Part shown: in pieces, positions 1 through 64,000 of the stretch
Numbering within the stretch: the first letter of the stretch is position 1
Layout: each line of letters starts with the position of its first letter
Origin: Halorubrum depositum
Lineage (GTDB): Archaea; Halobacteriota; Halobacteria; Halobacteriales; Haloferacaceae
Assembly (NCBI RefSeq): GCF_007671725.1
Contig: NZ_VCNM01000002.1
Span: 868,001 to 932,000 of the forward strand
Reading direction: 5' to 3'
DNA: 64,000 bases
Position numbers and translations under genes: made by a program
Notes under the pieces: model-generated
What the model was told of the DNA's origin: nothing
What the model saw: only the letters and a program-made list of their open reading frames with translations
The model's database searches: none

Positions 1-682
1 CCGCGAACCCCTCGGCGCCGAGCGCCCAGAAGATCGGGTAGCCGAGCCAGAGGACCACGGTGAGCACCTTCAGCGTGTTGAAGATCTCGGCGGTTCCGGC
101 GACCTCGGCGTCCTCCGCCCACTCGGCGAGCAGGATGTAGAGAACGACGGCGAAGAACGCGCAGCTGATGGCGTACCACACCCAGCGCAGCATGTAGGAG
201 GACGTGGTCAGCGCGGCCGCGAGGCCGGTGACGCACATCCCGACGTCGGCCACGACGGCCGTGAACAGCTTCGTCAGATTCGATCCGGCGAGCAGACCGA
301 GCGCGATGAGGATCATCGGTGTCGACAGCGCCCACGTGAGATACCGGCCCCACGGCGTGAGCACCTCCTGGCCGGCCAGCGCGTGTCCGGCCGGCATCTC
401 GAGGAAGCTCACCGTGAGCCCGGAGACGAGCCCGGTGTAGCTGGAGATGGACACCAGCGGCACCATCAGCGTGGCGACGAAGATCAGCTGGGCGCGGGGG
501 TCATCCACGTTCCTCCCCATGTACACGAACAGGAGGATCGAGAGGCCCGCGAGGGCGATGTTTATCCAGAGCGACGCGCTCAGGAGCGCGTCGTCCCGAA
601 TCGCCTGGAACGCGTCGGCTTGGGTCATTTGGAGCGGGACCGTTCCGCTTGCGAGTAGGTCGGCCGCGGCTGTTTCGATCAT
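1..682 (-). CDS. hop: halorhodopsin (light-driven inward chloride pump), 3' part beyond the window
   Basis: Seven-helix retinal protein that pumps chloride into the cell in the light. The first 227 residues are present; the retinal lysine of helix G lies outside the window. Helix C reads RYLTWALSTPMILIALG, giving Thr116, Ser120 and Ala127, the T-S-A triad of chloride pumps where proton pumps have Asp/Thr/Asp. The loop motifs SSYTGL and EMPAGH and the segment LTTSSYMLRWVWYAISC are also typical of halorhodopsins. The N-terminus (MIETAAADLL...) precedes the first helix at about residue 35. The ATG at 680-682 fits a leaderless promoter about 30 nt upstream. Identity is near certain; only the C-terminus is unseen. 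Confidence 0.95.
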   Translation of the reverse strand, partial: MIETAAADLLASGTVPLQMTQADAFQAIRDDALLSASLWINIALAGLSILLFVYMGRNVDDPRAQLIFVATLMVPLVSISSYTGLVSGLTVSFLEMPAGHALAGQEVLTPWGRYLTWALSTPMILIALGLLAGSNLTKLFTAVVADVGMCVTGLAAALTTSSYMLRWVWYAISCAFFAVVLYILLAEWAEDAEVAGTAEIFNTLKVLTVVLWLGYPIFWALGAEGFA

Positions 683-710
683 GCGACGTCCGCGGGTAGG
701 CGTCGACCTC

Positions 711-740
711 AGTAAACGTCCAAACCTGACGAGTAAGGGT
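711..740 (-). promoter_or_regulatory. hop promoter: Bat-type upstream activating sequence candidate plus TATA-like box
   Basis: Reading toward hop, ACCCTTACTCGTCAGGT (740 to 724) resembles the palindromic bop-type UAS recognised by Bat in Halobacterium (core ACTAGTTAGG, here ACTCGTCAGG). The weak TATA-like CGTTTACT follows at 718-711, about 29-36 nt before the ATG, as expected for a leaderless transcript. The rest of 683-1003 shows no gene. The match is imperfect, so regulation by a Bat protein is an inference. Confidence 0.4.
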
Positions 741-1003
741 TTTCTGACGGATTTCGATCTCAGACCGGATAGTTCGAAATGTTCCGATTCGTAAAATCGA
801 TCGTGGACGATCGTTTTCCGCGGATCTCCATCAGCGCCCGACCTTCGGGAGCCAGTCGGGGGGAGGGCGGCCGGCGACGACCGCTGCGACCGCGGCACGG
901 GGAGGAGCGGTCCCGTCCGCGTCATCGCGTGGGCGAGCCCGAGCGATTCCCACGCGGTGGGGCGAACCGCGATATTGAAACGACCGAGGCCCCGAGGTGG
1001 GGT

Positions 1004-1432
1004 ATGCAACGGAGACGGTTCCTCCGACGGGTCGGTGCGGCCGGCGTCGGGACCGGAGCGACCGCCGCCCTCGCCGGCTGCGCCGGCGTCGGCGGCGACC
1101 CCGGCTACGACGTCGGGATGCTCGCGTCCGCCTACCGCCCCGCGGAGCTGACCGTGTCGGTCGGCGACACCGTCGTCTGGGAGAACACGAGCTCGCGGGC
1201 GCACACGGTGACCGCCTACGAGGCGGCGATCCCGGACGCGGCCGACTACTTCGCCTCCGGCGGCTACGACGACGAGGAGACCGCCCGCGAGGCGTGGGCG
1301 TCCGACTTCGGCGGCGGGCTGGAGAGCGGCGACCGCTACTCGCACACCTTCGAGGTCGCCGGGCGCTACGACTACGTCTGCATCCCGCACGAGACCGGCG
1401 GGATGTACGCGACCGTCTTCGTGGAGGAGTGA
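1004..1432 (+). CDS. halocyanin/plastocyanin-like blue copper lipoprotein
   Basis: Secreted cupredoxin, probably a single-electron carrier or copper donor at the outer face of the membrane. The 142 residues begin with a Tat-type signal (RRRFLRR followed by an Ala/Gly-rich stretch) ending in the lipobox LAGC, so Cys26 should be lipidated. Type 1 copper ligands are visible: His67 (SRAHTV), Cys126, His129 and Met134 (CIPHETGGM). I chose the ATG at 1004 because it puts the twin arginine at the N-terminus; the upstream extension is unlikely coding. It lies 86 bp before a SafE-like membrane protein and a Cu-ATPase on the same strand, suggesting one copper-handling unit. Confidence 0.85.
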   Translation: MQRRRFLRRVGAAGVGTGATAALAGCAGVGGDPGYDVGMLASAYRPAELTVSVGDTVVWENTSSRAHTVTAYEAAIPDAADYFASGGYDDEETAREAWASDFGGGLESGDRYSHTFEVAGRYDYVCIPHETGGMYATVFVEE

Positions 1433-1518
1433 TGCGCCGGAGCCTTCCCGGCCGATCCGACCCGCGACCGACGAAACCCATTACCGCCCGCGACGCCAAG
1501 ACGCGGTAACACACGCCC

Positions 1519-2361
1519 ATGGACATCTCGACGCTTCTGGGGACCGACGTCCTGCTGTTCCTCGCCATCGGGCTGCTCGGCGGCGCCCACTGCATCGGCA
1601 TGTGCGGCCCGCTCGTGACGGTGTACGCCGGCCGGATGCGAGAAGGCGGCGGCCGGACCGACGGCGGCGCGGCGAGCGGCGGGACCGGCGGCGCCGCGTC
1701 CGCGGCTTCCGACCGCCGCGGGAGTCACCTCACGACCTACGAGGTCCGCCAGCACGCGCTGTTCAACCTCGGCCGCGCGGCGAGCTACGCGACCATCGGG
1801 ACGGCGCTCGGCGCGCTCGGCGGTGTCGTTCTCGTTACGACGGCGACGCTGACGGGCGCGGCAGAGGTCGTCCGGGGCGTCGTCGGCCTCGGGGTCGGCG
1901 CGGCCGTGATCCTCGTCGGCGTCCGGTACGCGCTCGGCGGCGCGACCGGCGGGGTCCACCTCCCCGGGCTCGAACGGGTCACCGGCTGGCTCACCGGCCA
2001 CGTCGACCGGCTCGCGAACGGGCCCGGCATCGTCGCGCTTGGCACGGTCCACGGACTCTTACCCTGTCCGATCCTCTACCCGGCGTACCTCTACGCGTTC
2101 GCCAGCGGCTCGGCGGTGAGCGGAGGGATCGCGCTCGCGGCGCTCGGGGTCGGCACGATGCCCGCGGTGTTCCTCTACGGCACCGTGATCGAGGGCGTCG
2201 ACGCGGTCCACCGGCGCCGGATCCACCGGCTGCTCGGCGTCGCGTTCGTCGCGCTCGGCTACGTCCTGTTCGCGCACGGGCTGATGTCGGTCGGGATCCA
2301 CGTGCCGCACCCGCGGCTCCCGTTCTGGAACCCGCTCGACGCCGGGATGGGGGGGATGTGA
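1519..2361 (+). CDS. SafE/TauE- or DsbD-like polytopic membrane protein, copper-associated
   Basis: Predicted six-helix membrane protein of 280 residues of the SafE/UreH-like transmembrane family that often neighbours copper-exporting ATPases and cytochrome oxidase assembly genes. Helix 1 carries GGAHCIGMCGPLV, with two Cys in a CxxxC arrangement; a second Cys-Pro site occurs in LPCPILYPAY. A hydrophilic Gly/Arg-rich loop of about 35 residues separates helices 1 and 2. The ATG at 1519 directly precedes the first helix. Its stop codon lies 2 bp before the ATG of the Cu-ATPase, so the two are cotranscribed. The substrate is unknown; a role in copper or heme-copper oxidase maturation is inferred from context. 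Confidence 0.75.
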   Translation: MDISTLLGTDVLLFLAIGLLGGAHCIGMCGPLVTVYAGRMREGGGRTDGGAASGGTGGAASAASDRRGSHLTTYEVRQHALFNLGRAASYATIGTALGALGGVVLVTTATLTGAAEVVRGVVGLGVGAAVILVGVRYALGGATGGVHLPGLERVTGWLTGHVDRLANGPGIVALGTVHGLLPCPILYPAYLYAFASGSAVSGGIALAALGVGTMPAVFLYGTVIEGVDAVHRRRIHRLLGVAFVALGYVLFAHGLMSVGIHVPHPRLPFWNPLDAGMGGM

Positions 2362-2363
2362 CG

Positions 2364-4919
2364 ATGGCGGCCGACTGCACCCTCTGTGAGCTCCCGACCG
2401 ACGGCGTCGACGTGACCGACGACGCGGGCAACGAGTTCTGCTGTCCCGGCTGCCGGGACGTGTACGCGGCCCTCGGCGACGCCGACGTGGACGCCGACGC
2501 GGTGCGCGAGCGGCGCCGCGCCGATGAGGGAGACGGGGAGAGCGCGGACGAGGGGTCCCGCACCGACGTCCCCCCCGACCACGAGGCGACGTTCCTCGAG
2601 GTCGACGGGATGCACTGCGCGACCTGCGAGGCGTTCATCGAGGCGGTCGCGACCCGGACCGAGGGCGTCAGCGACGCGAGCGCGAGCTACGTGACTGACA
2701 CCGTCCGGATCGACCACGACCCGGGGTCGGTCTCGACCGACGACCTCTCGGAGGCGGTCAGCGGCCTCGGTTACAGCGCGTACCCCCGCGACGACGCCTT
2801 CTCGCGCCGGCAGGCCGACAACATGGCGACGGCGCGGCTCGCGGCCGGCGTCATGGTCGGGATGGCGGTCATGCTGCAGTACATCGTCATCATCTACCCG
2901 ACGTACTTCGCGTTCCCGTTCTACAACGAGCGCACCCTGGAGTACCTCAACCAGGCGATGTCGTCGACGTCGGGGACGTACTTCTTCATCGTGATCGCGG
3001 CCCTGACGACCGTCGTCCTGTTTTTCACCGGCAAGCCGATACTGCGTGGCGCCTACGTCAGCGCGAAGACCAGGTCGCCGAACATGGACCTGCTCGTCGC
3101 CATCGCGGCGGTGAGCGCGTACGTCTACAGCACGCTCGCGGTGATCTTCGTCGAGTCGCCGTCGATCTACTACGACGTGACGGTCGCGATAATCGTGATC
3201 GTCACCGTCGGGAACGGCTACGAGGACTCGATCAAGAAGCGCGCGACGGAGCTCCTCTCCGATCTCACCGCGGTGCAGGTCGACAGCGCTCGGCGGCTGA
3301 CCGCCGGCGGCGACGCGCCCGACGCGGCCGCCGCCGAGACCGAGGAGGTCGCCATCGACGCGCTCGAACCCGACGACCGCCTGCTCGTGCGCGCCGGCGA
3401 GCGCGTCCCGGTCGACGGCGCGGTCGTCGCCGGCGACGCCGCGGTCGACGAGTCCGTCGTCACCGGCGAGTCGATGCCGGTCCGGAAGACCGCCGGCGAC
3501 GACGTGGTCGGGGGATCGGTGGTCGCGGACGGCTCGCTGACGGTCGCGGTCGGCCCGGACGCGAGCTCCAGCCTCGACCGCGTCGCGGAGCTCGTCTGGG
3601 ACCTCCAGAGCGGAAACCACGGCGTCCAGAAGCTCGCCGACCGGCTCGCGACCGTCTTCGTGCCGGTCGTCCTCGCGGTCGCGATCGTCGCCGCCGCCGC
3701 GAACCTCGCGCTCGGCAACGGCGTGACGGAGGCGATGCTCGTCGGACTCACGGTGCTCATCGTCTCGTGTCCGTGCGCGCTCGGGCTCGCCACCCCGCTC
3801 GCGGTCGCCGCGGGGATCCGCGACGCGCTGGAGCGGTCGATCGTGATCTTCGACGACACCGTCTTCGAGCGGGTGCGCGACGCGGAAACCGTCGTCTTCG
3901 ACAAGACGGGGACGCTCACCACCGGCGAGATGGAGCTGATCGCGGCCGACGTCGACGACGACTTGCTCCGGCTCGCCGCCGCGTTAGAGGAGCGCTCGGC
4001 CCACCCGGTCGGGCGGGCCATCGCCGCGGCGCGGGCGAGCGGGGGGTCTCGGGGCGAACCGGACGCGTCGCCCGCCACCGCCGCGGTCGCCGACGGCGGG
4101 ACTGCCGAGTCGACGGCGGCCGCCGACGAGCCCGCGGGCGCGGGCGGCGGCGACGCCGGAAACGCGACGGACGCGCTCGCGGTCGCCGACTTCGAGAGCC
4201 ACGCCCGCGGCGTCTCCGGGACGGTCGACGGGACCGACGTCGTCGTCGGCCACCCCGCACTGTTCGACGAGCGCGGCTGGACCGTCCCCGACGAGATCCG
4301 GCGGGCGGTCACCGAGGCGCGCGACGTGGGTCGCGTCCCCGTCGCGGTGGGGCGCGACGGCGCCGCCGAGGGCGTCGTCGTGGTCGGCGACGAGCTGCGC
4401 GAGGGGTGGGAAGAGACGGTGACCGCGCTCGACGACTCGGGCGTCGACGTGGTCGTGCTGACGGGCGACGACGAGCGCGCGGCGACCGTCTTCGAGGAGC
4501 ACGAGGCGGTCGCCTCGGTGTTCGCGGGCGTCCCGCCGGAGGGGAAGGCCGAGACGATCGAGCGCCTGAAGGCGAGCGGGCTCACGGTGATGGTCGGCGA
4601 CGGGACCAACGACGCGCCCGCGCTCGCCGCGGCTGACCTCGGGATCGCGCTCGGCGGCGGCACGGCGATGGCGGCCGACGCCGCCGACGTGGCGATCGTC
4701 GACGACGACCTCGGCTCGGTCGCGACCGTCTTCGAGCTCTCGCGGGCGGCCGGCCGGCGCGTGAAGGGGAACATCGGCTGGGCGTTCCTGTACAACGCGG
4801 TCGCCATCCCGCTCGCGGTGACCGGCCTCCTCAACCCGCTTTTCGCCGCGGTCGCGATGGGTACCTCGAGCCTGCTCGTCGTGACGAACTCCTCGCGGGC
4901 GCTGCTGGACGACGACTGA
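2364..4919 (+). CDS. copA: copper-translocating P1B-type ATPase
   Basis: Integral membrane ATPase of 851 residues that moves monovalent copper across the membrane. Order of domains: Cys-rich N-terminal metal-binding segment (Cys5, Cys8, Cys26, Cys27, Cys30), one HMA domain with MHCATC (Cys85, Cys88), membrane helices, actuator domain with TGES, transmembrane CPC (469-471), phosphorylation site DKTGT (Asp513), the SAHPVG nucleotide-binding motif and the hinge GDGTNDAP. An acidic Ala/Gly-rich insertion (about 555-605) sits inside the nucleotide-binding domain. The Cys-rich N-terminus plus a SafE neighbour resembles ATPases that supply copper to cytochrome oxidase, so supply rather than detoxification is possible. 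ATG 2364 is preferred; a GTG at 2358 would overlap the previous stop. Confidence 0.92.
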   Translation: MAADCTLCELPTDGVDVTDDAGNEFCCPGCRDVYAALGDADVDADAVRERRRADEGDGESADEGSRTDVPPDHEATFLEVDGMHCATCEAFIEAVATRTEGVSDASASYVTDTVRIDHDPGSVSTDDLSEAVSGLGYSAYPRDDAFSRRQADNMATARLAAGVMVGMAVMLQYIVIIYPTYFAFPFYNERTLEYLNQAMSSTSGTYFFIVIAALTTVVLFFTGKPILRGAYVSAKTRSPNMDLLVAIAAVSAYVYSTLAVIFVESPSIYYDVTVAIIVIVTVGNGYEDSIKKRATELLSDLTAVQVDSARRLTAGGDAPDAAAAETEEVAIDALEPDDRLLVRAGERVPVDGAVVAGDAAVDESVVTGESMPVRKTAGDDVVGGSVVADGSLTVAVGPDASSSLDRVAELVWDLQSGNHGVQKLADRLATVFVPVVLAVAIVAAAANLALGNGVTEAMLVGLTVLIVSCPCALGLATPLAVAAGIRDALERSIVIFDDTVFERVRDAETVVFDKTGTLTTGEMELIAADVDDDLLRLAAALEERSAHPVGRAIAAARASGGSRGEPDASPATAAVADGGTAESTAAADEPAGAGGGDAGNATDALAVADFESHARGVSGTVDGTDVVVGHPALFDERGWTVPDEIRRAVTEARDVGRVPVAVGRDGAAEGVVVVGDELREGWEETVTALDDSGVDVVVLTGDDERAATVFEEHEAVASVFAGVPPEGKAETIERLKASGLTVMVGDGTNDAPALAAADLGIALGGGTAMAADAADVAIVDDDLGSVATVFELSRAAGRRVKGNIGWAFLYNAVAIPLAVTGLLNPLFAAVAMGTSSLLVVTNSSRALLDDD

Positions 4920-5037
4920 CCGGGAACGAACTCCGGTTTGGTCGCGGCGGGCGCGGCCGGGACCCCCGTCCCCGCGCTCCCCCGCCCGGCCCGCCGCGAC
5001 CGCAACCGACTTTCCCCTCACGCGACTACCCACTACC

Positions 5038-5871
5038 ATGTCACAGCGACAGCAGTCCTTCGACGTCTCGACCCGCGACGGGATGCCCGTCCTCGGGCTC
5101 GGCACGTGGGAGAACGACGAGCCCGCTCAGTGTACGGAATCGGTGACGACGGCGCTGGAGACCGGTTACCGCCACATCGACACGGCCCAGATCTACGGCA
5201 ACGAGGCCGCCGTCGGCGACGGGATCGCCGCGGCCGACGTCGACCGCGACGACGTCTTCCTCGCGACGAAGGTGTGGATCGACCAGCTCGCGCCCGAGGA
5301 CGTGGTCGCGTCCACCCGCGAGAGCTTAGAGAAGCTCGGCACCGACTACGTCGACCTGCTGTACGTCCACTGGCCGGCGGGCGCGTACGACCCCGCGGAG
5401 ACGCTGCCCGCGTTCGCGGAGCTCCGCGACGACGGCCTGATCGACCGGATCGGCGTCTCGAACTTCGAGCCGCACCACCTCGACGCCGCGACCGACGCCC
5501 TCGGCGAGGCGCCGTTCGCGAACCAGGTGGAGATGCACCCTCTGCTCCGGCAGGAGGAGCTCCGGGAGTACGCCGACGCCAACGGCGTCGAGCTCGTCGC
5601 CTACTCCCCGCTCGCCCGCGGGAACGTGCTCGACGACCCGGCGATCACCCACATCGCCGAGAAGCACGGCGTCAGCGCCGCGCAGGTGAGCCTCGCGTGG
5701 CTCCGCGAGAAGGGCGTCACCGCCATCCCGAAGGCGACGGGCGAGGACCACATCGCCGACAACTGGGCGAGCCTCGGGCTCGACCTGGACGACGAGGACG
5801 TCGAGGAGATCGACACGCTCGGCCGGACCGACCGCCAGCTGAACCCGGACTTCGGTCCAGACTGGGAGTAG
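5038..5871 (+). CDS. aldo/keto reductase
   Basis: Soluble NAD(P)H-dependent oxidoreductase of 277 residues with a complete aldo/keto reductase barrel. The catalytic tetrad is visible as Asp48 and Tyr53 (GYRHIDTAQIYGNE), Lys78 (LATKVW) and His111 (YVHWP). The cofactor-binding end is also present (AIPKATGEDHIADN), and the length is normal for the family. It is close to the 2,5-diketo-gluconate reductase/prostaglandin F synthase branch, but the substrate cannot be read from sequence. It stands alone between the copper block and a convergent histidine kinase. Confidence 0.88.
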   Translation: MSQRQQSFDVSTRDGMPVLGLGTWENDEPAQCTESVTTALETGYRHIDTAQIYGNEAAVGDGIAAADVDRDDVFLATKVWIDQLAPEDVVASTRESLEKLGTDYVDLLYVHWPAGAYDPAETLPAFAELRDDGLIDRIGVSNFEPHHLDAATDALGEAPFANQVEMHPLLRQEELREYADANGVELVAYSPLARGNVLDDPAITHIAEKHGVSAAQVSLAWLREKGVTAIPKATGEDHIADNWASLGLDLDDEDVEEIDTLGRTDRQLNPDFGPDWE

Positions 5872-5914
5872 CGTTCGCTTCGAGCGCGACGGGGCGCCGC
5901 GTCTCGTCGCCCCG

Positions 5915-7309
5915 TCAGTCGACGACCCGAGTGAGAGTGATCGCGATCTCGTTTCCGCGGTCGGGGCCGGACTCCACCGCGACGCTGCCGTTCGAGAGCT
6001 CCACGCTCCAGTAGACGAGCCAGAACCCCAGCCCGCTGCTGTGGTACACGTCGGTCATGCCGTGGTCGCCCGTGAGCACGTCGGCCTCGACGGCCGGGAT
6101 CGGCGGGTGGTCGTCCCGGACGACGACCTCCGCGCCGGCCTGCGTCCGGCGGAGGGAAACGCTCACCGTCGGATCGACGCCGTCGGCGTGTCGGACCGCG
6201 TTCCCCAACAGTTCGGTCACCGCGGCCCGGAGCTCCGGACGCCCCTCGACCGCGACCGGCTCCGGCGTCTCGACCTCGATCGAGGCGTCCGGATACCGGT
6301 CCCGGACGGTCTCGACGCAGTCGGCGACCGCCTCGCGGAGCTCGACCCGCTCGCACTCCTGTTTCCCGGTGATGAGGTCGATGATGTCGCGTTCCTTCTC
6401 GGCGGTCTCGAGGAGCTGCTCGCCGACACGACGGATCACGGCGGTGTGCTCGGTCGACTCCGGCACCGACGACTCGAGGAGCTCCGCCGTGCCGAGGATG
6501 ACGTTGAGGTCGTTCCGGAGGTTGTGCCGGAGGAGATTGTCCATCACGACCAGCTGGCGCTCGCGCCGCCGCCGGTCGGTGACGTCCTTGGTGAACCCCG
6601 TGATGCGGACGACCTCGCCGTCGTCTTCGATCGGTTCCGCCTGCACCCAGACCCACCGGTTGTAGTTCTCTTCGGGGTTCACCCGGTACTCCATGTCGAC
6701 CGACGCCCCGGCGGCGATCCGTTCCATCGCCGCTTCGACCGCCGGGACGTCGTCCGGGTGGATCGCGTCGAGAAACCGCTGCGGATCCTCCTCGAGCTCC
6801 TCGATCGACCCGCCGTATATCTCCTCGTACGAGGGGTTCACGAACAGCACCTCCGTCCAGTCGGCGTCGAACATCCACAACACGTCGCCCGAGACGGCCG
6901 CGATCTCCCGGAGGTGCGAGGCCGTCTCCGCGTGGTCTCGCTCGGCCCGCACCCGGTCGGTGACGTCGCGGGAGCTGACGACGTACCCGTCGAGCGCGTC
7001 GTCGGTGAGGTTCGACATGCGGCTCTCCAGCCAGACCCACGAGCCGTCCGCGGTCCGGTGCCGGTACTCGACCGTCTCCTCGGCGAACCCGTCACTCGTT
7101 ATCGTTCTGTCGAAGGCGCCGCGGGCCGCCTCCCGGTCCTCCGGGTGGACGTACTCGAAGGCGTTCCCGCCGACGAGCTCCTCGGGGGAGAATCCGAGGA
7201 TCCGTTCCGCGGCCCCGTTGACGTAGGTGAATCGCCCCGCCTCGTCCAGCAGGGCGATCTTGTCCTGCGCCTGGTCGAGCAGGAGGCCGAGCGGCTCGGA
7301 CCCGTTCAT
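5915..7309 (-). CDS. PAS-PAS sensor histidine kinase
   Basis: Cytoplasmic two-component sensor of 464 residues with no membrane helix. PAS domain 1 spans about 10-120 (FTYVNGAAERILGFSPEEL, ending DVTDR) and PAS 2 about 132-246 (ending KDVTDRRRRE). The dimerisation box holds the phosphoacceptor His262 in LLRHNLRNDLNVILG, a form common in haloarchaeal kinases. The ATPase domain has its N box (ELLGNAVRHADG, about 366-377) and a final SSGLGFWLVYW. The G1 box is poor: DDHPPIP at about 399-405 replaces the usual DxGxGIP. No response regulator lies beside it, so its partner and signal are unknown. Confidence 0.88.
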   Translation of the reverse strand: MNGSEPLGLLLDQAQDKIALLDEAGRFTYVNGAAERILGFSPEELVGGNAFEYVHPEDREAARGAFDRTITSDGFAEETVEYRHRTADGSWVWLESRMSNLTDDALDGYVVSSRDVTDRVRAERDHAETASHLREIAAVSGDVLWMFDADWTEVLFVNPSYEEIYGGSIEELEEDPQRFLDAIHPDDVPAVEAAMERIAAGASVDMEYRVNPEENYNRWVWVQAEPIEDDGEVVRITGFTKDVTDRRRRERQLVVMDNLLRHNLRNDLNVILGTAELLESSVPESTEHTAVIRRVGEQLLETAEKERDIIDLITGKQECERVELREAVADCVETVRDRYPDASIEVETPEPVAVEGRPELRAAVTELLGNAVRHADGVDPTVSVSLRRTQAGAEVVVRDDHPPIPAVEADVLTGDHGMTDVYHSSGLGFWLVYWSVELSNGSVAVESGPDRGNEIAITLTRVVD

Positions 7310-7390
7310 TTCTTCGTGGTCTTTCGCGCGGGAACATAACGGTCACGGCGGTGCGCGCGTCCCGTTTCGCGTCCGACTACGGGAGCCGCC

Positions 7391-9271
7391 TCAGACGTGC
7401 TCCGAGAGGAAGTCGACGACCTCGCGGTACGCCTCGATGCGGTTCTCCAGCTTCGAGAAGCCGTGCCCCTCGTCGTCGAAGATCAGCTTGCGGACCGGGA
7501 CGCCCTGCTCGCGCGCCTCCTCGACGATCTGCTCGGCCTCGCCCACGGGGACTCGCGGGTCGTTCGCGCCGTGGAGGACGAACAGCGGGGACTCGATCCG
7601 CTCGATGTTGTTGATCGGCGAGATAGACTCTAAGAACTCCCGGTCCTCGTCGAGCGAGCCGTACTCGGCCTCGCGGAGCTCGCGGCGCCAGTCGCCGGTG
7701 TTCTCCAGGAAGGTGACGAAGTTCGCGATGCCGACGACGTCGACGCCGGCGGCCCACAGATCGGGATACTCGGTGAGCGCGGCGAGCACCATGAAGCCGC
7801 CGTAGGAGCCGCCCATGGCGACGACGCGATCGGGGTCGACCTCGGGGTGGTCGTGGAGCCACTCGACGCCGGCCTCGACGTCGGCCACCGAGTCCATCCG
7901 CTTCTCCACGTCGTCGAGCGCGGCGTACGCCTTGCCGTACCCCGAGGAGCCGCGGACGTTCGGCTCGAAGACGGCGTAGCCGTTGTTCAGCAGGTACTGC
8001 TTCACCGAGGCGAACGAGGGACGACGCTGCGACTCGGGGCCGCCGTGGATATCGACGACGACGGGGTAGCCGCCCTCGGGCGGCTCCGTCTCCGGCACGG
8101 AGAAGAACGCGGGGATCTCTCGGCCGTCGAAGGTGGGGTAGTGGACGAGCTCGGGCTCGACGAACGTGTCCGGCGGGATCCCGGCGGTCGAGGCCGCGGT
8201 CCAGCGCTCCGTCTCGCCGGTCGTCGCGTCGACGACGTAGGCGTTCGCGTTATGGGTGCTCCCGGTCGCGGTGACCGCGAAGCGGTTCCCGTCCGGCCCG
8301 AAGCTCACGCCGCCGGCGACGCCCCTCGGGAGGTCCGGGGCCGGGAAGGGATCGATCCGGTCGGGCTCGACGAGCTCGCCGACCGCGAGCTCAGTGTAGC
8401 CGTCGACGTTCTCGGAGTAGACGACGCGCCGGGATTCCTCGTGGACCGCCACGCCGTCGACGTTCCAGCCGTCGTCGCCGCCGGGCTTCTCGGGGGCGTC
8501 GTTCGACTCGTCGCTCGCCTCGCCGTCGCCCGCCGCGCGCCCGCCGGCCCCGTCCGCGACCACCGAGAACTCCCCGGTCGCGAGGTCGAGCCGCTCTAAG
8601 CGGAGCGTGTCGCTGTCGCGGTCGGTGACGAGGTAGAGGCCCTCGCCGTCCGGCCCCCACTCCGGGCTGCCGTACCGGACGTCGCCCTCGTGGGGGGTGT
8701 GGTGGGTCAGGTCGCCGCTCGCGACGTCGAGCGTGTACAGGTCGTGGTCGAACGAGGAGTGTGCCTCGTGAACGATCAGCCGGTCGTCGCTCGGCGACCA
8801 GCCCGCGACGGAGAGCCAGCCGTCTCCCTCGTACACCAGCTCGGCGTCGTCGCCGGTCGCGTCGCGCTCTTGGACGTACACGTCGAACACGGACTCGTCG
8901 CGACGGTTCGAGGCGAACGCGAAGCGGTCGCCCTCGGAGTCCCAGCCGCCCCAGCGGTGCTTCGCCTCGGGGCGCTCGGTGAGGTCGACGATCTCGCCGG
9001 ACTCGTAGTTGAGCCGGTACAGCTGCGCGCGCTCGTTACCCCCCTCGTCCATCCCGAAGACGGCCTCGGCGCGCTCGGGCGAGGAGTCGACGAACGAGAC
9101 CGACTCCTCGAAGAACGTGTGTTGCTCGGGCCATCCCAGCGGCTCGCCGAGCGACCACACCTGTCCGGTGCCGGTCGTGTTCAGCAGGAAGGAGAGCCGA
9201 CCGTCGGGACCCAGGTCCGCCCCGCCGGCGCTGCGCACGTTGAGGTACCGCTCGATGTCGTACCGGTGCAT
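7391..9271 (-). CDS. S9 family serine peptidase (prolyl oligopeptidase / acylaminoacyl-peptidase type)
   Basis: Two-domain soluble peptidase of 626 residues. The N-terminal about 370 residues form a beta-propeller with WD/TolB-like repeats (GWDSEGDRFAFASNRRD, GPDGEGLYLVTDRDSD and others). The C-terminal alpha/beta-hydrolase has the triad Ser489 (GGSYGG), Asp571 (HGANDPRVP) and His603 (DEGHGF). No signal peptide is seen, so it should work in the cytoplasm on short peptides. An acidic Gly-rich stretch near 245-270 is a halophilic insertion. It is transcribed alone; the nearest gene upstream is divergent. Confidence 0.9.
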   Translation of the reverse strand: MHRYDIERYLNVRSAGGADLGPDGRLSFLLNTTGTGQVWSLGEPLGWPEQHTFFEESVSFVDSSPERAEAVFGMDEGGNERAQLYRLNYESGEIVDLTERPEAKHRWGGWDSEGDRFAFASNRRDESVFDVYVQERDATGDDAELVYEGDGWLSVAGWSPSDDRLIVHEAHSSFDHDLYTLDVASGDLTHHTPHEGDVRYGSPEWGPDGEGLYLVTDRDSDTLRLERLDLATGEFSVVADGAGGRAAGDGEASDESNDAPEKPGGDDGWNVDGVAVHEESRRVVYSENVDGYTELAVGELVEPDRIDPFPAPDLPRGVAGGVSFGPDGNRFAVTATGSTHNANAYVVDATTGETERWTAASTAGIPPDTFVEPELVHYPTFDGREIPAFFSVPETEPPEGGYPVVVDIHGGPESQRRPSFASVKQYLLNNGYAVFEPNVRGSSGYGKAYAALDDVEKRMDSVADVEAGVEWLHDHPEVDPDRVVAMGGSYGGFMVLAALTEYPDLWAAGVDVVGIANFVTFLENTGDWRRELREAEYGSLDEDREFLESISPINNIERIESPLFVLHGANDPRVPVGEAEQIVEEAREQGVPVRKLIFDDEGHGFSKLENRIEAYREVVDFLSEHV

Positions 9272-9422
9272 AGGGTCCGGTTCCGGCCGCGGTGGGAAAC
9301 AGTTTCGGGTGGCGGGGGAACGGTTCCGGACCGCCTCGGTCCCCGATCCCGGCGCGGCGAGCCCCCGCCGCCCCCGCCGCGATGCCGTGTCTTTTTACCC
9401 GGGCCCGCCGTCCGGTCGGCGT

Positions 9423-10469
9423 ATGCGCGTCGCGTTCGTCTCGCTTCTCGCCCCGGGTCACGGCGACACGCCGGCCCGGGAGCGGACGCGACGGGTCGCC
9501 CGCGGGCTCGCCGCCCGCGGCCACGAGGTCGTCTGGCTCTGCGCGCGCTGGTGGGGCGGCGACCACGACGTCTTCGAGGAGGAGGGGATCGAGTACCGGT
9601 CGGTGACGGCGGACCCGTCGCCGACGGCGTTCGCCGCGCGGCTCCCGCTCGCGCTCCGCCGGGTCGATCCCGACGTCGTCCACGCGGTCAACAGCCCGCC
9701 GACGCCGGGGCTCGGCGCGACGGTCGCCGGGACGCTGACGCGGACGCCGGTCGTCGTCGACTGGTGGCGGGACCACCCCGCGGACGCCGCCCGCCGCTAC
9801 CGGATCCTCGCCCGGAGCGCCGATAGGGTGACGACCCCCTCGCGGACGACGAAGACGCGGGTCCGCGAGCACGGCGCCGACGGCGCCGACGTGCGGGTCG
9901 TCCCGGAGAGCGTCGACTTCGACCTCGTCGAGTCGGCCGGCGTCGACGACCGGTTCGACGCGGTGTACGCGCGACGGTTGGACCGCCACGCCAACGTCGA
10001 GACGTTCCTGCTCGGGCTCGCGGAGCTCCGCGGGCGCGACTGGACCGCCGCCGTCGTCGGCGACGGCCCCGAGCGCGAGCGGATCGAGGCGACAGCGAGC
10101 GACCTCCGGATCGACGACCGGGTGTCGTTCCTCGGCGACCTCCCGCGCCGCGAGCGCGTCGAGCTATTTAAGGGAACCCACGTCGTCGCCGCGACGGCGA
10201 CCTGGGAGACGTTCGCGACGGAGCTGTTGTGGGCGCTCGCGTGCGGCTGCGTCGCCCTCGTCGAGTACCAGGCGGACTCCAGCGCCCACGAGCTGGTGGA
10301 AGGCCGCGAGCGCGGCCGCCTCGTCACGAGCCCGGCCGAGCTCGCGGACGAGTTCGTCGCAGTCGGCGACCTCGAGCGCAAGCCGATCGAGCGCGACTTC
10401 GCGAGCTACGACCACGGTGCGGTGTTAGACCGGTACGTCGAGGCGTACCGGGGGCTCCTCGGCGAGTGA
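9423..10469 (+). CDS. glycosyltransferase, GT4-like GT-B fold
   Basis: Predicted soluble glycosyltransferase of 348 residues. The N-terminal Rossmann domain starts MRVAFVSLLAPGHGDTPARE and contains DVVHAVNSPP; the C-terminal domain has GDGPERERIE, DRVSFLGDLPRRE and an ATWETFATELLWALACG segment carrying the acidic donor-binding residue. It resembles GT4 enzymes using nucleotide-activated sugars; donor and acceptor are unknown. The ATG at 9423 lies about 28 nt after the TATA-like CTTTTTA (9391-9397), supporting a leaderless start. It converges on the halocyanin gene 20 bp away. A role in cell-surface or lipid glycosylation is possible but not shown by context. Confidence 0.8.
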   Translation: MRVAFVSLLAPGHGDTPARERTRRVARGLAARGHEVVWLCARWWGGDHDVFEEEGIEYRSVTADPSPTAFAARLPLALRRVDPDVVHAVNSPPTPGLGATVAGTLTRTPVVVDWWRDHPADAARRYRILARSADRVTTPSRTTKTRVREHGADGADVRVVPESVDFDLVESAGVDDRFDAVYARRLDRHANVETFLLGLAELRGRDWTAAVVGDGPERERIEATASDLRIDDRVSFLGDLPRRERVELFKGTHVVAATATWETFATELLWALACGCVALVEYQADSSAHELVEGRERGRLVTSPAELADEFVAVGDLERKPIERDFASYDHGAVLDRYVEAYRGLLGE

Positions 10470-10470
10470 G

Positions 10471-10476
10471 AAAAAA
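10471..10476 (-). terminator. T6 tract downstream of the halocyanin gene
   Basis: A run of six T on the minus strand begins 14 bp after the stop of the halocyanin gene, in the short convergent gap. Archaeal RNA polymerase terminates at such T tracts, so it probably ends the halocyanin transcript. Confidence 0.45.
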
Positions 10477-10489
10477 CGCCGAACGCCGA

Positions 10490-11128
10490 CTACTCCTCGT
10501 CGCCGGTGATCGTCCCGCCGTACTTCATGAAGACGAACGCCAGCCCGAGCGTGCTCACCATCGCGATGAACGTCGCGACGCCGAGCGCGCGGGCGCCCTG
10601 CGGGACGAAGACGGCGTTCGAGCCGCCGCCGCCGCCGGTCGACTCGGTCTCGACGTCCCCGCCGACGGCGAGCCCCCCGTGCATGCCCACGGAGGTGTGG
10701 GGGACGCAGTGGTAGTGAGTGATGCCGGCGTCCTCCTCGGTCACCTCGTACTCGTAGGTCGCCCCCTCCTCGCCGACCGGGTCGCCGCTGTCGAGGCTCG
10801 CCGGGCCGCCGCCCTCGACGGTCTGGACGTTGTGGGCGCCGCCGCTTCCGGTCCACTCCCAAGTGATCGTGGTGCCGGTGTCGACCCACAGCAGGGTCGG
10901 GTCGAAGGCGAGCCCGCTGTCGCCCGCGCCGACCTGGACGGTCACCTCGCTCTCGCCGCGGGCGTCCTGGTACGACCCGACGTTCCCGCTGCTGGCCCCG
11001 CTCGGCCAGACCGGCTGTTCCTCCTGTGCCGCCGCGGTCCCCGCCGTCGCCGTCGCCGCCCCGGCGGCAGCGGTCGCGCCGCCCGCGGTCCGCATGAACG
11101 CGCGCCGGGAGACGTCGTCCGAGCTCAT
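10490..11128 (-). CDS. membrane-anchored halocyanin-domain protein
   Basis: Exported blue copper protein of 212 residues. A Tat signal (SRRAFMRTAGG) is followed by an Ala-rich h-region and a likely cleavage after TAAA (about residue 34). The cupredoxin domain has His99 (GGAHNV), Cys141, His144 and Met149 (HYHCVPHTSVGM) as copper ligands. After a Gly/Thr-rich linker a single C-terminal helix (about 178-202) anchors it, unlike the lipidated paralog at 1 kb. The likely role is electron transfer from a quinol-oxidising complex to a terminal oxidase. ATG 11128 is chosen because it starts just before the twin arginine; longer readings are not supported. Confidence 0.88.
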   Translation of the reverse strand: MSSDDVSRRAFMRTAGGATAAAGAATATAGTAAAQEEQPVWPSGASSGNVGSYQDARGESEVTVQVGAGDSGLAFDPTLLWVDTGTTITWEWTGSGGAHNVQTVEGGGPASLDSGDPVGEEGATYEYEVTEEDAGITHYHCVPHTSVGMHGGLAVGGDVETESTGGGGGSNAVFVPQGARALGVATFIAMVSTLGLAFVFMKYGGTITGDEE

Positions 11129-11269
11129 ACCACCCGGTTCGTGACGGGTTGTAGTGAATATGTTGATCCGGGCGCGAGCGGCGTCGGCGTCTCGCCCGGC
11201 GGCGAGGGCCGGCGGCGAGGACCGACGTGTCGCCGACGGGCGTATAAAAACGGCGCCCGTAACTCCCGC
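11129..11269. promoter_or_regulatory. divergent promoter region with TATA box at 11242-11250
   Basis: This 141-bp gap separates the halocyanin gene from the zinc-ribbon gene at 11270. GTATAAAAA at 11242-11250 lies 20-28 nt before the plus-strand ATG, which indicates a leaderless transcript. No equally clear TATA box is seen for the minus-strand gene. Confidence 0.6.
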
Positions 11270-11740
11270 ATGAGCTACCCGGTCACCTACTACTGCCCGC
11301 ACTGCGGGACCCTCGTCGAGCTGGAGCGCGACGGCTACCTCGCGGACAAGGCGGTGACGCCGTACCCCCTCGAGGGCTGGACGTACGTCGCCCCCGCGGA
11401 GTCGTTCGAGGACGAAGACGACGTCGACGGCGTGAGGTTCGTCTGCGGCGAGAGCGACGGCGTCGTCTGGGACCCGCGCGACGGGGTGCGCGGGACCGAC
11501 GTCGGCGGGGACCGCGACGGCGACGGTGACGGCGGCGGGGAGGTCGACGGCGACGACCCCGGCTGCGGCGAGCCGTTCTACCTCTCGTTCGTCCGATACG
11601 ACGAGGGGCGCGAGGTCGACCCGCGCGCCGAGAGCGAGTTGGTCGAGATCGACCCCGACCCGCGGCCGAGCGGTCCGCGAGGACCGAGCGGACCGAGCGG
11701 GATCGGGGACGCCGGCGACTCCGACGGCGGCTTCTGGTAG
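11270..11740 (+). CDS. haloarchaeal hypothetical protein with zinc-ribbon-like N-terminus
   Basis: Function unknown; 156 residues. The N-terminus has YYCPHCGTLVELERDGYLAD, a Cys-x2-Cys knuckle, followed by single cysteines in FVCGESDG and GCGEPFYLSFVRY that could complete a metal site. Between them lies an Asp/Gly-rich insertion (about 70-95). The tail is rich in Ser, Gly and Pro and looks disordered. The ATG at 11270 fits the TATA box 20-28 nt upstream. Similar small Cys-pair proteins are common in haloarchaea and are thought to be cytosolic; nothing in the context names a role. Confidence 0.7.
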   Translation: MSYPVTYYCPHCGTLVELERDGYLADKAVTPYPLEGWTYVAPAESFEDEDDVDGVRFVCGESDGVVWDPRDGVRGTDVGGDRDGDGDGGGEVDGDDPGCGEPFYLSFVRYDEGREVDPRAESELVEIDPDPRPSGPRGPSGPSGIGDAGDSDGGFW

Positions 11741-11822
11741 CGCGACGCCGCGATCCGGTCCTCGACATCAGTCTGTCATTATCGACCGTACAATTATCCC
11801 CGTGAGGCGTTACGGGTCAGGC

Positions 11823-12152
11823 ATGCCGGACACCAAATCGGGGCGCGACAAGCAGGCCCGCGACGAGGAGCGTCGACGGATCGAGCGCGACATCTCCGAG
11901 GCCCGCGAGCGCGGCGACGAGGCGGAACCGTCGGAGAACGGTCCGCCGACGTGCTACCGACGCGGCTGCGACGAACCCGCCGCGTTCGAGGTCACCGAGC
12001 GGTATCAGGAGGACACCGGAACGGGCGCCGTCGAGGCGACCGCCCTCCTCTGCGTGGACCACACGGTCGCGGAGGGCCCGGCCAATCTCGACAGCGCGTA
12101 CGAGGGGTACGTCTTCCGCGTCGAACCGGTCTCGACCGGGGACGGGGACTGA
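11823..12152 (+). CDS. small haloarchaeal hypothetical protein, possible zinc finger
   Basis: Function unknown; 109 residues. The first 40 residues are highly charged and probably helical (RDKQARDEERRRIERDISEA). The second half has Cys44, Cys49 (TCYRRGCDEPAAFEV) and a later Cys-x2-His (LLCVDHTV), a plausible single zinc site as in small haloarchaeal zinc-finger proteins. The ATG at 11823 is preferred because a longer reading would start within the AT-rich upstream region. It is followed by a short intergenic region with a 17-bp direct repeat ahead of mch. Confidence 0.65.
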   Translation: MPDTKSGRDKQARDEERRRIERDISEARERGDEAEPSENGPPTCYRRGCDEPAAFEVTERYQEDTGTGAVEATALLCVDHTVAEGPANLDSAYEGYVFRVEPVSTGDGD

Positions 12153-12190
12153 TCTGCGTAGTCGACGACGACCGATCTGCGTAGTCGACG
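12151..12190. repeat. 17-bp direct repeat, two copies 23 bp apart
   Basis: GATCTGCGTAGTCGACG occurs at 12151-12167 and again, identical, at 12174-12190. The first copy overlaps the end of the preceding gene and the second lies 87 bp before the mch start. It could be a recent small duplication or a double operator for mch; nothing else distinguishes these. Confidence 0.7.
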
Positions 12191-12276
12191 GCAACTGACC
12201 GATGCGGAGGGCGGCGTCGCCCGATGAGCGACGCCAACAGACAAACCCCTTAACCGGGGAGCGAAACGTATCGAGT

Positions 12277-13215
12277 ATGGAAAGCATCAACCGGACCGCG
12301 ATCGAGCTCGTCGACGAGGCGCTCGACTTCGCCGGCGAGCTCGACGTCGTCGGCTACGAGCTGGAGAACGGCGCCACGGTCGTCGACTTCGGGATCGACG
12401 CCGCCGGCGGCGTCGAGGCGGGGCTGCTGCTCGCCGAGATCCAGACCGCCGGCCTCGCGAACCTCCGCACCCGAATGGGCGAGGTCGCCGGCGCGCCCCG
12501 CCAGTACGTGGAGCTGTCGACGGACCACCCCGCGATCGCCCTGCTCTGCTCGCAGAAGGCCGGCTGGGAGCTCGGCTTCGAGTCCGGCTACGAGGGGCTC
12601 GGCTCCGGCCCCGCCCGCGCGCTCGTCGGGCAGGAGGCGGAGTTCGAGCGCGTCGGCTACTACGACTCCTCGGAGTTCGCCACGCTCGCGGTGGAGTCGA
12701 CCGAGCTCCCGACGGAGGAGGTCGCCGAGCACGTCGCCGACCTCGCCGAGGTCGACGCCGAGGGCGTCTTCCTCCCGGCGTACGCGACCGGCTCGACCGC
12801 CGGCTCCGTCGCCACCGCGGCCCGCGCCGCGGAGCTCGCCGTCTTCCGCCTGCTGGAGCTCGGCTACGAGCCGACCGACGTGCTCCACGCCTCGGGGTCC
12901 GCGCCGATGGCCCCCGTGACCCGCGACGAGGACCTCGCGATGGGGCGGACGAACGACGCCCTCGCGTACGGCGGCGAGGTCCACCTCCAGGTCGCTCGCG
13001 ACGACGACCGCTTCGACCAGATCGTCTCGACCGCCCGCGAGGAGTACGGCACCCCCTTCGTCGAGGTGTTCGAGGAGGCGGACTGGGACTTCTACGAGGT
13101 CGACGAGCGCGTCTTCGCGCCCGCGAAAGTCACCGTCGACGTCGTCGACGGTCCCGTCTACGCCGTCGGCGAGACGGACGAGGAGCTGCTCGCCGAGTCG
13201 TTCGACTACCGCTGA
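12277..13215 (+). CDS. mch: methenyltetrahydromethanopterin cyclohydrolase homolog
   Basis: 312-residue homolog of the C1-carrier cyclohydrolase of methanogens. Full-length similarity is visible from the N-terminal VVGYELENGATVVDFGIDAAGGVEAG through GYEGLGSGPARAL and the glycine-rich ATGSTAGSVATAARAAELAVFRLLELGY to DVLHASGSAPMAPVTRDEDLAMGRTNDALAYGG. Halobacteria do not make methane; homologs here are presumed to act on methenyl-tetrahydrofolate in C1 metabolism, which is an inference. The ATG at 12277 lies 23-30 nt after a TTAA-containing TATA-like box. A winged-helix-like gene follows 13 bp downstream and is probably cotranscribed. Confidence 0.9.
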   Translation: MESINRTAIELVDEALDFAGELDVVGYELENGATVVDFGIDAAGGVEAGLLLAEIQTAGLANLRTRMGEVAGAPRQYVELSTDHPAIALLCSQKAGWELGFESGYEGLGSGPARALVGQEAEFERVGYYDSSEFATLAVESTELPTEEVAEHVADLAEVDAEGVFLPAYATGSTAGSVATAARAAELAVFRLLELGYEPTDVLHASGSAPMAPVTRDEDLAMGRTNDALAYGGEVHLQVARDDDRFDQIVSTAREEYGTPFVEVFEEADWDFYEVDERVFAPAKVTVDVVDGPVYAVGETDEELLAESFDYR

Positions 13216-13228
13216 CCCGGTCGGTTCG

Positions 13229-13771
13229 ATGCGACTCAAGCCCGTCCCCGATCCCCCGGCCGCCGTCAACGACCTCCGCGAGCTTCAGCGGGCGGTGCCG
13301 CTCGTTCCCGGGAGCACCGACGACTGTTGCGCTCGCCTCCGCGACCGCTGTGACCTCCCCGACCGTCAGACCGCGAACGACTGGCTCGCGTTCCTCCGCG
13401 CGCTCGGACTCGTCCGGGAGACGCCGCGCGGCTTCGTGCGCGCCGACGCGGAGCCGACGCCCGAACTGGTCCGCGAGAGGCTCCGCGAGGGCGTCCTGCT
13501 CGTTCCGGAGACGCTCGCGGCGCTCCGGAAGGTGACGCCCGAAGACCCGCTTACACCCGACGCGCTGTTCGAGGCGACCCGCGAGTCGGTCCCGCGGCAC
13601 GACCGCGCCCGCGACCCGGAGTGGGAGGCGACGTGGCGCGACCGCGCGGCCCGGCTGCTGGCGTGGCTCGCCCTCGTCGACCTCGCGGAGCGCGTCGACG
13701 GGGACGGAACCGGTGGGACCGAGGCGTCGCCCGCCTACGTCGCCGGCGACGCGGCCGAGATCGGCACCTGA
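13229..13771 (+). CDS. haloarchaeal protein of unknown function, probable winged-helix N-terminus
   Basis: Function unknown; 180 residues. Residues about 15-70 (LRELQRAVPLVPG..., then TANDWLAFLRALGLVRETPRGFVR) have the helix-helix-wing pattern of a winged helix in which 'LGLV-ET-GFVR' would be the wing. The second half is helical (VPETLAALRKVTPEDPLTPDALFEATRESVP; a conserved-looking WEATWRDRAARLLAWLALVDLAE). It starts 13 bp after mch and is likely in its operon. No signal peptide or membrane helix is present. A regulatory role is possible; no family name is recognised. Confidence 0.7.
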   Translation: MRLKPVPDPPAAVNDLRELQRAVPLVPGSTDDCCARLRDRCDLPDRQTANDWLAFLRALGLVRETPRGFVRADAEPTPELVRERLREGVLLVPETLAALRKVTPEDPLTPDALFEATRESVPRHDRARDPEWEATWRDRAARLLAWLALVDLAERVDGDGTGGTEASPAYVAGDAAEIGT

Positions 13772-13843
13772 GCGCGTCCCGCTCCGAATCGGCGAGAACG
13801 GCCCGCAACAAGCCTTTTACTCGGCGCCGGAGAGGGTGTTCGC

Positions 13844-15049
13844 ATGGGACGATTCGACCGGCGGGAGTCGCCGCTGTCGGTCACGTACGAGCCGACGAGC
13901 GTGAAGGACCTGCTCGTGGAGATGAAAGACACCGCGGAGCTGCTGATCGACCTGTCGTACTCGGCGGTGCTCCACGGGAGCCCGACGATCGCCGAGGAGG
14001 TCGTCGAGCTGGAACACCGAATGGACGTCCTCCAGATGCGCGCGCGGATGAGCCTCATGCTCGCGGCCCGGAGCCCCGACGAGGCCGAGACGCTCGCCCC
14101 GGTGCTCGGCGTGATCGGCGCGGCCGACAAGATCTCCGACGCCGCGGGCGACATCGCGAAGATCGTCACCGAGGAGATCGGGCTCCCCGACGCGATGCGC
14201 GGCGCGCTCACCGGGGGCGTCGAGACGCTCGTCCGCGGCGCCGTCGCGCCGGACTCCGGCTACGCCGGTCGCACGCTCAAGGACATCGACCTGGAGTCGA
14301 AGACGGGGGTCCGCGTCATCGCGATCCGGCGCGACGACGACTGGATCCTCAACCCCGGGCCGAAGACGCGGCTCGAGGCCGGCGACGTGGCGCTCCTTCG
14401 CGGCCCGGAGACGGGCGTCGCCGAGGCGTATCCCGAGCTGGCGGGCGAGCCGTTCGAGCCGGAGGAGCCGGTCGAGCCCGCGATCGACGACTTGGAGCGC
14501 GCGGTCGACTCCATCGTGCTGATGAAGAACCTCTCCGAGCTCGCAGTCGACCTGGCGTACGGCTCGATCCTGTTCAACAACGAGGAGCTCGCGGAGGAGG
14601 TGTCCAACCTCGAGATCGAGGTCGACGCGCTCCAGTCACGGTTCGAGGCGTGGACGCTCCGCGCCGCGCGGGAGGCCGACGACCCCGTCTCGCTCCGCGG
14701 GCTGATCCACCTCGGCGTCGCCACCGAGGAGATATCGGACGCCGCCTTGGAGATCACCGAGGGCGTCGCGCGCGACCTCGGCGTCCACCCGGTCGTGGAG
14801 ATGGCGGTCCAGGAGTCCGACGAGATCATCACGCGGACCGTGATCCGGGAGGGGAGCGACCTGGCGGGCGCGAGCGTCGAGAACGGGATCCCGACGACCG
14901 ACGTCTCCACGAGCGTGATCGCGATCCGCCGCCCCGACGAGGGGTGGCTGATCGGGCACGACATCGACACCGTCCTGCGCCCCGGCGACGCCGTCATCTC
15001 GAAGGGAACCCGCACCTCCGCCGAGGAGTTCGAGGCGCTCGCGTCGTGA
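13844..15049 (+). CDS. tandem PhoU / TrkA-C domain protein (potassium transport regulator type)
   Basis: Cytoplasmic protein of 401 residues built as a duplication: PhoU-like helical half (about 15-110), TrkA-C/RCK-C domain (about 128-205, with TLKDIDLESKTGVRVIAIRR and GDVALLRG), second PhoU-like half (about 220-310) and second TrkA-C domain (about 325-401, with GASVENGIPTTDVSTSVIAIRR and GDAVISKG). TrkA-C domains bind small ligands and gate potassium channels or carboxylate transporters. No transporter gene is adjacent, so it must act on a distant partner or independently. The ATG follows a TATA-like CTTTTACT about 25-30 nt upstream. Its stop overlaps the next gene's GTG start. Confidence 0.85.
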   Translation: MGRFDRRESPLSVTYEPTSVKDLLVEMKDTAELLIDLSYSAVLHGSPTIAEEVVELEHRMDVLQMRARMSLMLAARSPDEAETLAPVLGVIGAADKISDAAGDIAKIVTEEIGLPDAMRGALTGGVETLVRGAVAPDSGYAGRTLKDIDLESKTGVRVIAIRRDDDWILNPGPKTRLEAGDVALLRGPETGVAEAYPELAGEPFEPEEPVEPAIDDLERAVDSIVLMKNLSELAVDLAYGSILFNNEELAEEVSNLEIEVDALQSRFEAWTLRAAREADDPVSLRGLIHLGVATEEISDAALEITEGVARDLGVHPVVEMAVQESDEIITRTVIREGSDLAGASVENGIPTTDVSTSVIAIRRPDEGWLIGHDIDTVLRPGDAVISKGTRTSAEEFEALAS

Positions 15050-15402
15050 CCGCCTCGTCGGCCGCGGACCCCGAGGGCCTCGCCCGCGCCTACTACGAGG
15101 CGCTCGACGCCGGCGACTACGAGCGGCTTCGAGAGCTGCTCGCCCCCGATTTCGTCCAGCGGCGCCCGGACCGCACCTTCGAGGGCCGCGACCGCTTCGT
15201 GGCGTTCATGCGCGACGAGCGGCCGATGACGGACACGACCCACGCCGTCGACGCGGTGTACCCGGCGGGCCCCGGCGTCGCGGTCCGCGGGCGGCTGCTG
15301 GACGCCGACGGCGACGAGGTGTTCGCGTTCGTCGACGTCTTCGACGTCGCTGACGGGCGGCTGGCGGCACTGGAGACGTACGCCGCCGACGGGGCGGAGT
15401 AA
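15046..15402 (+). CDS. SnoaL/NTF2-like protein
   Basis: 118-residue single-domain protein with the cone-shaped NTF2/SnoaL fold pattern: DPEGLARAYYEALDAGDYERLRELLAPDFVQ at the start, FEGRDRFVAFMRDE in the middle and a beta-rich end (GVAVRGRLLDADGDEVFAFVDVFDVADGRLAALETY). Family members are small-molecule isomerases or binding proteins; no substrate can be assigned. The likely start is GTG at 15046, overlapping the stop of the PhoU/TrkA-C gene by four bases, which indicates translational coupling. No other in-frame start lies nearby. Confidence 0.75.
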   Translation: MTASSAADPEGLARAYYEALDAGDYERLRELLAPDFVQRRPDRTFEGRDRFVAFMRDERPMTDTTHAVDAVYPAGPGVAVRGRLLDADGDEVFAFVDVFDVADGRLAALETYAADGAE

Positions 15403-15415
15403 TCCGGCTCCGGCC

Positions 15416-16483
15416 TCACTCCCGTATCCGGTCGACGTCCGCGACGAACGCCCGGAGCGCCTCGCGCGTCACGTGCGGCATGCAGACGACGCGGAGCTCG
15501 CCCGCGGCCGTCCGCGACACCTTCCAGCCGGCCTCCCGGAGCGCGTCGAACTCGGCCTCGGGGAGCGCCGCGGCGACGAGCGGGAGCGTTGGCTCGACCA
15601 CGTCGTAGCCGCGCTCGGCGAGGGCGTCGGCGAGCCACGCGGCGTTCCCGGTCGCCCGCTCGGTCGCCTCGCGGTAGCCGTCGGGCCACAGCGCCTCCAC
15701 CGCGGCGACCGCGCCGGCGACGCCCGCGCCGCTCCGCGTGCCCGTCAGGGTCGCCTGCGACCGCGTCTCCAGGTACGGCGTGTCGACCGCGAGCGCGTCG
15801 AGCGCGGCCGGCTCGCGGGCGAGGAGCCCGCCGGCGGGAACGGGCGCCCGTCCGAACTTGTGGGGGTCGATCGTCAGCGTGTCGACCGGGGCGTCGCCGA
15901 ACGACCACGCGCGGTCCGTGAACGGGAGGAGGAACCCGCCCCACGCGGCGTCGACGTGCATCAGCGCGCCGGCGTCGTGGGCGATCTCGGTCAGCGCCGG
16001 GATCGGGTCGACGCGCCCGTACTCCGTGCTGCCGGCGACGCCGACGACCAGGGCGGTGGCGTCGTCGACGGCGGCGGCGGCCGCGTCGATCCGGGCCCGG
16101 TAGTCGCCGTCGACGGGGAGCGTCCGGAGCCCGACGTCGAGCAGCTCCGCGGCCTTGTGAAACGAGAAGTGGCCGCTCTCGGGGACGACGACGTTGACGT
16201 CGCTCGCGTCGTGGCGGTTCCGGGCGGACCGGAGCGCCTGCACGTTCGCCTCGGTCCCGCCGGATGTGACGTAGCCGGCCGCGTCGGTCGGCGACGGGTG
16301 GTCCGCGAGGGTCGCGAGCAGCTCGACCGCGCGCTCCTCCAGCGACGCGACCGCCTCGTAGGTGGCCGGGTCGCCGGGGTTCGTCGCGAGGTAGCGCTCG
16401 GCCGCCGCCCGGGCCGCGGGGTGCGGTTCGGTACACATCGAGGAGAGCACCCGGTCGAACGACTGCGGCTCGAGCCCCTGCAT
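15416..16483 (-). CDS. mfnA: PLP-dependent tyrosine/aspartate decarboxylase (MfnA family)
   Basis: 355-residue group II amino-acid decarboxylase using pyridoxal phosphate. The cofactor lysine is Lys209 in [18 protein letters not shown]; the cofactor ring stacks near His105/His109 ([10 protein letters not shown]) and Asp178 (HVDAAWGG). MfnA makes tyramine for methanofuran in methanogens, but Halobacteria lack methanofuran; the Thermococcus homolog works as L-aspartate decarboxylase providing beta-alanine for coenzyme A, which is the more likely role here. ATG 16483 gives the standard N-terminus ([16 protein letters not shown]); longer readings are not supported. It lies 131 bp downstream of ppsA on the same strand. 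Confidence 0.88.
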
Positions 16484-16614
16484 TCGACGGAACGTCGCCG
16501 CGGAGGGTCTTACCCGTTCCGCTCTCGGGTCTCGCGGCCGCCCGACGGCGGACCGCGGTCCGATGCCGCCGGACGGGGAGATCGCGGCCCGCGACCGCCG
16601 GAGGACCGGCCGCG

Positions 16615-18990
16615 TCAGCGCACCGAGTCGAGGAGGAGCCGCTGTTCGGTCCGCTTCACCTCGTGTTGTACGTCGCGGACGGCGTCGATGTTCGCGGAGA
16701 TGGAGGAGACGCCCTCCTCGACGAGGAAGTCGACCATCTCCGACTTGGAGCCGGCCTGCCCGCAGATGCTCGTGTCGACGCCGAGCTCGCGGCACGTCTC
16801 GATCGTGTCGCCGATCAGCTGGAGCACCGCGGGGTGGAGCTCGTCGAACCGGCCGGCGACGTGCTCGTTGTTGCGGTCGACCGCCAGCGTGTACTGCGTG
16901 AGGTCGTTGGTGCCGAAGGAGGCGAAGTCGATCCCGGCGTTCGCCAGCTCCTCGATCTGCAGCGCGCTCGCGGGCGTCTCGATCATCACGCCCCAGCGGT
17001 GCGTCTCGGGGTCGATGCCGGCGTCGCGCATGTGGCCCGTGATCGCTTCGACGTCGGCCGCGTCGTTGACGAGAGGGAACATCACCTCAAGGTTGTCGTA
17101 CCCCATGTCGAAGAGCCGCGCGAACGCCGCGAGCTCCTGCCGGAACGGGTCGGGCTTGTCGAGGCTGCGCCGGATCCCGCGCCAGCCGAGCATCGGGTTG
17201 TGCTCGTTCGGCTCGCCCTCGCCGCCCTCCAGCTCGCGGAACTCGTCGGTGGGCGCGTCGATGGTGCGCACGCGGACCGGCCGCGGGTAGAACTCGTCGG
17301 CGACGCGGCGAACGCCCTCGATCAGCTCGTCCTGATACGCGCGGGCGCCGTGGTCGGCGATGTACTTCTCGGGCGTCTTCCCGAGCGAGAGCACCATGTG
17401 CTCGATCCGGAGGAGCCCGACCCCGTCGGCGCCCGTCGCGGCCGCGCGCTCGGCCGCCTCGGGGATCGAGACGTTCACCTTCACCTCCGTCGCCGTCATC
17501 GGCTTCACCGGCGTCTCGGGGCGGGCCGCCTCCACGGGCTCGAACTCCTCGCCGGACTCGGCCTCGGCGTCGGCCCCGGCGCGCACGGTCCCCTTGTCCC
17601 CGTCGAGGGTGACCTGCTGGCCGTCCTCGAGCAGCCGCGTCCCGTTCCCGGTGCCGACGACGGCCGGGACGCCGAGCTCGCGGGAGATGATCGCGGCGTG
17701 GCTCGTCATCCCGCCCTCGTCGGTGACGATCCCCGCGGCGCGTTTCATCGCCGGGACCATGTCCGGCATCGTCATCTCCGTGACCATCACGTCGCCCTCC
17801 TGGACCTGGTCGAGGTGGTCGAGCTTGTGGACGATCCGGACCGCCCCGGAGACGACCCCCGGACTGGCGCCGAGCCCGTCGACGAGGACGTCCTCGTCCG
17901 ACCCGGCGGTTCCGCCGTTGGCCGCGCCGGGCTGGCCAGACGCCGCGTCCCCGGCGGTGGACTTTCTCGGTGTCTCGCCGCCGGTTCCGCCCGCATCCGC
18001 GTCGCCCTCGTCGCCCTCGTCGCCCTCGTCGCCCGCGTCCTCCTGAATCGTCGTGATCGGGCGCGACTGGAGCATGTAGATCTCGCCCTCGCGGATCGCC
18101 CACTCGACGTCTTGAGGGGTCCCGTAGTGGTCCTCGACGCGCTCGCCGAGCGCGACCAGCTCCTCGATCTCCGCGTCGGAGAGGACCCGCGCGGTGCGGC
18201 GCTCCTCGTCGACGTCGAGCTGGACGGTCTCGCCCGTCTCGTCGTCTTTCACCATCTCCACCTTCTTGTCCGCGACAGTGACATTTTCGACGGCGCCGCG
18301 TTCGCGGTCGTACACGTAGTTGTCGGGCGAGACCGTGCCGGAGACGACCGCCTCGCCGAGCCCCCACGCGGCCTCGATGGTGATCTGCGGATCACCGGTC
18401 GAGGGGTGGCTGGTGAACATCACGCCGGACTTCTCGGCGTCGACCATCCGCTGGACGACGACCGCGATGTCGACGTCGGCGTGCGGGAACCCGCGTTGCT
18501 GGCGGTAGTAGATCGCCCGCTGGGTGAACAGCGACGCCCAACACTCCTTCACCCGGCGCAGCAGGTCGTCCTCGCGGACGTTGAGGAACGTCTCCTGCTG
18601 GCCGGCGAACGAAGAGTCCGGGAGGTCCTCGGCCGTCGCGGAGGAGCGCACGGCGACGAACGCCTCGTCGTCCCCGTCGCCCATCGAGCGGTACCGTTCC
18701 AGGATCTCCTCGCGGACCTCCTCGGGGAACGGCGTCTCCAGGATCAGCTCTTCGGCGCGCTCCTCGGCCGCGCGGAGCGCGGCGGAGTCCTCGGGGTCGA
18801 CGTCGACGGCCGAGAACAGCTCCTCGTCGATCCCCGCCTCCTCGATGAAGGTCCGGTACGTGCCCGCGGTGACGGCGAATCCCGGGGGAACCGGGAGTCC
18901 GGCACCGATGAGTTCACCGAGCGAAGCGGCCTTCCCGCCGACGGTCCCGACGTCGTCGGCGTCGACGTCCTCCAGCCAGAGTACTGCCAT
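16615..18990 (-). CDS. ppsA: phosphoenolpyruvate synthase
   Basis: Converts pyruvate, ATP and water to phosphoenolpyruvate, AMP and phosphate, the entry step of gluconeogenesis. The 791 residues comprise an ATP-binding domain (1-320, starting [28 protein letters not shown]), a phosphohistidine domain with His431 in [21 protein letters not shown], and a PEP/pyruvate-binding barrel ending in Cys743 ([11 protein letters not shown]). Between the first two domains lies a halophile-specific disordered linker (about 315-370) with EGD repeats. Length matches the family apart from this linker. The promoter upstream contains a TrmB-like operator, consistent with activation when sugar is absent. Confidence 0.95.
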
Positions 18991-19335
18991 TCGTGTACCC
19001 GGAGGATCCGCGAGCCGACCTATGAAGCTTCCGGCCGAAGAAACGGTGAATAAAAGATTACTCAGTCGCGAGTTACGGGCGGGCCGAGGGGCGCGGCCGG
19101 AACCGGACGTCGCAGTCGCTTAATGGATCAAACGCGGGAAGCGGGTCGCAGAGCGCGCCGAAGAGTCGGTCGCAGAGCGCGAACGTGGGGAGAGGGCCGA
19201 AGCAGTCAGGGAACGACGAACCGTCTGTCGGTTCGTACCCCGTCATTCATTCCCGTCTATCCTATACTTACCTCCCAACAGGGGAATCAGCCCCAGTAAC
19301 GTGTTACAGGTGTTGTAACACCACTCTCCGGACGG
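18991..19335. promoter_or_regulatory. ppsA upstream region: TATA box, TrmB-like operator and an inverted repeat
   Basis: No gene is seen in these 345 bp. Reading toward ppsA, CTTTTATT (19056-19049) is a TATA box about 60 nt before the ATG. Immediately upstream, AACT-N7-GAGTA (19073-19059 on the minus strand) matches the TACT-N7/8-GAGTA motif of the haloarchaeal sugar-responsive regulator TrmB at all but one position. Sites upstream of TATA are the activating configuration. Near the other end GTGTTAC (19301-19307) and GTAACAC (19315-19321) form an inverted repeat with a 7-nt spacer, 14 bp past the stop of the next gene. Confidence 0.55.
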
Positions 19336-20133
19336 TCAGTCGTCGACGAGCCGCTCGCGCTCCGCGCGGAGGAGCCGCTCCCAGACGCCGAACAGCCGGC
19401 TGTTCAGGCCGTATCGGTCGTTCACCCGGCGGACCCACGCGTCGTCGGCGAACAGGAGGCGTTGGAACCGACGGACGCGCGGCGAGAGCGACGCCCGGTC
19501 GCCGGCGTAGTAGGACAGCGACTCCTCGCGGGTCCGCTCAACGAGGGCGGACGGGACGTCGACCCCGTCGGCCGCGGCGGCGTGGACGAACCACTCCAGA
19601 TGTAACAGCGCGTCGGCGAGGAGAAAGCGGTCGCGGAACCCCGAGACGCGAGCGAGCGCCGGCCGGCCGTCGATCGTCACGTCCCGAGGGCGGGAGAACC
19701 GCGGGGCGGTCACCGTCACGCCGGCGGCTCCCGCGACCGCGGCGGCGACGCGTCGGAGGCGCCAGTCGCCGTACCGCACCGGCGCGAGGAGCGCGAGCTC
19801 GTACCACGTCGGCAGCCACTCGCAGTAGGGCTCGGAGAAGGCGCCGTCGGCGAGCAGCGTCGCCGCGACCGACCGCGCCTCGGCGGGCGACAGCGTCGCG
19901 TGGTCGGTCCGGAGCCGGTCGACGACCCGCGTGCCGTCGATCGCGTCGACACCGGCGAGCCCCATGCCGTCGGCGACGTGCCGGGTGTACGCGCGGCTCG
20001 CCGCGTACCAGTCCGCGAAGTCGGCGGGGCCCGTCAGCCGGAGGAGTCGGAGGACCGTGATGCCTCGGCTACGTCCGCGGCCGACAAAACCGCTCCGCTC
20101 AACGCTCTGGAGTACGACCGAGTTCGGCCTCAC
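19336..20133 (-). CDS. protein of unknown function, third gene of the MinD-like operon
   Basis: Function unknown; up to 265 residues, soluble and mostly helical. Features: FADWYAASRAYTRHVADGMGLAGVDAIDG near the N-terminus, CEWLPTWYELALLAPVRYGDWRLRRVAAAVAGAAGV in the middle (hydrophobic but not clearly membrane), a paired ALLHLEWFVHAAAADGVDVPSALVE helix, and an Arg-rich end (LNSRLFGVWERLLRAERERLVDD). The only in-frame start is GTG 20133, giving a 35-bp overlap with the upstream gene; the true start may differ. Being the last of three same-strand overlapping genes, it probably works with the MinD-like ATPase. Confidence 0.65.
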   Translation of the reverse strand: MRPNSVVLQSVERSGFVGRGRSRGITVLRLLRLTGPADFADWYAASRAYTRHVADGMGLAGVDAIDGTRVVDRLRTDHATLSPAEARSVAATLLADGAFSEPYCEWLPTWYELALLAPVRYGDWRLRRVAAAVAGAAGVTVTAPRFSRPRDVTIDGRPALARVSGFRDRFLLADALLHLEWFVHAAAADGVDVPSALVERTREESLSYYAGDRASLSPRVRRFQRLLFADDAWVRRVNDRYGLNSRLFGVWERLLRAERERLVDD

Positions 20134-20779
20134 CGGCGTCGGCGTCGCCGGAGTCGTCCGAGAGCGTCGCGTCGAGCCCCCACTCGTCGGCGCGCTCGGC
20201 CGCCTCCTCCCGCGCCTGCTCGCGTATCGCCTCGATCCGGTCGTCGTCCGCGAGGAACGCCGCGACGGCGTCGGCGTCGTCCGCCTCCGGGTCGGTCAGC
20301 CGCTCGTCGGGCGCCCGCTCGCGGGTGCGGTCGGCGAGCGACGGGTCGTCCGCGAGTTCCGTCGCCGCCGCGCCCGGCGCGACGCGGAGCGCGTCCGTCT
20401 CGTGGGCCGCGTCGAGTCCGCCGTCGTCGACCGCGTACAGCTCGACGCGGTACGGGCCGGGCACCGCGAGCTCGGCGAGCGCGTCGGGGCCGCCGCTGTC
20501 GCTCACCGTGTTGTACGCGAGCACGGGAACCCCGTCCGCGAAGGTGAGGACGCCGCGCGCGTCCCCCTCCAACAGGAGCGTCTCCTGCGGGACGAGCGTC
20601 GCGTAGCCGGTCAGCTCGCGGTCCAGCGCCCGCGAGAGCGTCGTGGCCACGTCGGAGACGACCCGCGATCGGAGGAGGGTCCCGCGGGGGATCCGGAGCT
20701 CCGGCGCGTCGCTCGATTCCCCCCTCCCGTCTCCCCTCGGTTCCGCCGACTCTCCCGTCCCGTCTGCGGAACCCGTCAT
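20099..20779 (-). CDS. protein of unknown function, possible PATAN/DUF4388-like domain, MinD operon
   Basis: Function unknown; 226 acidic residues. A charged, Gly/Ser-rich N-terminus (1-28) precedes a folded region (about 29-130). Within it, LTGYATLVPQETLLLEG, GVLTFADGVPVLAYNT, DALAELAVPGPYRVELY follow the pattern of PATAN/DUF4388 domains (G-x-L-x-F-x-x-G-x-P-V-x-A... then G-x-Y-x-x-x-x), found in bacterial signalling proteins near small GTPases and ParA-type ATPases. This is pattern reading only. The C-terminal third is Asp/Ala-rich with a probable helix (AAFLADDDRIEAIREQAREEAAE). Its ATG overlaps the stop of the MinD-like gene by 4 bp. Confidence 0.7.
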   Translation of the reverse strand: MTGSADGTGESAEPRGDGRGESSDAPELRIPRGTLLRSRVVSDVATTLSRALDRELTGYATLVPQETLLLEGDARGVLTFADGVPVLAYNTVSDSGGPDALAELAVPGPYRVELYAVDDGGLDAAHETDALRVAPGAAATELADDPSLADRTRERAPDERLTDPEADDADAVAAFLADDDRIEAIREQAREEAAERADEWGLDATLSDDSGDADAGEAELGRTPER

Positions 20780-21543
20780 GGCGTGTCCGGCACGACCGCG
20801 CTCCGGAACCGGTCGGCGACCGCGTCGCCGTCGCCGTCGCGCACGTCGAGCCGGGCCGCCGCCCGTCGGTAGCCGGCCGCCGCGTCGCTCTCCGGCGCGT
20901 GCGCGAGGAGGGGTTCGCCGGCTCGACGCGCCGCCCTGACCACGTCGCTGTCGGGGACGCGTGCGAGCACCGGCCCGCCGAAGTGGCGCTCGGCCTGCTC
21001 GGCCACGTCCGCGGCATCGTCCCGGACCTTGTTGAACAGGACGCCCGCCGTCTCGGTGCCGTACGAGCGGGCGTACTCCTGTACCTTCAGCCCGTCAGAG
21101 AGCGCGGGGATCGTCGGTTCGACGACGACGACGACCCGATCCGCGAGGACGACGGGGAGGACCGCCGACTTGGAGCCGAGCGCGGCCGGCGAGTCGAGCA
21201 GGAGCACGTCGGTGTCGCTCGCGAGCTCGGCGACGACGTCCCGGAGCCGTCCCGGCTCGGCTGCCTCGAACCCCGCGAGCGACGTGCCGCAGGGGACGAC
21301 CGAGAGCCCGAACCGGTCGTACGTCGCCTCCGCGACGTCGGTCGCGGTCCCCTCGACGAGTAAGTCGTGGAGGGTGACCGCCGCGTCGTCGAGCCCGGCG
21401 TGAAAGAGGAGGTTCGCCATCCCCGTGTCGGCGTCGACGACGGTGACGTCGTGCTCGTCGGCCAACGCCATCCCGAGCGCGAGCGTGCTCGTCGTCTTGC
21501 CCGTGCCGCCCTTCCCGCTGGCGACCGCGAACGCCTCGACCAT
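20776..21543 (-). CDS. MinD/ParA-family ATPase
   Basis: 255-residue P-loop ATPase of the MinD/ParA family, proteins that dimerise with ATP and position other molecules in the cell. Deviant Walker A is ASGKGGTGKTTSTLALG (about residues 8-24); switch I-type VVDADTGMANL and Walker B-type LLLDSPAALGS follow, as does the NKV base-recognition motif (FNKVRDD). The C-terminus (RRAAARLDVRDGD...) shows no clear amphipathic membrane-targeting helix, so it may not bind membranes like bacterial MinD. ATG 21543 is chosen over GTG 21549. Haloarchaea carry several MinD paralogs, at least one positioning archaella and pili; which paralog this is cannot be told. Confidence 0.88.
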   Translation of the reverse strand: MVEAFAVASGKGGTGKTTSTLALGMALADEHDVTVVDADTGMANLLFHAGLDDAAVTLHDLLVEGTATDVAEATYDRFGLSVVPCGTSLAGFEAAEPGRLRDVVAELASDTDVLLLDSPAALGSKSAVLPVVLADRVVVVVEPTIPALSDGLKVQEYARSYGTETAGVLFNKVRDDAADVAEQAERHFGGPVLARVPDSDVVRAARRAGEPLLAHAPESDAAAGYRRAAARLDVRDGDGDAVADRFRSAVVPDTP

Positions 21544-21672
21544 GCGCACACCTGTCCGGTCGCTCGGCTAAAGCCTGTCCATCGCGAATCCCACCCATCG
21601 CGGGCGTGAGGGAGCGCGGCTACGGCCGACTCCACCGCACAGCGTTTTGCCGTTCGGCGCCAAACGGCGACC

Positions 21673-22983
21673 ATGCCGACCGTCATCGACGCCGACGCGT
21701 TCCGCGACCGGATCGACGAACGCCGCCGCGGCGAGCGGTCCTTCGCCCTCGTCGACACGCGGCCGGACGAGAGCTACGAGAGCTGGCGGATCGCCGACTC
21801 GGTCCACTACTTCTACAAGCCGTTTCACGAGTTCGACGCCGACGACTTCGCGGCCGAGACCGGGGTCGGCCCCGACGACGCCGTCGTCACGGTCTGCGCG
21901 AAGGGGAAGGCCTCGCTCGACTTCGCCGAGGAGCTCGAAGCGGCGGGGTACGACGACGTGACGGTCGTCGCGGACGGGATGCGCGGCTGGTCGGGCGTGT
22001 ACGACCGGACGGCAGTTCCGCTTCCCGATGCCGGAGACGACCCCCTCGACGTCGTCCAGATCCAGCGGCGCGCGAAGGGGTGTCTGGGGTATCTCGTGGT
22101 GGGCGGGCGCTCGGCCGAGGAGAAGGCCGCTTCCGACGGCTCCGACCGCGTCGCCGTCGCCGATCCCGATGGCTCCGACCGCGTCGCCATCGCCGTCGAC
22201 GTCTCCCGTCACGGCGACGAGTGGCGGGAGGCGGCCGCCGAGCGCGGCGCGTCGATCGCGGCGGTCCTCGACACGCACGTCCACGCCGACCACCTCTCCG
22301 GCGGTCGGGACCTCGCCGACGATATCGGCGTCCCCTACTACCTCCCGGCGGCGGCCGCAGAGCGCGACGTGGCGTACGACTTCGAGCCGCTCGGGCGCAA
22401 CGAGACGCTTGACGTCGGCGGCGCCGACGTGAAGGCGCTCGCGACCCCCGGCCACACCTCTGACATGGCGAGCTACCTCGTCGGTCGGTCGGCGGTGCTC
22501 ACCGGCGACGCGCTGTTCACCGACAGCGTCGGCCGGACGGAGCTACAGTTCGGGGACGCCGACGATAGCGCGAAAGAGACGCCGGACGGTTCCGCGGACG
22601 CGGCGGACGCGACGCACGGCGCGACACAGCTGTACGACTCGCTCCACGGGACGCTGCTCGCGGAGCCCGACGACGTCGTCGTCTGCCCGGGCCACTTCGC
22701 GGTCGGGAACGACGGAACGACCGGTGACGTCGTGCCCGGCGAGCCGGTGACGACGACGGTGGGCGCGGTGCGCCGAAAGCTGGAGGTGCTCGGACTCGAC
22801 CGCGAGGCGTTCGTGGAGCGGATCACGGCGACGCTGCCTGAGAAGCCGCCGAACTACGAGTCCGTCATCGCGGCGAACCGCGGGGTCGAGTCGCCGCCGG
22901 ACGAGACCGCGGCGATCGAGTTAGAGCTCGGACCGAACCGGTGTGCGGCGGACGCGGGCGGGGAGTCGACGGCGGACGACTAA
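21673..22983 (+). CDS. rhodanese–metallo-beta-lactamase fusion (persulfide dioxygenase-like)
   Basis: 436-residue soluble fusion. The N-terminal rhodanese domain (1-115) has the catalytic Cys75 in VCAKGKAS. The metallo-beta-lactamase domain (about 125-400) has THVHADHLSG (His202, His204, Asp206, His207), His261 (TPGHTSDM) and Asp279 (LTGDALF), the mononuclear iron set of ETHE1-type persulfide dioxygenases. A fusion of the two would pass persulfide sulfur between them for sulfide detoxification; substrates are inferred. Two Ser/Asp-Gly insertions (about 150-172 and 300-320) are halophilic additions. The start is the ATG at 21673. It is divergent from the MinD-like operon. Confidence 0.88.
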   Translation: MPTVIDADAFRDRIDERRRGERSFALVDTRPDESYESWRIADSVHYFYKPFHEFDADDFAAETGVGPDDAVVTVCAKGKASLDFAEELEAAGYDDVTVVADGMRGWSGVYDRTAVPLPDAGDDPLDVVQIQRRAKGCLGYLVVGGRSAEEKAASDGSDRVAVADPDGSDRVAIAVDVSRHGDEWREAAAERGASIAAVLDTHVHADHLSGGRDLADDIGVPYYLPAAAAERDVAYDFEPLGRNETLDVGGADVKALATPGHTSDMASYLVGRSAVLTGDALFTDSVGRTELQFGDADDSAKETPDGSADAADATHGATQLYDSLHGTLLAEPDDVVVCPGHFAVGNDGTTGDVVPGEPVTTTVGAVRRKLEVLGLDREAFVERITATLPEKPPNYESVIAANRGVESPPDETAAIELELGPNRCAADAGGESTADD

Positions 22984-22998
22984 ACCACCGGTTATCGG

Positions 22999-23283
22999 TC
23001 ACCCGCCGTCCGGCCGGTTCGCGATCCGGGCCGCGAGCTCCCGCGCGGCGTCGACGTGATCGTCGGCCTCCGGGTCGCCGGTCCCGTCGACTTCCGCGAG
23101 CAGCGTCCGGATCTCCGCGGCTCGTCGGACGACGGTCGCGTCGTCGACCTCGCCGTCGGCGATCTCCGCGGCCAGCGCCTGGGCCTCGCCGAGTCGCCAG
23201 CCGGCCTCGCGCTCCATCGGGCGCTCCTCGGTGGCCGCGAGGTGGTCGCGTAACGCCGCGACCGGATCGGACTCGTCGCTCAC
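22999..23283 (-). CDS. small helical haloarchaeal hypothetical protein
   Basis: Function unknown; 94 residues, entirely helical by pattern and highly acidic: DPVAALRDHLAATEERPMEREAGWRLGEAQALAAEIADGEV and DDATVVRRAAEIRTLLAEVDGTG. No cysteine, signal peptide or membrane segment. The start is a GTG at 23283, 7 bp after the stop of the upstream small gene, so they are one operon. The stop lies 15 bp from the convergent rhodanese-fusion stop. Confidence 0.65.
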   Translation of the reverse strand: MSDESDPVAALRDHLAATEERPMEREAGWRLGEAQALAAEIADGEVDDATVVRRAAEIRTLLAEVDGTGDPEADDHVDAARELAARIANRPDGG

Positions 23284-23290
23284 GGTCGCG

Positions 23291-23563
23291 TCACTCGTCG
23301 TGGATGAAGACGAGCCGCTTCGTCTCTGTGTTACACAGACAGAGGTCGATCCCGTCCCTGGTGGCGCCGATCTGCTGCCAGCCGTGGTCGCTGACGAACA
23401 GCGTCTGGAACACGCCGCGGTCGCAGTCCGGGTTCGGGCACCCGACGCCGGCGGCGTTCTTGTAAACGGTCGTCCCCCCGCCGGAGCTCTGACGCACCAG
23501 CCCGTCGCGCAGCGAGCGGAACTCCTCGGCAGACATCGGTCCGTCCGTGTCTTCGTCTCCCAT
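23291..23563 (-). CDS. small haloarchaeal hypothetical protein with Cys-rich zinc-finger-like core
   Basis: Function unknown; 90 residues. After an acidic start (MGDEDTDGPMSAEEFRSLRDGLVR) a core contains GCPNPDCDRGVFQTLF and DLCLCNTETKRLVFIHDE, so four Cys arranged as two pairs could bind zinc. The ATG at 23563 lies 23-31 nt from a strong TATA box (minus-strand TTTATATAT, 23594-23586), supporting a leaderless transcript. It forms an operon with the following 94-residue gene. Separate transcription from endonuclease V is likely because that gene ends 101 bp upstream of this start, with the promoter in between. Confidence 0.75.
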   Translation of the reverse strand: MGDEDTDGPMSAEEFRSLRDGLVRQSSGGGTTVYKNAAGVGCPNPDCDRGVFQTLFVSDHGWQQIGATRDGIDLCLCNTETKRLVFIHDE

Positions 23564-23585
23564 GTCTTCGCGTTCGCGGGCCACA

Positions 23586-23594
23586 ATATATAAA
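23586..23594 (-). promoter_or_regulatory. TATA box for the two-gene small-protein operon
   Basis: TTTATATAT on the minus strand is centred about 27 nt before the ATG at 23563, the standard spacing of a leaderless haloarchaeal promoter. It is one of the best TATA boxes in the window. Confidence 0.7.
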
Positions 23595-23664
23595 CCGGCG
23601 GTCCGTGACAGTCCGTGCCAGGATCGAGCGGCGATGGATCGGAAGAGCCGGGCGAATTCGCGAG

Positions 23665-24555
23665 TCAGTCCTCCCCGCGCTTCACGGCGTCCGCGTACGC
23701 GTCCGCGAGCCGAGTCGGCTCGGGGAGCTTGTACCCCGCGCACAGCGCGTCGACCAGCTCGACGGTCGTCTCGGCCGAGACTCGGTGTCCGGGGCTCACG
23801 TACAGGGGATTCACGCGGCGGCTGTTCGGGTACTGCCGCGACTGGAAGGCGTGGCCGATGACCAGGGACTCACCGGGGTCCGCCGTCTCGATCGAGTCGT
23901 CGGCGCGGATCGGCGTCCGCCACCCCTCGGGTCGCTCGTCGGTCGGATCGTCGGGCTCGCCGCACAGCAGGCTCTTCGCGACGCCGACGCTCGGGACGTC
24001 GAGCAGGACGCCGACGTGGGTCGCGATGCCGGCCTCCCGGAAGTGGATCCGGCCGGAGCCGTCACAGACCAACAGGTCCGGCTCGGCCTCCAGTGCGTCG
24101 AGCGCGGCCAGCATCGGCTCCCCCTCGCGGAACGCGAGGAGGCCCGGAACGTACGGGATCGAGAGCGGCGTGGTCGCGCTCGCGTACTCGATCACGACCC
24201 CGTCGCGGACCGCGACCGCAGCGGAGACCGCCCTGTCCTCGCCGTCGTCGGGGGTCAGGAACGCCTGATCGACGCCGACCACGACCGGTGCGTCGGGGTC
24301 GCCGACGTCTCGGTGCGTACCCGGGAGCGTCTCTTGGTGCGCGTCCGGGAGCCCGTCGGTCAGATCCGCGGGGTCGTCGATCGCCACCGCGGCCGGGTCG
24401 AGGCCGTGATCGTCCGCGAACGTCGCCGTCGCGGCCAGCTCGCGCTGGAGCGACTCCATCTCGGCTCGAGAGAGGACGGGATCCGGGAGGAACTCCGGGC
24501 GCGCGACGGCCCCCGGGTCGACCGGGGGCGACCGCACCGAATCCGGCGGCGACAT
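23665..24555 (-). CDS. nfi: endonuclease V
   Basis: Repair enzyme that nicks DNA near deaminated adenine (inosine). In its 296 residues the family motifs are intact: GVDQAF with Asp96, VPGLLAFREGEP with Glu144, LVCDGSGRIHFREAGIATHVG with Asp165, GVAKSLLCG and NPLYVSPGHRVS. The N-terminal 90 residues are longer than usual but contain the expected helix (AEMESLQRELAATATF). Its ATG abuts the stop of the rhomboid gene with no gap, so the two are translationally coupled. The functional link between a membrane protease and a DNA repair nuclease is unclear and may only reflect compact packing. Confidence 0.92.
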   Translation of the reverse strand: MSPPDSVRSPPVDPGAVARPEFLPDPVLSRAEMESLQRELAATATFADDHGLDPAAVAIDDPADLTDGLPDAHQETLPGTHRDVGDPDAPVVVGVDQAFLTPDDGEDRAVSAAVAVRDGVVIEYASATTPLSIPYVPGLLAFREGEPMLAALDALEAEPDLLVCDGSGRIHFREAGIATHVGVLLDVPSVGVAKSLLCGEPDDPTDERPEGWRTPIRADDSIETADPGESLVIGHAFQSRQYPNSRRVNPLYVSPGHRVSAETTVELVDALCAGYKLPEPTRLADAYADAVKRGED

Positions 24556-25518
24556 TTAATAGCGCCCGCCCGGTCCGCCCGGTCCGCCCGGACCGCGCGG
24601 GCCGCGCACGCCACCCATCTGCATCCCGCCGGGACCGCCCGCGGACCGCGCGAGGCTCTCGTTGCGCTTCCCGAACGCGAGCCCGATCGCGAAGCCGATC
24701 AGGTGCGCGAGGTGGGCGATGCCGCCGACGCCGCCCGTCCCGGTCTGGATCACGAGCACCGCCGAGATCAGCGCGATCCCCCACGTGAGGTACTTGATCT
24801 TCATCGGGATGACGAAGAACAGCAGCACCTGCATGTTCGGCCGCCAGACGGTGAGCACGCCGAGGATCGCGAAGCCGGCGCCGCTGGCCCCGAGCACGCC
24901 CGTCGTCGGCGCGTTCGTCGCGACCGCGAACAGGACGTGGCCGAGGCCGGCGAGGATCCCCGCGCCGAAGAAGAACGCGACGAACTTCTTCGATCCGACC
25001 GCGCGTTCGACGAGGGGACCGAAGAACAGGATCACGATGCTGTTGCCGATGATGTGGAACAGCTGGAGTCGAGAGTGCGAGAGCACGGAGGTGAACCAGG
25101 TCCAGACGTTGCCGATCGCGTCCGACCGGAGGACGAAGATCTGGCTGTGGGCGGCCTCGCCGAGCGTGAGCGTCACGGCCCACTGCGCGAGGAACGTGAC
25201 CCACATCGCCGCCAGCAGGGCGTACGTCGCGTTGCCGCGGACGTAGCTCACGAGCCCGCCCGTGCTCGTCTCGCGGTCGATGCGGCGCTTGACGCGGTCC
25301 GCGACGCCCGCGGACTCGCCGCCGGAGGCGCCCGATCCGCCCGCCTCGACGCTCTCGTCGAAGCCGCTGTCGAACACGCCGCCGGGGTCGTTCCACTGCG
25401 AGAGCCCCGGGCAGTCGTGGTTCTCCGGCAGACGGTGCTCGGCGCAGAACGTCTGGCCGCACCGCTTACACTGGTACGGGAGGTTCTCGTACTCCCCACA
25501 GACGTCGCACGTCGCCAT
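24556..25518 (-). CDS. rhomboid-family intramembrane serine protease with N-terminal AN1-type zinc finger
   Basis: 320-residue membrane protease. Residues 1-36 form an AN1-type zinc finger (Cys4, Cys7, Cys17, Cys20, Cys25, His28, His34, Cys36). Then a Gly/Ser-rich linker, six or more helices, and the catalytic dyad Ser212 (GASGAGF) and His272 (HLAHLIGF); the conserved HIIGN asparagine-side segment is at about 155-159. The tail is a Gly-Pro repeat (GPRGPGGPGG). A zinc-finger rhomboid of Haloferax volcanii (RhoII) has been tied to S-layer glycoprotein glycosylation; this is its likely ortholog. It heads an operon with endonuclease V. Confidence 0.92.
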   Translation of the reverse strand: MATCDVCGEYENLPYQCKRCGQTFCAEHRLPENHDCPGLSQWNDPGGVFDSGFDESVEAGGSGASGGESAGVADRVKRRIDRETSTGGLVSYVRGNATYALLAAMWVTFLAQWAVTLTLGEAAHSQIFVLRSDAIGNVWTWFTSVLSHSRLQLFHIIGNSIVILFFGPLVERAVGSKKFVAFFFGAGILAGLGHVLFAVATNAPTTGVLGASGAGFAILGVLTVWRPNMQVLLFFVIPMKIKYLTWGIALISAVLVIQTGTGGVGGIAHLAHLIGFAIGLAFGKRNESLARSAGGPGGMQMGGVRGPRGPGGPGGPGGRY

Positions 25519-26005
25519 TACCGCCCCTTACGTGGGCGCTCCTAAAGCGGTTTGGCTCTCTGACTCGGTATGTGGGATAGCAGTTGATGGGTACGGTGAT
25601 ATATTATAAGTGCAGAACGGAGTTCGATCGGGTAGCGCCGACGTAGCACCGGCTGTTCGCGTATAATTCGGAATTTACGCGGCGAACACTCGCAAAGCCC
25701 CAGCCGCTCGGCCGAATGAGATCGGTGACTCGACGCTGAACACCTCCAAAGCCCCAGCCGCGAGGACGGCGCACGCTCGCTGCGCTCCTCGTCACTCGCT
25801 GGGCTCGTTCCTGCGGTGCTTGCGTCGCCTGCCCCGTCCTCGCGGCTGCCCCTTTGAATTCCGCCCGACCGCAACCGCCCCGCACCTCACGCCTCCCCAG
25901 CCTCGTCGCTGACGCCGCCGGCGCCAGCGACTCCCTCGCGCGGGCGGTTCGCGCCGCTTCGCGGCGCTCACCGGCGCACGCCACCGCGGTCTATTTATAA
26001 ATAGC
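25519..26005. repeat. intergenic region with dispersed hairpin element, copy 1 (25687-25905)
   Basis: No gene is seen. An AT-rich start (ATATATTATAAG near 25600, GTATAATTCGG near 25657) is followed by two modules, CACTCGCAAAGCCCCAGCCG (25687-25706) and CACCTCCAAAGCCCCAGCCG (25741-25760). Then comes a perfect 15-bp inverted repeat (25755-25769 with 25834-25848) around a 64-nt loop, then CTTTGAATTC and a third module CACCTCACGCCTCCCCAGCC (25883-25902). The same layout occurs at 41.3 kb (reversed) and 59.1 kb. Open frames crossing it look like proteins but share no family; I treat them as spurious. A 14-bp palindrome CTATTTATAAATAG (25991-26004) abuts the aroD stop. Confidence 0.8.
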
Positions 26006-26710
26006 TCACCCGTCCGTCTCGCCCTCCCGCAGCCCGTCGACGAGCCGGCGGAGCGTCGCGAGCGGGTACTGCCCGGGCGCGGTCGCGTTCGCGGGGTCGA
26101 CGGGCGCATAGCCGATCTTCGAGCCGTAGAGGGGGGTGACGGCGCGGGTGTGGCGCCCGGGCTCGCCCATGCACATCGTCGCGACGCGGTGGCCGGCCGC
26201 GGTCGCCTCGTGGGTCGCTTCGAGCATCGCGAGCGCGTCCCGAGGGGCGGTCGCGGTCGTCGCCAGCTTCCCCACGTCGCCCTCGCTCACCGCGTCGGCG
26301 AGCAGGTCGACGAGCGCGGCGGGCTCGGGCGTCGACTCGAAGTCGTGGACCGAGACGACGACGCTGACGTCCTCCTCGCGGGCCGTGTCGCGGAGCGCGA
26401 TCGCGTGTGCCTGCTCGCCCTCGGGCGCGTTCCCGCGGAGGGCGGCGAGCTCGACGTCGACCGCGGCGACCGCGTCGTGTCCGAGCGCGGTCGAGAGCGC
26501 GTCGTACCGACCCAAGTCCTCGGCCTCGCCGCCCTCCCACGACGCGCGGTTCGTGACGAGGAGCGGGAGCTCCCCGTCGTAGGCGTCGAGCTGGGCGAGC
26601 GGGGCGTCCGCGAGGTCCATCCGGAACTCCGCGGCGTCGGCGTGCTCGCGCGCGCGCGGCTCCTCCGAGAGGTCGGCCGTGCTCGCGGTCAGGACGAACT
26701 CCTCGAACAT
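26006..26710 (-). CDS. aroD: 3-dehydroquinate dehydratase, type I
   Basis: Third step of the shikimate pathway: 3-dehydroquinate to 3-dehydroshikimate. The 234 residues have the type I signature: SVHDF with the catalytic His of the family (about residue 123), GDVGKLATTA with the Schiff-base lysine (about 149), then MGEPGRHTRAVTPLYGSKIGYAPV. Several acidic substitutions in an otherwise short enzyme are halophilic. It is a single gene, transcribed away from tfb's terminator side; other shikimate genes are not in the window. The AT-rich palindrome right after its stop may belong to the neighbouring element. Confidence 0.92.
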   Translation of the reverse strand: MFEEFVLTASTADLSEEPRAREHADAAEFRMDLADAPLAQLDAYDGELPLLVTNRASWEGGEAEDLGRYDALSTALGHDAVAAVDVELAALRGNAPEGEQAHAIALRDTAREEDVSVVVSVHDFESTPEPAALVDLLADAVSEGDVGKLATTATAPRDALAMLEATHEATAAGHRVATMCMGEPGRHTRAVTPLYGSKIGYAPVDPANATAPGQYPLATLRRLVDGLREGETDG

Positions 26711-26783
26711 ACCCGGGGGTTCCGGGGGCGGGGACTTATGTGTGTGCGTCCGTGGCGAAGCGGGTCACGCAGATCCCGCGAGT

Positions 26784-26788
26784 AAAAA
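26784..26788 (-). terminator. T5 tract after tfb
   Basis: Five T on the minus strand lie 12-16 bp past the tfb stop codon, before the aroD start. Such short T tracts end haloarchaeal transcripts, so this probably separates tfb from aroD. Confidence 0.4.
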
Positions 26789-26799
26789 GGCGGCGCGGC

Positions 26800-27774
26800 T
26801 CAGGCGACGAGGCCGTCCTCGGCCTCTAACAGCTCGTGGTACCGGTTCCGGATGGTGACCTCGCTGATGTCGGCGACCTCCGAGACGGCGGCCTGCGTCG
26901 TCTTCTCGTTGGTGAGGAGCGCGGCGGCGTAGACGGCGGCCGCGGCGAGGCCCACGGGCGACTTACCCGAGTGGACGCCCTTCTCCTTGGCGTTGCGCAG
27001 GAGGCTCTTCGCGCGCATCTCGGACTCCTCGGAGAGCTCCAGGTCGGAGGCGAACCGGGGGACGTACTGCTCGGGGTCCGCCGGCTTCACTTCCAGCTTG
27101 AGCTCGCGGACGACGTAGCGGTACGTCCGGGCGATCTCGGCCTTCTCGACGCGAGAGACGTCGGCGATCTCGTCGAGCGAGCGCGGGACGCCGGCCATCC
27201 GCGCGGCGGCGTACACGCAGGAGGTGGAGACGCCCTCGATGGAGCGGCCGGGGAGGAGGTCCTCGTCGAGCGCGCGGCGGTAGATGACGGAGGCGGTCTC
27301 GCGGACGTTGTCCGGGAGCCCCTGCGCGCTGGCCATGCGGTCGATCTCGCCGAGCGCCTGCTTCAGGTTGCGCTCCTTGGAGTCGCGGGTGCGGAACCGC
27401 TCGTTCCACTTGCGGAGCCGCTGCATCTTCTGGCGCTGGCGCGCGCCGAGCGACCGGCCGTACGCGTCCTTGTCGCGCCAGTCGATGTTCGTCGAGAGCC
27501 CCTTGTCGTGCATCGTGTTGGTCGTCGGGGCGCCGACGCGGCTCTTCTCGTCCTTCTCGCGGGAGTCGAAGGCGCGCCACTCCGGCCCGCGGTCGACCGA
27601 GTCGGCCTCGACGACGAGCCCGCAGTCGGCGCAGACGCTCTCGCCGTGCTCCTCGTCGTTGATGACGTTCCCGTCGCACTCCGGACAGCTGAGCGTCTCG
27701 TCGGTTCGTTCCGATTCCTCCTCGTCGGTCTCCGTTCGGGAGCGACTCCCCCGCGTGTGTAATCGTTCACTCAT
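26800..27774 (-). CDS. tfb: transcription initiation factor IIB (TFB)
   Basis: General transcription factor that bridges TBP-promoter DNA and RNA polymerase. The 324 residues contain a zinc ribbon (Cys30, Cys33, Cys48, Cys51), the B-reader/B-linker (VDRGPEWRAF through GLSTNIDWRDKDAYGRSL), and two cyclin folds (about 130-215 and 225-320) with the C-terminal helix-turn-helix EVADISEVTIRNRYHEL. Haloarchaea have several tfb genes; this one has the complete set of elements of a general factor. An extra acidic N-terminus (1-28) is present. A TATA-like TTTTAAGTT lies about 70-80 nt upstream. Confidence 0.95.
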   Translation of the reverse strand: MSERLHTRGSRSRTETDEEESERTDETLSCPECDGNVINDEEHGESVCADCGLVVEADSVDRGPEWRAFDSREKDEKSRVGAPTTNTMHDKGLSTNIDWRDKDAYGRSLGARQRQKMQRLRKWNERFRTRDSKERNLKQALGEIDRMASAQGLPDNVRETASVIYRRALDEDLLPGRSIEGVSTSCVYAAARMAGVPRSLDEIADVSRVEKAEIARTYRYVVRELKLEVKPADPEQYVPRFASDLELSEESEMRAKSLLRNAKEKGVHSGKSPVGLAAAAVYAAALLTNEKTTQAAVSEVADISEVTIRNRYHELLEAEDGLVA

Positions 27775-28060
27775 GGCTAAACCCCCTCTCGGTAACTGAA
27801 CACGGTCCGAGAGCGATCTTACCCGATAGACGGCGGAACCGAACTTAAAACGACCGGAACGTGTCGCCGGAAACCCGACGAAAGGACACGATCTATCACG
27901 GGTTTTCGGCGAGTGACACGATCCCCGAACCGAGCCGGCTCAACCCGACCCGGACCAACTCGGTTCGACCCAACCCGACACGGCCCGACTGCCGCCCGGA
28001 CGACCGCCGACCCTCCACCGACCGAAACGCTTGGGCCGCCGGCGTCCGGAGAGCGAATCG
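27775..28060. promoter_or_regulatory. divergent region between tfb and the BtuF-like gene
   Basis: 286 bp without a gene. On the minus strand TTTTAAGTT (27851-27843) may be the tfb TATA box. Between 27913 and 28010 the plus strand repeats short 'CAACCCGACC/GACCCAACCCGA' units several times, a low-complexity stretch with no clear role. Confidence 0.4.
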
Positions 28061-28873
28061 ATGACCGCTCCCCGCGTCGTCTCGCTGGCTCCGAGCGCGA
28101 CCGCGACGGTGACCGCCCTGGGCGCCGCCGAGACCCTCGTCGGCGTCACCGCCCACTGCGACCCGCCGGCCGACGCCGGATCGGTGCACTCCGAGTCGGC
28201 GTACGCCGAACCGGCGCGCGACGGCGAGATCCCGGCGACCGTCGGCGGCTGGCTCAACCCGGACCTCGACCGCGTCGCCGACCTGGACCCGGACGTCGTT
28301 CTCACGAGCGACGGCCTCCAAGACGACCTCGCCGAGGACTGCCGCGAGCGCGGGTTCGACGTCCGGCATCGCGAGCCCGCCACCCTCGACGAGGCGGTCG
28401 AGACGTTCGTCGCCCGCGGCGCCGACGTGGATCGACCGGAGGCAGGGGAGCGGCTCGCCGAGGAGTCCCGCGAGCGGCTCGACCGGGTCGCCGAGGCGGT
28501 GGCGGACCGCCCGCGCCCGACGGTCTACTGCGAGGAGTGGTCGGACCCGCCGATGGCCGCCGGCAACTGGGTGCCCGACGCCGTGCGCGCCGCCGGCGGT
28601 CGCTACCCCTTCGTCGACCCCGGCGAGCGCTCCCGCGAGGTCGACCCCGCGAGCGTCGAGGCGGCCGACCCCGACCACCTGGTCGTTCACGTCTGCGGGC
28701 GCGGCGACCGGGTCGATCCCGCGACCGTCGCGGAGCGCAACTGGGCGGTGGACGCCCCCGTCCACGTGATCGACGACTCCCTCCTGAACCAGCCGAGCCC
28801 GGCGCTGATCGACGGCGTCGAGCGACTGGCCGGGCTGTTCCACCCGGAGGCGTTCCCGAGGTCGACTCGGTAG
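28061..28873 (+). CDS. helical-backbone metal/cobalamin receptor-like protein (BtuF type)
   Basis: 270-residue protein resembling periplasmic binding proteins for cobalamin or iron complexes: RVVSLAPSATATVTALGAAETLVGVTAHCD at the start, the DLDRVADLDPDVVLTSDGLQ segment that begins the helical backbone, and RPTVYCEEWSDPPMAAGNWVPDAVRAAGG. It has no signal peptide, lipobox or membrane helix, and no ABC transporter genes are beside it. So it is probably a cytoplasmic corrinoid- or metal-binding protein rather than a transporter component. The ATG at 28061 starts directly at the first strand; it ends 78 bp before an NTPase gene. Confidence 0.75.
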   Translation: MTAPRVVSLAPSATATVTALGAAETLVGVTAHCDPPADAGSVHSESAYAEPARDGEIPATVGGWLNPDLDRVADLDPDVVLTSDGLQDDLAEDCRERGFDVRHREPATLDEAVETFVARGADVDRPEAGERLAEESRERLDRVAEAVADRPRPTVYCEEWSDPPMAAGNWVPDAVRAAGGRYPFVDPGERSREVDPASVEAADPDHLVVHVCGRGDRVDPATVAERNWAVDAPVHVIDDSLLNQPSPALIDGVERLAGLFHPEAFPRSTR

Positions 28874-28951
28874 CCGTCCCCGGAGTCAGCCCCGTAGCCG
28901 CCCCCGGAACCGACCCGACGCCTATTCGTACCCCGTCGCCCAACCGCCGGT

Positions 28952-29506
28952 ATGCGAGTCGGCGTCGGCAGCGGTAACCCGGTGAAGCGGCGCGCGGTCG
29001 AACGGGTCCTGGAGTCGTCGCGGGGGCGCGACCTCGCCGACGACCTCGCGGGCGATCCGACGACCGTCGCGGTCGAGTCGGTCCCCGTCCCGTCGGGCGT
29101 GAGCGAACAACCCACCGGCCACGCCGAAACCGTCGCGGGCGCGGAGAACCGCGCCGCGGCGGTCCTCGACGCGGGCGCGTACGACCTCGGCGTCGGCATC
29201 GAGGGGGGCGTCGCGCGGTTCGACGGCGCCGACGAACTGTTCCTCGTCATGTGGGCGGCGGTCTCGGACGGATCACGGGCGGGCCGCGGGGGCGGGCCGA
29301 GCGTCGCGCTCCCGGCCGACGTCGCCGCGCGGATCGACGACGGCGCGGAGCTCGGCCCGGTGATGGACGACGTCCTCGACACGACGGGCGTCGCGAGGCG
29401 CGGGGGCGCTGCAGGGGCGCTCACGGCCGGTCGCGTTGACCGCGCCGACGCGCTGGCGACGGCGGTAGCCGGAGCGCTCGGCCCGTTCGTCTCCGACTTG
29501 TACTGA
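28952..29506 (+). CDS. inosine/xanthosine triphosphatase (DUF84/YjjX family)
   Basis: House-cleaning NTPase of 184 residues that hydrolyses non-canonical purine nucleotides such as ITP and XTP. Family motifs are the N-terminal VGSGNPVKRRAVERV, the substrate-pocket VPSGVSEQP (about 47-55), AENRA, and GVGIEGGV (about 80-87), followed by the DGSRAGRGGGPSVALP loop. The length is normal. The ATG at 28952 begins the first strand directly. It probably shares a transcript with the BtuF-like gene 78 bp upstream, with no obvious functional link. Confidence 0.85.
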   Translation: MRVGVGSGNPVKRRAVERVLESSRGRDLADDLAGDPTTVAVESVPVPSGVSEQPTGHAETVAGAENRAAAVLDAGAYDLGVGIEGGVARFDGADELFLVMWAAVSDGSRAGRGGGPSVALPADVAARIDDGAELGPVMDDVLDTTGVARRGGAAGALTAGRVDRADALATAVAGALGPFVSDLY

Positions 29507-29669
29507 GTCGGCGGCGGTCGATCGAACCGAACGGCGCGGTTCGGTGTTCGTACCGAAACCGGAGACTGGTCCGGTACTCGCCGGGGGTATTCGACGGAGA
29601 ATCGCACGACTGCAGCGTGTTAACCGAGTCTACCAACCCGCTTATGAGCGGACGTCGCCTGTATCGGAT

Positions 29670-29924
29670 ATGAGCACGGTCCAATCGGACGCGGTCGTCG
29701 TCGAGCCCGCCGGCCTCTCCGCGAAGCAGGCGCGGATTCTGGGGTACCTGCGCGAGAACGCCGGCGACCGGACGTACTTCAAGTCGCGGCTGATCGCCGA
29801 CGACCTCGACCTCTCCGCGAAGGAGGTCGGCGCGAACATGAGCGCCGTCGCCGACGCGGCCGCCGACATCGACGTCGAGAAGTGGGGGTACTCCTCCGGC
29901 ACGACGTGGATGGTCACGGAGTAG
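29670..29924 (+). CDS. small haloarchaeal winged-helix-like protein (DUF7123 type)
   Basis: 84 residues, highly conserved style among haloarchaea, function unknown. After a short acidic N-terminus, the sequence AKQARILGYLRENAGDRTYFKSRLIADDLDLSAKEVGANMSAV reads as a winged helix with recognition helix near SAKEVGANMSAV, and ends in a wing-like EKWGYSSGTTWMVTE. It may be a small DNA-binding regulator. I chose the ATG at 29670 because the longer frame upstream (from 29544) has no halophile-like composition. The family name is from memory and uncertain. Confidence 0.72.
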   Translation: MSTVQSDAVVVEPAGLSAKQARILGYLRENAGDRTYFKSRLIADDLDLSAKEVGANMSAVADAAADIDVEKWGYSSGTTWMVTE

Positions 29925-29969
29925 CGGCGAGGGGGGTCGGGAAACGGCGTCGTCGGCTGGGCTCGTCGA

Positions 29970-30578
29970 CTACGGGTCGTAGGCGACGAGCTCGGCGGCG
30001 TCGTCGGCGAACGCGACCGCCTCGGCGTCGAACGAGTCGGCGTACCGGACCACGAGCGTGAGCAGCCGCTCGGGCTCGGTCAGCGCGTAGCCGTCGGTCC
30101 GGTCGAGCAGCCCGGCGTCGTCGAGCGCGGCGGCCGCGGCGCTGATCGTCGGTCGAGAGACGCCGAGATCGGCCGCGAGCTCCGCCCCCGTCGCGTTCGG
30201 GTCGCGCAACAGCGCGAGGATCATCCCGCGGGGCGTGTCGCGGCGGAGGTAGCCGAGCGCGCGCTTGTCGAGCTCGTCGAACCGGCCCGCCGGGAAGTAC
30301 CGGCGGTAGTCGGCGTCCTTCGCCGACTCGATCTCGCCCGCCTCCTCCAGCTTCCGGAGGTGGTACTGCGCCTCGCCGGTCCCGAGACGGAGGTCGTCGC
30401 GGAGCTTCGAGAAGTGGGCGCCGGGGGTCGTCGGCACGTAGCCGCGGATCGCCTCGCGGGTCTCGTTGGGGTCGTCCTCCCCGTCGGCGCTCGCGGTTCC
30501 GACGAACGGCGCGGCGGCTCCGATGGCGGCGAACCGTCGGAGCGTCTCGCGCTTCCGTCCGTCGAACCCATCAGTCAC
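29970..30578 (-). CDS. winged-helix transcription regulator with a signal-like N-terminal hydrophobic segment
   Basis: 202 residues from the GTG at 30578. Two winged-helix domains are visible: about 44-100 (AHFSKLRDDLRLGTGEAQYHLRKLEEAGEI) and about 107-170 (ATGAELAADLGVSRPTISAAAAALDDAGLLDR, ending in a wing). The first 30 residues (RKRETLRRFAAIGAAAPFVGTASADG) look like an export signal or membrane anchor, odd for a DNA-binding protein. Related haloarchaeal regulators with N-terminal membrane segments exist and are thought to be anchored to the inner face of the membrane. The true start could also be further upstream (in-frame TTG 30605). It converges on the DUF7123-type gene. Confidence 0.78.
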   Translation of the reverse strand: MTDGFDGRKRETLRRFAAIGAAAPFVGTASADGEDDPNETREAIRGYVPTTPGAHFSKLRDDLRLGTGEAQYHLRKLEEAGEIESAKDADYRRYFPAGRFDELDKRALGYLRRDTPRGMILALLRDPNATGAELAADLGVSRPTISAAAAALDDAGLLDRTDGYALTEPERLLTLVVRYADSFDAEAVAFADDAAELVAYDP

Positions 30579-30680
30579 GCGAGAGGATAGTCGACCCCGA
30601 GACAAAAGCACTTCGTTCGGGGCGGAATCGGCGGATCCGGTCGTTCTACCGGTTCCGCGACCGGTTCCGTCGCGGCCCGA

Positions 30681-31817
30681 TCAGGTCTCTCGCTCGACCT
30701 CTTCGTCGACCGGTTCCTCGTCCATTTCCTGAATGACCTCGTCCGCGGACTTGATGTCGCCCCCGGCGCCGCCCGCCTTGACCGCCTCGGCCTCCTTCTC
30801 CAGCTCCTCGACGTCCATCTCGGCGGACTCCTCGATCTGGCCGAGGATCTCGTCGATGTCGTCGAGCCCGAGCATCTTCCGGGTGTTGTCGTCGAACTCC
30901 TTCCCCTCTAACCCCTCCATCTCTTGGACGTCGGAGCCGGAGAGCGCCTTGCCGTAGCGGCCGACGAGGCTGGTAAGCTCCTGCGGGAGGACGAAGGTGG
31001 TGGACTCGCCCTTGCCGATCTCTTCGAGGGTCTCCATGCCGCGCTCGATGATGGCGCGCTCGCCCATCGATTCGGCGGAGCGCGCGCGGAGGACCGTCGA
31101 GATCGCGTCCCCCTGCGCCTCGAGGATCTGGCTCTGCTTTTCCCCCTGCGCGCGGATAATGTTCGACTGCTTGTCCCCCTCCGCCTGCTCGACCGCGGAG
31201 CGGCGTTCCCCCTGCGCTTCCAGGATCATCGCGCGCCGGCGGCGCTCGGCGGAGGTCTGCTGCTCCATCGCCTGCTGGACGTCCTTCGAGGGGTTGACTT
31301 CGCGGACCTCGACGCTCTCGACGCGGATTCCCCACTCGTCGGTCGGCTCGTCCAGCTCTTTGCGGATCTTCGCGTTGATCTCCTGGCGCTTGTTCAGCGT
31401 GTCGTCGAGCTCCATGTCGCCGAGGACGGCGCGGAGCGTGGTCTGCGCTAAATTCGAGACCGCCTTCTTGTAGTCGTCGACCTCTAAGAAGGCCTTCTTG
31501 GCGTCCATCACCTTGATGTAGACGACCGCGTCCGCCGTCACCGGCGAGTTGTCCCGCGTGATCGCCTCTTGGCGGGGCACGTCGAGCGTCTGCGTCCGCA
31601 TGTCGAACGCGTACGTCCGCGAGACGAACGGCGGGATCAGGTTGATTCCCGGCTCCAGCAGCTTCCGGTACTCGCCGAACACCGTGAGCGTCTTCTTCTC
31701 GTAGGCGTCGACGATCTCGAACGACTGCCAGAGCGTGACGACCACCAGCAACAGGAAGAGCAGGCCGACGCTCACGAGGCCGAAGCCGAAACCGAGTTGG
31801 AGGGAGATCGGGTCCAT
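30681..31817 (-). CDS. SPFH/stomatin-prohibitin family membrane protein
   Basis: 378-residue membrane-scaffold protein. An N-terminal helix (about 7-33) is followed by the SPFH/band 7 domain (about 35-190: EKKTLTVFGEYRKLLEPGINLIPPFVSR, TQTLDVPRQEAITRDNSPVTADAVVYIKV). Then comes a coiled coil (about 190-260) with repeated AQGE/AEGDK units typical of flotillin/stomatin proteins. The acidic C-terminal 100 residues are halophile-rich and end in a DEEPVDEEVE tail. Such proteins form multimers that organise membrane domains and often pair with an NfeD protein, which is absent here. The nearest genes on the same strand are regulatory, giving no clue. Confidence 0.88.
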   Translation of the reverse strand: MDPISLQLGFGFGLVSVGLLFLLLVVVTLWQSFEIVDAYEKKTLTVFGEYRKLLEPGINLIPPFVSRTYAFDMRTQTLDVPRQEAITRDNSPVTADAVVYIKVMDAKKAFLEVDDYKKAVSNLAQTTLRAVLGDMELDDTLNKRQEINAKIRKELDEPTDEWGIRVESVEVREVNPSKDVQQAMEQQTSAERRRRAMILEAQGERRSAVEQAEGDKQSNIIRAQGEKQSQILEAQGDAISTVLRARSAESMGERAIIERGMETLEEIGKGESTTFVLPQELTSLVGRYGKALSGSDVQEMEGLEGKEFDDNTRKMLGLDDIDEILGQIEESAEMDVEELEKEAEAVKAGGAGGDIKSADEVIQEMDEEPVDEEVERET

Positions 31818-31903
31818 GCCCCGAAGTTAGGCCATCTCGTTCTTAATACTTCGCCCGCGTGAGGGTTCGTTCCGTCGATTCCGGCGCGAGTCGCCGTCGC
31901 GGG

Positions 31904-32344
31904 TCACCCCTCGTCCGCCTCGAACCGCTCCGCGACGGCGTCGAGCGTCGCTCGGACCTGTCGCTCGTTGAACCGACGGACGACCGGCTCGCCGAGGGCG
32001 GTCAGCGCGTTCTCCGGGAGATCGTACTCCGCCGCGTACGTCAGCCTCGTCCCGCCGTCCGCCGGCTCGACGGTCAGATCGATCGTCCCCGTCAGCCGAC
32101 CGCGGAGCTCGAAGGTCATCCGCTCGTTCGGCTCGTGGACCGTCTGAACGATCTCCCCGTCGATCCCGATCCCGGCCATTCGATAGGTGTACGCCAGCCG
32201 CTTCCCGCCGTTCGGCAGCCGCTCGACGTCTCTGACGTCCTCCAGCCGGGGCGTGACGGCGGCGTGGTTGCGCGGGTCGTCGAGGAAGTCGAAGACGGAC
32301 GCCGCGTCGGCGTCGACCGCGGTCGAGTCGCGTGCCGTGAACAT
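31904..32344 (-). CDS. SRPBCC/START-like small ligand-binding protein
   Basis: 146 residues with a polyketide-cyclase/SRPBCC fold pattern: DSTAVDADAASVFDFLDDPRNHAAVTPRLEDVRDVERL at the N-terminus, central beta strands (GGKRLAYTYRMAGIGIDGEI, MTFELRGRLTGTIDLTVE), and the long C-terminal helix (EPVVRRFNERQVRATLDAVAERFE). Such proteins bind hydrophobic ligands or transform them. It starts 31 bp after the stop of the Bat-like regulator on the same strand, so it is probably in its operon. A ligand related to the carotenoid/retinal theme of the neighbourhood is possible but only an inference. Confidence 0.78.
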   Translation of the reverse strand: MFTARDSTAVDADAASVFDFLDDPRNHAAVTPRLEDVRDVERLPNGGKRLAYTYRMAGIGIDGEIVQTVHEPNERMTFELRGRLTGTIDLTVEPADGGTRLTYAAEYDLPENALTALGEPVVRRFNERQVRATLDAVAERFEADEG

Positions 32345-32375
32345 GAGTCGTTGTCAGAGCGTCTCGATCGTCGCC

Positions 32376-34379
32376 TCAGTTCCGCGACCGCGGGTCGACG
32401 TACGCCTCGACGAGCTTGCGCTCGGCCGCCCGGAGGTGCTGGTGGAACGTCTGTCGCGTGATCCCCATCCGCTCGGCGATCTCGGAGCCGTCGACCGGGC
32501 GGGGCCACTCGAAGTAGCCGTTCAGCTCGGCCGTCTTCAGCGCCGACCGCTGGCGGTCGGTGAGCCGGTCGTCCACGGCGGACGCGAACTCGGTCAGGCT
32601 CCGATCCCGGCTCTCGCGCTCGACGCGGGATCGGAGCTCGACGCCGTCGTACTCCGCGCGGAACACGTCGAGCATCGCCCTGACGTCCTGCTCGGGCGGC
32701 GCCTCGATCGTCAGGCTCGCGCTCGTCGCGTCCGCGGTCGCCTCGACGACGACGCCGCCGAACTCCGAGAGCCGCGTCAGCGGCGGCGACTCCGTGGCGG
32801 TCACGGCGACGGTGACGTCGTCGTCCGTCTCGGAGACCAGTCGGACCGCCTCGACGAACGGGAGCGCCTCGACGGCGCTCACGTCCTCCGTCGGGTCCGT
32901 CACTCTGAGGTACAGCTCGCAGGCGTCGTCGTCGAGTCGGGTGGTTCCGAGGTGCTCGATCGGCCCGCCGAGCGCGTCGGCGACCCGCGAGAGCGAGAAC
33001 GATCGGTCCCCGATGGCGACCTGCAGTTCCACGACGCGGTCCGTCGTGAGGATGCGGGTCGTCTCCACCGAGTGGAGCCCGTTGGCGATCATCTTCCCGA
33101 CCGACTCGCACACCTTCCGCTCGCGCCGGTCGAGGGCGTTCCCCTCGCTGCTGTAGATGCCGAGCAGACCGTACCGGCGGTGGCCGTACGTGATCGGGAC
33201 GACGAGGAGCCGCGGGGCGCCGACCGCGCTCGGGGCGAGCCCGTCGTCCGAGTCGCCCCCGGCGGCCCCCCCGTGAACCTCCTCGGTCTCGATCGCCTGC
33301 CGGACCTCGCGGGGCGTCTCGTCGAGGGAGAACGACGCGCCCGCCTCGACCGGGACCCCGCTCGCCGCGGTCACGTCCAGCCGCCCCGTCGCCGACGAGA
33401 CCTCGGCGATCCAGCCGCCCATGTACCCCGGCTCGTCGGCGATCTCCTCGCAGACGCGCTCGGCGATCATCTCCGAGTCCCGGCTCTCGACGAGTATCCG
33501 GCTGATCTCGCTGAGCAGTCCGTTCACCCGCCCGAGGACTCGGTCGAGGGCCTGTCGCTCGGTCGCGAGCTTCTCCGCGCGCTCCTCCGCGAGCCGCTCC
33601 GCCCGCTTGCGGTCGGTGACGTCGTTCTGGAACCCGACGTAGTGGGCCAGGTCGCCGTCGGCGTCGTACACCGGGGCGACCGTGAGCTCGTTCCAGAAGG
33701 GCGTCCCGTCCCGGCGGTAGTTCCGGATCTCGACCGTGATCTGCTCTTCGTCCGAGATCGCCGTCGAGAGGCGGTCGACCGTCTCGGGGTCCGTCCCGGG
33801 GCCCTGCAGGAAGCGCGGGTTTCGACCGAGGGCCTCCTCGACCGGGTATCCGGTGTGGTCCTCCCACGCGTCGTTGGCGTACACGAGCGGGTAATCCGGC
33901 AGTTCGGGGTCGCTGAGGCTGACGCCGACGGGCGCCTCGCGCACGGCTCGGCTGACCTCCTCCGTGCTGGGCTCGTGTCCAGAGACGTCCTGTTTGGCGC
34001 CCGGCGCCCCCTCGGCGGAACAGACTGTCGAGACGTCGGTCACCAGCCGGTCGATCGACGCGGAGCCGTTCTTGTGGAGGAACTCGTCGACGCCGCTCTC
34101 GAAGGCGGCCTCCAACACCTCCTCGTCCTCCTCCTCGGAGAACATCACGACCGGAACCCGCGCGTCGGACTCCTCTAACGCCTCCGCCAGCGCGAGGCCG
34201 TCGTCCCCCGGCAGGGAGTACTCGCTCACGATGCAGTCGTACTCGCCGGTGGTCACCTTCGCGACCGCGGACGTGGCGTTGTTGACCGTCGTCACGTCGA
34301 ACCCGGCGGCGCCGAGCGCCGACGTGATGCGGTCGCTCCCCTCCTCCGGATGGACCAACAGCGCCCGAGAACCCGGCAT
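32376..34379 (-). CDS. Bat-like bacterio-opsin activator regulator: REC–PAS/LOV–GAF–HTH_10
   Basis: 667-residue predicted transcription regulator. Receiver-like domain (5-115) has Glu53 in CIVSEYSLPG where Asp is phosphorylated in true receivers; His10 and Pro11 replace the acidic pocket, while Lys103 is kept. The PAS domain (about 142-265) has LOV-type core GRNPRFLQG with Pro188 where photoactive LOV domains have Cys. A GAF domain (about 285-430), the bacterioopsin-activator-type domain and a C-terminal HTH_10 (LTDRQRSALKTAELNGYFEW and GITRQTFHQHLRAAERK) follow. ATG 34379 is chosen; an upstream GTG is less likely. Divergent from brp/blh across 120 bp, it probably controls retinal-protein genes. 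Confidence 0.88.
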   Translation of the reverse strand: MPGSRALLVHPEEGSDRITSALGAAGFDVTTVNNATSAVAKVTTGEYDCIVSEYSLPGDDGLALAEALEESDARVPVVMFSEEEDEEVLEAAFESGVDEFLHKNGSASIDRLVTDVSTVCSAEGAPGAKQDVSGHEPSTEEVSRAVREAPVGVSLSDPELPDYPLVYANDAWEDHTGYPVEEALGRNPRFLQGPGTDPETVDRLSTAISDEEQITVEIRNYRRDGTPFWNELTVAPVYDADGDLAHYVGFQNDVTDRKRAERLAEERAEKLATERQALDRVLGRVNGLLSEISRILVESRDSEMIAERVCEEIADEPGYMGGWIAEVSSATGRLDVTAASGVPVEAGASFSLDETPREVRQAIETEEVHGGAAGGDSDDGLAPSAVGAPRLLVVPITYGHRRYGLLGIYSSEGNALDRRERKVCESVGKMIANGLHSVETTRILTTDRVVELQVAIGDRSFSLSRVADALGGPIEHLGTTRLDDDACELYLRVTDPTEDVSAVEALPFVEAVRLVSETDDDVTVAVTATESPPLTRLSEFGGVVVEATADATSASLTIEAPPEQDVRAMLDVFRAEYDGVELRSRVERESRDRSLTEFASAVDDRLTDRQRSALKTAELNGYFEWPRPVDGSEIAERMGITRQTFHQHLRAAERKLVEAYVDPRSRN

Positions 34380-34499
34380 GACATTCCCTTGGTCGTCCGA
34401 CGGATTAAGCGTTGATACCGGCGAACCGCCTTCGGGGAGTCGTGGAAATCGACATAGTATGGGTGAGCACACAACGATCGGGCGCCCGTACGTTCACGC
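34380..34499. promoter_or_regulatory. divergent promoter region between the Bat-like gene and brp/blh
   Basis: 120 bp upstream of both the Bat-like gene and brp/blh. A short AT-rich GACATAGTATGGG (34451-34463) lies ahead of brp. I find no convincing match to the bop-type UAS here, so self-regulation or regulation of brp by the Bat-like protein cannot be read from the sequence. Confidence 0.45.
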
Positions 34500-35543
34500 A
34501 TGTCGACGGGATCCGTGAGCCACGCCGATGGTCGTCGTCTCGAACGGCCCGAGCGAATCGCCGTGAACGCCTCGCGCGCGGCGCTGTTGCTTCTCACCGT
34601 CGCGTTCGCCGGCGCGTACGCGGCCGGCACCGAACCGAGCCTCCGGACGCAGATGCTCGCCTACCTCGTCGGGATGGTCGCGCTGAACCTCCCGCACGGC
34701 GGCTACGAGCACTTCTCGAACCTCAGGCGGCGCGGGCTCCCCTTCGGCGCGCGATACGTCGGGCTCTACCTCGCGTTCGTCGTCGGCTTCGTGGGGCTGT
34801 TCGTCGTCGCCCCGCTGCCGGCGCTCGCGCTCGCGTTCGGCACGGCGGTCGCGAAGGGGGGGCACGGCGACCTCCACGTGATGGACGCGCTCGTCGGCAC
34901 CGACCACCTCGCCTCGCGGCCGCAGCGCGCGCTCGCCGCGCTCGTCCGCGGCGGCGCCGTGATGATCGTCCCGGCGGTCGCGTGGACGGAGACGTTCTAC
35001 GGGTTCACCGGCTACATGCTGAACGTGTTCGACGGGCAGCTCGTCGGGCCGGCGGCGACGTCGCCGGAGGCGGTCACGACGGCGCTCGGCGCGGTGTACG
35101 GCCTCGGCGTCCTCCTCCACCTCGGCGGGGGGCTCGCGACGGGCGGCGGCGTCACGCGGTCGTGGCTGCTCGACGCCGCCGAGACGCTGCTGCTCGTCGC
35201 CTACTTCGCCCTCGTGCCCGTCGTGATCGCCATCGGGCTCTACTTCCCGCTGTGGTACTCGCTGCGGCAGTCCGCCCGGAGCATGGTCGTCGAGGAGGCG
35301 CGGCCGAGTCGGACCGAAGGCGTCTCCGTCGTGACGGCGTGGGGCGTGCTCGTGGTCGGCGCGCTCGTGACAGCCGCGGTCGGGGCGTCGCTGTGGCTGG
35401 TCGCACCCAACCCGCTGGCCGGCGGCTCGCTGCTGCCGGGGGCGGTCGCCTTCTACACGATCTTCGTCTGCATCATCGCGCTGCCGCACGTCGTCGTCGG
35501 CGAGTGGCTCGACTTCGGGCGGGGGATCTGGTACATCCCCTGA
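34500..35543 (+). CDS. brp: Brp/Blh family beta-carotene 15,15'-dioxygenase (retinal synthesis)
   Basis: Membrane enzyme of 347 residues, about eight predicted helices, that cleaves beta-carotene to two retinal molecules, the chromophore of halorhodopsin. Candidate iron ligands are in NLPHGGYEHF (about 61-70), KGGHGDLHVMDAL (about 120-132), DHLASRP and the C-terminal IALPHVVVGEWLD. All are in the expected order for Brp/Blh proteins. The ATG at 34500 is at the end of the short gap to the divergent Bat-like gene. With hop at the left edge this gene explains the retinal supply; whether it is a Brp or Blh ortholog cannot be settled here. Confidence 0.88.
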   Translation: MSTGSVSHADGRRLERPERIAVNASRAALLLLTVAFAGAYAAGTEPSLRTQMLAYLVGMVALNLPHGGYEHFSNLRRRGLPFGARYVGLYLAFVVGFVGLFVVAPLPALALAFGTAVAKGGHGDLHVMDALVGTDHLASRPQRALAALVRGGAVMIVPAVAWTETFYGFTGYMLNVFDGQLVGPAATSPEAVTTALGAVYGLGVLLHLGGGLATGGGVTRSWLLDAAETLLLVAYFALVPVVIAIGLYFPLWYSLRQSARSMVVEEARPSRTEGVSVVTAWGVLVVGALVTAAVGASLWLVAPNPLAGGSLLPGAVAFYTIFVCIIALPHVVVGEWLDFGRGIWYIP

Positions 35544-35667
35544 GATCGCGTCCGCGCCGGTCTCGGGGCCGCGCTCCGACGCCTCTGAGACCGCGCCGCC
35601 GAACCTCCGCTGGCCGGCCGCACGCCAGATAACAAGCACTAAAACCCGTCTCGTCGACCGATCCGGT

Positions 35668-36420
35668 ATGCGTTTCCGGTTCGTCGGGCGGCTCGGGCTC
35701 GCGGACGCGGTGACGGTGGCGAACGCGGCCGTCGGCTTCCTCGCCGTCGTCGCGGCGACCGTCGACCTCGAGCTCGCGGCCCGCCTGGTGCTGCTCGCCG
35801 CGGTCGCTGACGGGCTCGACGGGGTGGTCGCGAGACACCGCGGTTCGACCGACGCCGGGCCCTACCTCGACTCGCTGGCCGACGTGGCCTCGTTCGGCGT
35901 CGCGCCCGCGGCCCTCGTCGCGGTCGCCGTCCTCGACGCGGCGTCGTTCGCGAGCGCGCCCGTCTTCGTCTCCGTCGGCGTCGGCGCCGGCGCCCTGTTC
36001 GTCGCGACGGCGGTCGCCCGGCTCGGGCTGTACACGGCGTACGACAGCGACGCCCGCGAGACGGTGGGCGTGCCGACCACGCTGGCGGCGACGATCCTCG
36101 CGGCCGCGGTGATCGCCGGCTACACCGAACCCGGCATTCTGATCGCCGGGACCGCCGCGTTCGCGGTGCTCATGGGGACGACGGTCACGTACCCGGACCT
36201 CCACGCGCAGGACGCGCTCGTGATGGGCGTCGTGCAGGCCGCCGTCATCCTCACCCCCGTCGGACACGTGGCCACCGCCGCCCTCCCGGCGTGGATCGGC
36301 GAGGGGTTCGCGTTCGCGCTGCTCTTTTTAGCGTGCGGCTACCTCCTCCTCGGCCCGCGGTTCTACTGGGGCGACGGGATCCGGTCGCCCCCCGAGGACG
36401 CCGGGGAGCGGGGCGTCTGA
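35668..36420 (+). CDS. pssA: CDP-alcohol phosphatidyltransferase, archaetidylserine synthase type
   Basis: Membrane enzyme of 250 residues that joins serine (or another alcohol) to CDP-activated archaeal lipid. The diagnostic motif is complete: Asp48-x2-Asp51-Gly52-x2-Ala55-Arg56-x7-Gly64-x3-Asp68-x3-Asp72 (DGLDGVVARHRGSTDAGPYL DSLAD). About eight hydrophobic segments follow. Archaetidylserine synthase is the best guess by size and resemblance, but glycerol or inositol as acceptor cannot be excluded. The gene follows brp by 124 bp with its own TATA-like ACTAAAAC about 27-30 nt before the ATG. Confidence 0.82.
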   Translation: MRFRFVGRLGLADAVTVANAAVGFLAVVAATVDLELAARLVLLAAVADGLDGVVARHRGSTDAGPYLDSLADVASFGVAPAALVAVAVLDAASFASAPVFVSVGVGAGALFVATAVARLGLYTAYDSDARETVGVPTTLAATILAAAVIAGYTEPGILIAGTAAFAVLMGTTVTYPDLHAQDALVMGVVQAAVILTPVGHVATAALPAWIGEGFAFALLFLACGYLLLGPRFYWGDGIRSPPEDAGERGV

Positions 36421-36520
36421 TCCGCGACGGCGAGGGAAAGCGCGCCGAACCGGTGGTTGGACGGAGCGAGTCGAGAACGAAACGAAAAGCGAGTCGTCGA
36501 GGCGGCCGCGACGGAGCCGC

Positions 36521-37252
36521 TTACAGCAGCTCGTCGAACTCCTTGTGCCGGGTGATGTCGACGCCGTCCTCGGTGACGACGGCGACGTTGATCCCGTTGC
36601 CGGACGCGAGGTCGCGCTCGACGGCGGACTGGATCGCCTTGGCGGCGATGGTCTTCGCCTCGTCGACGGTGACCTCGTCGTGGTACTCCTGCTCGAGCAC
36701 ACCGAGCGCGTACTGGGAGCCGGAGCCGGTGACGGTGTACTCCTCCTCGGTGGTGCCGCCGAGGGCGTCGATGGAGTAGATGTGGGCGCCCTCGTCGTCG
36801 ACGCCGCCGAGGATCGGCTGGACGATGAAGAACGCGCCCGTCCGGAGGAGGTTCCCGGTGAGCGTCGACAGCGCCTCCATCGACATGTCCTTGCCGCGTC
36901 GGGTCTCGTAGAGGCTCGTCTCGGCCTTGAGCGTGGAGATGAGATTCTGGGCGGCGGAGACGGAGCCGGCGATCGTCAGGGCGCCGCGGGGGTGGATCTC
37001 CTCGACCTTCTGGACGTCCTTCGAGGAGACCATGCCGCCGAGCGAGGCGCGCATGTCGGTCGCCATCACGACGCCGTCCGCGGTCCTGATGCCGACGGTC
37101 GTCGTGCCGGTCTTCATCTCGCCCTCGCCGTCGGCCTGCGCCGCGCGGCGCTCGCTGTGTTCGAACTCGCCGAGCTCGGGTCCGAAGACGGGCTGGTCGC
37201 GGCCCAGCTCGTCGGCCGTCCCGTCGGAGAGGTCGCCAGTCGGTGTTCGCAT
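36521..37252 (-). CDS. psmB: proteasome beta subunit
   Basis: Catalytic subunit of the 20S proteasome, which degrades proteins with the regulatory PAN ATPase. The 243-residue precursor has a 49-residue acidic propeptide (FEHSERRAAQADGEGEMKTG) removed autocatalytically to expose Thr50 (TTTVGIRTADGVVMATDMRAS). The catalytic lysine is in the following strand and GSGSQYALG near residue 165 is the family's invariant loop. The ATG at 37252 is 25-32 nt from the TATA box (37284-37277). The alpha subunit is not in the window. Confidence 0.95.
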   Translation of the reverse strand: MRTPTGDLSDGTADELGRDQPVFGPELGEFEHSERRAAQADGEGEMKTGTTTVGIRTADGVVMATDMRASLGGMVSSKDVQKVEEIHPRGALTIAGSVSAAQNLISTLKAETSLYETRRGKDMSMEALSTLTGNLLRTGAFFIVQPILGGVDDEGAHIYSIDALGGTTEEEYTVTGSGSQYALGVLEQEYHDEVTVDEAKTIAAKAIQSAVERDLASGNGINVAVVTEDGVDITRHKEFDELL

Positions 37253-37276
37253 TACGCCTCCGTTGGCCCGGCGCGC

Positions 37277-37284
37277 TGATAAAG
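37277..37284 (-). promoter_or_regulatory. psmB TATA box
   Basis: TTTATCAG on the minus strand lies 25-32 nt before the psmB start, the spacing of a leaderless promoter. It is one of several such boxes in the window and supports the chosen start. Confidence 0.6.
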
Positions 37285-37495
37285 GCAACCCTTCGGGGAC
37301 CGCCCGCCGGTTCCGACGGGCCTATTCGTCGCGGGCCGTCGCGGCCCGCGAGTCGTCGTCGCGTCGGTCGATCGTCTCGACGAGGCCGCCGCTCCGTGAG
37401 ACGCGACTGGCGGCGGCGGAACGAGGGAGCAAAACGGGGTCGCGGCGGCGCTATCGCAGTCGTTCGACGGCGTCGACGGACGGGTGGGGTCGAGC

Positions 37496-37669
37496 TTACT
37501 CCTCGACGCGCTCGTACACCTCGCCGGTGGTCTCGACGAGCCGGCCGATGGGGACGTTGATGCCGAGGCGCGTGCGAGCGAAGACGGCCACCGGGAACAG
37601 CGAGATACCGATCGCGACGGTCGCCTGGTGGATGCCGAAGATGGCCGCCGAGCGGATGCGGTCGAACAT
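37496..37669 (-). CDS. 57-residue single-pass membrane protein, unknown function
   Basis: Small gene with good support. Sequence starts MFDRIRSAAIFGIHQATVAIG, continues with a hydrophobic segment (about 15-35: VAIGISLFPVAVFA) and ends in the polar LVETTGEVYERVEE. The composition is that of a real haloarchaeal protein, and a strong TATA box (GTATTTATATAC, 37708-37697) lies about 30 nt upstream, giving a nearly leaderless transcript. It is too short to be found by length-limited gene calling. No partner is obvious; psmB lies downstream on the same strand after 243 bp. Confidence 0.75.
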   Translation of the reverse strand: MFDRIRSAAIFGIHQATVAIGISLFPVAVFARTRLGINVPIGRLVETTGEVYERVEE

Positions 37670-38008
37670 GGGTCTTCGGACGACCGGAACGGAGGAGTAT
37701 ATAAATACTTTCCGGGGCTCGCTCGCCGTCTACCCCGACGCAGTCGTGCGTTTTCGCATTGTAGATTAACAATTATGAAATATAATCGGCGGACTGTCAC
37801 GATCGGGATATCCACGGCGGTGTGAACCCCGCTCGTTTCCGTAAGTTACGCGTAACTAACGCGCCTCGTGCGCCTCGCATCCGGGGGTCGCGACGACCAC
37901 TCGCAACCGCGGTCGGGACGCGCAGGCGAGGCCCGCCCGGCCGCAGACCGGACGGCGTCCGCCCGCAGACCGAACGGGATTTATCCGGGGCGTCGCGTAC
38001 GGAGAGGC
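37670..38008. promoter_or_regulatory. gap with a TATA box, AT-rich patch and a 14-bp palindrome
   Basis: No gene seen in 339 bp. The TATA box GTATTTATATAC (37697-37708, minus) serves the small membrane protein. An AT-rich patch (37757-37789, with TTGTAGATTAACAATTATG) could be a second promoter. AGTTACGCGTAACT (37844-37857) is a perfect 14-bp palindrome, a candidate operator for the downstream UDG gene 150 bp away or for a divergent unit. Confidence 0.45.
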
Positions 38009-38743
38009 GTGCAGAACGTTACGGATCGGACGCGGAATCCATTCGGGATGCGGCCGGACTGTCGGTCGTTCGTCCCGGGCTACGGCGACGCCAACGCCGA
38101 CTTCCACGTCGTCGGCGACCACCCCGGCGTCCACGGCGGCGTCGCGACCGGCGTCCCGTTCACCGGCGAGCCGTGGTCGGCGGCGTTCCTCTCGGCGCTG
38201 ACCGGGGGGGGACTGCTCGCGGGGCTCGCCGAGGGCGCGGCGCCGGACGGAACGAGTGAGACAGATGGGGCCGCGGCGTCGGCGAACCGCGAGATCGCGG
38301 CGAACGGCGGCCGGCCGGACGGAGACGCGGAGTCCGAACCGGTCCGCACCGAGCGCACGTACTTCTCGTACCTCCACATGTGCGTGCCCGACGGCGAGCC
38401 GACGGCGGCGTCGTACGACGACATGGAGCGGTTCTTCGACGCGGAGCTCCGCGCGATCGCCGCGCACGTCCTTCTCCCGGTCGGCGCCCGGGCGACCGAG
38501 CACGTCCTCGAGCAGTACACGGCGCGGGCGTGGAAGACCGAGGTCGACATGGACGCCCTCCACGGCGAGGAGCTCCTCGGGTCCGGGTGGCTCGTCCTCC
38601 CGATCAAGGACCCGACCGAGTGGGAGGGCGACGACGCCGACCGGCTCGTCGACGGACTCCGCGAACTGCGGTCGACGGACTTCCGCCGCGAAAGCGACCT
38701 CGGACGCTTCATCGCGGGGAGCGACCCGTACCTCGTTCGGTGA
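38009..38743 (+). CDS. uracil-DNA glycosylase family protein
   Basis: 244-residue protein of the uracil-DNA glycosylase superfamily that removes uracil from DNA. Motif 1 is VVGDHPGVHGG (about 33-44), in place of GEAPG of family 4; SYLHMCVPDGEP, VLLPVGARATEHVLEQY and VLPIKDPTEWEG follow. Asp/Glu-Gly insertions around 75-110 are halophilic. The GTG at 38009 gives the expected N-terminus (QNVTDRTRNPFGMRPDCRSF); ATG 38048 is an alternative that would drop the first 13 residues. It converges on the asparagine-synthase-like gene across a 334-bp gap. Confidence 0.82.
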   Translation: MQNVTDRTRNPFGMRPDCRSFVPGYGDANADFHVVGDHPGVHGGVATGVPFTGEPWSAAFLSALTGGGLLAGLAEGAAPDGTSETDGAAASANREIAANGGRPDGDAESEPVRTERTYFSYLHMCVPDGEPTAASYDDMERFFDAELRAIAAHVLLPVGARATEHVLEQYTARAWKTEVDMDALHGEELLGSGWLVLPIKDPTEWEGDDADRLVDGLRELRSTDFRRESDLGRFIAGSDPYLVR

Positions 38744-38923
38744 GCGAGCCTCGTCGTCTCCGGTGAGCCGATCGGATCGCGCGTCGACATCCGGCCGGAT
38801 GCGCGTGCGGTTTCGACCCTCCTCCGAGGTGTGGATCGGCACATCCGAATCGAGATAGGCCATTCGGTGCCCGATCGTCATCTATACTCCGACCGTGGCA
38901 GCCATATTTGTCACTACTCCCCG

Positions 38924-39040
38924 TATTTTATACCGGTCCCCGTTATTCGTAACCAGACGCCCGAACGATCGGGCGTCGGCCGTAGGACTGGTACTCCATA
39001 CGGCGGCTTGGTCAGCATCGGCCCTCACGGGCCGTTTTTC
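38924..39040 (+). ncRNA. candidate small RNA with promoter and terminator
   Basis: In the 334-bp convergent gap (38744-39077) no protein is seen. TATTTTATA (38924-38932) is a TATA box; about 25 nt later a perfect hairpin GACGCCCGA-ACGA-TCGGGCGTC (38956-38977) begins. Further on GGCCC-TCAC-GGGCC (39020-39033) followed by GTTTTT looks like a hairpin terminator. Together these suggest an unannotated RNA of about 80 nt. It has no match to tRNA, SRP or RNase P RNA that I recognise. Function unknown; it could also be a bidirectional terminator of the convergent genes. Confidence 0.35.
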
Positions 39041-39077
39041 GTCAGGACACATCGCCCGCGGAGCGAACGCTCTCCCG

Positions 39078-40298
39078 TCACTCGCCAGCCAGCAGGTCGT
39101 CGAGATACCGCCCGACGTGGTCGTCCATGCGCCGCTTGAACCCGGCCCGCCGCGCGAGCCGGTCGAGCTCGCGGGAGACGTACGTCCCGTACTGGACCGC
39201 CTTCTTGTCGGCCGTCCGGACCGACTCCGGCACGCGTCCGGCCGCCGCCCGGCGGAGCGCGACCTTCCGCTCCCCGTCGCTCGCGAGCAGCTCGCCCGGC
39301 AACGCCAGCGCGGCCGCGACGACGCGGTCGTCGAGCAGCGGCGCGACCGGCTCGACCCCGGCCGCGCGGAGTGCGAGCACGTCGCGTTCGAGCTGGTCGG
39401 GGAGGGTCAGGACGGTCTCGGTCCGGGCGCCCCGCACCGTGTCGGCGTCCACGCGGTCGTCGGTCGCGGGGTCGACGACCTTGCTGTACCCGCCGAACAG
39501 CTCGTCCGCGCCCTGGCCGACCGCAAGCCGGTCGAGGCCGTCGGCCGCGGCCGCCTCTGCCGCGAGGTACAGCGGCACCGCGATCGCGAGGTCCATCGGG
39601 TTACGGCGCCCCGTCGCGTCGGCGACTGCGCGGACCGCGCGCAGGAGCTCCTCGTGGGTGATCTCGACGACGCGGAGCTCGCGATCCATCGCCGCGGCCG
39701 CGTCGCGGGCGGCCGCGACGTCGTGACACCCCTCGAATCCGGCGACGTAGCAGGGCGCGTCGGGGACGCCGGCGGCGACGAGCCCGGAGTCGACGCCGCC
39801 GGAGAAGGCGACCGCGAGCCCCCCGGCCGAGTCGCCGAGACCGTCGCGGCCGTCGGCGATCGCTCCGAGCGCGTCACCGACCGCGGCGTCGACCGCCGCC
39901 TGCGCGGGCTCCGGGTCGGTCGGCGGTGCGTCGGGGAGCGTCCAGACCCGTTCGACGCCGGCGGCGGAGGCGACTCTCCCCGCCGGAACCGGCGTCGGGT
40001 CGTTGAGGGCGGTCCGCGAGAAGCTCCACGCGTCCGGGTCGGTCGGAGTGCGATCGGTCGCCGGGGTGGAGCCAGTCGCCGGGACGGAGTCGGCCGCCGG
40101 GTCGATCGCCCCGCGCTCGACGAACAGCGGCTGGCGGCCGAGGACGTCGCGGACGAGGACCGGCCCGTCGCGGCCGGGCGGATCGTCGAGGCGCCCGGCG
40201 AAGCCGCGTCCGCCGGGGAGGGGGTCGCCGTCGCGGAGGGCGTCGCGGACGCGGGCTGGAGGCGCCCCGCGGAGATCGGCGGCTGGGGGGCCCGCCAT
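39078..40298 (-). CDS. asparagine-synthase-like ATP-pyrophosphatase
   Basis: 406-residue protein with the C-terminal half of asparagine synthetase. The PP-loop is AFSGGVDSGLVAAG (Ser166-Gly172). ELFGGYSKV, ETVLTLPDQLERDVLALRAAGVEPVAPLLD and DKKAVQYGTYVSRELDRL follow the AsnB/asparagine-synthase pattern. The N-terminal 150 residues replace the glutamine amidotransferase domain with an acidic region of unclear fold, so ammonia rather than glutamine may be the donor, or it may not make asparagine. The start ATG 40298 is 5 bp after the stop of the PHP gene, so they are cotranscribed. Confidence 0.8.
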   Translation of the reverse strand: MAGPPAADLRGAPPARVRDALRDGDPLPGGRGFAGRLDDPPGRDGPVLVRDVLGRQPLFVERGAIDPAADSVPATGSTPATDRTPTDPDAWSFSRTALNDPTPVPAGRVASAAGVERVWTLPDAPPTDPEPAQAAVDAAVGDALGAIADGRDGLGDSAGGLAVAFSGGVDSGLVAAGVPDAPCYVAGFEGCHDVAAARDAAAAMDRELRVVEITHEELLRAVRAVADATGRRNPMDLAIAVPLYLAAEAAAADGLDRLAVGQGADELFGGYSKVVDPATDDRVDADTVRGARTETVLTLPDQLERDVLALRAAGVEPVAPLLDDRVVAAALALPGELLASDGERKVALRRAAAGRVPESVRTADKKAVQYGTYVSRELDRLARRAGFKRRMDDHVGRYLDDLLAGE

Positions 40299-40303
40299 CG
40301 CTG

Positions 40304-40987
40304 TCAGCGCAGCGCGTTCAACGCGCGGAGCGCGCGACGCTTGGCGCCGCCGCCGAACTGGCGGAGCGAGATGCGCCACGGGGTTCGCTTCCCGACGACG
40401 CTGGTCCGACCGTCGCGGATCGCGGAGAGGATCGCGTCGGCCGAGTGCTCGTCGGCACCGACCTCGGTCACGGCCTGTCCGACCATCTCAGAGATGTGGG
40501 CGTCGCTGCCGGCGGTCATCGGGAGCCGATTCCGGAGCGCGAACTTCTCCGCCTGTCGGTTCGAGCGCCCCGTGAACAGCCGGGAGTTGTACACCTCGAT
40601 GGCGTCGGCGCCCGCGAGCTGCTCGTCGGTGATGTGGGCGGCGACGCCGTGGCGGGACTTCTGGAAAGGGTGGGGGACGACCGCGATCCCGCCCCGGTCG
40701 CGGATCCGGTCGAGCGTCTCGTCGAAGGGGAGCCCGCTCTCGACGCGCTCGTCGATGCCGAACGCGAGCACGTGGCCGACCGCGCAGGTCACCTCCATGC
40801 CGACGATGCCGACGAGCCCGTAGTCGGGGGCCTTCTCGGCCGCCTCGATGCTGGCGTCGATCTCGTCGTGGTCCGTGACGGCGAGCGCGTCCAGCCCGAC
40901 CGCGGCCGCCTGCTCCAACAGGAGGTCGACCGGGTCGCGCCCGTCGTAGGACAGCGCGGAGTGCGCGTGGAGCTCGACCGATAGCAC
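40304..40987 (-). CDS. PHP-domain phosphoesterase
   Basis: 227 residues with the complete PHP metal-binding pattern: HAHSALSYDGRDPVDLL (His7, His9), AVTDHDEIDAS (Asp38, His39), GMEVTCAVGHVLAFG, HPFQKSRHG and TAGSDAHISEMVG. It should hydrolyse a phosphate ester; small members of this family act on 3',5'-nucleoside bisphosphates or histidinol phosphate, but the substrate is unknown. GTG 40987 gives the expected MLSVELHAHS start. It forms an operon with the following asparagine-synthase-like gene. Repeat copy 2 lies just upstream. Confidence 0.85.
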   Translation of the reverse strand: MLSVELHAHSALSYDGRDPVDLLLEQAAAVGLDALAVTDHDEIDASIEAAEKAPDYGLVGIVGMEVTCAVGHVLAFGIDERVESGLPFDETLDRIRDRGGIAVVPHPFQKSRHGVAAHITDEQLAGADAIEVYNSRLFTGRSNRQAEKFALRNRLPMTAGSDAHISEMVGQAVTEVGADEHSADAILSAIRDGRTSVVGKRTPWRISLRQFGGGAKRRALRALNALR

Positions 40988-41536
40988 GCGCCGTACTTCG
41001 GTACTCGTCTTAAAAAGCGCCCCGGTCCGCGGCGATCCGTCCCGACCGCCGCAGGCGACGGCGCCGACGGAGACGTGATATTCAAACCCGAGAGCGGCGG
41101 CGCGCCTCCGAGCGGCCGCCATCGGCGGCCGCGAGGAGCCCGTGCGAGGTCGCCGGCGACGTCGCCGCCGGCTGCCAGAGAGACCGGAGGTCTCTCGCTG
41201 GAGTCGGTGGTCCGGAGCGAAGCGGAGGACCACCGACGAGGATGGGGAGGCGTGAGGTGCTGTGCCGTGCGGGATGGGACTCAAAGGGGCAGTCGCGAGG
41301 ACGACGCAGGCGATGCAAGCACCGCAGGAACGAGCGCAGCGAGTGACGAGGAGCGCAGCGAGCGTGCGTCGTCCTCGCGACTGGGGCTTTGGAGGTGTTT
41401 ACCGACGATCCGAAATCAACCGTGTCTAGCCGAGCGGCTGGGACTTTGGAGGTGTGTACCGACGATCCGGTGTCGATCGCTTATAAAAGAGCGAACCGCT
41501 TCCGTCGAGAGTCGACGTCGCGCTCTCGCCGACCGT
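40988..41536. repeat. intergenic region with dispersed hairpin element, copy 2 (41240-41454, reversed)
   Basis: No gene in 549 bp. Reading on the minus strand: TTATAA-type AT-rich start (41480s), module CACCTCCAAAGTCCCAGCCG (41454-41435), module CACCTCCAAAGCCCCAGTCG (41397-41378), a perfect 18-bp inverted repeat (41290-41307 with 41366-41383), then module CACCTCACGCCTCCCCATCC (41259-41240). Beyond it are extra hairpins, for example GGTGGTCC...GGACCACC (41208-41234) and AGAGACC...GGTCTCT (41181-41199). The arms differ from copy 1 at several places but remain fully complementary. Frames running through it are spurious. Confidence 0.8.
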
Positions 41537-41803
41537 TCAGAACGCGCTCTCGCCGACCGTCTCGCGGTAGGTCCCGGTGCCGCGGTGGGTCGTCTCGTCC
41601 CATGTCTCGACCGCGACCCGGACGCGGGTGTCCACCGCGTCGTCGGGCGCGCCCTCGATGCGGAGCGTCGAGTCGCCGATCCGGGCGACCGTCTCGCCGC
41701 CCGCGTCGCCGGTGACCATCACCTCGATCACGTCGCCGGGCTCGTAGTCGGGGGTCGACCCCCGGAACGACCAGCCGGCGAGGAACTTCTCGAAGCGGCT
41801 CAT
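41537..41803 (-). CDS. small haloarchaeal protein, TRAM/OB-fold-like beta barrel
   Basis: Function unknown; 88 residues. After a short helix (MSRFEKFLAGWSFRG) the sequence DYEPGDVIEVMVTGDAGGETVARIGDSTLRIEG reads as a small beta barrel resembling TRAM or OB-fold domains, ending in the helical TWDETTHRGTGTYRETVGESAF. The start ATG 41803 overlaps the stop of the NhaC gene by 4 bp, so it is translated with the antiporter. A regulatory role for the antiporter is only inferred from position. Confidence 0.72.
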   Translation of the reverse strand: MSRFEKFLAGWSFRGSTPDYEPGDVIEVMVTGDAGGETVARIGDSTLRIEGAPDDAVDTRVRVAVETWDETTHRGTGTYRETVGESAF

Positions 41804-43395
41804 GCGCGCGACACCTCCTCGGAGATCCGGTCGGGGATGTACTCCCGCCCGAACCCGGTGACCGCGGCGAGCAGGAAGACGATCACGAGGAACCAGCCGT
41901 GGAACACGTACGGCACCACCTCGATCGGGTTGACGACCATCTCGGGCCCGTACTGCTCGCCGAGCCCGTCGGGCCCGACCATCACCTGGTACCCCACCAG
42001 CACGCCGCCGGCCCACGGGAAGATGTAGCCGAGCGCCGAGGTGTTGGCGTCCAAGATGTTCGCGCGCCGGTAGCCGTTGATGTTGAACTTCTCGCCGATC
42101 CGGGCGATGTACGGGGCGATCGCGATCTCCGCGGCCGTGTTGATCGTGATCATCCCGTTGATCGCCGCCGTGCCGAGCACCATCGTCAGCTCGGCGCGGC
42201 GGACGGTGGTCGCGACCGAGTCGAGCAGGAACTCGAGGATCGCCTCGAAGCCGCCGCCGCGGATCATGATCTGCGCCATCGCCACGATGAGCAGGGTCAA
42301 CACGATGAGCGGGAAGAAGCCGATCGCGCCCGAGTAGAGGCTCCCGCCAACGCCCGCGGTCTCGCCGACCTGCACGAACGGGAGCGCCGCGGCGGGCGTG
42401 GGATCAGTCGTCGTGAACACGAGGATGTCGGCGACCGACGAGAGGCCGAACGCGAGGTTGAACGCGATAGCGACGATCAACCCCCACGAGATCGCCTCCA
42501 CGATGTGGCGGCCCGCGACCGCCGTCGCGATGACGACCCCCATCGAGATCAGGTGGACCAGCCCGGGCGCCGTCGCCGACTCGCGGAGCGCGGCCGCGCC
42601 CTCCAGGCTCGCGCCCGAGAGGACCGAGCCCATAATCAGGTACGCGGCGAAGGCGGGCACCGCGGCGATGATCGCGTACTTGAACCGTGAGGCGACGACG
42701 CCGCCGATGTCGGCGTCCTGCGTCACCGCGCTCACGATCGTCGTGTCGCTCACGGGCGCGAGGTTGTCGCCGAAGACGGCGCCCGAGAGAATGGCGGCGA
42801 ACAGCAGCACCGGGTTCGCGCCGATGAGGACGCCGGCCGGGAAGAACAGCGTCACGAACGCGACGGTCGCACCGTACCCCGTTCCGATCCCGGTCGCGAG
42901 CAGGCCGCAGAGGACGAACGCGGCCGCGGGGAATGTGGTCGCGCCGACGTTCAGGGCGTCGGCCGCGAAGATGAGTCCCCCGACGAAGCCGCCGACCTGC
43001 AGCGTCTCGGCGAACATCCCGGCCCACAGCCACGCCACGATCGCGGTCGCGGCGACGCGCTGAGTCATCCCCTCGAAGATGGTGTCGGCGTACGCCTTCC
43101 AGTCGCCGCGCGCGAAGAACATCCCGAGGATGGTCCCGACGAGCGCGCCGACGACGAGGCCGTTCGTGTCGCCGATCCCGAGGACCCCGCTCTGGACGAT
43201 CGCCCAGACGATGAAGAAGGCGATCGGCACCGTGCTCGCCCACTTGCCGCCGTAGAAGCTAATTCGAGGCTCGTTCGTCGACGCCGACTCGTCTCCGAAC
43301 CCGCCGTCGGTGACGGGCACCGGATCGCCGTCTCGCGGTTCCTCGCGGGTACGATTCGCCGAATCGTCGTCTGGTGGGTCGATCACGTGTCTCAC
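41800..43395 (-). CDS. nhaC: NhaC-type Na+/H+ antiporter
   Basis: Membrane antiporter of 531 residues with about 12 helices that exchanges sodium for protons, important for salt-adapted cells. The NhaC signature is visible in GDNLAPVSDTTIVSAVTQD (about 208-226) and LNVGATTFPAAAFVLCG. A hydrophilic N-terminal region of about 45 residues with DDSANRTREEP is halophilic. Starts at GTG 43395 or GTG 43386; both precede the same first helix. The following small gene overlaps it by 4 bp. A TATA box is not clear upstream. Confidence 0.9.
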   Translation of the reverse strand: MRHVIDPPDDDSANRTREEPRDGDPVPVTDGGFGDESASTNEPRISFYGGKWASTVPIAFFIVWAIVQSGVLGIGDTNGLVVGALVGTILGMFFARGDWKAYADTIFEGMTQRVAATAIVAWLWAGMFAETLQVGGFVGGLIFAADALNVGATTFPAAAFVLCGLLATGIGTGYGATVAFVTLFFPAGVLIGANPVLLFAAILSGAVFGDNLAPVSDTTIVSAVTQDADIGGVVASRFKYAIIAAVPAFAAYLIMGSVLSGASLEGAAALRESATAPGLVHLISMGVVIATAVAGRHIVEAISWGLIVAIAFNLAFGLSSVADILVFTTTDPTPAAALPFVQVGETAGVGGSLYSGAIGFFPLIVLTLLIVAMAQIMIRGGGFEAILEFLLDSVATTVRRAELTMVLGTAAINGMITINTAAEIAIAPYIARIGEKFNINGYRRANILDANTSALGYIFPWAGGVLVGYQVMVGPDGLGEQYGPEMVVNPIEVVPYVFHGWFLVIVFLLAAVTGFGREYIPDRISEEVSRA

Positions 43396-43437
43396 CTACG
43401 CACCCGGTGACGGACGATCCACCTAAACCCTCCTTTC

Positions 43438-43602
43438 TCACGCCGCCCGTCCGACGGTCGATCGGTTTCGGTCCCGGCGCACGGCGATCCACAAGAACAC
43501 GCTTAAGAACCCCGGCGGCGACGTCACGAACGGGAACAGCACAGCTGCAGATCCGACGCGCCGGGGCCTCTTCGCCCGCGGCTTGGGAATGTAGCAGTGC
43601 AC
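43438..43602 (-). CDS. possible 54-residue membrane protein
   Basis: Weak candidate in the 347-bp gap before rps15. From GTG 43602 it reads HCYIPKPRAKRPRRVG, then a hydrophobic helix AAVLFPFVTSPPGFLSVFLWIAV, then RRDRNRSTVGRAA. A basic segment before one helix is protein-like for a small membrane protein, but composition is unusually basic for a halophile and no promoter stands out. Treat as unproven. Confidence 0.3.
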   Translation of the reverse strand: MHCYIPKPRAKRPRRVGSAAVLFPFVTSPPGFLSVFLWIAVRRDRNRSTVGRAA

Positions 43603-43742
43603 CGACGCCTCCGGCGTCGCGGCCCGGGCCGGTCCGCTCGCGCGGATCGGGCCGCGGGACCGCTCGCTCGACGCGAGCGCCCGACAGCCGCGCCGCGCGG
43701 AGCCGCGGTCACGTTGTGGTTGTGCCGTTCCAATTTCAGACA

Positions 43743-44213
43743 ATGGCACGAATGCACACGCGCCGTCGCGGTTCGTCCGGTTCGGACAAGCCGGCGACGG
43801 ACGAGAACCCGGAGTGGAGCGACGTCGACGCAGAGGACATCGAGTCCCGCGTCGTCGAACTGGCGGAGCAGGGCCACGACCCCAGCGTCATCGGCCTCAA
43901 GCTGCGCGACGAGGGCGTCAAGGGCGTTCCGGTGCCCGACGTGAAGCTGGCGACCGGAAAGAAGGTCACCGAGATCCTCGAGGAGCACGACGCAGAGCCG
44001 GAGTACCCCGAGGACCTCTACAAGCTGATGGAACGCGCCGTTCGCCTCCGCGAGCACATGGCGGAGAACGGCCAGGACTACCAGAACAAGCGCGCGCTCC
44101 AGAACACCGAGTCGAAGATCCGCCGCCTCGCGAACTACTACCGCGGCGACGAGATCGACGAGGAGTTCACGTACACGTACGAGCTCGCCGCCGAGCTCGT
44201 CGACGACGAGTAA
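43743..44213 (+). CDS. rps15: 30S ribosomal protein uS15 (S15P/S13E)
   Basis: Small-subunit ribosomal protein of 156 residues binding the central domain of 16S rRNA. The archaeal/eukaryotic extended N-terminus (MARMHTRRRGSSGSDKP) precedes the core; the C-terminal half has the S15 RNA-binding helices (ENGQDYQNKRALQNTESKIRRLANYYR). The length and order match archaeal rps15. It begins a four-gene cluster with a RecJ-like gene, pcc1 and rps3ae, a conserved haloarchaeal arrangement. Confidence 0.95.
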   Translation: MARMHTRRRGSSGSDKPATDENPEWSDVDAEDIESRVVELAEQGHDPSVIGLKLRDEGVKGVPVPDVKLATGKKVTEILEEHDAEPEYPEDLYKLMERAVRLREHMAENGQDYQNKRALQNTESKIRRLANYYRGDEIDEEFTYTYELAAELVDDE

Positions 44214-44307
44214 GCGCCGACGAGACGCACCGACGAACCGACAGCAACCGAAGACGACGCGACACGCAGACCACACGACAGCCGCCCACGACCGCACTAC
44301 CCGACCC

Positions 44308-45531
44308 ATGACCGAAGCGACGACCGCCACGCCCGCCCCCGACGCCCTCGCCGACGTCCTCGCAGACGCGCCGTTCGCCCGGCTCGTCGCGACCGACGAC
44401 GGCGACGCGCTGGCAGCCGCGGGGCTGCTCGCCCGGGCGCTGCGAGCCGTCGGCACGCCGTTCCAGGTCCGGGTCTCCGCCGATCCGGTCCCCGACGACG
44501 CCGGCGACGGCGTCGCGGTGACCGTCGGCGCCGCGCGCGGTCCACACGCGATCCCCGGCACCGGACGACCGGCGAGCGCGGACGCGTTCGCGGTCTCGCG
44601 CGCGCTCGGCGTCGAGCCGGACCCCGTCGTCGCCCTCGCGGGCGTCGTCGCGGCCGGCTCCGTCCCCGGAACGGACGGTTCCGGCGACGCGCTCGCCGCC
44701 GCCGAGGCGTCGGAGCGCGTCCGCCGGCGACCCGGCGTCGGGATTCCGACCGCGGACCTCGCGGACGGCCTCGCGGCCTCGGCGCTCGTTCGGACGCCGT
44801 ACTCCGGTGACCCCGAGTCCGCGCGCGCCGCGCTCGCGAATCTCGGGCTCCCGGCCGACCTCGACGACGACGCCCACCGACGCCTCGCGTCGCTGGTCGC
44901 CGTCGACGTCGCGGACGCGGACGGGGCCAGCGCGCGGGCCGCCACCGCGGTCGAGCGCGCCCTGCGCCCGTACGCGACGGACGGCCCGTTCGAGACGGTC
45001 GGCGGCTACGCCGACGTGCTCGACGCGCTCGCCCGCGAGGCCCCCGGCACGGGGGTCGCGATGGCGCTCGACGCCGACCCGAGCGACGACCTCCGGACCG
45101 CCGCGCTCGACGCGTGGCGGACCCACGGGCTGGCGGCGCACCGCGCGCTCGACGCCGCGACGACCGGCCGGTACGACGGCTGCGTCGTCGTCCGCGTCGA
45201 CGTCGCGGGGGCGAGAGACGGCCTCGGAGACGGCGACGCCGCGCGCGACGCGGCCGCCGTCCTCCCGACCGTCGCCCGGCTCGCCCGCGACTTCCGGTCG
45301 CCCGAGCCGGTCGCGATCGCGGTCGACGAGACCGCGGGTTGGCTGGCCGCCGCGGCGGTCGAGCCCCTCGGGCTCGGCGACGCCTGCCGGTCGGCGGCGG
45401 CCGAGGTCGACGGCGACGGCTGGGGGACCGCCGGGCGCGGCGGGCTCGCGGTCGGCGCGGCCGAGGAGGGCGAGAGCGAGACCGACGGCGACGTCACGAG
45501 CGCGCTCGCCGCGCTCAGGGAGGCGCTATGA
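44308..45531 (+). CDS. RecJ/Cdc45-like DHH-family protein, catalytically degenerate
   Basis: 407-residue protein related to the archaeal RecJ/GAN family of the replication complex. The first motif, FARLVATDDGDALAAAGLLARAL, resembles the DHD/DxD motif of RecJ (Asp30, Asp31, Asp33), and the end (DGWGTAGRGGLAVGAA) resembles the DHHA1 tail. The central DHH motif cannot be found, so nuclease activity is doubtful; it may be structural like eukaryotic Cdc45. Position between rps15 and pcc1 is typical. The stop overlaps the pcc1 ATG by 4 bp. Confidence 0.78.
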   Translation: MTEATTATPAPDALADVLADAPFARLVATDDGDALAAAGLLARALRAVGTPFQVRVSADPVPDDAGDGVAVTVGAARGPHAIPGTGRPASADAFAVSRALGVEPDPVVALAGVVAAGSVPGTDGSGDALAAAEASERVRRRPGVGIPTADLADGLAASALVRTPYSGDPESARAALANLGLPADLDDDAHRRLASLVAVDVADADGASARAATAVERALRPYATDGPFETVGGYADVLDALAREAPGTGVAMALDADPSDDLRTAALDAWRTHGLAAHRALDAATTGRYDGCVVVRVDVAGARDGLGDGDAARDAAAVLPTVARLARDFRSPEPVAIAVDETAGWLAAAAVEPLGLGDACRSAAAEVDGDGWGTAGRGGLAVGAAEEGESETDGDVTSALAALREAL

Positions 45532-45860
45532 GCGGAGACGAGCCACGGACCGACACCGACGAGACGCGGGGCGACGGAGCGACCCGGACGGCGACCGTCC
45601 GGACGACCCACGCCGACGCCGCCCTCGTCGCCGCCGCGCTCGCCCCGGACGAGACCGACTCGATGGCCACCCGCGTCGACGGCGACGCGATCGAGTGCGC
45701 GATCGAGCGGCCGACGACCGGCGGGCTGCGGGCGACCGCGGACGACCACGTCGTGAACCTGCGCGTCGCAGATCGAATCGTCGAGCGCGCGAGGGACCAC
45801 CTCGCGGCCGACGACGGAGCGCGCCGCTCCGACACCAACGGCGACACCACCAACACATGA
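45528..45860 (+). CDS. pcc1: KEOPS complex subunit Pcc1
   Basis: Small subunit (110 residues) of KEOPS, which makes the universal t6A modification of tRNAs; Pcc1 dimerises and bridges Kae1. Visible are the family's ATVRTTHADAALVAAALAPD start and the middle beta-alpha segment RVDGDAIECAIERPTTGGLRATADDHVVNLRVADRIVERARDH. Acidic extensions flank the core. Other KEOPS subunits are elsewhere. Both start and stop overlap the neighbours by 4 bp (ATGA), so the operon is tightly coupled. Confidence 0.85.
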   Translation: MSGDEPRTDTDETRGDGATRTATVRTTHADAALVAAALAPDETDSMATRVDGDAIECAIERPTTGGLRATADDHVVNLRVADRIVERARDHLAADDGARRSDTNGDTTNT

Positions 45861-46504
45861 GCGAACGATCCGTATCCAAGAGCAGAGAACAGAAGCGCTG
45901 GTACACCGTGCTGGCGCCCGAACAGTTCGACCGACAGGAGCTCGGCGAGACGCTCGCCGAGGAGCCCGACCAGGTCGTCGGCCGCACGATCACGACGACG
46001 CTCGGCGAGCTCACCGGCGACTCCGGCGCGAACAACACGAAGCTGACCTTCAAGATCACCGACGTCGGCAGCGACACGGCCTACACCGAGTTCATCACGT
46101 ACGAGCTCACGCGGGACTACCTGCGCTCGCTCGTCCGCCGCGGCGCCTCGAAGGTCGAGGCGTCGATCACGGTGCTGACGACGGACGACTACCGCATCCG
46201 CGTCCAGCCCGTCGCGCTGACGACGAAGAAGGCGGACCGCTCCCAGGAGAAGGCGATCCGCCGCGTCATGATCGACAAGGTCCACTCGGCCGCCGAGGAG
46301 CGCACCTTCGTGGAGTTCGTCGACGCCATCGTCGAGGGGAACCTCTCCTCGGCCATCTACGGCGAGGCGAAGCTGATCTACCCGCTGCGCCGCGTCGAGG
46401 TCCAGAAGCTGACGCTGGAGGCGCGGCCGCGCGAGGTCGCCGCCGAGGAGGAGGCCTCCGTCGACGTCGAGGCCGACGAAGTGGCCGTCGACGCCGACGA
46501 GTAA
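45857..46504 (+). CDS. rps3ae: 30S ribosomal protein eS1 (S3ae)
   Basis: Small-subunit protein of 215 residues found in archaea and eukaryotes, near the mRNA exit site. The start reads SKSREQKRWYTVLAPEQFDRQELGETLAEEPDQVVGRTITTTLGELTGD; RRGASKVEASITVLTTDDYRIRVQPVAL and the acidic C-terminal tail (SVDVEADEVAVDADE) are typical for halophiles. It ends the rps15–RecJ-like–pcc1–rps3ae operon and its ATG overlaps the pcc1 stop. Confidence 0.95.
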   Translation: MSERSVSKSREQKRWYTVLAPEQFDRQELGETLAEEPDQVVGRTITTTLGELTGDSGANNTKLTFKITDVGSDTAYTEFITYELTRDYLRSLVRRGASKVEASITVLTTDDYRIRVQPVALTTKKADRSQEKAIRRVMIDKVHSAAEERTFVEFVDAIVEGNLSSAIYGEAKLIYPLRRVEVQKLTLEARPREVAAEEEASVDVEADEVAVDADE

Positions 46505-46597
46505 CGCCTCGCCGAGCGCACCCGACCGACTTCTCCGTTTATCACCCGCGTAGCCGCGGCGCCGGCGAGTCGCCGCCGGGGGCCGGGCGTAACCCGA

Positions 46598-47209
46598 TCA
46601 CTCCACGTCCCGCGTCAACTGCTTGCGATACGCCTCGAAATCCTGTTTCTCGTAGAAGCCGAGCGCGCGCTCGTTGTCGACGTCGACGTCGAGCCGAATC
46701 TCCTCGCAGTTCCGTTCGCGAGCGTCGGCGACCGCGCGCTCCATTAGGCGGTCGGCGAGCACCGTCCCGCGGTACGGCGCCGAGACGTAGAGGTCCCCGA
46801 CGACGAGTCGGTCGGGGCGGTCGAAGACGACGGGACACGCGTCGACGCCGGTCGAGACGAACGCGACGAGGTCCCGGTCCGGGTCGGGGACGCCCGGAGG
46901 CGCGGGGTCGGCGGGATCGAGCGACCGGGGATCCGCGCCTCCGGGAGTCGAAGAACCGAGAGCCGAGGAACCGCCGTCGCCGCTCGGTCCGCTCTCGACG
47001 GCGACCGACACGACCCAGAGCCGGTAGTCGTCCTCGCGCAGTCGGTCGAGTCGGAACGCGGTCTCCTCGGCGATCAGCTCTCCGTCGGGTCGGTCGGCGA
47101 GGGCGTGGTCGGCGACGCGCTCGGCGAGGTCGCGGTGGTACGGGAGCCACAGCTCGGCCGCGTACCGCGCGGCGGCGGCCCGGGTGGCCGGCAGTCGTCG
47201 GAGTCGCAT
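46598..47209 (-). CDS. GNAT-family N-acetyltransferase
   Basis: 203 residues with the acetyl-CoA-binding fold of GNAT enzymes: PYHRDLAERVADHAL, a beta strand VVFDRPDRLVVGDLYVSAPYRGTVLADRLMERAVADARERNC containing the R/Q-x2-G-x-G/A-like PYRGTVLA, then EIRLDVDVDNERALGFYEKQDFEAYRKQL, the family's C-terminal motif. An Ser/Gly-rich loop (about 75-105) is an insertion. Substrate unknown (small molecule or protein N-terminus). ATG 47209 is the start; it converges on rps3ae. Confidence 0.82.
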   Translation of the reverse strand: MRLRRLPATRAAAARYAAELWLPYHRDLAERVADHALADRPDGELIAEETAFRLDRLREDDYRLWVVSVAVESGPSGDGGSSALGSSTPGGADPRSLDPADPAPPGVPDPDRDLVAFVSTGVDACPVVFDRPDRLVVGDLYVSAPYRGTVLADRLMERAVADARERNCEEIRLDVDVDNERALGFYEKQDFEAYRKQLTRDVE

Positions 47210-47333
47210 ACGCCGGTGATCGACGCCGGCGGCATACGAGTTCGGGTCGCACGGGAGTCGCGTGCGGGTCGTCCGCATCCGCCGAGATCCGGGAGACGAA
47301 AGCTTGAAACGCCGCTCGCCCGACCGCACGAGT

Positions 47334-47612
47334 ATGGAACTGCGGGTCATCGAGAAGACCGACACGGAACTCCGCATCGAGATCGCCGGCGAGGACCACA
47401 CGTTCATGAACGTGCTGAAGGGCGTCCTGCTGGAGACGGACGGCGTCGCGGCCGCGACCTACGACATGAACCCCGAGCAGTCCGGTGGCCAGACGGAGCC
47501 GGTACTGACGGTAAAATCCGAGTCCGACGACCCGCTCGACCTGCTCGCCGACGCCGCAGCGGCGATCACCGAGCGGACGGGCTCCCTGCGCGACGCCGTG
47601 CGGGCGGCCTGA
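47334..47612 (+). CDS. rpoL: DNA-directed RNA polymerase subunit Rpo11 (L)
   Basis: Small subunit (92 residues) of archaeal RNA polymerase that pairs with Rpo3 during assembly. The family core reads [50 protein letters not shown]. Its length is typical. It is transcribed alone, divergent from the GNAT gene, and followed by T-rich tracts that may end the transcript. Confidence 0.93.
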
Positions 47613-47627
47613 ACCGGGGTCACTGAG

Positions 47628-47656
47628 TTTTTCGAGCGTCTTTTCGTTCCGTTTTC
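47628..47656 (+). terminator. T-rich tracts after rpoL
   Basis: Runs of T (GAGTTTTTCG, then GTCTTTTCG and CCGTTTTCC) follow the rpoL stop within 45 bp. Repeated T tracts are the usual haloarchaeal terminator form. Confidence 0.45.
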
Positions 47657-47725
47657 CCGCCCCGACAGCCCCCGCTCGGTCGAACGAGGGGCATACCTAA
47701 GTGCCGACTCCAGAAACGGAGAGGT

Positions 47726-48772
47726 ATGCCACCGAGCGTACTCATGCTGGGATGGGGGTACCCGCCGAACATCACCGGCGGGCTCGACGTCCACGTCGGC
47801 GAACTGTTCTCCGGGCTCCGCGACGACCTCGGGGTGGAGGCCACCCTGGTGTTGCCCGCGGAGTTCGCCCCGGACGACGAGCCGGGCCTCGAACCGGTGG
47901 AGACGGGCGACGGCGACATCGCCGCCCGCATAGAGCGCCTCAGCGACCGGTTCGCGGAGCTGGCGCCCGACCACGACGTGATCCACACCCACGACTGGTT
48001 CGGCTACGCGCCCGGACGGCAGGCCGCCCGCGCGTCGGACGCGACGTGGGTCTCGTCGTTCCACTCGCTGGCGAGCGACCGCAACATCGACCCGCCGAGC
48101 CGCGAGGTCGAAACGGAACGCCGCCTCGCGAACGCCGCCGACACGAACATCGCCGTCAGCGAGATCGTCCGCGGGGACATCAGGGAGCTGTACGACGCCG
48201 ACTCCCGCGTCGTGTACAACGGCTTCTCGACGCCGAAGTTCTCCGGCAAGGACGTCCGCGAGGACCTCGGCATCGACGGCGAGATGCTGTTCTTCGTCGG
48301 CAGACACACCGACCAGAAGGGGATCTCCCACCTGCTGTACGCGATGAAGAAGCTCCGCGGGCGCGACGTCACCCTCGTCGTCGGCGGGTCGGGCCACCAG
48401 ACGGACCAGCTGAAGCGGTTCGCCGAGCTCCTCGGCATCGAGGACCGCGTCGAGTTCGTCGGCTACGTCCCCGAGGCGGAACTGGGCGACTACTACGCGG
48501 CCTCGGACGCGTTCGTCTCCCCCTCGTACGCGGAGCCGTTCGGGATCACGATCACGGAGGCGCTGGAGGCGGGGACGCAGGTCGTCGCGACGCCCTCTGG
48601 CGTCGCCGAGGTGCTCCCCGACGGCTGCCTCGTGGAGGTCGAGACGGACTCGGAGTCGATCGTCGACGGGCTCGTCGAGGCGCTCGACCGCGAGGAGCCG
48701 CCGCAGTACGAGCGCCGGGAGTGGCTGGACGTGGCGGAGGACACGCTGGCGGTGTACGAGGACGTGGCGTAG
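47726..48772 (+). CDS. glycosyltransferase, glycogen-synthase-like GT4
   Basis: 348-residue GT-B glycosyltransferase. The N-terminal MLGWGYPPNITGGLDVHVGELFSGL carries the GGL-type sugar-nucleotide motif of glycogen/starch synthase and sucrose-phosphate synthase-like enzymes; HTHDWFGYAPGRQAA and the C-terminal GRHTDQKGISHLLYAMKKLRGRDVTLVVGGSG, then EPFGITITEALEAG (catalytic EX7E) complete it. Haloarchaea make no glycogen in most species, so a role in cell-surface sugars or an unusual polysaccharide is more likely. It ends 59 bp from the DUF7510-type gene's stop (convergent). Confidence 0.85.
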   Translation: MPPSVLMLGWGYPPNITGGLDVHVGELFSGLRDDLGVEATLVLPAEFAPDDEPGLEPVETGDGDIAARIERLSDRFAELAPDHDVIHTHDWFGYAPGRQAARASDATWVSSFHSLASDRNIDPPSREVETERRLANAADTNIAVSEIVRGDIRELYDADSRVVYNGFSTPKFSGKDVREDLGIDGEMLFFVGRHTDQKGISHLLYAMKKLRGRDVTLVVGGSGHQTDQLKRFAELLGIEDRVEFVGYVPEAELGDYYAASDAFVSPSYAEPFGITITEALEAGTQVVATPSGVAEVLPDGCLVEVETDSESIVDGLVEALDREEPPQYERREWLDVAEDTLAVYEDVA

Positions 48773-48831
48773 GACGGATTAGCGGAGTACGAGACGCTGC
48801 GAAGGGTGAGACGCCTCCCTCGGTCCGGCTT

Positions 48832-49161
48832 CTATTCGGCCGACTCCTCGTCGCCCCGGTACACGTCGAACTCCGTCGCCGGCTCGGGGTGACTGACCCG
48901 GAACCCCTCGGCCGTCTCGACCACGCCGCGGGTGCTGCCGGAGGTACCGCCGTACGGGCTCTCCTCGCCGTCGACACCGCTCGCGCCCTGATACGGCGAG
49001 GTGTACGGCGACCCCGAGACGGGCTCGTCGAAGCTCTCGGGCGGGAGGTAGATCCGCTCGCCGCCCTCCGATCGGACGACGACCCCGACGTCGCGGGTAC
49101 CGGTCACGTCGATGACGGTTCGCTCCCCCGTGACGCGCGCGTCGATGTTGACTTCGTCCAT
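48832..49161 (-). CDS. haloarchaeal hypothetical protein (DUF7510-type)
   Basis: Function unknown; 109 residues. Strands VNIDARVTGERTVIDVTGTRDVGVVVRSEGGERIYLPP suggest a small beta domain, followed by a disordered, Ser/Gly/Tyr-rich stretch (GSPYTSPYQGASGVDGEESPYGG) and a final strand-helix. No Cys, signal or membrane segment. The family name is from memory and uncertain. The gene lies between the glycosyltransferase and rpa1, divergent from the latter. Confidence 0.6.
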   Translation of the reverse strand: MDEVNIDARVTGERTVIDVTGTRDVGVVVRSEGGERIYLPPESFDEPVSGSPYTSPYQGASGVDGEESPYGGTSGSTRGVVETAEGFRVSHPEPATEFDVYRGDEESAE

Positions 49162-49315
49162 ACCTCACGGTGCGAACGGGGACGGTTTAGCAGTACCGGC
49201 CGTCGACACCCGCTCGTCCCCGGAGACGCTTCGACGGACCGCCCGCGCCGCCCGCGCATCCCGACCGCCCCCGGGTGGTGAATCCTTTTGTGCGGTCGCG
49301 TCGAAGTCGACTCCG

Positions 49316-50590
49316 ATGGACGTCAACAGCCATGCCGAGGAGCTCGCCTCCGACCTCGGTGTCGACAAAGAGGAGGTCAAAGCCGACCTGGAGAACTTAC
49401 TGGAGTACAGCGTCCCGATCGACGAGGCGAAACAGAGCGTCCGCCGGAAACACGGGGGCGGCGGGGGCGGCTCGACCCCGACCCCCGACGCCGTCGACGT
49501 CGGCGAGATCACCACCGACCACGACGGCGTGACGGTCACCGTGCGCGTGCTCACGCAGGGGACGCGGACGATCCGCTATCAGGGCGACGACCTCACGATC
49601 CGCGAGGGAGAGATCGCCGACGAGACGGGCGTCATCTCCTACACCGCCTGGCAGGACTTCGGGTTCGAACCGGGCGACTCGCTGACGATCGGCAACGCCG
49701 GTGTCCGGGAGTGGGAGGGCGCGCCGGAGCTCAACCTCAACGACTCCACCACCGTCGCCATCGCGGACGAGCCGGTCGAGGTCGACCGCGATGTCGGCGG
49801 CGATCGGAACCTCGTCGACATCGACGCGGGCGACCGCGGGCGAAACGTCGAGGTCCGCGTGCTGGAGGTCGACGAGAAGACGATCTCCGGGCGCGACGGC
49901 GAGACGGAGATCTTAGAGGGCGTCGTCGGCGACGCGACCGCGAAGCTCCCGTTCACCGACTGGCAGCCGCGCGCCGAGCTGGAGCCGGGCGCCGACCTCC
50001 GGATCGAGGACGTGTACGTCCGCGAGTTCCGCGGCGTCCCCTCGCTCAACCTCACCGAGTTCTCGACGGTCACCCCCCTCCCCGACCCCGTCGAGGTCGC
50101 CGAGGACGCCCCCCACCTCTCGGTCGGCGAGGCGGTCGCCTCCGGCGGGATGTTCGACGTCGAGGTCGTCGGCAACGTCTTGCAGATCCGCGACGGCTCC
50201 GGGCTCATCGAGCGCTGTCCCGACTGCGGCCGCGTCGTCCAGAACGGCCAGTGCCGGAGCCACGGCGACGTCGACGGCGAGGACGACCTCCGCGTGAAGG
50301 CGATCCTCGACGACGGCACCGACACCGTCACCGTCGTCCTCGACGACGAGCTCACCGCCGAGGTGTACGGCGGCGGGCTCGACGACGCCCTCGACGCCGC
50401 GAAGGACGCGATGGACAAGGAGGTCGTCGCCGAGGAGATCGCCGACTCGCTCGTCGGGCGCGCCTACCGCGTCCGCGGGAACCTCTCCGTCGACGACTAC
50501 GGGGCCAACCTCGACGCGAGCGAGTTCGAGCTCGCGGACGACGACCCGGCCGAGCACGCCCGCGCCGCGCTAGCGGAGGTGGGCGAATGA
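49316..50590 (+). CDS. rpa1: replication protein A (single-stranded DNA-binding)
   Basis: 424-residue single-stranded DNA-binding protein of replication and repair. After an N-terminal helical region with a Gly tract (about 46-52), OB folds span about 60-150 and 165-255 and a third about 270-420 with a zinc site inserted (Cys301, Cys304, Cys313, His316). Typical OB sequence is RVLTQGTRTIRYQGDDLTIREGEIADETGVISYTAWQDF. It begins the rpa1-rpap1-rpe operon known from Haloferax volcanii; its stop overlaps the next ATG by 4 bp. The start at 49316 matches the family's MDVNSHAEELASDLGV. Confidence 0.93.
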   Translation: MDVNSHAEELASDLGVDKEEVKADLENLLEYSVPIDEAKQSVRRKHGGGGGGSTPTPDAVDVGEITTDHDGVTVTVRVLTQGTRTIRYQGDDLTIREGEIADETGVISYTAWQDFGFEPGDSLTIGNAGVREWEGAPELNLNDSTTVAIADEPVEVDRDVGGDRNLVDIDAGDRGRNVEVRVLEVDEKTISGRDGETEILEGVVGDATAKLPFTDWQPRAELEPGADLRIEDVYVREFRGVPSLNLTEFSTVTPLPDPVEVAEDAPHLSVGEAVASGGMFDVEVVGNVLQIRDGSGLIERCPDCGRVVQNGQCRSHGDVDGEDDLRVKAILDDGTDTVTVVLDDELTAEVYGGGLDDALDAAKDAMDKEVVAEEIADSLVGRAYRVRGNLSVDDYGANLDASEFELADDDPAEHARAALAEVGE

Positions 50591-52266
50591 GCGACGACGG
50601 ACCGGGCGCCCGCGAGGTCGCCCACCGGCTGTTCGCCGCCGAGTTCGACGACGCCTCCCTCTCGTACTCCGAGAGCGACGAGGAGCGCGCCCCGAACTAC
50701 GTCGTCACGCCGACCGGCGCGCGCGTGAACCGGCTGTTCGTCGCGGGGGTGCTCACCGAGATCGAGCGCGTGAACGACGAGACGCGCCGCGGGCGGGTGG
50801 TCGACCCCTCCGGCGCCTTCGTCACATACGCCGGCCAGTACCAGCCCGAGGCGCAGGCGTTCTTGGAGCGCGCCGACCCGCCGTCGTTCGTCGCGCTCAC
50901 GGGGAAGGCGCGCACCTTCGAGCCGGAGGACTCCGATCGAGTGTTCACCTCGGTCCGCCCCGAGAGCCTCAACGAGGTCGACGCCGACACGCGCGACCGT
51001 TGGGTCGTCTCCGCCGCCGAGGCGACGCTCGACCGGCTCGCCGTCTTCGCCGAGGCCCTCGACTCGGACCTCCGCGGAGAGGAGCTCAGCGCCGCCCTCG
51101 AATCCGGCGGCGCGCCCGCGTCGCTGGCGGCGGGGATCCCGAAGGCGATCGACCACTACGACACCTCGACGGCGTACGTCGAGGCGGTTCGACGGCTCGC
51201 CGTCGACGCGCTGGAGCTGATCGCCGGCGACCGCGACGAGGTCCGGGCGCTCGACCTCGCCCCGGACGCGGGCGGCGAGAGCGACATCGGCGCGCTCCCG
51301 GAGACCGACGTGACGATCGAGGCCCCCACCGGGGCCGCGGCGCCGTCTGGAGCCGACGAGGCGAGTGTCGATACCGGATCGGCCGACGAGGCCGAGACGA
51401 CCGCCGAGACCGAAACGACCACCGAGACCGAAGCGCCTGACGAGGTCGAGTCGGCCGCTGCCACCGACACCGAGGCGACCGCGGTGGACGACGGCGGGGA
51501 GTCCGAGCCGATCGAGTCGGCCGACGCGACCGATGTCGTCGAGAGCGACGCGGCCGACGCCGAGGAGAGCGACGCGGCCGACGCCGCGGGGGCCGACGTG
51601 AGCGCCGACACCGCGGAGTCCGCCGACGCCGGAGATGATGGACTCGGCGACTTCGAGGCCGGGGGCGACGAGGACGACAGCGACACAACCGAAGGGGCGC
51701 TCGACGACGCGGAAGCCACGGCCGACGCGGAAGCTACGGCCGGCGCGGACGCCACGACCGACGCGGACGCCGCCGATCCCGCGAGCGACGAGATGTACGA
51801 GCTCGACGATGAGGAGCGCGAGGAGATAGAGTCCGAGTTCGGCACCGACTTCGCGACCGGCTCCGAGGTCGACGAGCCCGGGGAGGCCGACATCGACGTG
51901 CCCGACCCGGAGGAGCTACAGGAGACGCCGGAGGACGCCGCGGCGGCCGACCTCGACACCGATCTCGCCGAAACGGAAGCGGTGGACGACGACGCGACCG
52001 GCGGATCGGCCGGAGGCGACGAACCGGACGCGGCCGCCGAGCCGGATGAGGGCGACGCGGCCGCCGAGGACGTCGACCTCGAGGACGCCGTCATCGACGC
52101 CATGGGCGCGCTCGACGACGGCGACGGCGCCGACCGCGAGGCCGTCGTCGAGCGCGTGGTCGACGAGCACGGCGTCGCCGCCGACCCGGTCGAGGACGCG
52201 ATCCAGGACACGCTGATGAGCGGGAAGTGTTACGAGCCCGGCGACGGGGTGCTCAAGCCGATCTGA
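50587..52266 (+). CDS. rpap1: RPA-associated protein RPAP1
   Basis: 559-residue partner of RPA1 in haloarchaea, needed for DNA repair with it. The N-terminal 190 residues are the conserved RPAP core (GAREVAHRLFAAEFDDASLSYSESDEERAPNYVVTP... FEPEDSDRVFTSVRPESLNEVDADTRDRWVVSAAEATLDRL). Then a strongly acidic, repeat-like linker of about 250 residues rich in Asp, Glu, Thr, Ala (TAETETTTETEAPDE, DATADAEATAGAD), and a C-terminal winged-helix-like module (about 500-559: DAVIDAMGALDDGDGADREAVVERVVDEHGVAADPVEDAIQDTLMSGKCYEPGDG). The linker is far longer than the folded parts. Confidence 0.9.
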   Translation: MSDDGPGAREVAHRLFAAEFDDASLSYSESDEERAPNYVVTPTGARVNRLFVAGVLTEIERVNDETRRGRVVDPSGAFVTYAGQYQPEAQAFLERADPPSFVALTGKARTFEPEDSDRVFTSVRPESLNEVDADTRDRWVVSAAEATLDRLAVFAEALDSDLRGEELSAALESGGAPASLAAGIPKAIDHYDTSTAYVEAVRRLAVDALELIAGDRDEVRALDLAPDAGGESDIGALPETDVTIEAPTGAAAPSGADEASVDTGSADEAETTAETETTTETEAPDEVESAAATDTEATAVDDGGESEPIESADATDVVESDAADAEESDAADAAGADVSADTAESADAGDDGLGDFEAGGDEDDSDTTEGALDDAEATADAEATAGADATTDADAADPASDEMYELDDEEREEIESEFGTDFATGSEVDEPGEADIDVPDPEELQETPEDAAAADLDTDLAETEAVDDDATGGSAGGDEPDAAAEPDEGDAAAEDVDLEDAVIDAMGALDDGDGADREAVVERVVDEHGVAADPVEDAIQDTLMSGKCYEPGDGVLKPI

Positions 52267-53087
52267 TGGCGCGTGGCGAGCCGGTCAGCGTCGAGCCGAT
52301 CGTCGGCGAACCCGCCGCCGTGGCCGACCTCGGCGGCGAGCGCGCGCTGCTCGTCGCCGACGTCCACGCCGGCATCGAGGTCGGCCTCCGCTACGAGCGA
52401 GGGGTCGAGCTCGACGACCGGGCCGACGAGCGCCGCGAGCGGCTCTGCGCGCTCCTCGCCGAGACCGACGCCGACCGGCTCGTCGTCCTCGGCGACCTCG
52501 CCCACCGCATCGCGGCGCCAGAGGGCGACGAGCGCGAGGAGCTGGAGACTCTGATCCGGGCGGTGACCGACCGGGTCCCAATGACGCTCGTCGAGGGGAA
52601 CCACGACGCGGGCGTCGCTGAGGCGTTCGCCGACGACCTCGACGTGATCGGGGGCGGCGGCGGCGTTATCGGAGGCGGAGGCGCCCGCGAAGCGGACGGA
52701 GAGAGCAGCCGGACCGGCCGCGTCGCGGTCCTCCACGGCCACACGTGGCCGGATCCGGCGCTGCTCGACGCCGATGTGGTGTGTATGGGCCACGAGCACC
52801 CGCAGGTGCGGCTGGAGGACGCGGTCGGCGGCTCGCGCGTGGAGCGCGCGTGGCTCCGCGGCCGGCTCGATCCGGCGGCGTTCGTCGATGACGACGGTTC
52901 GACGGCAGCCGCCTCCGGCGACCCGCCCGAACTCGTCGTCTTCCCGGCGTTCAACGAGCGCTCCGGGGGGACGTGGGTGAACGTCGACGGGCAGTCGTTC
53001 CTCGCGCCGTTCCTCCCCGACGCGCTCCCGGCGGGCGACGCGTACCTGCTCGACGGGACTCGGCTCGGCGACTTCCGGCGGATCTGA
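52266..53087 (+). CDS. rpe: calcineurin-like metallophosphoesterase, RPA operon (Rpe)
   Basis: 273-residue metallophosphoesterase. All five metal motifs are visible: VADVHAGIEVG, LGDLAHR, VEGNHDAGV, LHGHTWP and GHEHPQVRL. The third gene of the rpa1-rpap1 operon in haloarchaea, hence Rpe; its substrate and mechanism are unknown. The ATG overlaps the previous stop by one base (TGATG). A Gly-rich insertion (GGGGGVIGGGG, about 128-139) sits between motifs III and IV. Operon position suggests nucleotide or DNA-end processing in repair. Confidence 0.88.
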   Translation: MARGEPVSVEPIVGEPAAVADLGGERALLVADVHAGIEVGLRYERGVELDDRADERRERLCALLAETDADRLVVLGDLAHRIAAPEGDEREELETLIRAVTDRVPMTLVEGNHDAGVAEAFADDLDVIGGGGGVIGGGGAREADGESSRTGRVAVLHGHTWPDPALLDADVVCMGHEHPQVRLEDAVGGSRVERAWLRGRLDPAAFVDDDGSTAAASGDPPELVVFPAFNERSGGTWVNVDGQSFLAPFLPDALPAGDAYLLDGTRLGDFRRI

Positions 53088-53169
53088 GGGGGCCGTCGAG
53101 CGCGCCGACCCGTTTCCTCGCCGCGCCCCTCGCCGAGAGCGTTTTCCCCCGGGAGGCGGAACGCGGGCC

Positions 53170-53748
53170 ATGGTCACCGACCGCGCGCCGACCGAGATCG
53201 ACGAGGCGGGGCGGCACTGGCTCCGAGTCAAGGGCGTGACGGGGTTCCCGCGGGAGGCCCGCGACGGCTACTTCCCGAGACACGGGGTGACGCGGCCCGC
53301 GGCGACGACGGAGGCGGACCTGCCGGCGGTCGACCGAGGGCGGGAGGACGCGCTCCCGGCCGACGCCGAGACCGTCGCCGACGCCGACCGGCTCGCGCTC
53401 GAAACGACGTACCTGAGCGGAAAGTGGCTGATCGAGCGCCCGCCCGAGACGGTCGACGAGCTCTGGGAGGGTGTGGTCGACGACGTCGCGGCCGAGCGGT
53501 TCTGGGACGCGAAGGTCACGACGCTGGCGGGGTGCGAGGCGTTCGGCGAGACGGACCACGCCGTGCTCGTGTTCACGCCCAACTACTTCGACCGGGAGGA
53601 CGTCGACCGGGTGCGACGCCGGCTCAGAGAGGCCCACGGGGTGACCGAGGCGATCCGGTACCGACCCGACGTGTACACGCTCGACGGGGCCCACGAGGAG
53701 CGGCTCGGCGGGCTCACCGACTCGGCGGCGTCGCGGTTCCGGGCCTGA
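53170..53748 (+). CDS. DUF1917 family protein, putative phosphothreonine lyase-like
   Basis: 192 residues of the DUF1917/Bles03 family, reported to share a fold with phosphothreonine lyases; function in archaea is unknown. Visible: ETTYLSGKWLIERPPETVDELWEGVVDDVAAERFWDAKVTTLAGC, HAVLVFTPNYFDREDVDRVRRRLREAHGVTEAIRYRPDVYTLDG. It begins 83 bp after the rpe stop on the same strand and may extend the rpa1 operon or be separate. No metal or lyase active site can be proven from sequence. Confidence 0.8.
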   Translation: MVTDRAPTEIDEAGRHWLRVKGVTGFPREARDGYFPRHGVTRPAATTEADLPAVDRGREDALPADAETVADADRLALETTYLSGKWLIERPPETVDELWEGVVDDVAAERFWDAKVTTLAGCEAFGETDHAVLVFTPNYFDREDVDRVRRRLREAHGVTEAIRYRPDVYTLDGAHEERLGGLTDSAASRFRA

Positions 53749-53775
53749 GAGGCCGTTGCGAGGCGGGCCGTCTAG

Positions 53776-54213
53776 CTACTCGACCGGCCGGAACCGGAAG
53801 CCGTCCCACTCCTGGCTCTCCGGCTCGCGGATCCCCGCGCCCGGCTCCCTGAGGTCGTCGGCGTAGACCGGTTCGACGCGGTCGCCGATGTCGACGTCGA
53901 CGTCGCCGGACTCGCCGGCGTCGTCAGCGTCCGCGCGCGGCGCGACCTGCCCGAGCGCCCGGACCACCGGGCCGTCGTACTCCTCGCCCATGTCGAACTC
54001 GACGATCGCGAGGGTGTTGGGCTCGCGGACGCCCGGCGGTGTCGCCGTCGACGTCGTCCACGTGACGACGCGACCCTCGCGCTCGCGGAGGTCGACCGTC
54101 CCGACCCGCTCGGCGCCGTTCGGGCTCACGGTGTGGGGCGGGTAGGTGACCGTCCCGTCCGCGTACTCGGCCGCCTCGAAGGTCTGGTCGTCCGTCTGAG
54201 TGTTCTCGCTCAT
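53776..54213 (-). CDS. DUF35 OB-fold acyl-CoA-associated protein (thiolase partner)
   Basis: 145 residues of the DUF35 family that bridges thiolases and HMG-CoA synthases in archaeal acyl-CoA complexes. A short N-terminus replaces the usual zinc ribbon (no Cys pairs), then an OB-fold (AEYADGTVTYPPHTVSPNGAERVGTVDLREREGRVVTWTTST to GDRVEPVYADDL). The ATG overlaps the thiolase stop by 4 bp. HMG-CoA synthase is not in the window. Without the zinc ribbon it is a reduced form of the family. Confidence 0.78.
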   Translation of the reverse strand: MSENTQTDDQTFEAAEYADGTVTYPPHTVSPNGAERVGTVDLREREGRVVTWTTSTATPPGVREPNTLAIVEFDMGEEYDGPVVRALGQVAPRADADDAGESGDVDVDIGDRVEPVYADDLREPGAGIREPESQEWDGFRFRPVE

Positions 54214-55370
54214 TGGCTTCCCTCCAGGATCGCGGTGGTCACGCAGTTCCCGAACCCGCCGACGTTGCAGGCGAGGCCCGTGTCGGCCTCCACCTGCCGG
54301 GGGCCGGCGTTCCCGGTGACCTGCTGATAGATCTCGTACACCTGTGCGACGCCGCTGGCCCCGAGCGGGTGACCCTTGGACTTGAGCCCGCCGGAGGTGT
54401 TGATCGGGAGGTCGCCGTCGCGGTCGGTGACCCCCTCCTCGACCGCCCTCCACCCCTCGCCCTTCTCGAAGAAGCCGAGGTCCTCGCTCTGGAGGAACTC
54501 GAGGATCGTGAACATGTCGTGGAGCTCCGCGACGTCGACGTCGTCCGGGCCGATCCCGGCCATCTCGTAGGCGATCTCCGAGGAGTCGACGACGCCGCCC
54601 ATCGTCGTCGGGTCCGCGCGCTCGTGGACGACGTGGGTGTCGGTCGCGCCGCCGATCCCCGAGATCACCGCGTACTCACTCTCCGGGGCGTACTCCTCGG
54701 CGACGGACTCGGGACAGAACACGAGCGCCGCGGAGCCGTCCGTGATCGGGCAGAAGTCGTACAGCCGGAGGGGGTCGGCGACGATCGGCGAGTCGAGCAC
54801 CGTGTCGAGGTCAACCTCCTTCCGGAATTGCGCGTGAGGGTTGTCCACGCCGTTGGCGTGGTTCTTCACCGCGACCTTCCCGAGGCTCTCTCGCGGCGCG
54901 TCGTACTCGTCGAGGTAGAGCCGGGCGGTGAGCCCCGCGAACGAGGGGAGCGTGACGCCGTGCTTGTACTCGACCGGGTGCGTGAGCGACGCGATCACGT
55001 CGGTCGCCTCCGACGTCGTCCGGTGGGTCATCTTCTCGCCGCCGACGAGCATGGTGAGGTCGCTCGCGCCGGAGGCGACCGACTGCCACGCGGCGTACAC
55101 GCCCGCGCCTCCCGACGAGGAGGTCTGGTCGATCCGGGCGGTGTACGCCCCCGTGGCCGCCAGGTCGTGAGCGAGCGCGTTCGGGACGCCGGTCCGTCCC
55201 TCGAACTCGCCGCTGGCCATGTTCGAGACGTACAGGTGATCGAGGTCGTCGCCGTCGATGCCGGCGTCGTCGAGCGCGGCCGCGCCCGCCTCCGCCAGCA
55301 GCTCCTGGACCCAAGCGTCGCGCTGCCCGAACCGGGTCATCGACGCGCCGATGATCGCTACGCGTTCCAT
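54210..55370 (-). CDS. thiolase-family acyltransferase with substituted nucleophile
   Basis: 386-residue thiolase-superfamily protein, SCP-x-like branch, proposed to catalyse acyl-CoA condensation or cleavage. The catalytic His is in KSKGHPLGASG (about 334-343) and the C-terminal Cys in NVGGFGNCVTTAI (about 373). The nucleophilic Cys of true thiolases should be in the segment before SGGAG, but here it is DQTSSSGGAG with Ser85. ELHDMFTILEFL and RLYDFCPITDGSAALVFC are other landmarks. It forms an operon with the DUF35 protein. Activity on the usual substrates is therefore uncertain. Confidence 0.83.
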   Translation of the reverse strand: MERVAIIGASMTRFGQRDAWVQELLAEAGAAALDDAGIDGDDLDHLYVSNMASGEFEGRTGVPNALAHDLAATGAYTARIDQTSSSGGAGVYAAWQSVASGASDLTMLVGGEKMTHRTTSEATDVIASLTHPVEYKHGVTLPSFAGLTARLYLDEYDAPRESLGKVAVKNHANGVDNPHAQFRKEVDLDTVLDSPIVADPLRLYDFCPITDGSAALVFCPESVAEEYAPESEYAVISGIGGATDTHVVHERADPTTMGGVVDSSEIAYEMAGIGPDDVDVAELHDMFTILEFLQSEDLGFFEKGEGWRAVEEGVTDRDGDLPINTSGGLKSKGHPLGASGVAQVYEIYQQVTGNAGPRQVEADTGLACNVGGFGNCVTTAILEGSQ

Positions 55371-55446
55371 ACCCGTGGGTCCACGGCGCCCGCCTAAAGC
55401 GTACCTCTCTGCGGTCGCCCGGGAAGCGAGGGCCGTCCCCGCCGGG

Positions 55447-57759
55447 TCACTCCGCGCGCCGACCGGCGTGCCCGGGGTAGTCGCGCTCGAAGCGCGACCC
55501 GATCTCCTCGCGGTCGAGCCGGATCACGACCGGGCGCCCGTGCGGGCAGGCGTACGGGTTCTCGCAGGCGTCGAGCCGGTCGAGCAGGTCGACGACCCGC
55601 CCCTCCGTCAGCGAGGTGTTCCCGGTCACGGAGGGGTAACACGCCAGGTCCGCGAGCAGCTCGTCGACGACGTCGGTCACCGGCTCCTCGCCCTGGGTGG
55701 CGTCCCCGACGAACGCCGAGAGGACGTCCCGCAGGAGGTCCGGATCGAGCGCGGCGTCGAAGACGGCCGGGACCGACTCGACGGCCACATCGCGCTCGCC
55801 CGCGCGCTCGGCGCGGAACCCGATCTCGGCGAGATCGCCGGCGAAGTCGTCGAACAGCGCCGCCTCCCGCGCCGTGAGCTCGACGCGGACCGGCTCCGCG
55901 AGCGCCTGCGCGTCGGCGCCGTCGGCGAACGCCTCCCGCAGTCGCTCGTAGTTCACCCGCTCGTCGGCCGCGTGCTGGTCGATCAGCACGAGCCCGTCCG
56001 GCGCCTCGGCGACGACGTACGTCTCGTGGAGCTGCCCGAGGACGCGCAGCGGCGGGAGGGAGTCGTAGCTCCGCTCCGCGGCCTCGGTGGTGTCGCCGGC
56101 GAGCGTCCGCTGGGCGGTCGCGGTCGAGCGCGGCTCGGTCGCCGGCTGCCGTCGCTCGTTCGGCGCGCCTTCGACATCGTCAGACGCGCCGACAACGTCG
56201 TCGGGTGCGCCGGCGACGCCGTCGATTCCGGAATCGGTGACGCCGCCGGCCGCCGAATTGGCGCCGGCGTCGGCTTCGCCGTCACCGAACCGGTCGAACC
56301 CGTCCCCCTCCCCGGCGGCGGTCTCGACGGCCGTCGCCCCGTCGTCTCCCTCGCTCTCTCCTCCGTCGTCCGGTTCCGACTGCCAGCTCCGCGGCGAGGG
56401 GCGGTCGGCAGAGGGGTCGTGAGAGCCGGTTGACTCGCCGAGTCCGGCGGAGCCGGAGGTGGAACCACCGGCGTCGACGGCGCCGTCCGAGCCCGCGTCG
56501 CCGACGGCCCACGCGTCCTCGTCCGTCGGATCGAGCTCGGCCGCGTCGGTCGCGGGCCCCTCGGATCCCCCTGCGTCGCCCCCGTCGCGCCCGTCGAGCG
56601 CCGCGCGCTCGTGGTCGGTCCCCGCGCCGCCGACGGCCTCGGCCTCCGTGCCCTCCGGGTTGATCTCGGTCTGGTCCGGTGCCGACTGCCCCCGCGGCGC
56701 GGTCGAGCGGATCAGCCCGTGATCGAGCAGCGCCGCCTCGACCGCCTCCTCGACGGCGGCGCGCACGGCGGGCTCCTCGTCGAACCGGACCTCCAGCTTC
56801 CGGGGGTGGACGTTCACGTCGACGTCGCCGGGCGGCACCTCGACGAACAGCACCGCGAAGGGGTAGCGATCCGGGGCGAGCTGGCCGCCGTACGCCTCCA
56901 GCACCGCTTCCCGGAGCGCGCTCGCGGTGACGTACCGGTCGTTGACGTAGGTGGCGAGGTACTCGCGAGTCGAGCGCGTCGTCTCCGGGTGCGAGACGAG
57001 GCCGGTGACGCGACGGACGGGCGGGTCGGCCGGGGCGCCGTCGGCGTCCGCGCCGTCGACGCTCTCGGGCGTCCACTCCACGTCCACCATCGCCTCCGCG
57101 ACCTCGCGGCCGTAGACGGCCAGCACGGCCGACCTGAGGTCGCCGTTCCCCTCGGTCGCGAACGTCTCGCGGCCGTCGTGCTCCAGCGAGACGGCGACGT
57201 CGGGTTTCGCGAGCGCGTAGCCCGTGACGACCGTGTTGACCCGGTCGAACTCGGTGGCCGTCCGCTTGAGGAACTTCTTGCGGGCGGGGGTGTTATAAAA
57301 GAGGTCCGCGACCTCGACGGACGTCCCCTCCGGACAGCCCGCGGGTCGGACCTCGCCGACCTCGCCGCCCTCGACCGTGATCTCGGCGCCGGCGTCTGCG
57401 CCGGGCGGCTTAGAGCGAACGGTGAGCCGCGAGACCGCGCCGACGGTGTACAGCGCCTCGCCGCGGAAGCCGAGGGTGCCGACGCCGCGGTCGAGGTCCT
57501 CGATGTCGCCGATCTTCGAGGTGGCGTGCTCCGCGACCGCGGCCTCTAGCTGGTCCGCCGGGATCCCCACGCCGTCGTCGCGGACGCGGACGCCCTCGGT
57601 GCCGCCGGCCTCGACCGAGACGGCGACCCGGCTCGCGTCCGCGTCGAGGCTGTTCTCGATCAGCTCCTTGACGACGCTCGCCGGGCGCTCGACGACCTCG
57701 CCGGCCGCGATGCGCTGGACGGTGCGCTCGTCCAACCGCTCGATGTTCGGCGGCTCCAT
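55447..57759 (-). CDS. mutL: DNA mismatch repair protein MutL
   Basis: Mismatch-repair ATPase and nicking endonuclease of 770 residues. The N-terminal GHKL ATPase (1-330) has IAAGEVVERPASVVKELIENSLDAD, DDGVGIP and GTLGFRGEAL. A disordered, very acidic linker of about 190 residues (345-535) separates it from the dimerisation/endonuclease domain with DQHAADERVNYE (Asp594) and CPHGRPVVI (Cys738). The endonuclease metal site is present, so it should nick on its own like most MutL outside E. coli. The linker is far longer than usual. No mutS is in the window. Confidence 0.93.
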   Translation of the reverse strand: MEPPNIERLDERTVQRIAAGEVVERPASVVKELIENSLDADASRVAVSVEAGGTEGVRVRDDGVGIPADQLEAAVAEHATSKIGDIEDLDRGVGTLGFRGEALYTVGAVSRLTVRSKPPGADAGAEITVEGGEVGEVRPAGCPEGTSVEVADLFYNTPARKKFLKRTATEFDRVNTVVTGYALAKPDVAVSLEHDGRETFATEGNGDLRSAVLAVYGREVAEAMVDVEWTPESVDGADADGAPADPPVRRVTGLVSHPETTRSTREYLATYVNDRYVTASALREAVLEAYGGQLAPDRYPFAVLFVEVPPGDVDVNVHPRKLEVRFDEEPAVRAAVEEAVEAALLDHGLIRSTAPRGQSAPDQTEINPEGTEAEAVGGAGTDHERAALDGRDGGDAGGSEGPATDAAELDPTDEDAWAVGDAGSDGAVDAGGSTSGSAGLGESTGSHDPSADRPSPRSWQSEPDDGGESEGDDGATAVETAAGEGDGFDRFGDGEADAGANSAAGGVTDSGIDGVAGAPDDVVGASDDVEGAPNERRQPATEPRSTATAQRTLAGDTTEAAERSYDSLPPLRVLGQLHETYVVAEAPDGLVLIDQHAADERVNYERLREAFADGADAQALAEPVRVELTAREAALFDDFAGDLAEIGFRAERAGERDVAVESVPAVFDAALDPDLLRDVLSAFVGDATQGEEPVTDVVDELLADLACYPSVTGNTSLTEGRVVDLLDRLDACENPYACPHGRPVVIRLDREEIGSRFERDYPGHAGRRAE

Positions 57760-57833
57760 TGCTTACCCTCCGGTGGGACGAGCGCGCACTTGAAGCCGTT
57801 GTCGCCGCGGTCGGCGAGTGTCCGGCCGTCGGC

Positions 57834-58865
57834 TCAGTCGTCGGCGGTCGGCGTCGGCGCCTCGCCGCCGAGCCGGTCGCGGTCGTGCGGCACCTCCCAG
57901 TCGAGGTCCGGGCCGCGCGCGACGATCCCGGAGGGAGTCACGTCCGGGTGGGTCGTGTAGTAGTGCTCCTTGATGTGGTCCATGTTCACCGTCTCGGCGA
58001 CTCCCTCGGTCTGGGAGAGGTCGCGGAGGTACGGCCAGAGGTGCTCGTACTGGTGAATGAACTTGCGGTTGCACATGAAGTGGGTGTGGTACACCTGGTC
58101 GAACCGGACCAGCGTGGTGAACATGCAGAGGTCGGCCTCGGTGAGGGAGTCGCCGACGAGGTACCGCTGATCGGCCAGATGGTCGTTCCAGCGGTCGAGC
58201 GCGCCGAACAGCTCGTCGATCGCCTCGTCGTACGCGTCCTGCGACGTCGCGAAGCCGGCGCGGTACACCCCGTTGTTGACCGGCTCGTAGATCTCGGTGA
58301 TCACCTCGTCGACGTCGGCGACGGTCGCCTCGGCGTCGGCGCCGGGCAGCAGCGAGACGCCGTTGCCGAGGTCGTCGAACGCGGTCGAGAGCATCCGCAG
58401 GATCTCCCGGGACTCGTTGTTGACGATCGTCTCCTCCTCGGTGTCCCACAGGACGGGGACGGTCACCCGGCAGGTGGCGTCGGGGTCGGCCGCGACGTAC
58501 AGCTCGCGGAGGTAGTCGCTGCCGTGCAGGTGGTCGGGCGTGCAGCCCGCCTTCTCGGGGGTGAACTGCCAGCCGCCCTCGGCGCGGTACGGGTCCACGA
58601 CCGAGACGCCGATGGCGTCCTCTAAGCCGAGCAGCGACCGCGCGATCAGGGCGCGGTGCGCCCACGGGCAGGCGTACGAGACGTACAGGTGGTACCGGCC
58701 GGCCTCCGGCTGGAAGCGCTCGTCCGGCTCGGCGTCGACGTGGTCGGGCACGTCGCTGCCGGCGATCCAGTTCCGGAACGTCGTCTCGCCGCGCTGGAAC
58801 GAGCCGTCCTCGTCCGTCGCCTCGTACGCGTCCGTCCGCCACTCGCCGTCGACGAGTTGATTCAT
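57834..58865 (-). CDS. glutathionyl-hydroquinone reductase-like (GST Xi family) protein
   Basis: 343-residue soluble reductase of the GST Xi family, which uses glutathione to reduce glutathionyl-hydroquinones. Catalytic Cys66 in YVSYACPWAHRALIARSLLGLED and the C-terminal helical domain (VNNGVYRAGFATSQDAYDEAIDELFGALDRWN, then YHTHFMCNRKFIHQYEHLWPYLRDL) are conserved. Halobacteria use gamma-glutamylcysteine instead of glutathione, so the actual thiol cosubstrate is likely different. Single gene; its start ATG (58865) lies near repeat copy 3. Confidence 0.85.
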   Translation of the reverse strand: MNQLVDGEWRTDAYEATDEDGSFQRGETTFRNWIAGSDVPDHVDAEPDERFQPEAGRYHLYVSYACPWAHRALIARSLLGLEDAIGVSVVDPYRAEGGWQFTPEKAGCTPDHLHGSDYLRELYVAADPDATCRVTVPVLWDTEEETIVNNESREILRMLSTAFDDLGNGVSLLPGADAEATVADVDEVITEIYEPVNNGVYRAGFATSQDAYDEAIDELFGALDRWNDHLADQRYLVGDSLTEADLCMFTTLVRFDQVYHTHFMCNRKFIHQYEHLWPYLRDLSQTEGVAETVNMDHIKEHYYTTHPDVTPSGIVARGPDLDWEVPHDRDRLGGEAPTPTADD

Positions 58866-59262
58866 ATCGGATTCACGGGCTCGACGCCCATAACGTGGGC
58901 GGGGACGTGCGTGTCACCCGGCCGTACGAAGCGTGGAATCAGCGTGGGGATGACGATCGCAAATAAATACTTGCCGGCGCGGTTCCCATCTTCGAAATCC
59001 CAGCCGACTGAGAATCGATCGTGGAGACCTCCAAAGCCCCAGCCGCGACGGCTCGCGCACCTCGCTGCGGTCCTCAGTCGCTCGCGTTGCTCGCTCCCTG
59101 CGGTCCTTACGTCGGTGTGCTTCGCCCTCGCGGCTGCCCCTTTGAGTCCCGCCCCGCACAGCACCGCAACCGCACCTCACGCCTTCCCAGCCTCGGCGCA
59201 CGGGCCGGCGCGGCTCCGTCCGCGCCGGTGGCTTTTCGTCTGCGCCCGCGTTCCCCTGACGT
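58866..59262. repeat. intergenic region with dispersed hairpin element, copy 3 (59026-59192)
   Basis: No gene in 397 bp between the divergent reductase-like and FAD-oxidoreductase genes. After CGCAAATAAATAC (58957-58969) come a weak module TCTTCGAAATCCCAGCCG (58989-59006), the module GACCTCCAAAGCCCCAGCCG (59026-59045), a 9-bp perfect stem (59040-59048 with 59128-59136) continuing as an interrupted pairing, then CCCTTTGAGTC and the module CACCTCACGCCTTCCCAGCC (59173-59192). This copy is the most diverged in the stem but keeps complementarity. Two other copies are at 25.7 and 41.3 kb. Confidence 0.75.
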
Positions 59263-60522
59263 ATGTCCGAACGAGACGAGGCTGCGCCCGCCGTCGCGGT
59301 CGTCGGCGGGGGCGCCGTCGGCGTCACCGCGGCCGTTGACCTCGCGGCCCGCGGGGCCGACGTGACCCTCTACGAGCGCGGCTCGCTCGGGAGCGAGAGC
59401 TCCGGGCGCGCCGCCGGCGTGCTGTACGACGCGTACGCCGAGGACGTCGACGCCGCGCTGGCCGCCCGCGCGATGGAGCGGTTCCGAGCGTTCGACCGGT
59501 CGCTGCCCGGCTTCGCCTTCGAACCGTGTCCGTACGTGATCGCGGTCCGCGAGGGCGACTCGGACGCCGACGCCGTCCCCGCGATGGTCGACCGGATGCG
59601 CTCGCACGGGCGCGACGTCTCCGTGGTCGATCCCGCGGCGCTCGCCGACCGGTTCCCGATCGCGACCGACGACCTCGCGGTCGCCGCCGTCGCCGAGAAC
59701 GCGGGCCGGTGCGACCCCGCGAGCTACGTCGCGGCGATTGGCCGACGGGCGCGCCGCGAGGGGGTCGCCGTCGAGACGGCGACGGCCGTCTCGCTGACCG
59801 AGGGCGATCCCGCGGTGCTCCGGGTCGACGCGGCGGACGGGAGCACCGCCGAGACCGGCGCGTTCGACGCGGTCGTCGTCGCCGCCGGCGCGCGCACCGC
59901 CGACCTCCTCTCCGGGGCCGGAATCGCGGTCCCGGTCGTCCCCTACCGGGTGCAGGCGCTGACGAGCGCGGTCGCCTACGACGGCCCGATGGTGTACGAC
60001 GCGACCGCGGGCGTCTACGTCCGACCCCACCCGACCGGCCTGCTGGCCGGCGACGGCACCGAGCCGGTCGCGGCCGATCCCGACGGCTACGACCGCGAGG
60101 GCGACGGCTGGTTCGTCGACTCGGTCGCAGAGACGCTCCGCGAACGCCTCGACGCCGCGAGCGGCAGCAGGTCGGCCGCCGAGCCGGACGTCGAGCGCGC
60201 GTGGGCGGGCCTCTGCACGGCGACGCCGGACGGTGACCCGCTCGTCGGGCCGGTCGGCGGGACGGGAGACGCCGGGGACGGGCCCGACGGCGACTGCGCG
60301 GACCGCCTGTTCGTCGCCGCCGGCTGGCAGGGCCACGGCTTCATGCGCGCGCCGGCGGTCGGCGAGCTCGTCGCCGAGGGCGTGCTGGCGTCGCTCGACG
60401 GAGTGGATGCCGAGGCTCCCGAGTCGCCGTGGATCGAGGCCTTCGATCCCGACCGGTTCGACGGCGACGAGACGTTCGAGATCACGGAGGGGATGTCGGT
60501 GGAAGAGCGGGCGGGGGAGTGA
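59263..60522 (+). CDS. FAD-dependent D-amino-acid/glycine oxidase-like oxidoreductase
   Basis: 419-residue flavoprotein of the DAO family. The FAD motif is AVVGGGAVGVTAAVDLAARGADVTLYERG at the N-terminus, with GRAAGVLYDAYAEDV (amine-binding segment) and the C-terminal ATPDGDPLVGPVGG...LFVAAGWQGHGFMRAPAVGELVAEGVL matching the family end motif. Members oxidise glycine, sarcosine or D-amino acids; substrate unknown. The ATG at 59263 starts directly at the FAD domain. It is divergent from the reductase-like gene across the repeat. Confidence 0.88.
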   Translation: MSERDEAAPAVAVVGGGAVGVTAAVDLAARGADVTLYERGSLGSESSGRAAGVLYDAYAEDVDAALAARAMERFRAFDRSLPGFAFEPCPYVIAVREGDSDADAVPAMVDRMRSHGRDVSVVDPAALADRFPIATDDLAVAAVAENAGRCDPASYVAAIGRRARREGVAVETATAVSLTEGDPAVLRVDAADGSTAETGAFDAVVVAAGARTADLLSGAGIAVPVVPYRVQALTSAVAYDGPMVYDATAGVYVRPHPTGLLAGDGTEPVAADPDGYDREGDGWFVDSVAETLRERLDAASGSRSAAEPDVERAWAGLCTATPDGDPLVGPVGGTGDAGDGPDGDCADRLFVAAGWQGHGFMRAPAVGELVAEGVLASLDGVDAEAPESPWIEAFDPDRFDGDETFEITEGMSVEERAGE

Positions 60523-60563
60523 GATCGGAGCGCGGGGGAGACCGCCGGGAGGCGGAAACGGTC

Positions 60564-61004
60564 TCAGTTCTCGTCGTCGGTCTCGTCGGCCTCGTCCTCC
60601 TCGACGACCGCGACGTCCCGCGCGTCGTCGTTCTTCGGGATCTCCACCTGCAGCGTTCCGTTGCGGGTCAGCGTCGCGTTCGCGCCCTGCGGCGTGACGT
60701 TCGCGTCGCGAGGGAGCTCCGCGCTCCCGGCGAGCGAGACGCCGCGTCCGGGGAACACCATCTCGTAGCCGTCGTAGAAGTCGCGGAACCGGTCCAGCTC
60801 GACCTCGACGGTGCGGTCGAGGAACGTCACGTTCAGGTCCTCGCCGCGGACGCCGGGGGCGTCGAAGACGACGAGGTAGGCGTCGTCGCTCTCGAGGAGG
60901 TCGTACGAGAGCGGCCGGCGCTCCTGCATCCTGCTCCACCCGCGGCCGACGCGCTCGAGGACGCGGCGGACGGCCGACCGGCTCGCCTCGACGAAGCCGC
61001 TCAC
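60564..61004 (-). CDS. hsp20: Hsp20/alpha-crystallin small heat-shock protein
   Basis: Small chaperone of 146 residues that holds unfolding proteins in oligomers. The alpha-crystallin domain (about 32-135) has DAYLVVFDAPGVRGEDLNVTFLDRTVEVELDRF and the terminal GANATLTRNGTLQVEIPKN. An Arg-rich N-terminus (ASRSAVRRVLERVGRGWSRM) is helical. GTG 61004 is the start. A 51-residue zinc-ribbon gene starts 4 bp upstream on the same strand, and the two are likely cotranscribed. Confidence 0.9.
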   Translation of the reverse strand: MSGFVEASRSAVRRVLERVGRGWSRMQERRPLSYDLLESDDAYLVVFDAPGVRGEDLNVTFLDRTVEVELDRFRDFYDGYEMVFPGRGVSLAGSAELPRDANVTPQGANATLTRNGTLQVEIPKNDDARDVAVVEEDEADETDDEN

Positions 61005-61007
61005 GGG

Positions 61008-61163
61008 TTACACCTCGATCTCGGCGAGCTCGCTCCCGCCGCAGTACGGGCACGACAGGTCCCCGACCGCGTGGTCGTCGGGCACGTCGTACGTGTAGTG
61101 GTTCTCGAACATGTCGAGCTCGCAGTCGTCGCTCTCGCATTTGACCTCCATCGTCGATGGCAT
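61008..61163 (-). CDS. 51-residue zinc-ribbon protein (DUF7559-type)
   Basis: Small gene with good coding signs. Sequence: MPSTMEVKCESDDCELDMFENHYTYDVPD, then LSCPYCGGSELAEIEV, giving two Cys pairs (Cys9/Cys14 and Cys43/Cys46) that can bind one zinc. Highly similar small zinc-ribbon proteins occur across haloarchaea and are of unknown function; the family name is from memory. It ends 3 bp before the Hsp20 GTG start, so they form an operon. Confidence 0.78.
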   Translation of the reverse strand: MPSTMEVKCESDDCELDMFENHYTYDVPDDHAVGDLSCPYCGGSELAEIEV

Positions 61164-61225
61164 ATACGGGACCGTTGTGGCGGCGAGGGCTTAAACGGCG
61201 TGGAGGCGGCGGGCGCGTCCCCGTC

Positions 61226-62701
61226 TCAGGCGGTCGGATCGGTGTGTACCTCGATCCGCGCCCCGACGTCGCCATCGACGGCGTCGACCGTCCACCCGTG
61301 CGCCTCGGCGATCCGCGAGACGATGCCGAGCCCGAAGCCGGTCCCGTCCGACGCGGTGGTAAAGCCCGCGTCGAACACGCGGTCGCGTTCGCCCTCCGGG
61401 ATCCCCGGCCCGTCGTCGGCGACGAAGAACCCCCTCCCGTCGTCGAGCTCGCCGACGCGAACCGAGACGTCGTCGCCCCCGTGGTCGATGGCGTTTCGCG
61501 CGAGGTTCTCGAGCAGTTGGACGAGCCGCTCGCGGTCCGCCTCGACGGTCAGGTCCACGTCGGCGTCGAGGGTCGCCCCGCCCGTTTCGATCCCCGACCA
61601 ACAGCGGTCGACGGCGGCACCGAGGTCGACCGGCTCGGCGCCGGTCACCCGCTTCCCGTTTCGCGCCAGCGTGAGGAGCTGCTCGATCCGCCCTTCCATT
61701 CGGTCGTGCGCGCGAGCGGCGTGATCGAGGTCGGCGTCGTCGTGCCGCTCCCGCGCCAGTTCGACCCGTCCCTTCGCCACCGACAGGGGGTTTCGGAGGT
61801 CGTGGGAGACGACGCTGGTGAACGCCTCCAGCTCCCCGTTCCGCCGCTCCAGCTCCGCCTCGTACTCCTGCCGGTCCGTCACGTCCGTGATGAACCCCTC
61901 CAACACCGCGGTCCCGTCGACGGTCGACTCGACGAGACAGCCGCGCTCCCACACCCAGCGGACGCCGCCGTCGCGAGCGCGGATCCGATAGGTGATCTCG
62001 AACTCCTCGCCCGTGTCGATCGCCTCCTGGATGACCTCCCAGACCCGCTCGCTCTCGTCGGGATGAACGACGTCCGTCCCCCAGACGACCGCGTCGCTCG
62101 CGAGCTCCTCCGCGGTGTATCCCGTGATCGACTCGGCCTCGCCGCGGACGAGCTCCATCGGCCATCCCGGCGTGTTCCGGCAGCGGTACACGATCCCGGG
62201 GAGGTTGCCGATCAGCGTCTCCAGCCGCCGCCTGTCGCGGTCGCGGGCGCCGCCGCCGTCGCGGTCCCCGCCGCCGTCGTCCACCGCCGCGCGGACGCGG
62301 TCGAGGAGCGCCTCGCCGTCGGCGGTCGGCCCCTCGTCGCCGTCCCCGTCGTCGCCGTCCGGCCTCCGCGACCGGTCGAGGGGAACGTACTCGGTGACGC
62401 CGGCCGCGACGGCCTCGCTCGCGACGCGCTCTGACCCCGACGCGGTCGCGAGCACGAACGGCGTCGCGGGGGCGCGGTCGCGGACGTCTCTGAGCAGTTC
62501 GACCCCGTCGCTTTCCGAGAGGTCGTACCCGGCGACGACGCAGTCGAACGGCTCCCGGCGCAGTCGCTCGATGGCCGAGTCCGGTCTCGGCTCGACCGCG
62601 ATCTCGAACTCGTCGTCCGCCCGGTCCGTGCCGAAGAGACGGCGATCGTCGCTCTCCGGGACGCTGAGGACGCGGACCGTCTCCTCGGCGGCCTCCGGCA
62701 T
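61226..62701 (-). CDS. REC–PAS sensor histidine kinase with degenerate receiver
   Basis: Soluble two-component kinase of 491 residues. The N-terminal receiver (about 9-125) has FDCVVAGYDLSESDGVELL in which Gly58 occupies the phospho-Asp position, so it cannot be phosphorylated there. A PAS domain (about 160-285) ends with DVTDR. The kinase core has His300 (FTSVVSHDLRNPLSVAKG), the N box (ENLARNAIDHGGD), G1 (DDGPGIP) and G2 (GTGFGLGI). A disordered Asp-rich linker (115-150) is halophilic. No separate regulator lies beside it. Confidence 0.88.
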   Translation of the reverse strand: MPEAAEETVRVLSVPESDDRRLFGTDRADDEFEIAVEPRPDSAIERLRREPFDCVVAGYDLSESDGVELLRDVRDRAPATPFVLATASGSERVASEAVAAGVTEYVPLDRSRRPDGDDGDGDEGPTADGEALLDRVRAAVDDGGGDRDGGGARDRDRRRLETLIGNLPGIVYRCRNTPGWPMELVRGEAESITGYTAEELASDAVVWGTDVVHPDESERVWEVIQEAIDTGEEFEITYRIRARDGGVRWVWERGCLVESTVDGTAVLEGFITDVTDRQEYEAELERRNGELEAFTSVVSHDLRNPLSVAKGRVELARERHDDADLDHAARAHDRMEGRIEQLLTLARNGKRVTGAEPVDLGAAVDRCWSGIETGGATLDADVDLTVEADRERLVQLLENLARNAIDHGGDDVSVRVGELDDGRGFFVADDGPGIPEGERDRVFDAGFTTASDGTGFGLGIVSRIAEAHGWTVDAVDGDVGARIEVHTDPTA

Positions 62702-62852
62702 GTCCGCTTCTTACCGGTCGACGGTATAATGGTTGGGGAAGGGTCCCAATCCGCTTCGGGTCGGTTCGAACCCACCCCCGCTCCCGAGGGGGCCGGTCGC
62801 ACCGCGTCCTTCCGCACGCTTTTCCCGTCTCGGCCGACTACGGACGGGTAAC
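62702..62852. other. gap between kinase and radical SAM gene
   Basis: 151 bp, no gene. GTATAATGG on the plus strand (62723-62731) could be a promoter for an upstream unit. The palindrome GGTTCGAACC (62763-62772) is noted; it is not part of a tRNA fold. Confidence 0.4.
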
Positions 62853-64000
62853 ATGACCGATTCGCCCGCGGCCGGCCGCGGCTCCCTTCCGCCCGATCCG
62901 GCCGATCTCTCCGTCACCGTCGTCGACGGCTACGTCGACGAGCCGGCGCACTTCGGGGTGCCGCCGTACATCTCGACGTACCCGCGGTACACGGCCGGCG
63001 CGCTCGTCGACGCGGGCGTCCCGGAGGGGCAGATCACCTACCACACGATCGACGAGCTGCGCGACGACCGAGGCAAGCGCGCCGACGTCGCCGACGCCGG
63101 CCTCATGGTGTACGTCGGCGGGATGACGGTCCCGGGGAAGTACGTCGGCGGGACGCCGGCCGAACCCGACGAGGTGCGGGAGCTGGGCTGGACCGCGGAC
63201 GGCGTCACCCTGCTCGGCGGGCCCGTGCGGTTCGGCGTCGGCGAGGAGAACGCGGGCGCGACCGAGACCGAGCGCGACGACCTCGACTACGACTTCGTCG
63301 CCATGGGCGACGTGGAGGCGGCCGCGTACGACCTCGTCAGCGAGGGGTTAGAGGGGTTCGGCAACCGGATGCGCGACAACGCCGAGATCGACCGGTGGGC
63401 CGAGAAGGGGGCGTTCGTCGTCGAGCAGCACCCCAACCACCCCGACTACCTCATCTGCGAGATGGAGACCTCTCGCGGCTGCGCCTACCGCTGCTCGTTC
63501 TGCACGGAGCCGCTGTACGGGAGCCCGGCGTTCCGCGAGGCGCGCTCCGTCGTCGACGAGGTCGACGCGCTCTCGGACCGCGGCGTCAGGCACTTCCGGC
63601 TCGGCCGGCAGGCCGACATCCTCGCGTTCGGCGGCGACGGCGAGGCGCCGAACCCCGACGCGCTCCGGGAGCTGTACGGCGGGATCCGGGAGGTCGCGCC
63701 CGACCTGCGAACGCTCCACCTCGACAACATGAACCCGGTGACGATCACCGACTACCCCGAGGCCTCCCGCGAGGCGATCCGGGTCATCGCCGCGCACAAC
63801 ACCCCGGGCGACACCGCCGCGTTCGGCCTAGAGTCGGCGGACCCGGTCGTGCAGGAGCAGAACAACCTGCTCGTCACCGCCGAGGAGTGCCTGGAGGCCG
63901 TCCGCGTCGTCAACGAGGAGGGCGGCTGGCGGCCGGGCGACACCGCGGCGGCGACGCCCGGCCCCGACGACCGGGTGACCGGCCCCTCGACCGGGCCGGA
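62853..64000 (+). CDS. radical SAM enzyme (partial, C-terminus beyond window)
   Basis: At least 382 residues of a radical SAM enzyme that would cleave S-adenosylmethionine through a [4Fe-4S] cluster. Cluster ligands are Cys210, Cys214 and Cys217 in RGCAYRCSFC; the surrounding TSRGCAYRCSFCTEPLYGSPAFREARSVVDEV and the later HLDNMNPVTITDYPEA are typical of the archaeal COG1031-like radical SAM family of unknown function. The N-terminal region (PPYISTYPRYTAGALVDAGVP, VYVGGMTVPGKYVGGTPAEP) resembles a B12-binding-like domain seen in that family. The substrate is unknown. ATG 62853 is the first good start. Confidence 0.85.
   Translation, partial: MTDSPAAGRGSLPPDPADLSVTVVDGYVDEPAHFGVPPYISTYPRYTAGALVDAGVPEGQITYHTIDELRDDRGKRADVADAGLMVYVGGMTVPGKYVGGTPAEPDEVRELGWTADGVTLLGGPVRFGVGEENAGATETERDDLDYDFVAMGDVEAAAYDLVSEGLEGFGNRMRDNAEIDRWAEKGAFVVEQHPNHPDYLICEMETSRGCAYRCSFCTEPLYGSPAFREARSVVDEVDALSDRGVRHFRLGRQADILAFGGDGEAPNPDALRELYGGIREVAPDLRTLHLDNMNPVTITDYPEASREAIRVIAAHNTPGDTAAFGLESADPVVQEQNNLLVTAEECLEAVRVVNEEGGWRPGDTAAATPGPDDRVTGPSTGP

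Follow-up and report, generated by a model that had tools for sequence, protein, structure and literature searches.

Described Systems

Non-canonical start codons are already known. The AUU start of infC, the gene of IF3, limits expression, and the gene product senses its own start codon. In Escherichia coli, this AUU start is reportedly described in 1987 papers by Butler and by Brombach, both listed among the references of PMC9845219. Haloarchaea initiate translation mainly on leaderless mRNAs, for which passages of a review name AUG, GUG, or UUG as starts (PMC7531240). For L12ae of the archaeon Staphylothermus marinus, an ATC start is proposed by alignment in an excerpt of PMC2678158. In Haloferax volcanii, 118 native leaderless GUG transcripts, a share given as both 6% and 9%, show lower coverage according to the excerpted text of PMC4983044. 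Among the matches listed by searches of open-licence PMC text, none describes an AUC start for Halorubrum or for a leaderless archaeal mRNA.

MinD2 (HVO_0595) and its partner HVO_0596 form a pair that is conserved in haloarchaea and has been deleted and imaged in Haloferax. Deletion of minD2 leads to altered shape and motility, and deletion of HVO_0596 is without phenotype, as stated in the excerpted portion of PMC11588486. The Haloferax genes ftsZ2 and cdrS correspond to HVO_0581 and HVO_0582, respectively (PMC8406309, in part).

The MinD2 Pair of Halorubrum depositum

The window is a stretch of 64,000 nucleotides from Halorubrum depositum. The locus contains three open reading frames, all on the minus strand: the MinD gene (21543-20776), ORF2 (20779-20099), and ORF3, which the ORF finder calls from a GTG at 20133 to 19336. 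All three are real, and the picture of one new three-part module, as drawn in a sequence-only reading of this DNA, is wrong. The locus is very probably made up of two transcription units, a MinD2/HVO_0596-type pair and an independent leaderless ORF3 that opens with AUC. The features of the first unit are the following.

20776..21543, minus strand: MinD2 ortholog of 255 aa with the deviant Walker A motif GKGGTGKTT and an ATG start (ATG in all loci examined)
21569..21572, minus strand: TATA-like element of the MinD2 promoter (-29 to -26), with an A/T frequency of 1.00 at -28 to -26 in 28 distinct Halorubrum sequences
20099..20779, minus strand: ORF2, HVO_0596-type partner of MinD2, 226 aa, with a 4-nt overlap with MinD2 and synteny with the pair in the excerpted PMC11588486

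The gene at 20776-21543 (minus strand) had been read as a MinD-family ATPase, which matches to CbiA and archaeal MinD models bear out. The match to TIGR01969 (minD_arch) shows an E value of 4e-55 and 186.7 bits, under the model cut-off of 201.75, and the closest solved structures are the archaeal MinD entries 1hyq, 1ion, and 1g3q. Orthologs are contained in 91 of the 145 class genomes, comprising the window's own copy, 89 others at 63 to 97% identity, and a broken copy in genome G056. This group is distinct from the other MinD paralogs in the same 145 genomes, for which the next matches reach at most 46% identity. None of the 36 genomes sampled from family f4 contains MinD2, and plasmid searches gave two distant matches only.

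ORF2 follows MinD2 closely. The overlapping stop and start codons noted previously are confirmed for this pair, with the MinD stop overlapping the ORF2 ATG by 4 nt. The ORF2 start lies within 10 nt of the MinD2 stop in 41 of 41 loci examined (4-nt overlap in 36), a count in which the start nearest to the MinD2 stop was chosen and which includes two genomes twice. Of the 91 MinD2-bearing class genomes, 89 contain an ORF2 homolog, compared to none of the other 54. Genomes G012 and G067 are the sole sampled ones with MinD2 and no detected ORF2, which is either lost or diverged there. No match to ORF2 was obtained in plasmid searches. As had been said of both partners, neither ORF2 nor ORF3 belongs to a Pfam or NCBIfam family; the homologs of both lack a credible Pfam match, and ORF3 also has no family in PADLOC or PHROGs. 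A resemblance of the second protein to PATAN/DUF4388 had been suggested but was not recovered: none of 40 ORF2 homologs matches the Pfam model up to an E value of 10, with HMMER filters dropping most weak matches. In fold comparisons, the best VIA Z score of ORF2 is 6.0 (rmsd of 3.1 over 80 aligned residues) with an unrelated protein as the target, and Foldseek gave no match at an E value of ≤0.001.

In genome G078, ∼12 kb and several conserved genes separate the MinD2/ORF2 pair from ftsZ2, an RHH gene, and a small gene that occupies the cdrS position. The labels RHH and cdrS, as well as the cobalamin-type label of two of the intervening genes, are tentative readings from sequence and position. 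The grouping of MinD2 with the RHH gene, the cdrS-position gene, and ftsZ2 agrees with that of HVO_0595 to HVO_0582/0581. In the window's own genome, the pair lies ∼206 kb from cdrS-ftsZ2. Because synteny and pairing match Haloferax, the ATPase and ORF2 of the window are assigned on these grounds as the MinD2/HVO_0596-type pair. The two systems share an archaeal MinD, a small partner directly behind it, a haloarchaea-wide occurrence, and a position near cdrS-ftsZ2 (excerpted PMC11588486), with the equivalence drawn from synteny and gene pairing. ORF3, in contrast, goes unmentioned in the excerpted text of PMC11588486. The refuting condition set in the sequence-only reading holds in part: by its synteny, the ATPase is the characterized MinD2, with effects on cell shape and motility.

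ORF3 as a Separate Gene

The second transcription unit consists of ORF3 and its promoter, with the following features.

19336..20061, minus strand: ORF3, conserved all-helical protein of 241 aa, from the proposed AUC start to the stop
20059..20061, minus strand: AUC codon proposed as the start (coding-strand ATC), with ATC in 52 of 52 Halorubrum genomes versus 77 GTG and 1 ATG among 78 others
20070..20071, minus strand: TA at -10/-9 of the ORF3 promoter, with an A/T frequency of 1.00 at -10 in 38 distinct sequences
20086..20089, minus strand: TTTT resembling a TATA box in the ORF3 promoter (-28 to -25 relative to ATC), with A/T frequencies of 1.00 at -28 to -26 and 0.74 at -25
20131..20133, minus strand: upstream GTG, the ORF-finder start for ORF3, unconserved, with protein conservation missing upstream of ATC

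Homologs of ORF3 are confined to the family of the window, Haloferacaceae, with 42 of 145 class genomes containing one; a profile search gave the same 42 genomes as the single sequence and no reach beyond the family. Within the family, 130 of 170 genomes contain a homolog, including 52 of 52 Halorubrum genomes. The structural model (pLDDT of 94.5) is nearly all helical, with helices from residue 3 onward. ORF3 has no sequence match in the PDB and no Foldseek match at an E value of ≤0.001 among PDB and viral models. Alignments to a ferritin-like fold are weak (VIA Z of 4.2 and rmsd of 6.1 over 121 residues, with no Foldseek hit at an E value of ≤0.001), a Z score of about 4 being usual for helical bundles.

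A single operon for spatial organization, built from an uncharacterised MinD and two dedicated partners, would fit the position of ORF3 in 33 of 37 sampled genomes with both ORF3 and MinD2 (including one with MinD2 only as a fragment), where it follows ORF2 downstream on the same strand within ∼3.3 kb. This reading is nevertheless highly improbable in view of the distribution of ORF3 and of the prior characterization of MinD2/HVO_0596. Five of the 42 genomes with ORF3 contain no MinD2 (G054, G066, G075, G109, and G124), a sixth, G056, contains MinD2 only as a fragment, and in four further genomes (G048, G080, G135, and G142), ORF3 is located away from MinD2. Ten genomes of the family contain MinD2 and no ORF3. 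Since ORF3 is found without MinD2 or away from it, the trio is not a module; of the claimed three-protein arrangement, the MinD-type ATPase with its dedicated partner remains. ORF3 is a separate gene with its own promoter and an occurrence independent of MinD2. Its placement in one operon is not confirmed for the window, where a promoter belongs to the ATC at 20061-20059, and intervening genes are found in some relatives. The promoter segment of ORF3 is intact in all four loci with insertions (L075, L084, L086, and L093).

Several single loci show further rearrangements. At G056:C1:2327882-2328576, MinD2 and ORF2 seem fragmented, one of them with internal stops, and the adjoining ORF3 is intact. 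Locus L075 contains a transposase-like insertion of low G+C content (52% in the printed segment) between ORF2 and ORF3 at 5585-6312. The same extra gene separates ORF2 and ORF3 in the Halorubrum loci L084 (2140-2898), L086 (4417-5223), and L093 (5681-6544); its small product, judged by eye, is HTH-like with a hydrophobic tail. In G080 and G135, ORF3 adjoins the RHH-cdrS-ftsZ2 genes.

The Proposed Start Codon of ORF3

The start codon is the real oddity at this locus and had been overlooked in the sequence-only reading, which placed ORF3 as a third cistron with an overlapping start. That start, the GTG at 20133 with a 35-nt overlap, is unconserved. In the alignment, conservation of ORF3 begins abruptly at (I/V)(T/S)VL. 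The first conserved codon is ATC in all 52 Halorubrum genomes and GTG in 77 of 78 genes outside the genus; the sole ATG is that of G255:C214 (L270). A smaller count on fewer loci, which omits L074 and L097, two Halorubrum loci with no ORF3 alongside, gives ATC in 38 of 38 distinct Halorubrum sequences and GTG in 26 of 26 distinct others. Control genes of the same loci all start with ATG, with 29 of 29 for MinD2, 21 of 21 for the MBL gene, and 24 of 24 for ppsA; this comparison covered 29 loci, dropped those without a placed start, and yielded none for ORF2. As ATC is the usual isoleucine codon in ORF3 genes (171 of 186), the constancy of its third base says little. The tree fits a single change to ATC on the Halorubrum stem, with a branch support of only 13.

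Coding constraint sets in at the same position. The pN/pS ratio of codons 2 to 8 is 0.12 in frame and >3 in the other frames, compared to 1.21 for the 45 nt upstream of ATC (38 distinct sequences each). For codons 2 to 31, it is 0.34 versus 0.37 for the remainder of the gene in 52 genomes. When start codons are ignored, a model of codon usage fitted to this genome finds coding to begin at 20064, which is one codon away from ATC (20061). The first bases of ORF3 echo the 3′ end of 16S rRNA, a similarity judged coincidental because codon 2 varies.

The start could alternatively be canonical throughout Halorubrum, with an upstream GTG or ATG in some species and an internal ATG at codon 33 in others. 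Upstream canonical codons do exist in some genomes, including the window with an in-frame GTG 24 codons upstream of the ATC, and in most cases, the next canonical codon after ATC is an ATG at codon 33 (32 codons further on). This alternative is unlikely. Apart from the unconstrained protein sequence of the upstream stretch, an in-frame stop with no ATG, GTG, or TTG between it and the ATC blocks the frame in 32 of 52 Halorubrum genomes (within 40 codons in 27); the remaining 20 have an upstream in-frame canonical codon or no stop within the stretch examined. The internal start, in turn, would cost the protein 32 residues under constraint and, with them, most of the first long helix, which the confident model predicts for residues 12 to 33, and since codons 2 to 31 are constrained like the remainder, the stretch before the ATG at codon 33 is translated. 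Another non-canonical route, by a near-cognate codon other than ATC or by frameshifting from ORF2, is barely credible. The 3′ end of ORF2 overlaps the upstream frame in some species; however, genes or the transposase-like insertion separate ORF2 from ORF3 in the four loci named above, and the upstream sequences inspected contain no further near-cognate codon that is conserved. Initiation at AUC is the most likely start of ORF3 across Halorubrum.

Promoter and Probable Leaderless Transcription

Haloarchaeal promoters are described with a TATA motif of TTWT and a -10 motif of WW (PMC4983044, in the excerpted text). The A/T profile of the ORF3 promoter was taken from the 38 distinct Halorubrum sequences with positions relative to ATC. 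An A/T frequency of 1.00 at -28 to -26 is likewise found upstream of the ATG of MinD2 (28 distinct sequences) and the MBL gene (20 distinct sequences) from the same loci, which show frequencies at -10 of 0.71 and 1.00, respectively. The ORF3 promoter score is 3.9 in the window and ranges from 1.8 to 7.3 in 44 Halorubrum loci (median of 5.0), compared to a random 99% level of 1.5. Outside Halorubrum, the ORF3 promoter is weaker, with A/T frequencies of 0.62 to 0.81 at -28 to -26 in 26 sequences. The TATA and -10 elements at leaderless spacing argue that the mRNA most likely has its 5′ end on the A of AUC and would thus be leaderless.

Leaderless spacing is not universal, since the transcription start site of Haloferax minD2 lies 28 bp upstream of the start codon, as given in a figure legend of PMC11588486 within the excerpted part. 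The ppsA gene lacks the A/T signal at -28 to -26. Its start in the window (18990-19060) has no TATA at -28 and a T-rich box further upstream, so ppsA is probably a leadered gene.

Proposed Mechanism and Comparison with Known Starts

Sequence, conservation, promoter spacing, and coding constraint are observed; the 5′ end, initiation at AUC, low expression, and the purpose of the latter are inferred. With a TATA box at -28 and a WW at -10, the mRNA would have its 5′ end on the A of ATC. The ribosome would start at the 5′-terminal AUC, presumably by near-cognate pairing of the usual initiator Met-tRNA with this codon, at low efficiency. A small helical protein would thus be made steadily but in small amounts, its level being held down. 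Relatives use nearly exclusively GUG, and the ancestor of Halorubrum may have gone one step further, to AUC. Because GUG is found in 77 of 78 genes outside the genus and AUC throughout it, ORF3 seems selected for low output, and AUC has probably been fixed genus-wide to hold expression low. Leaderless GUG made from AUG is translated at 2.6% or undetectably, as cited in the excerpted PMC4983044, so AUC might be weaker still.

The feature shared with infC of E. coli is a non-canonical AUN start that limits expression, as proposed here for ORF3. The E. coli mRNA, however, is leadered and bacterial, starts with AUU, and has a known product, whereas ORF3 is archaeal, starts with AUC, and has no assigned product function. 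With L12ae of S. marinus, ORF3 shares an archaeal ATC start found by alignment; the excerpt of PMC2678158 gives it one sentence on one genome, compared to 52 genomes, promoter spacing, and constraint tests for ORF3. The leaderless GUG transcripts of H. volcanii likewise have a weak non-AUG start, which is typical of low-abundance transcripts there, whereas AUC is missing from the start codons discussed in the excerpted text of PMC4983044. No genus-wide AUC on a leaderless mRNA appears among the matches listed from the literature.

By analogy to infC, the weak start could also serve as a sensor, with ORF3 encoding, or being under the control of, a factor that determines how stringently start codons are selected on leaderless mRNAs. 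AUC, or GUG elsewhere, would then close a feedback loop comparable to the one between IF3 and its AUU, in a domain that lacks IF3; this reading is very unlikely. If true, a natural genus-wide AUC start would provide a ready test of the requirements for 5′-terminal start codons, and standard gene callers would mis-start or truncate ORF3. For the locus itself, the analysis revises the idea of a MinD module with three parts.

Candidate AUC Starts in a Genome Sample

The use of AUC beyond ORF3 was assessed in a genome sample of 464 kb, comprising the window and 20 further stretches with 387 predicted genes. A first scan of these genes found 20 without a near canonical start, and in none of these is a near-cognate codon preceded by a TATA at -28; the scan is insensitive, as ORF3 itself went unflagged. 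In a scan scored by promoter, the ATC of ORF3 ranks third of 387. The two sites ranked above it were dismissed by inspection, one having an ATG at the coding onset and the other a nearby TTG.

Follow-up and report, generated by a model that had tools for sequence, protein, structure and literature searches.

What is the structure that recurs, in nearly the same arrangement, in three intergenic gaps of a 64,000-nucleotide stretch of the Halorubrum depositum genome (hereafter the window)? An earlier note had described it as an element of about 200 bp, with two modules some 55 bp apart, a long inverted repeat and a closing third module, and had suggested either a functional RNA or a mobile structured element. 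The modules indeed lie where the note had placed them, with A-to-module-3 start distances of 142, 138 and 147 bp in copies 1 to 3, as claimed, and their numbers in the window (five of module A vs 0.02 expected by chance, three of module 3 vs 0.00) leave little to coincidence. A search of the window with a covariance model of hairpin 1 returned exactly these three copies at 124-135 bits, the next match scoring 17.5 bits. The distance of about 55 bp between the two A modules holds for copies 1 and 2 (54 and 57 bp) but not for copy 3, whose first A is degenerate and lies 39 bp away. Likewise, the fixed layout stood, but the element does not close with the third module and runs on past it (Table 1). 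The sole Rfam match in the window is an S15-Halobacteria ribosomal protein leader (RF03143; 43530-43600, 70 bits).

Table 1. Features of the three copies, in window coordinates.
Feature	Position	Strand	Basis or remark
Intergenic gap holding copy 1	25519-26005
Copy 1, first module A (A1)	25690-25707	+
Copy 1, second module A (A2), left foot of hairpin 1, CAAAG-CCC-CAGC	25744-25761	+
Copy 1, hairpin 1 with CCC/CCC internal loop	25744-25862	+	covariance model 124.5 bits; fold z-score -5.0 to -6.6; covariation
Copy 1, module B GCTGCCCCTTTGAATTCC, end of hairpin 1	25845-25862	+
Copy 1, module 3 CCTCACGCCTCCCCAGCCTCG	25885-25905	+
Copy 1, hairpin 2, slot palindrome TCGCTGACGCC..GGCGCCAGCGA	25906-25930	+	sequence; slot statistics
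Copy 1, hairpin 3 and end motif E	25938-25987	+	E = CGCACGCCACCGC, 25975-25987
Copy 1, TTTATAA, self-complementary, TATA-like, directly outside E	25994-26000	.
Intergenic gap holding copy 2	40988-41536
Copy 2, TTTATAA upstream of first module A	41481-41487	.
Copy 2, first module A	41434-41451	-
Copy 2, hairpin 1 including second module A (41377-41394) and module B (41276-41293)	41276-41394	-	covariance model 134.8 bits; fold z-score -6.4
Copy 2, module 3	41237-41257	-
Copy 2, hairpin 2, TCGGTGGTCC..GGACCACCGA	41204-41236	-	sequence
Copy 2, extra double-hairpin unit in the hairpin 2-hairpin 3 linker	41149-41203 (approximate)	-	unit recurs in other copies
Copy 2, hairpin 3 and end motif E (41094-41106)	41094-41148	-
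Intergenic gap holding copy 3	58866-59262
Copy 3, degenerate first module A CTTCGAAATCCCAGCCGA	58990-59007	+
Copy 3, hairpin 1 including module A (59029-59046) and module B (59133-59150)	59029-59150	+	covariance model 128.2 bits; fold z-score -4.1
Copy 3, module 3	59175-59195	+
Copy 3, hairpin 2-like GC palindrome; element truncated after it, without hairpin 3 and E	59196-59233	+	sequence

Throughout the copies of this genome the modules follow one strict order, A(A)-hairpin 1-B-module 3-hairpin 2-hairpin 3-E, over a total of ~280-350 bp. The 5' start consists of one or two units of 54 or 57 bp, each made of a TATA-like box and module A (CTCCAAAGCCCCAGCCGC), and leads into hairpin 1 (~110-120 nt), at whose foot CAAAG-CCC-CAGC pairs with GCTG-CCC-CTTTG, so that a stem of 5 bp is followed by a 3x3 C/C internal loop and then by a long stem of variable sequence. 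Hairpin 1 passes into module B, its AGTCCCRCC tail, and from there through a linker rich in CA to module 3; hairpin 2 is a slot occupied by many unrelated palindromes, and beyond it come CTCCCTCGC, hairpin 3 and, as the end, motif E (GCCACCGC), behind which TTTATAAAT often stands. In 20 of 21 pairs the two A modules are spaced by a multiple of 3 (54/57/51), and we read these spacings as two subfamilies of a tandem unit. A coding origin was rejected on the grounds that the A-to-module-3 spacing is not a multiple of 3 and that no coding signal overlaps the copies; the earlier view of an element that carries no protein, and is structured rather than decayed from coding sequence, is supported.

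Many copies (e.g. copy 2) hold additional double-hairpin units in their loops or linkers. Two or three such units of 50-60 bp recur in the hairpin 1 loop or the linkers of copies in the own genome (L031, L048, L053, L054, L057, L058, L073), as exemplified by GTTCGAGACGCC..GGCGTCTCGTGATGACGAGAGAGC..GCTCTCTCGAAC and CATCAGAACGC..GCGTTCTGATTGGCTCACGAGAGC..GCTCTCGTG; these are possibly separate small mobile repeats. A further recurring motif, GTGGTGTTGCTGTCGGCTGTTTAT, is found beside the TATA-like boxes upstream of module A at L136 and L130 and, in the own genome, at L005 and L059.

In hairpin 1 (80 sequences) 97.4% of the cells are paired and 17 of the 24 pairs show double changes, the double-change cells numbering 268 vs 74.5 in shuffles and at most 16 in slid versions. 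Hairpin 3 (65 sequences) is paired in 92.4% of cells, with 141 double-change cells vs 44.8 shuffled, and a stem of at least 5 is formed at the edges of the hairpin 2 slot in 76% of cases, a figure that falls to 29% if halves are exchanged among copies. Folded individually, copies reach z-scores of -4.1 to -6.6, whichever strand is taken. At orthologous sites (n=8), 26 pairs are compensated on both sides vs 18 one-sided changes. The mean likeness of hairpin 1 is 0.73 between orthologous copies vs 0.76 between unlinked ones; orthologous hairpins being no more alike than unlinked ones, this region evidently turns over fast while its fold is kept. The CCC/CCC loop is retained in nearly all copies. 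L042 (G000:C1:810179-814201) is the sole copy in which the internal-loop CCC of A2 has become GGG, giving a perfect palindrome.

The count of three copies is exact for the window but falls far short of the genome, in which the family comprises ~79 loci in 3.18 Mb. Every complete copy checked agrees with the earlier observation that the element lies only between genes and in both orientations: all 66 complete copies with flanks are outside genes, as are all 56 credible multi-module clusters, whose order is never scrambled (2.05 Mb surveyed, 85% coding). The element occupies 7.5% of convergent gaps, compared with 3.1% of the divergent and 2.3-3.3% of the tandem ones, which makes occupancy 2.5-2.9 times higher in the convergent class than in either of the others (p 0.012 and 0.0007); in tandem gaps it shows no strand preference (13 to 10). 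The best pair of own-genome copies is 92% identical over at least 200 bp, and since near-identical copies are absent there is no sign of a recent burst. On G000 C1 minus-oriented copies prevail over the first 0.9 Mb and plus-oriented ones beyond 0.95 Mb, runs that may have to do with the direction of replication. Draft contigs end within copies of the element (the end of G000 C2 and the start of C3, L075 and L076; many contig ends of SD626R), which makes the element an assembly breakpoint.

A covariance-model search of other haloarchaeal genomes, which the earlier note had proposed as a check, located the element in 32 of 59 genomes and 17 of 29 genera; neither chance-level copy numbers elsewhere nor copies inside genes lacking the conserved module spacing, the two outcomes the note had set against its own reading, were observed. 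Module 3 occurs 14-178 times per genome in eight Halorubrum genomes and is patchy outside Halorubrum (reversed-pattern control 0), several genera of the same family having few or no copies. The core GCCCCTTTSAGTCCCRCC is present in 122 of 195 sampled genomes, which represent 42 of the order's 66 sampled genera; the reversed control gave hardly any matches. The variant shared by these 122 genomes comprises the 5-bp foot, the CCC/CCC internal loop, the long variable stem and the AGTCCCRCC tag, and the foot pairs change together across families around the same loop (CAAAG/CTTTG in Halorubrum, GAAAG/CTTTC and GGAAG/CTTCC elsewhere). In several genera the hairpins form inverted tag-to-tag pairs spaced by 24-235 bp; such pairs are found in G026, G027, G019 and G188 and are absent from Halorubrum. 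In G026, a genome of another family, an inverted pair of hairpin 1 units encloses a module 3-hairpin 2-hairpin 3 part. Terminal inverted repeats are lacking, as the earlier note held, in the Halorubrum copies, but the element of G026 bears an inverted second hairpin 1 at its far end, and the Halorubrum form may correspond to the left-hand part of an ancestor that was symmetrical. No match was found in phages or, with the exact core pattern, in 2.9 million viral contigs, and plasmids gave only four weak partial matches; a viral or plasmid origin was rejected on these counts.

Among relatives with recognisable synteny, 15 orthologous sites are occupied, in the same orientation, and the own genome is without the element in 38, some of which rest on distant flanking matches. 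In the clean unoccupied cases the own gaps measure ~20-350 bp vs ~430-700 bp. The near relative SD626R (flanks ~90% identical) has 10 sites occupied and 9 unoccupied. Such differences fit insertion or deletion alike, and the unoccupied sites could be losses; because intergenic sequence diverges too fast between species, element ends and target duplications are not resolvable at orthologous sites. Of the two natures that the earlier note had left side by side, presence and absence at orthologous sites favour the mobile one, while the conserved pairing favours a function as a folded single strand, be it RNA or single-stranded DNA.

Overall, we are dealing with a dispersed, high-copy, intergenic and non-coding element of fixed module order, in which pairing is kept by double changes and whose copies are gained or lost between species. 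We lean, with somewhat better than even confidence, towards a mobile palindromic element that is non-autonomous and would be the haloarchaeal counterpart to repeats of the REP/REPIN type; it may work like these or like PATE elements, an analogy by which membership in either is not claimed. A putative protein would recognise the element as a folded single strand, either RNA or the single-stranded DNA present during replication. Its recognition sites would be the single-stranded linkers and the conserved foot (CAAAG-CCC-CAGC/GCTG-CCC-CTTTG-AGTCCC), and it would copy the element into new intergenic sites. Stem interiors could then vary freely as long as they stay paired, other small hairpin units may insert into loops and linkers, and insertions would be tolerated mainly where neither a gene nor a promoter is struck, which would lead to the excess between convergent genes. 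The inverted hairpin 1 pair around the middle part in G026, by its analogy with REPINs or foldback elements, also speaks for mobility.

On the other hand, the scarcity of matches on viruses and plasmids sits oddly with a mobile element, and neither a recent burst nor a mobilising factor was found. The search for mobilising genes covered Y1 transposases (PF01797), which are missing from the own genome and from 11 of 20 copy-rich genomes and show no correlation with copy number; IS200/IS605 mobilisation was therefore rejected, and REP/RAYT and PATE/IS605 mechanisms that depend on a resident enzyme are not supported. That the structure has been constrained for so long suggests that the element serves some purpose besides mobility, and it may have a host role as RNA or chromosome element. 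We propose, tentatively and at less than even confidence, that the family represents a class of mobile structured nucleic acids, hitherto undescribed and found across the haloarchaea. Such an element would be modular, its hairpins being exchangeable around a foot whose CCC/CCC loop does not vary, and its spread, possibly RNA- or single-strand-based, would require no Y1 transposase.

The very strong covariation, beyond chance, would also suit a functional RNA family, each copy being transcribed into a folded RNA with a host role, stand-alone or within neighbouring transcripts. TATA-like boxes do stand ~36 bp before A and ~8 bp after E (on the E side in 90 of 169 copies vs 6 of 169 shuffles), but they are self-complementary and so directionless. 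An asymmetry of stem mismatches, with A.C far exceeding G.T on the plus strand (83 to 16), at first agreed with a minus-strand RNA that tolerates G.U; however, it rests on few columns, and in a larger set of 150 hairpin 1 sequences the overall ratio is 69 to 29, whereas counting by column gives only 9 to 7, which weakens its support for a minus-strand RNA. Considering also that the lack of orientation preference relative to neighbouring genes argues against a cis role in their transcripts, and that most compared orthologous sites are unoccupied and Rfam offers no match, we find a functional RNA family unlikely. The excess in convergent gaps, the rarity on plasmids and absence from viruses, and the conservation of the single-stranded linkers could alternatively point to a DNA-level chromosome element (a protein-binding hairpin, or a barrier to supercoiling or transcription collision), kept between genes and above all between convergent ones. 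Yet promoter avoidance would give the same excess, and with a copy number ranging from ~14 to 178 within one genus, few or none in several genera of the same family, and more than half of the compared sites unoccupied in relatives, this account appears decidedly improbable.

Finally, the pairing might have arisen without selection, if template switching copied one hairpin arm onto the other and repair produced the double changes, against the background of an old repeat. Many double changes are in fact G-C to C-G flips that bypass G.U, hairpin 1 shows the fast turnover described above, and the perfectly paired GGG of L042 points the same way. Arm correction should, however, erase the CCC/CCC loop, which survives even in other haloarchaeal families; unpaired modules are conserved too, and the spread of whole copies is left unexplained. 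We therefore give this explanation very little credence, and return to the mobile palindromic element as the preferred reading.

With up to ~180 copies per genome and an occurrence in 42 of the 66 sampled genera, the element appears to be among the more abundant non-coding haloarchaeal repeats. It is apparently unnamed so far: Rfam has no entry for it, and the literature searched (by sequence strings and keywords) yielded no description. As pairing is conserved while the letters vary, sequence-based repeat masking and annotation tend to miss it. Identifying what recognises the conserved foot would bring to light either a novel route of mobilisation or a novel structured RNA, in archaea that are amenable to genetic work.

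Among known systems, the structured RNAs of Rfam share with the element a conserved secondary structure with covariation, but no family matches it, even at a relaxed threshold. The PATEs of Haloquadratum (PMC3119063), compared by description, are likewise haloarchaeal, without coding capacity, too short for a transposase and endowed with internal palindromes; they share with the Halorubrum copies the lack of terminal inverted repeats, and their loops are struck by smaller inserted repeats (SMR-A). On the other hand, the near-terminal palindromes of PATEs are related to the ends of IS605-type transposons, whereas in our element no IS605-like termini were recognised and this genome, which has no IS605-family Y1 gene, shows that no such transposase is needed. 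PATE mobility is seen in strain-specific insertions; the presence/absence differences observed here are between species. REP/REPIN repeats with their RAYT (PMC3733652) differ in their hairpins (20-40 nt vs ~110 nt here, where three hairpins and linkers are present), in their GTAG or CGTC tag (here AGTCCCRCC) and in the resident RAYT (Y1) transposase that this genome and 11 of the 20 copy-rich ones lack; they resemble the element in being dispersed, intergenic and high-copy, in combining a palindrome with a conserved unpaired tag, in stems with alternative complementary letters, and in the inverted tag-to-tag hairpin pairs of other haloarchaeal genera. Unlike MITEs and foldback elements, the Halorubrum copies have no second end and no demonstrated target duplication, and their interior stems covary rather than repeat a single sequence; the full element of G026, however, is bounded by inverted hairpin 1 copies with outer ends GGAAGCCCCC..GGGGGCTTCC, as in elements of that kind.
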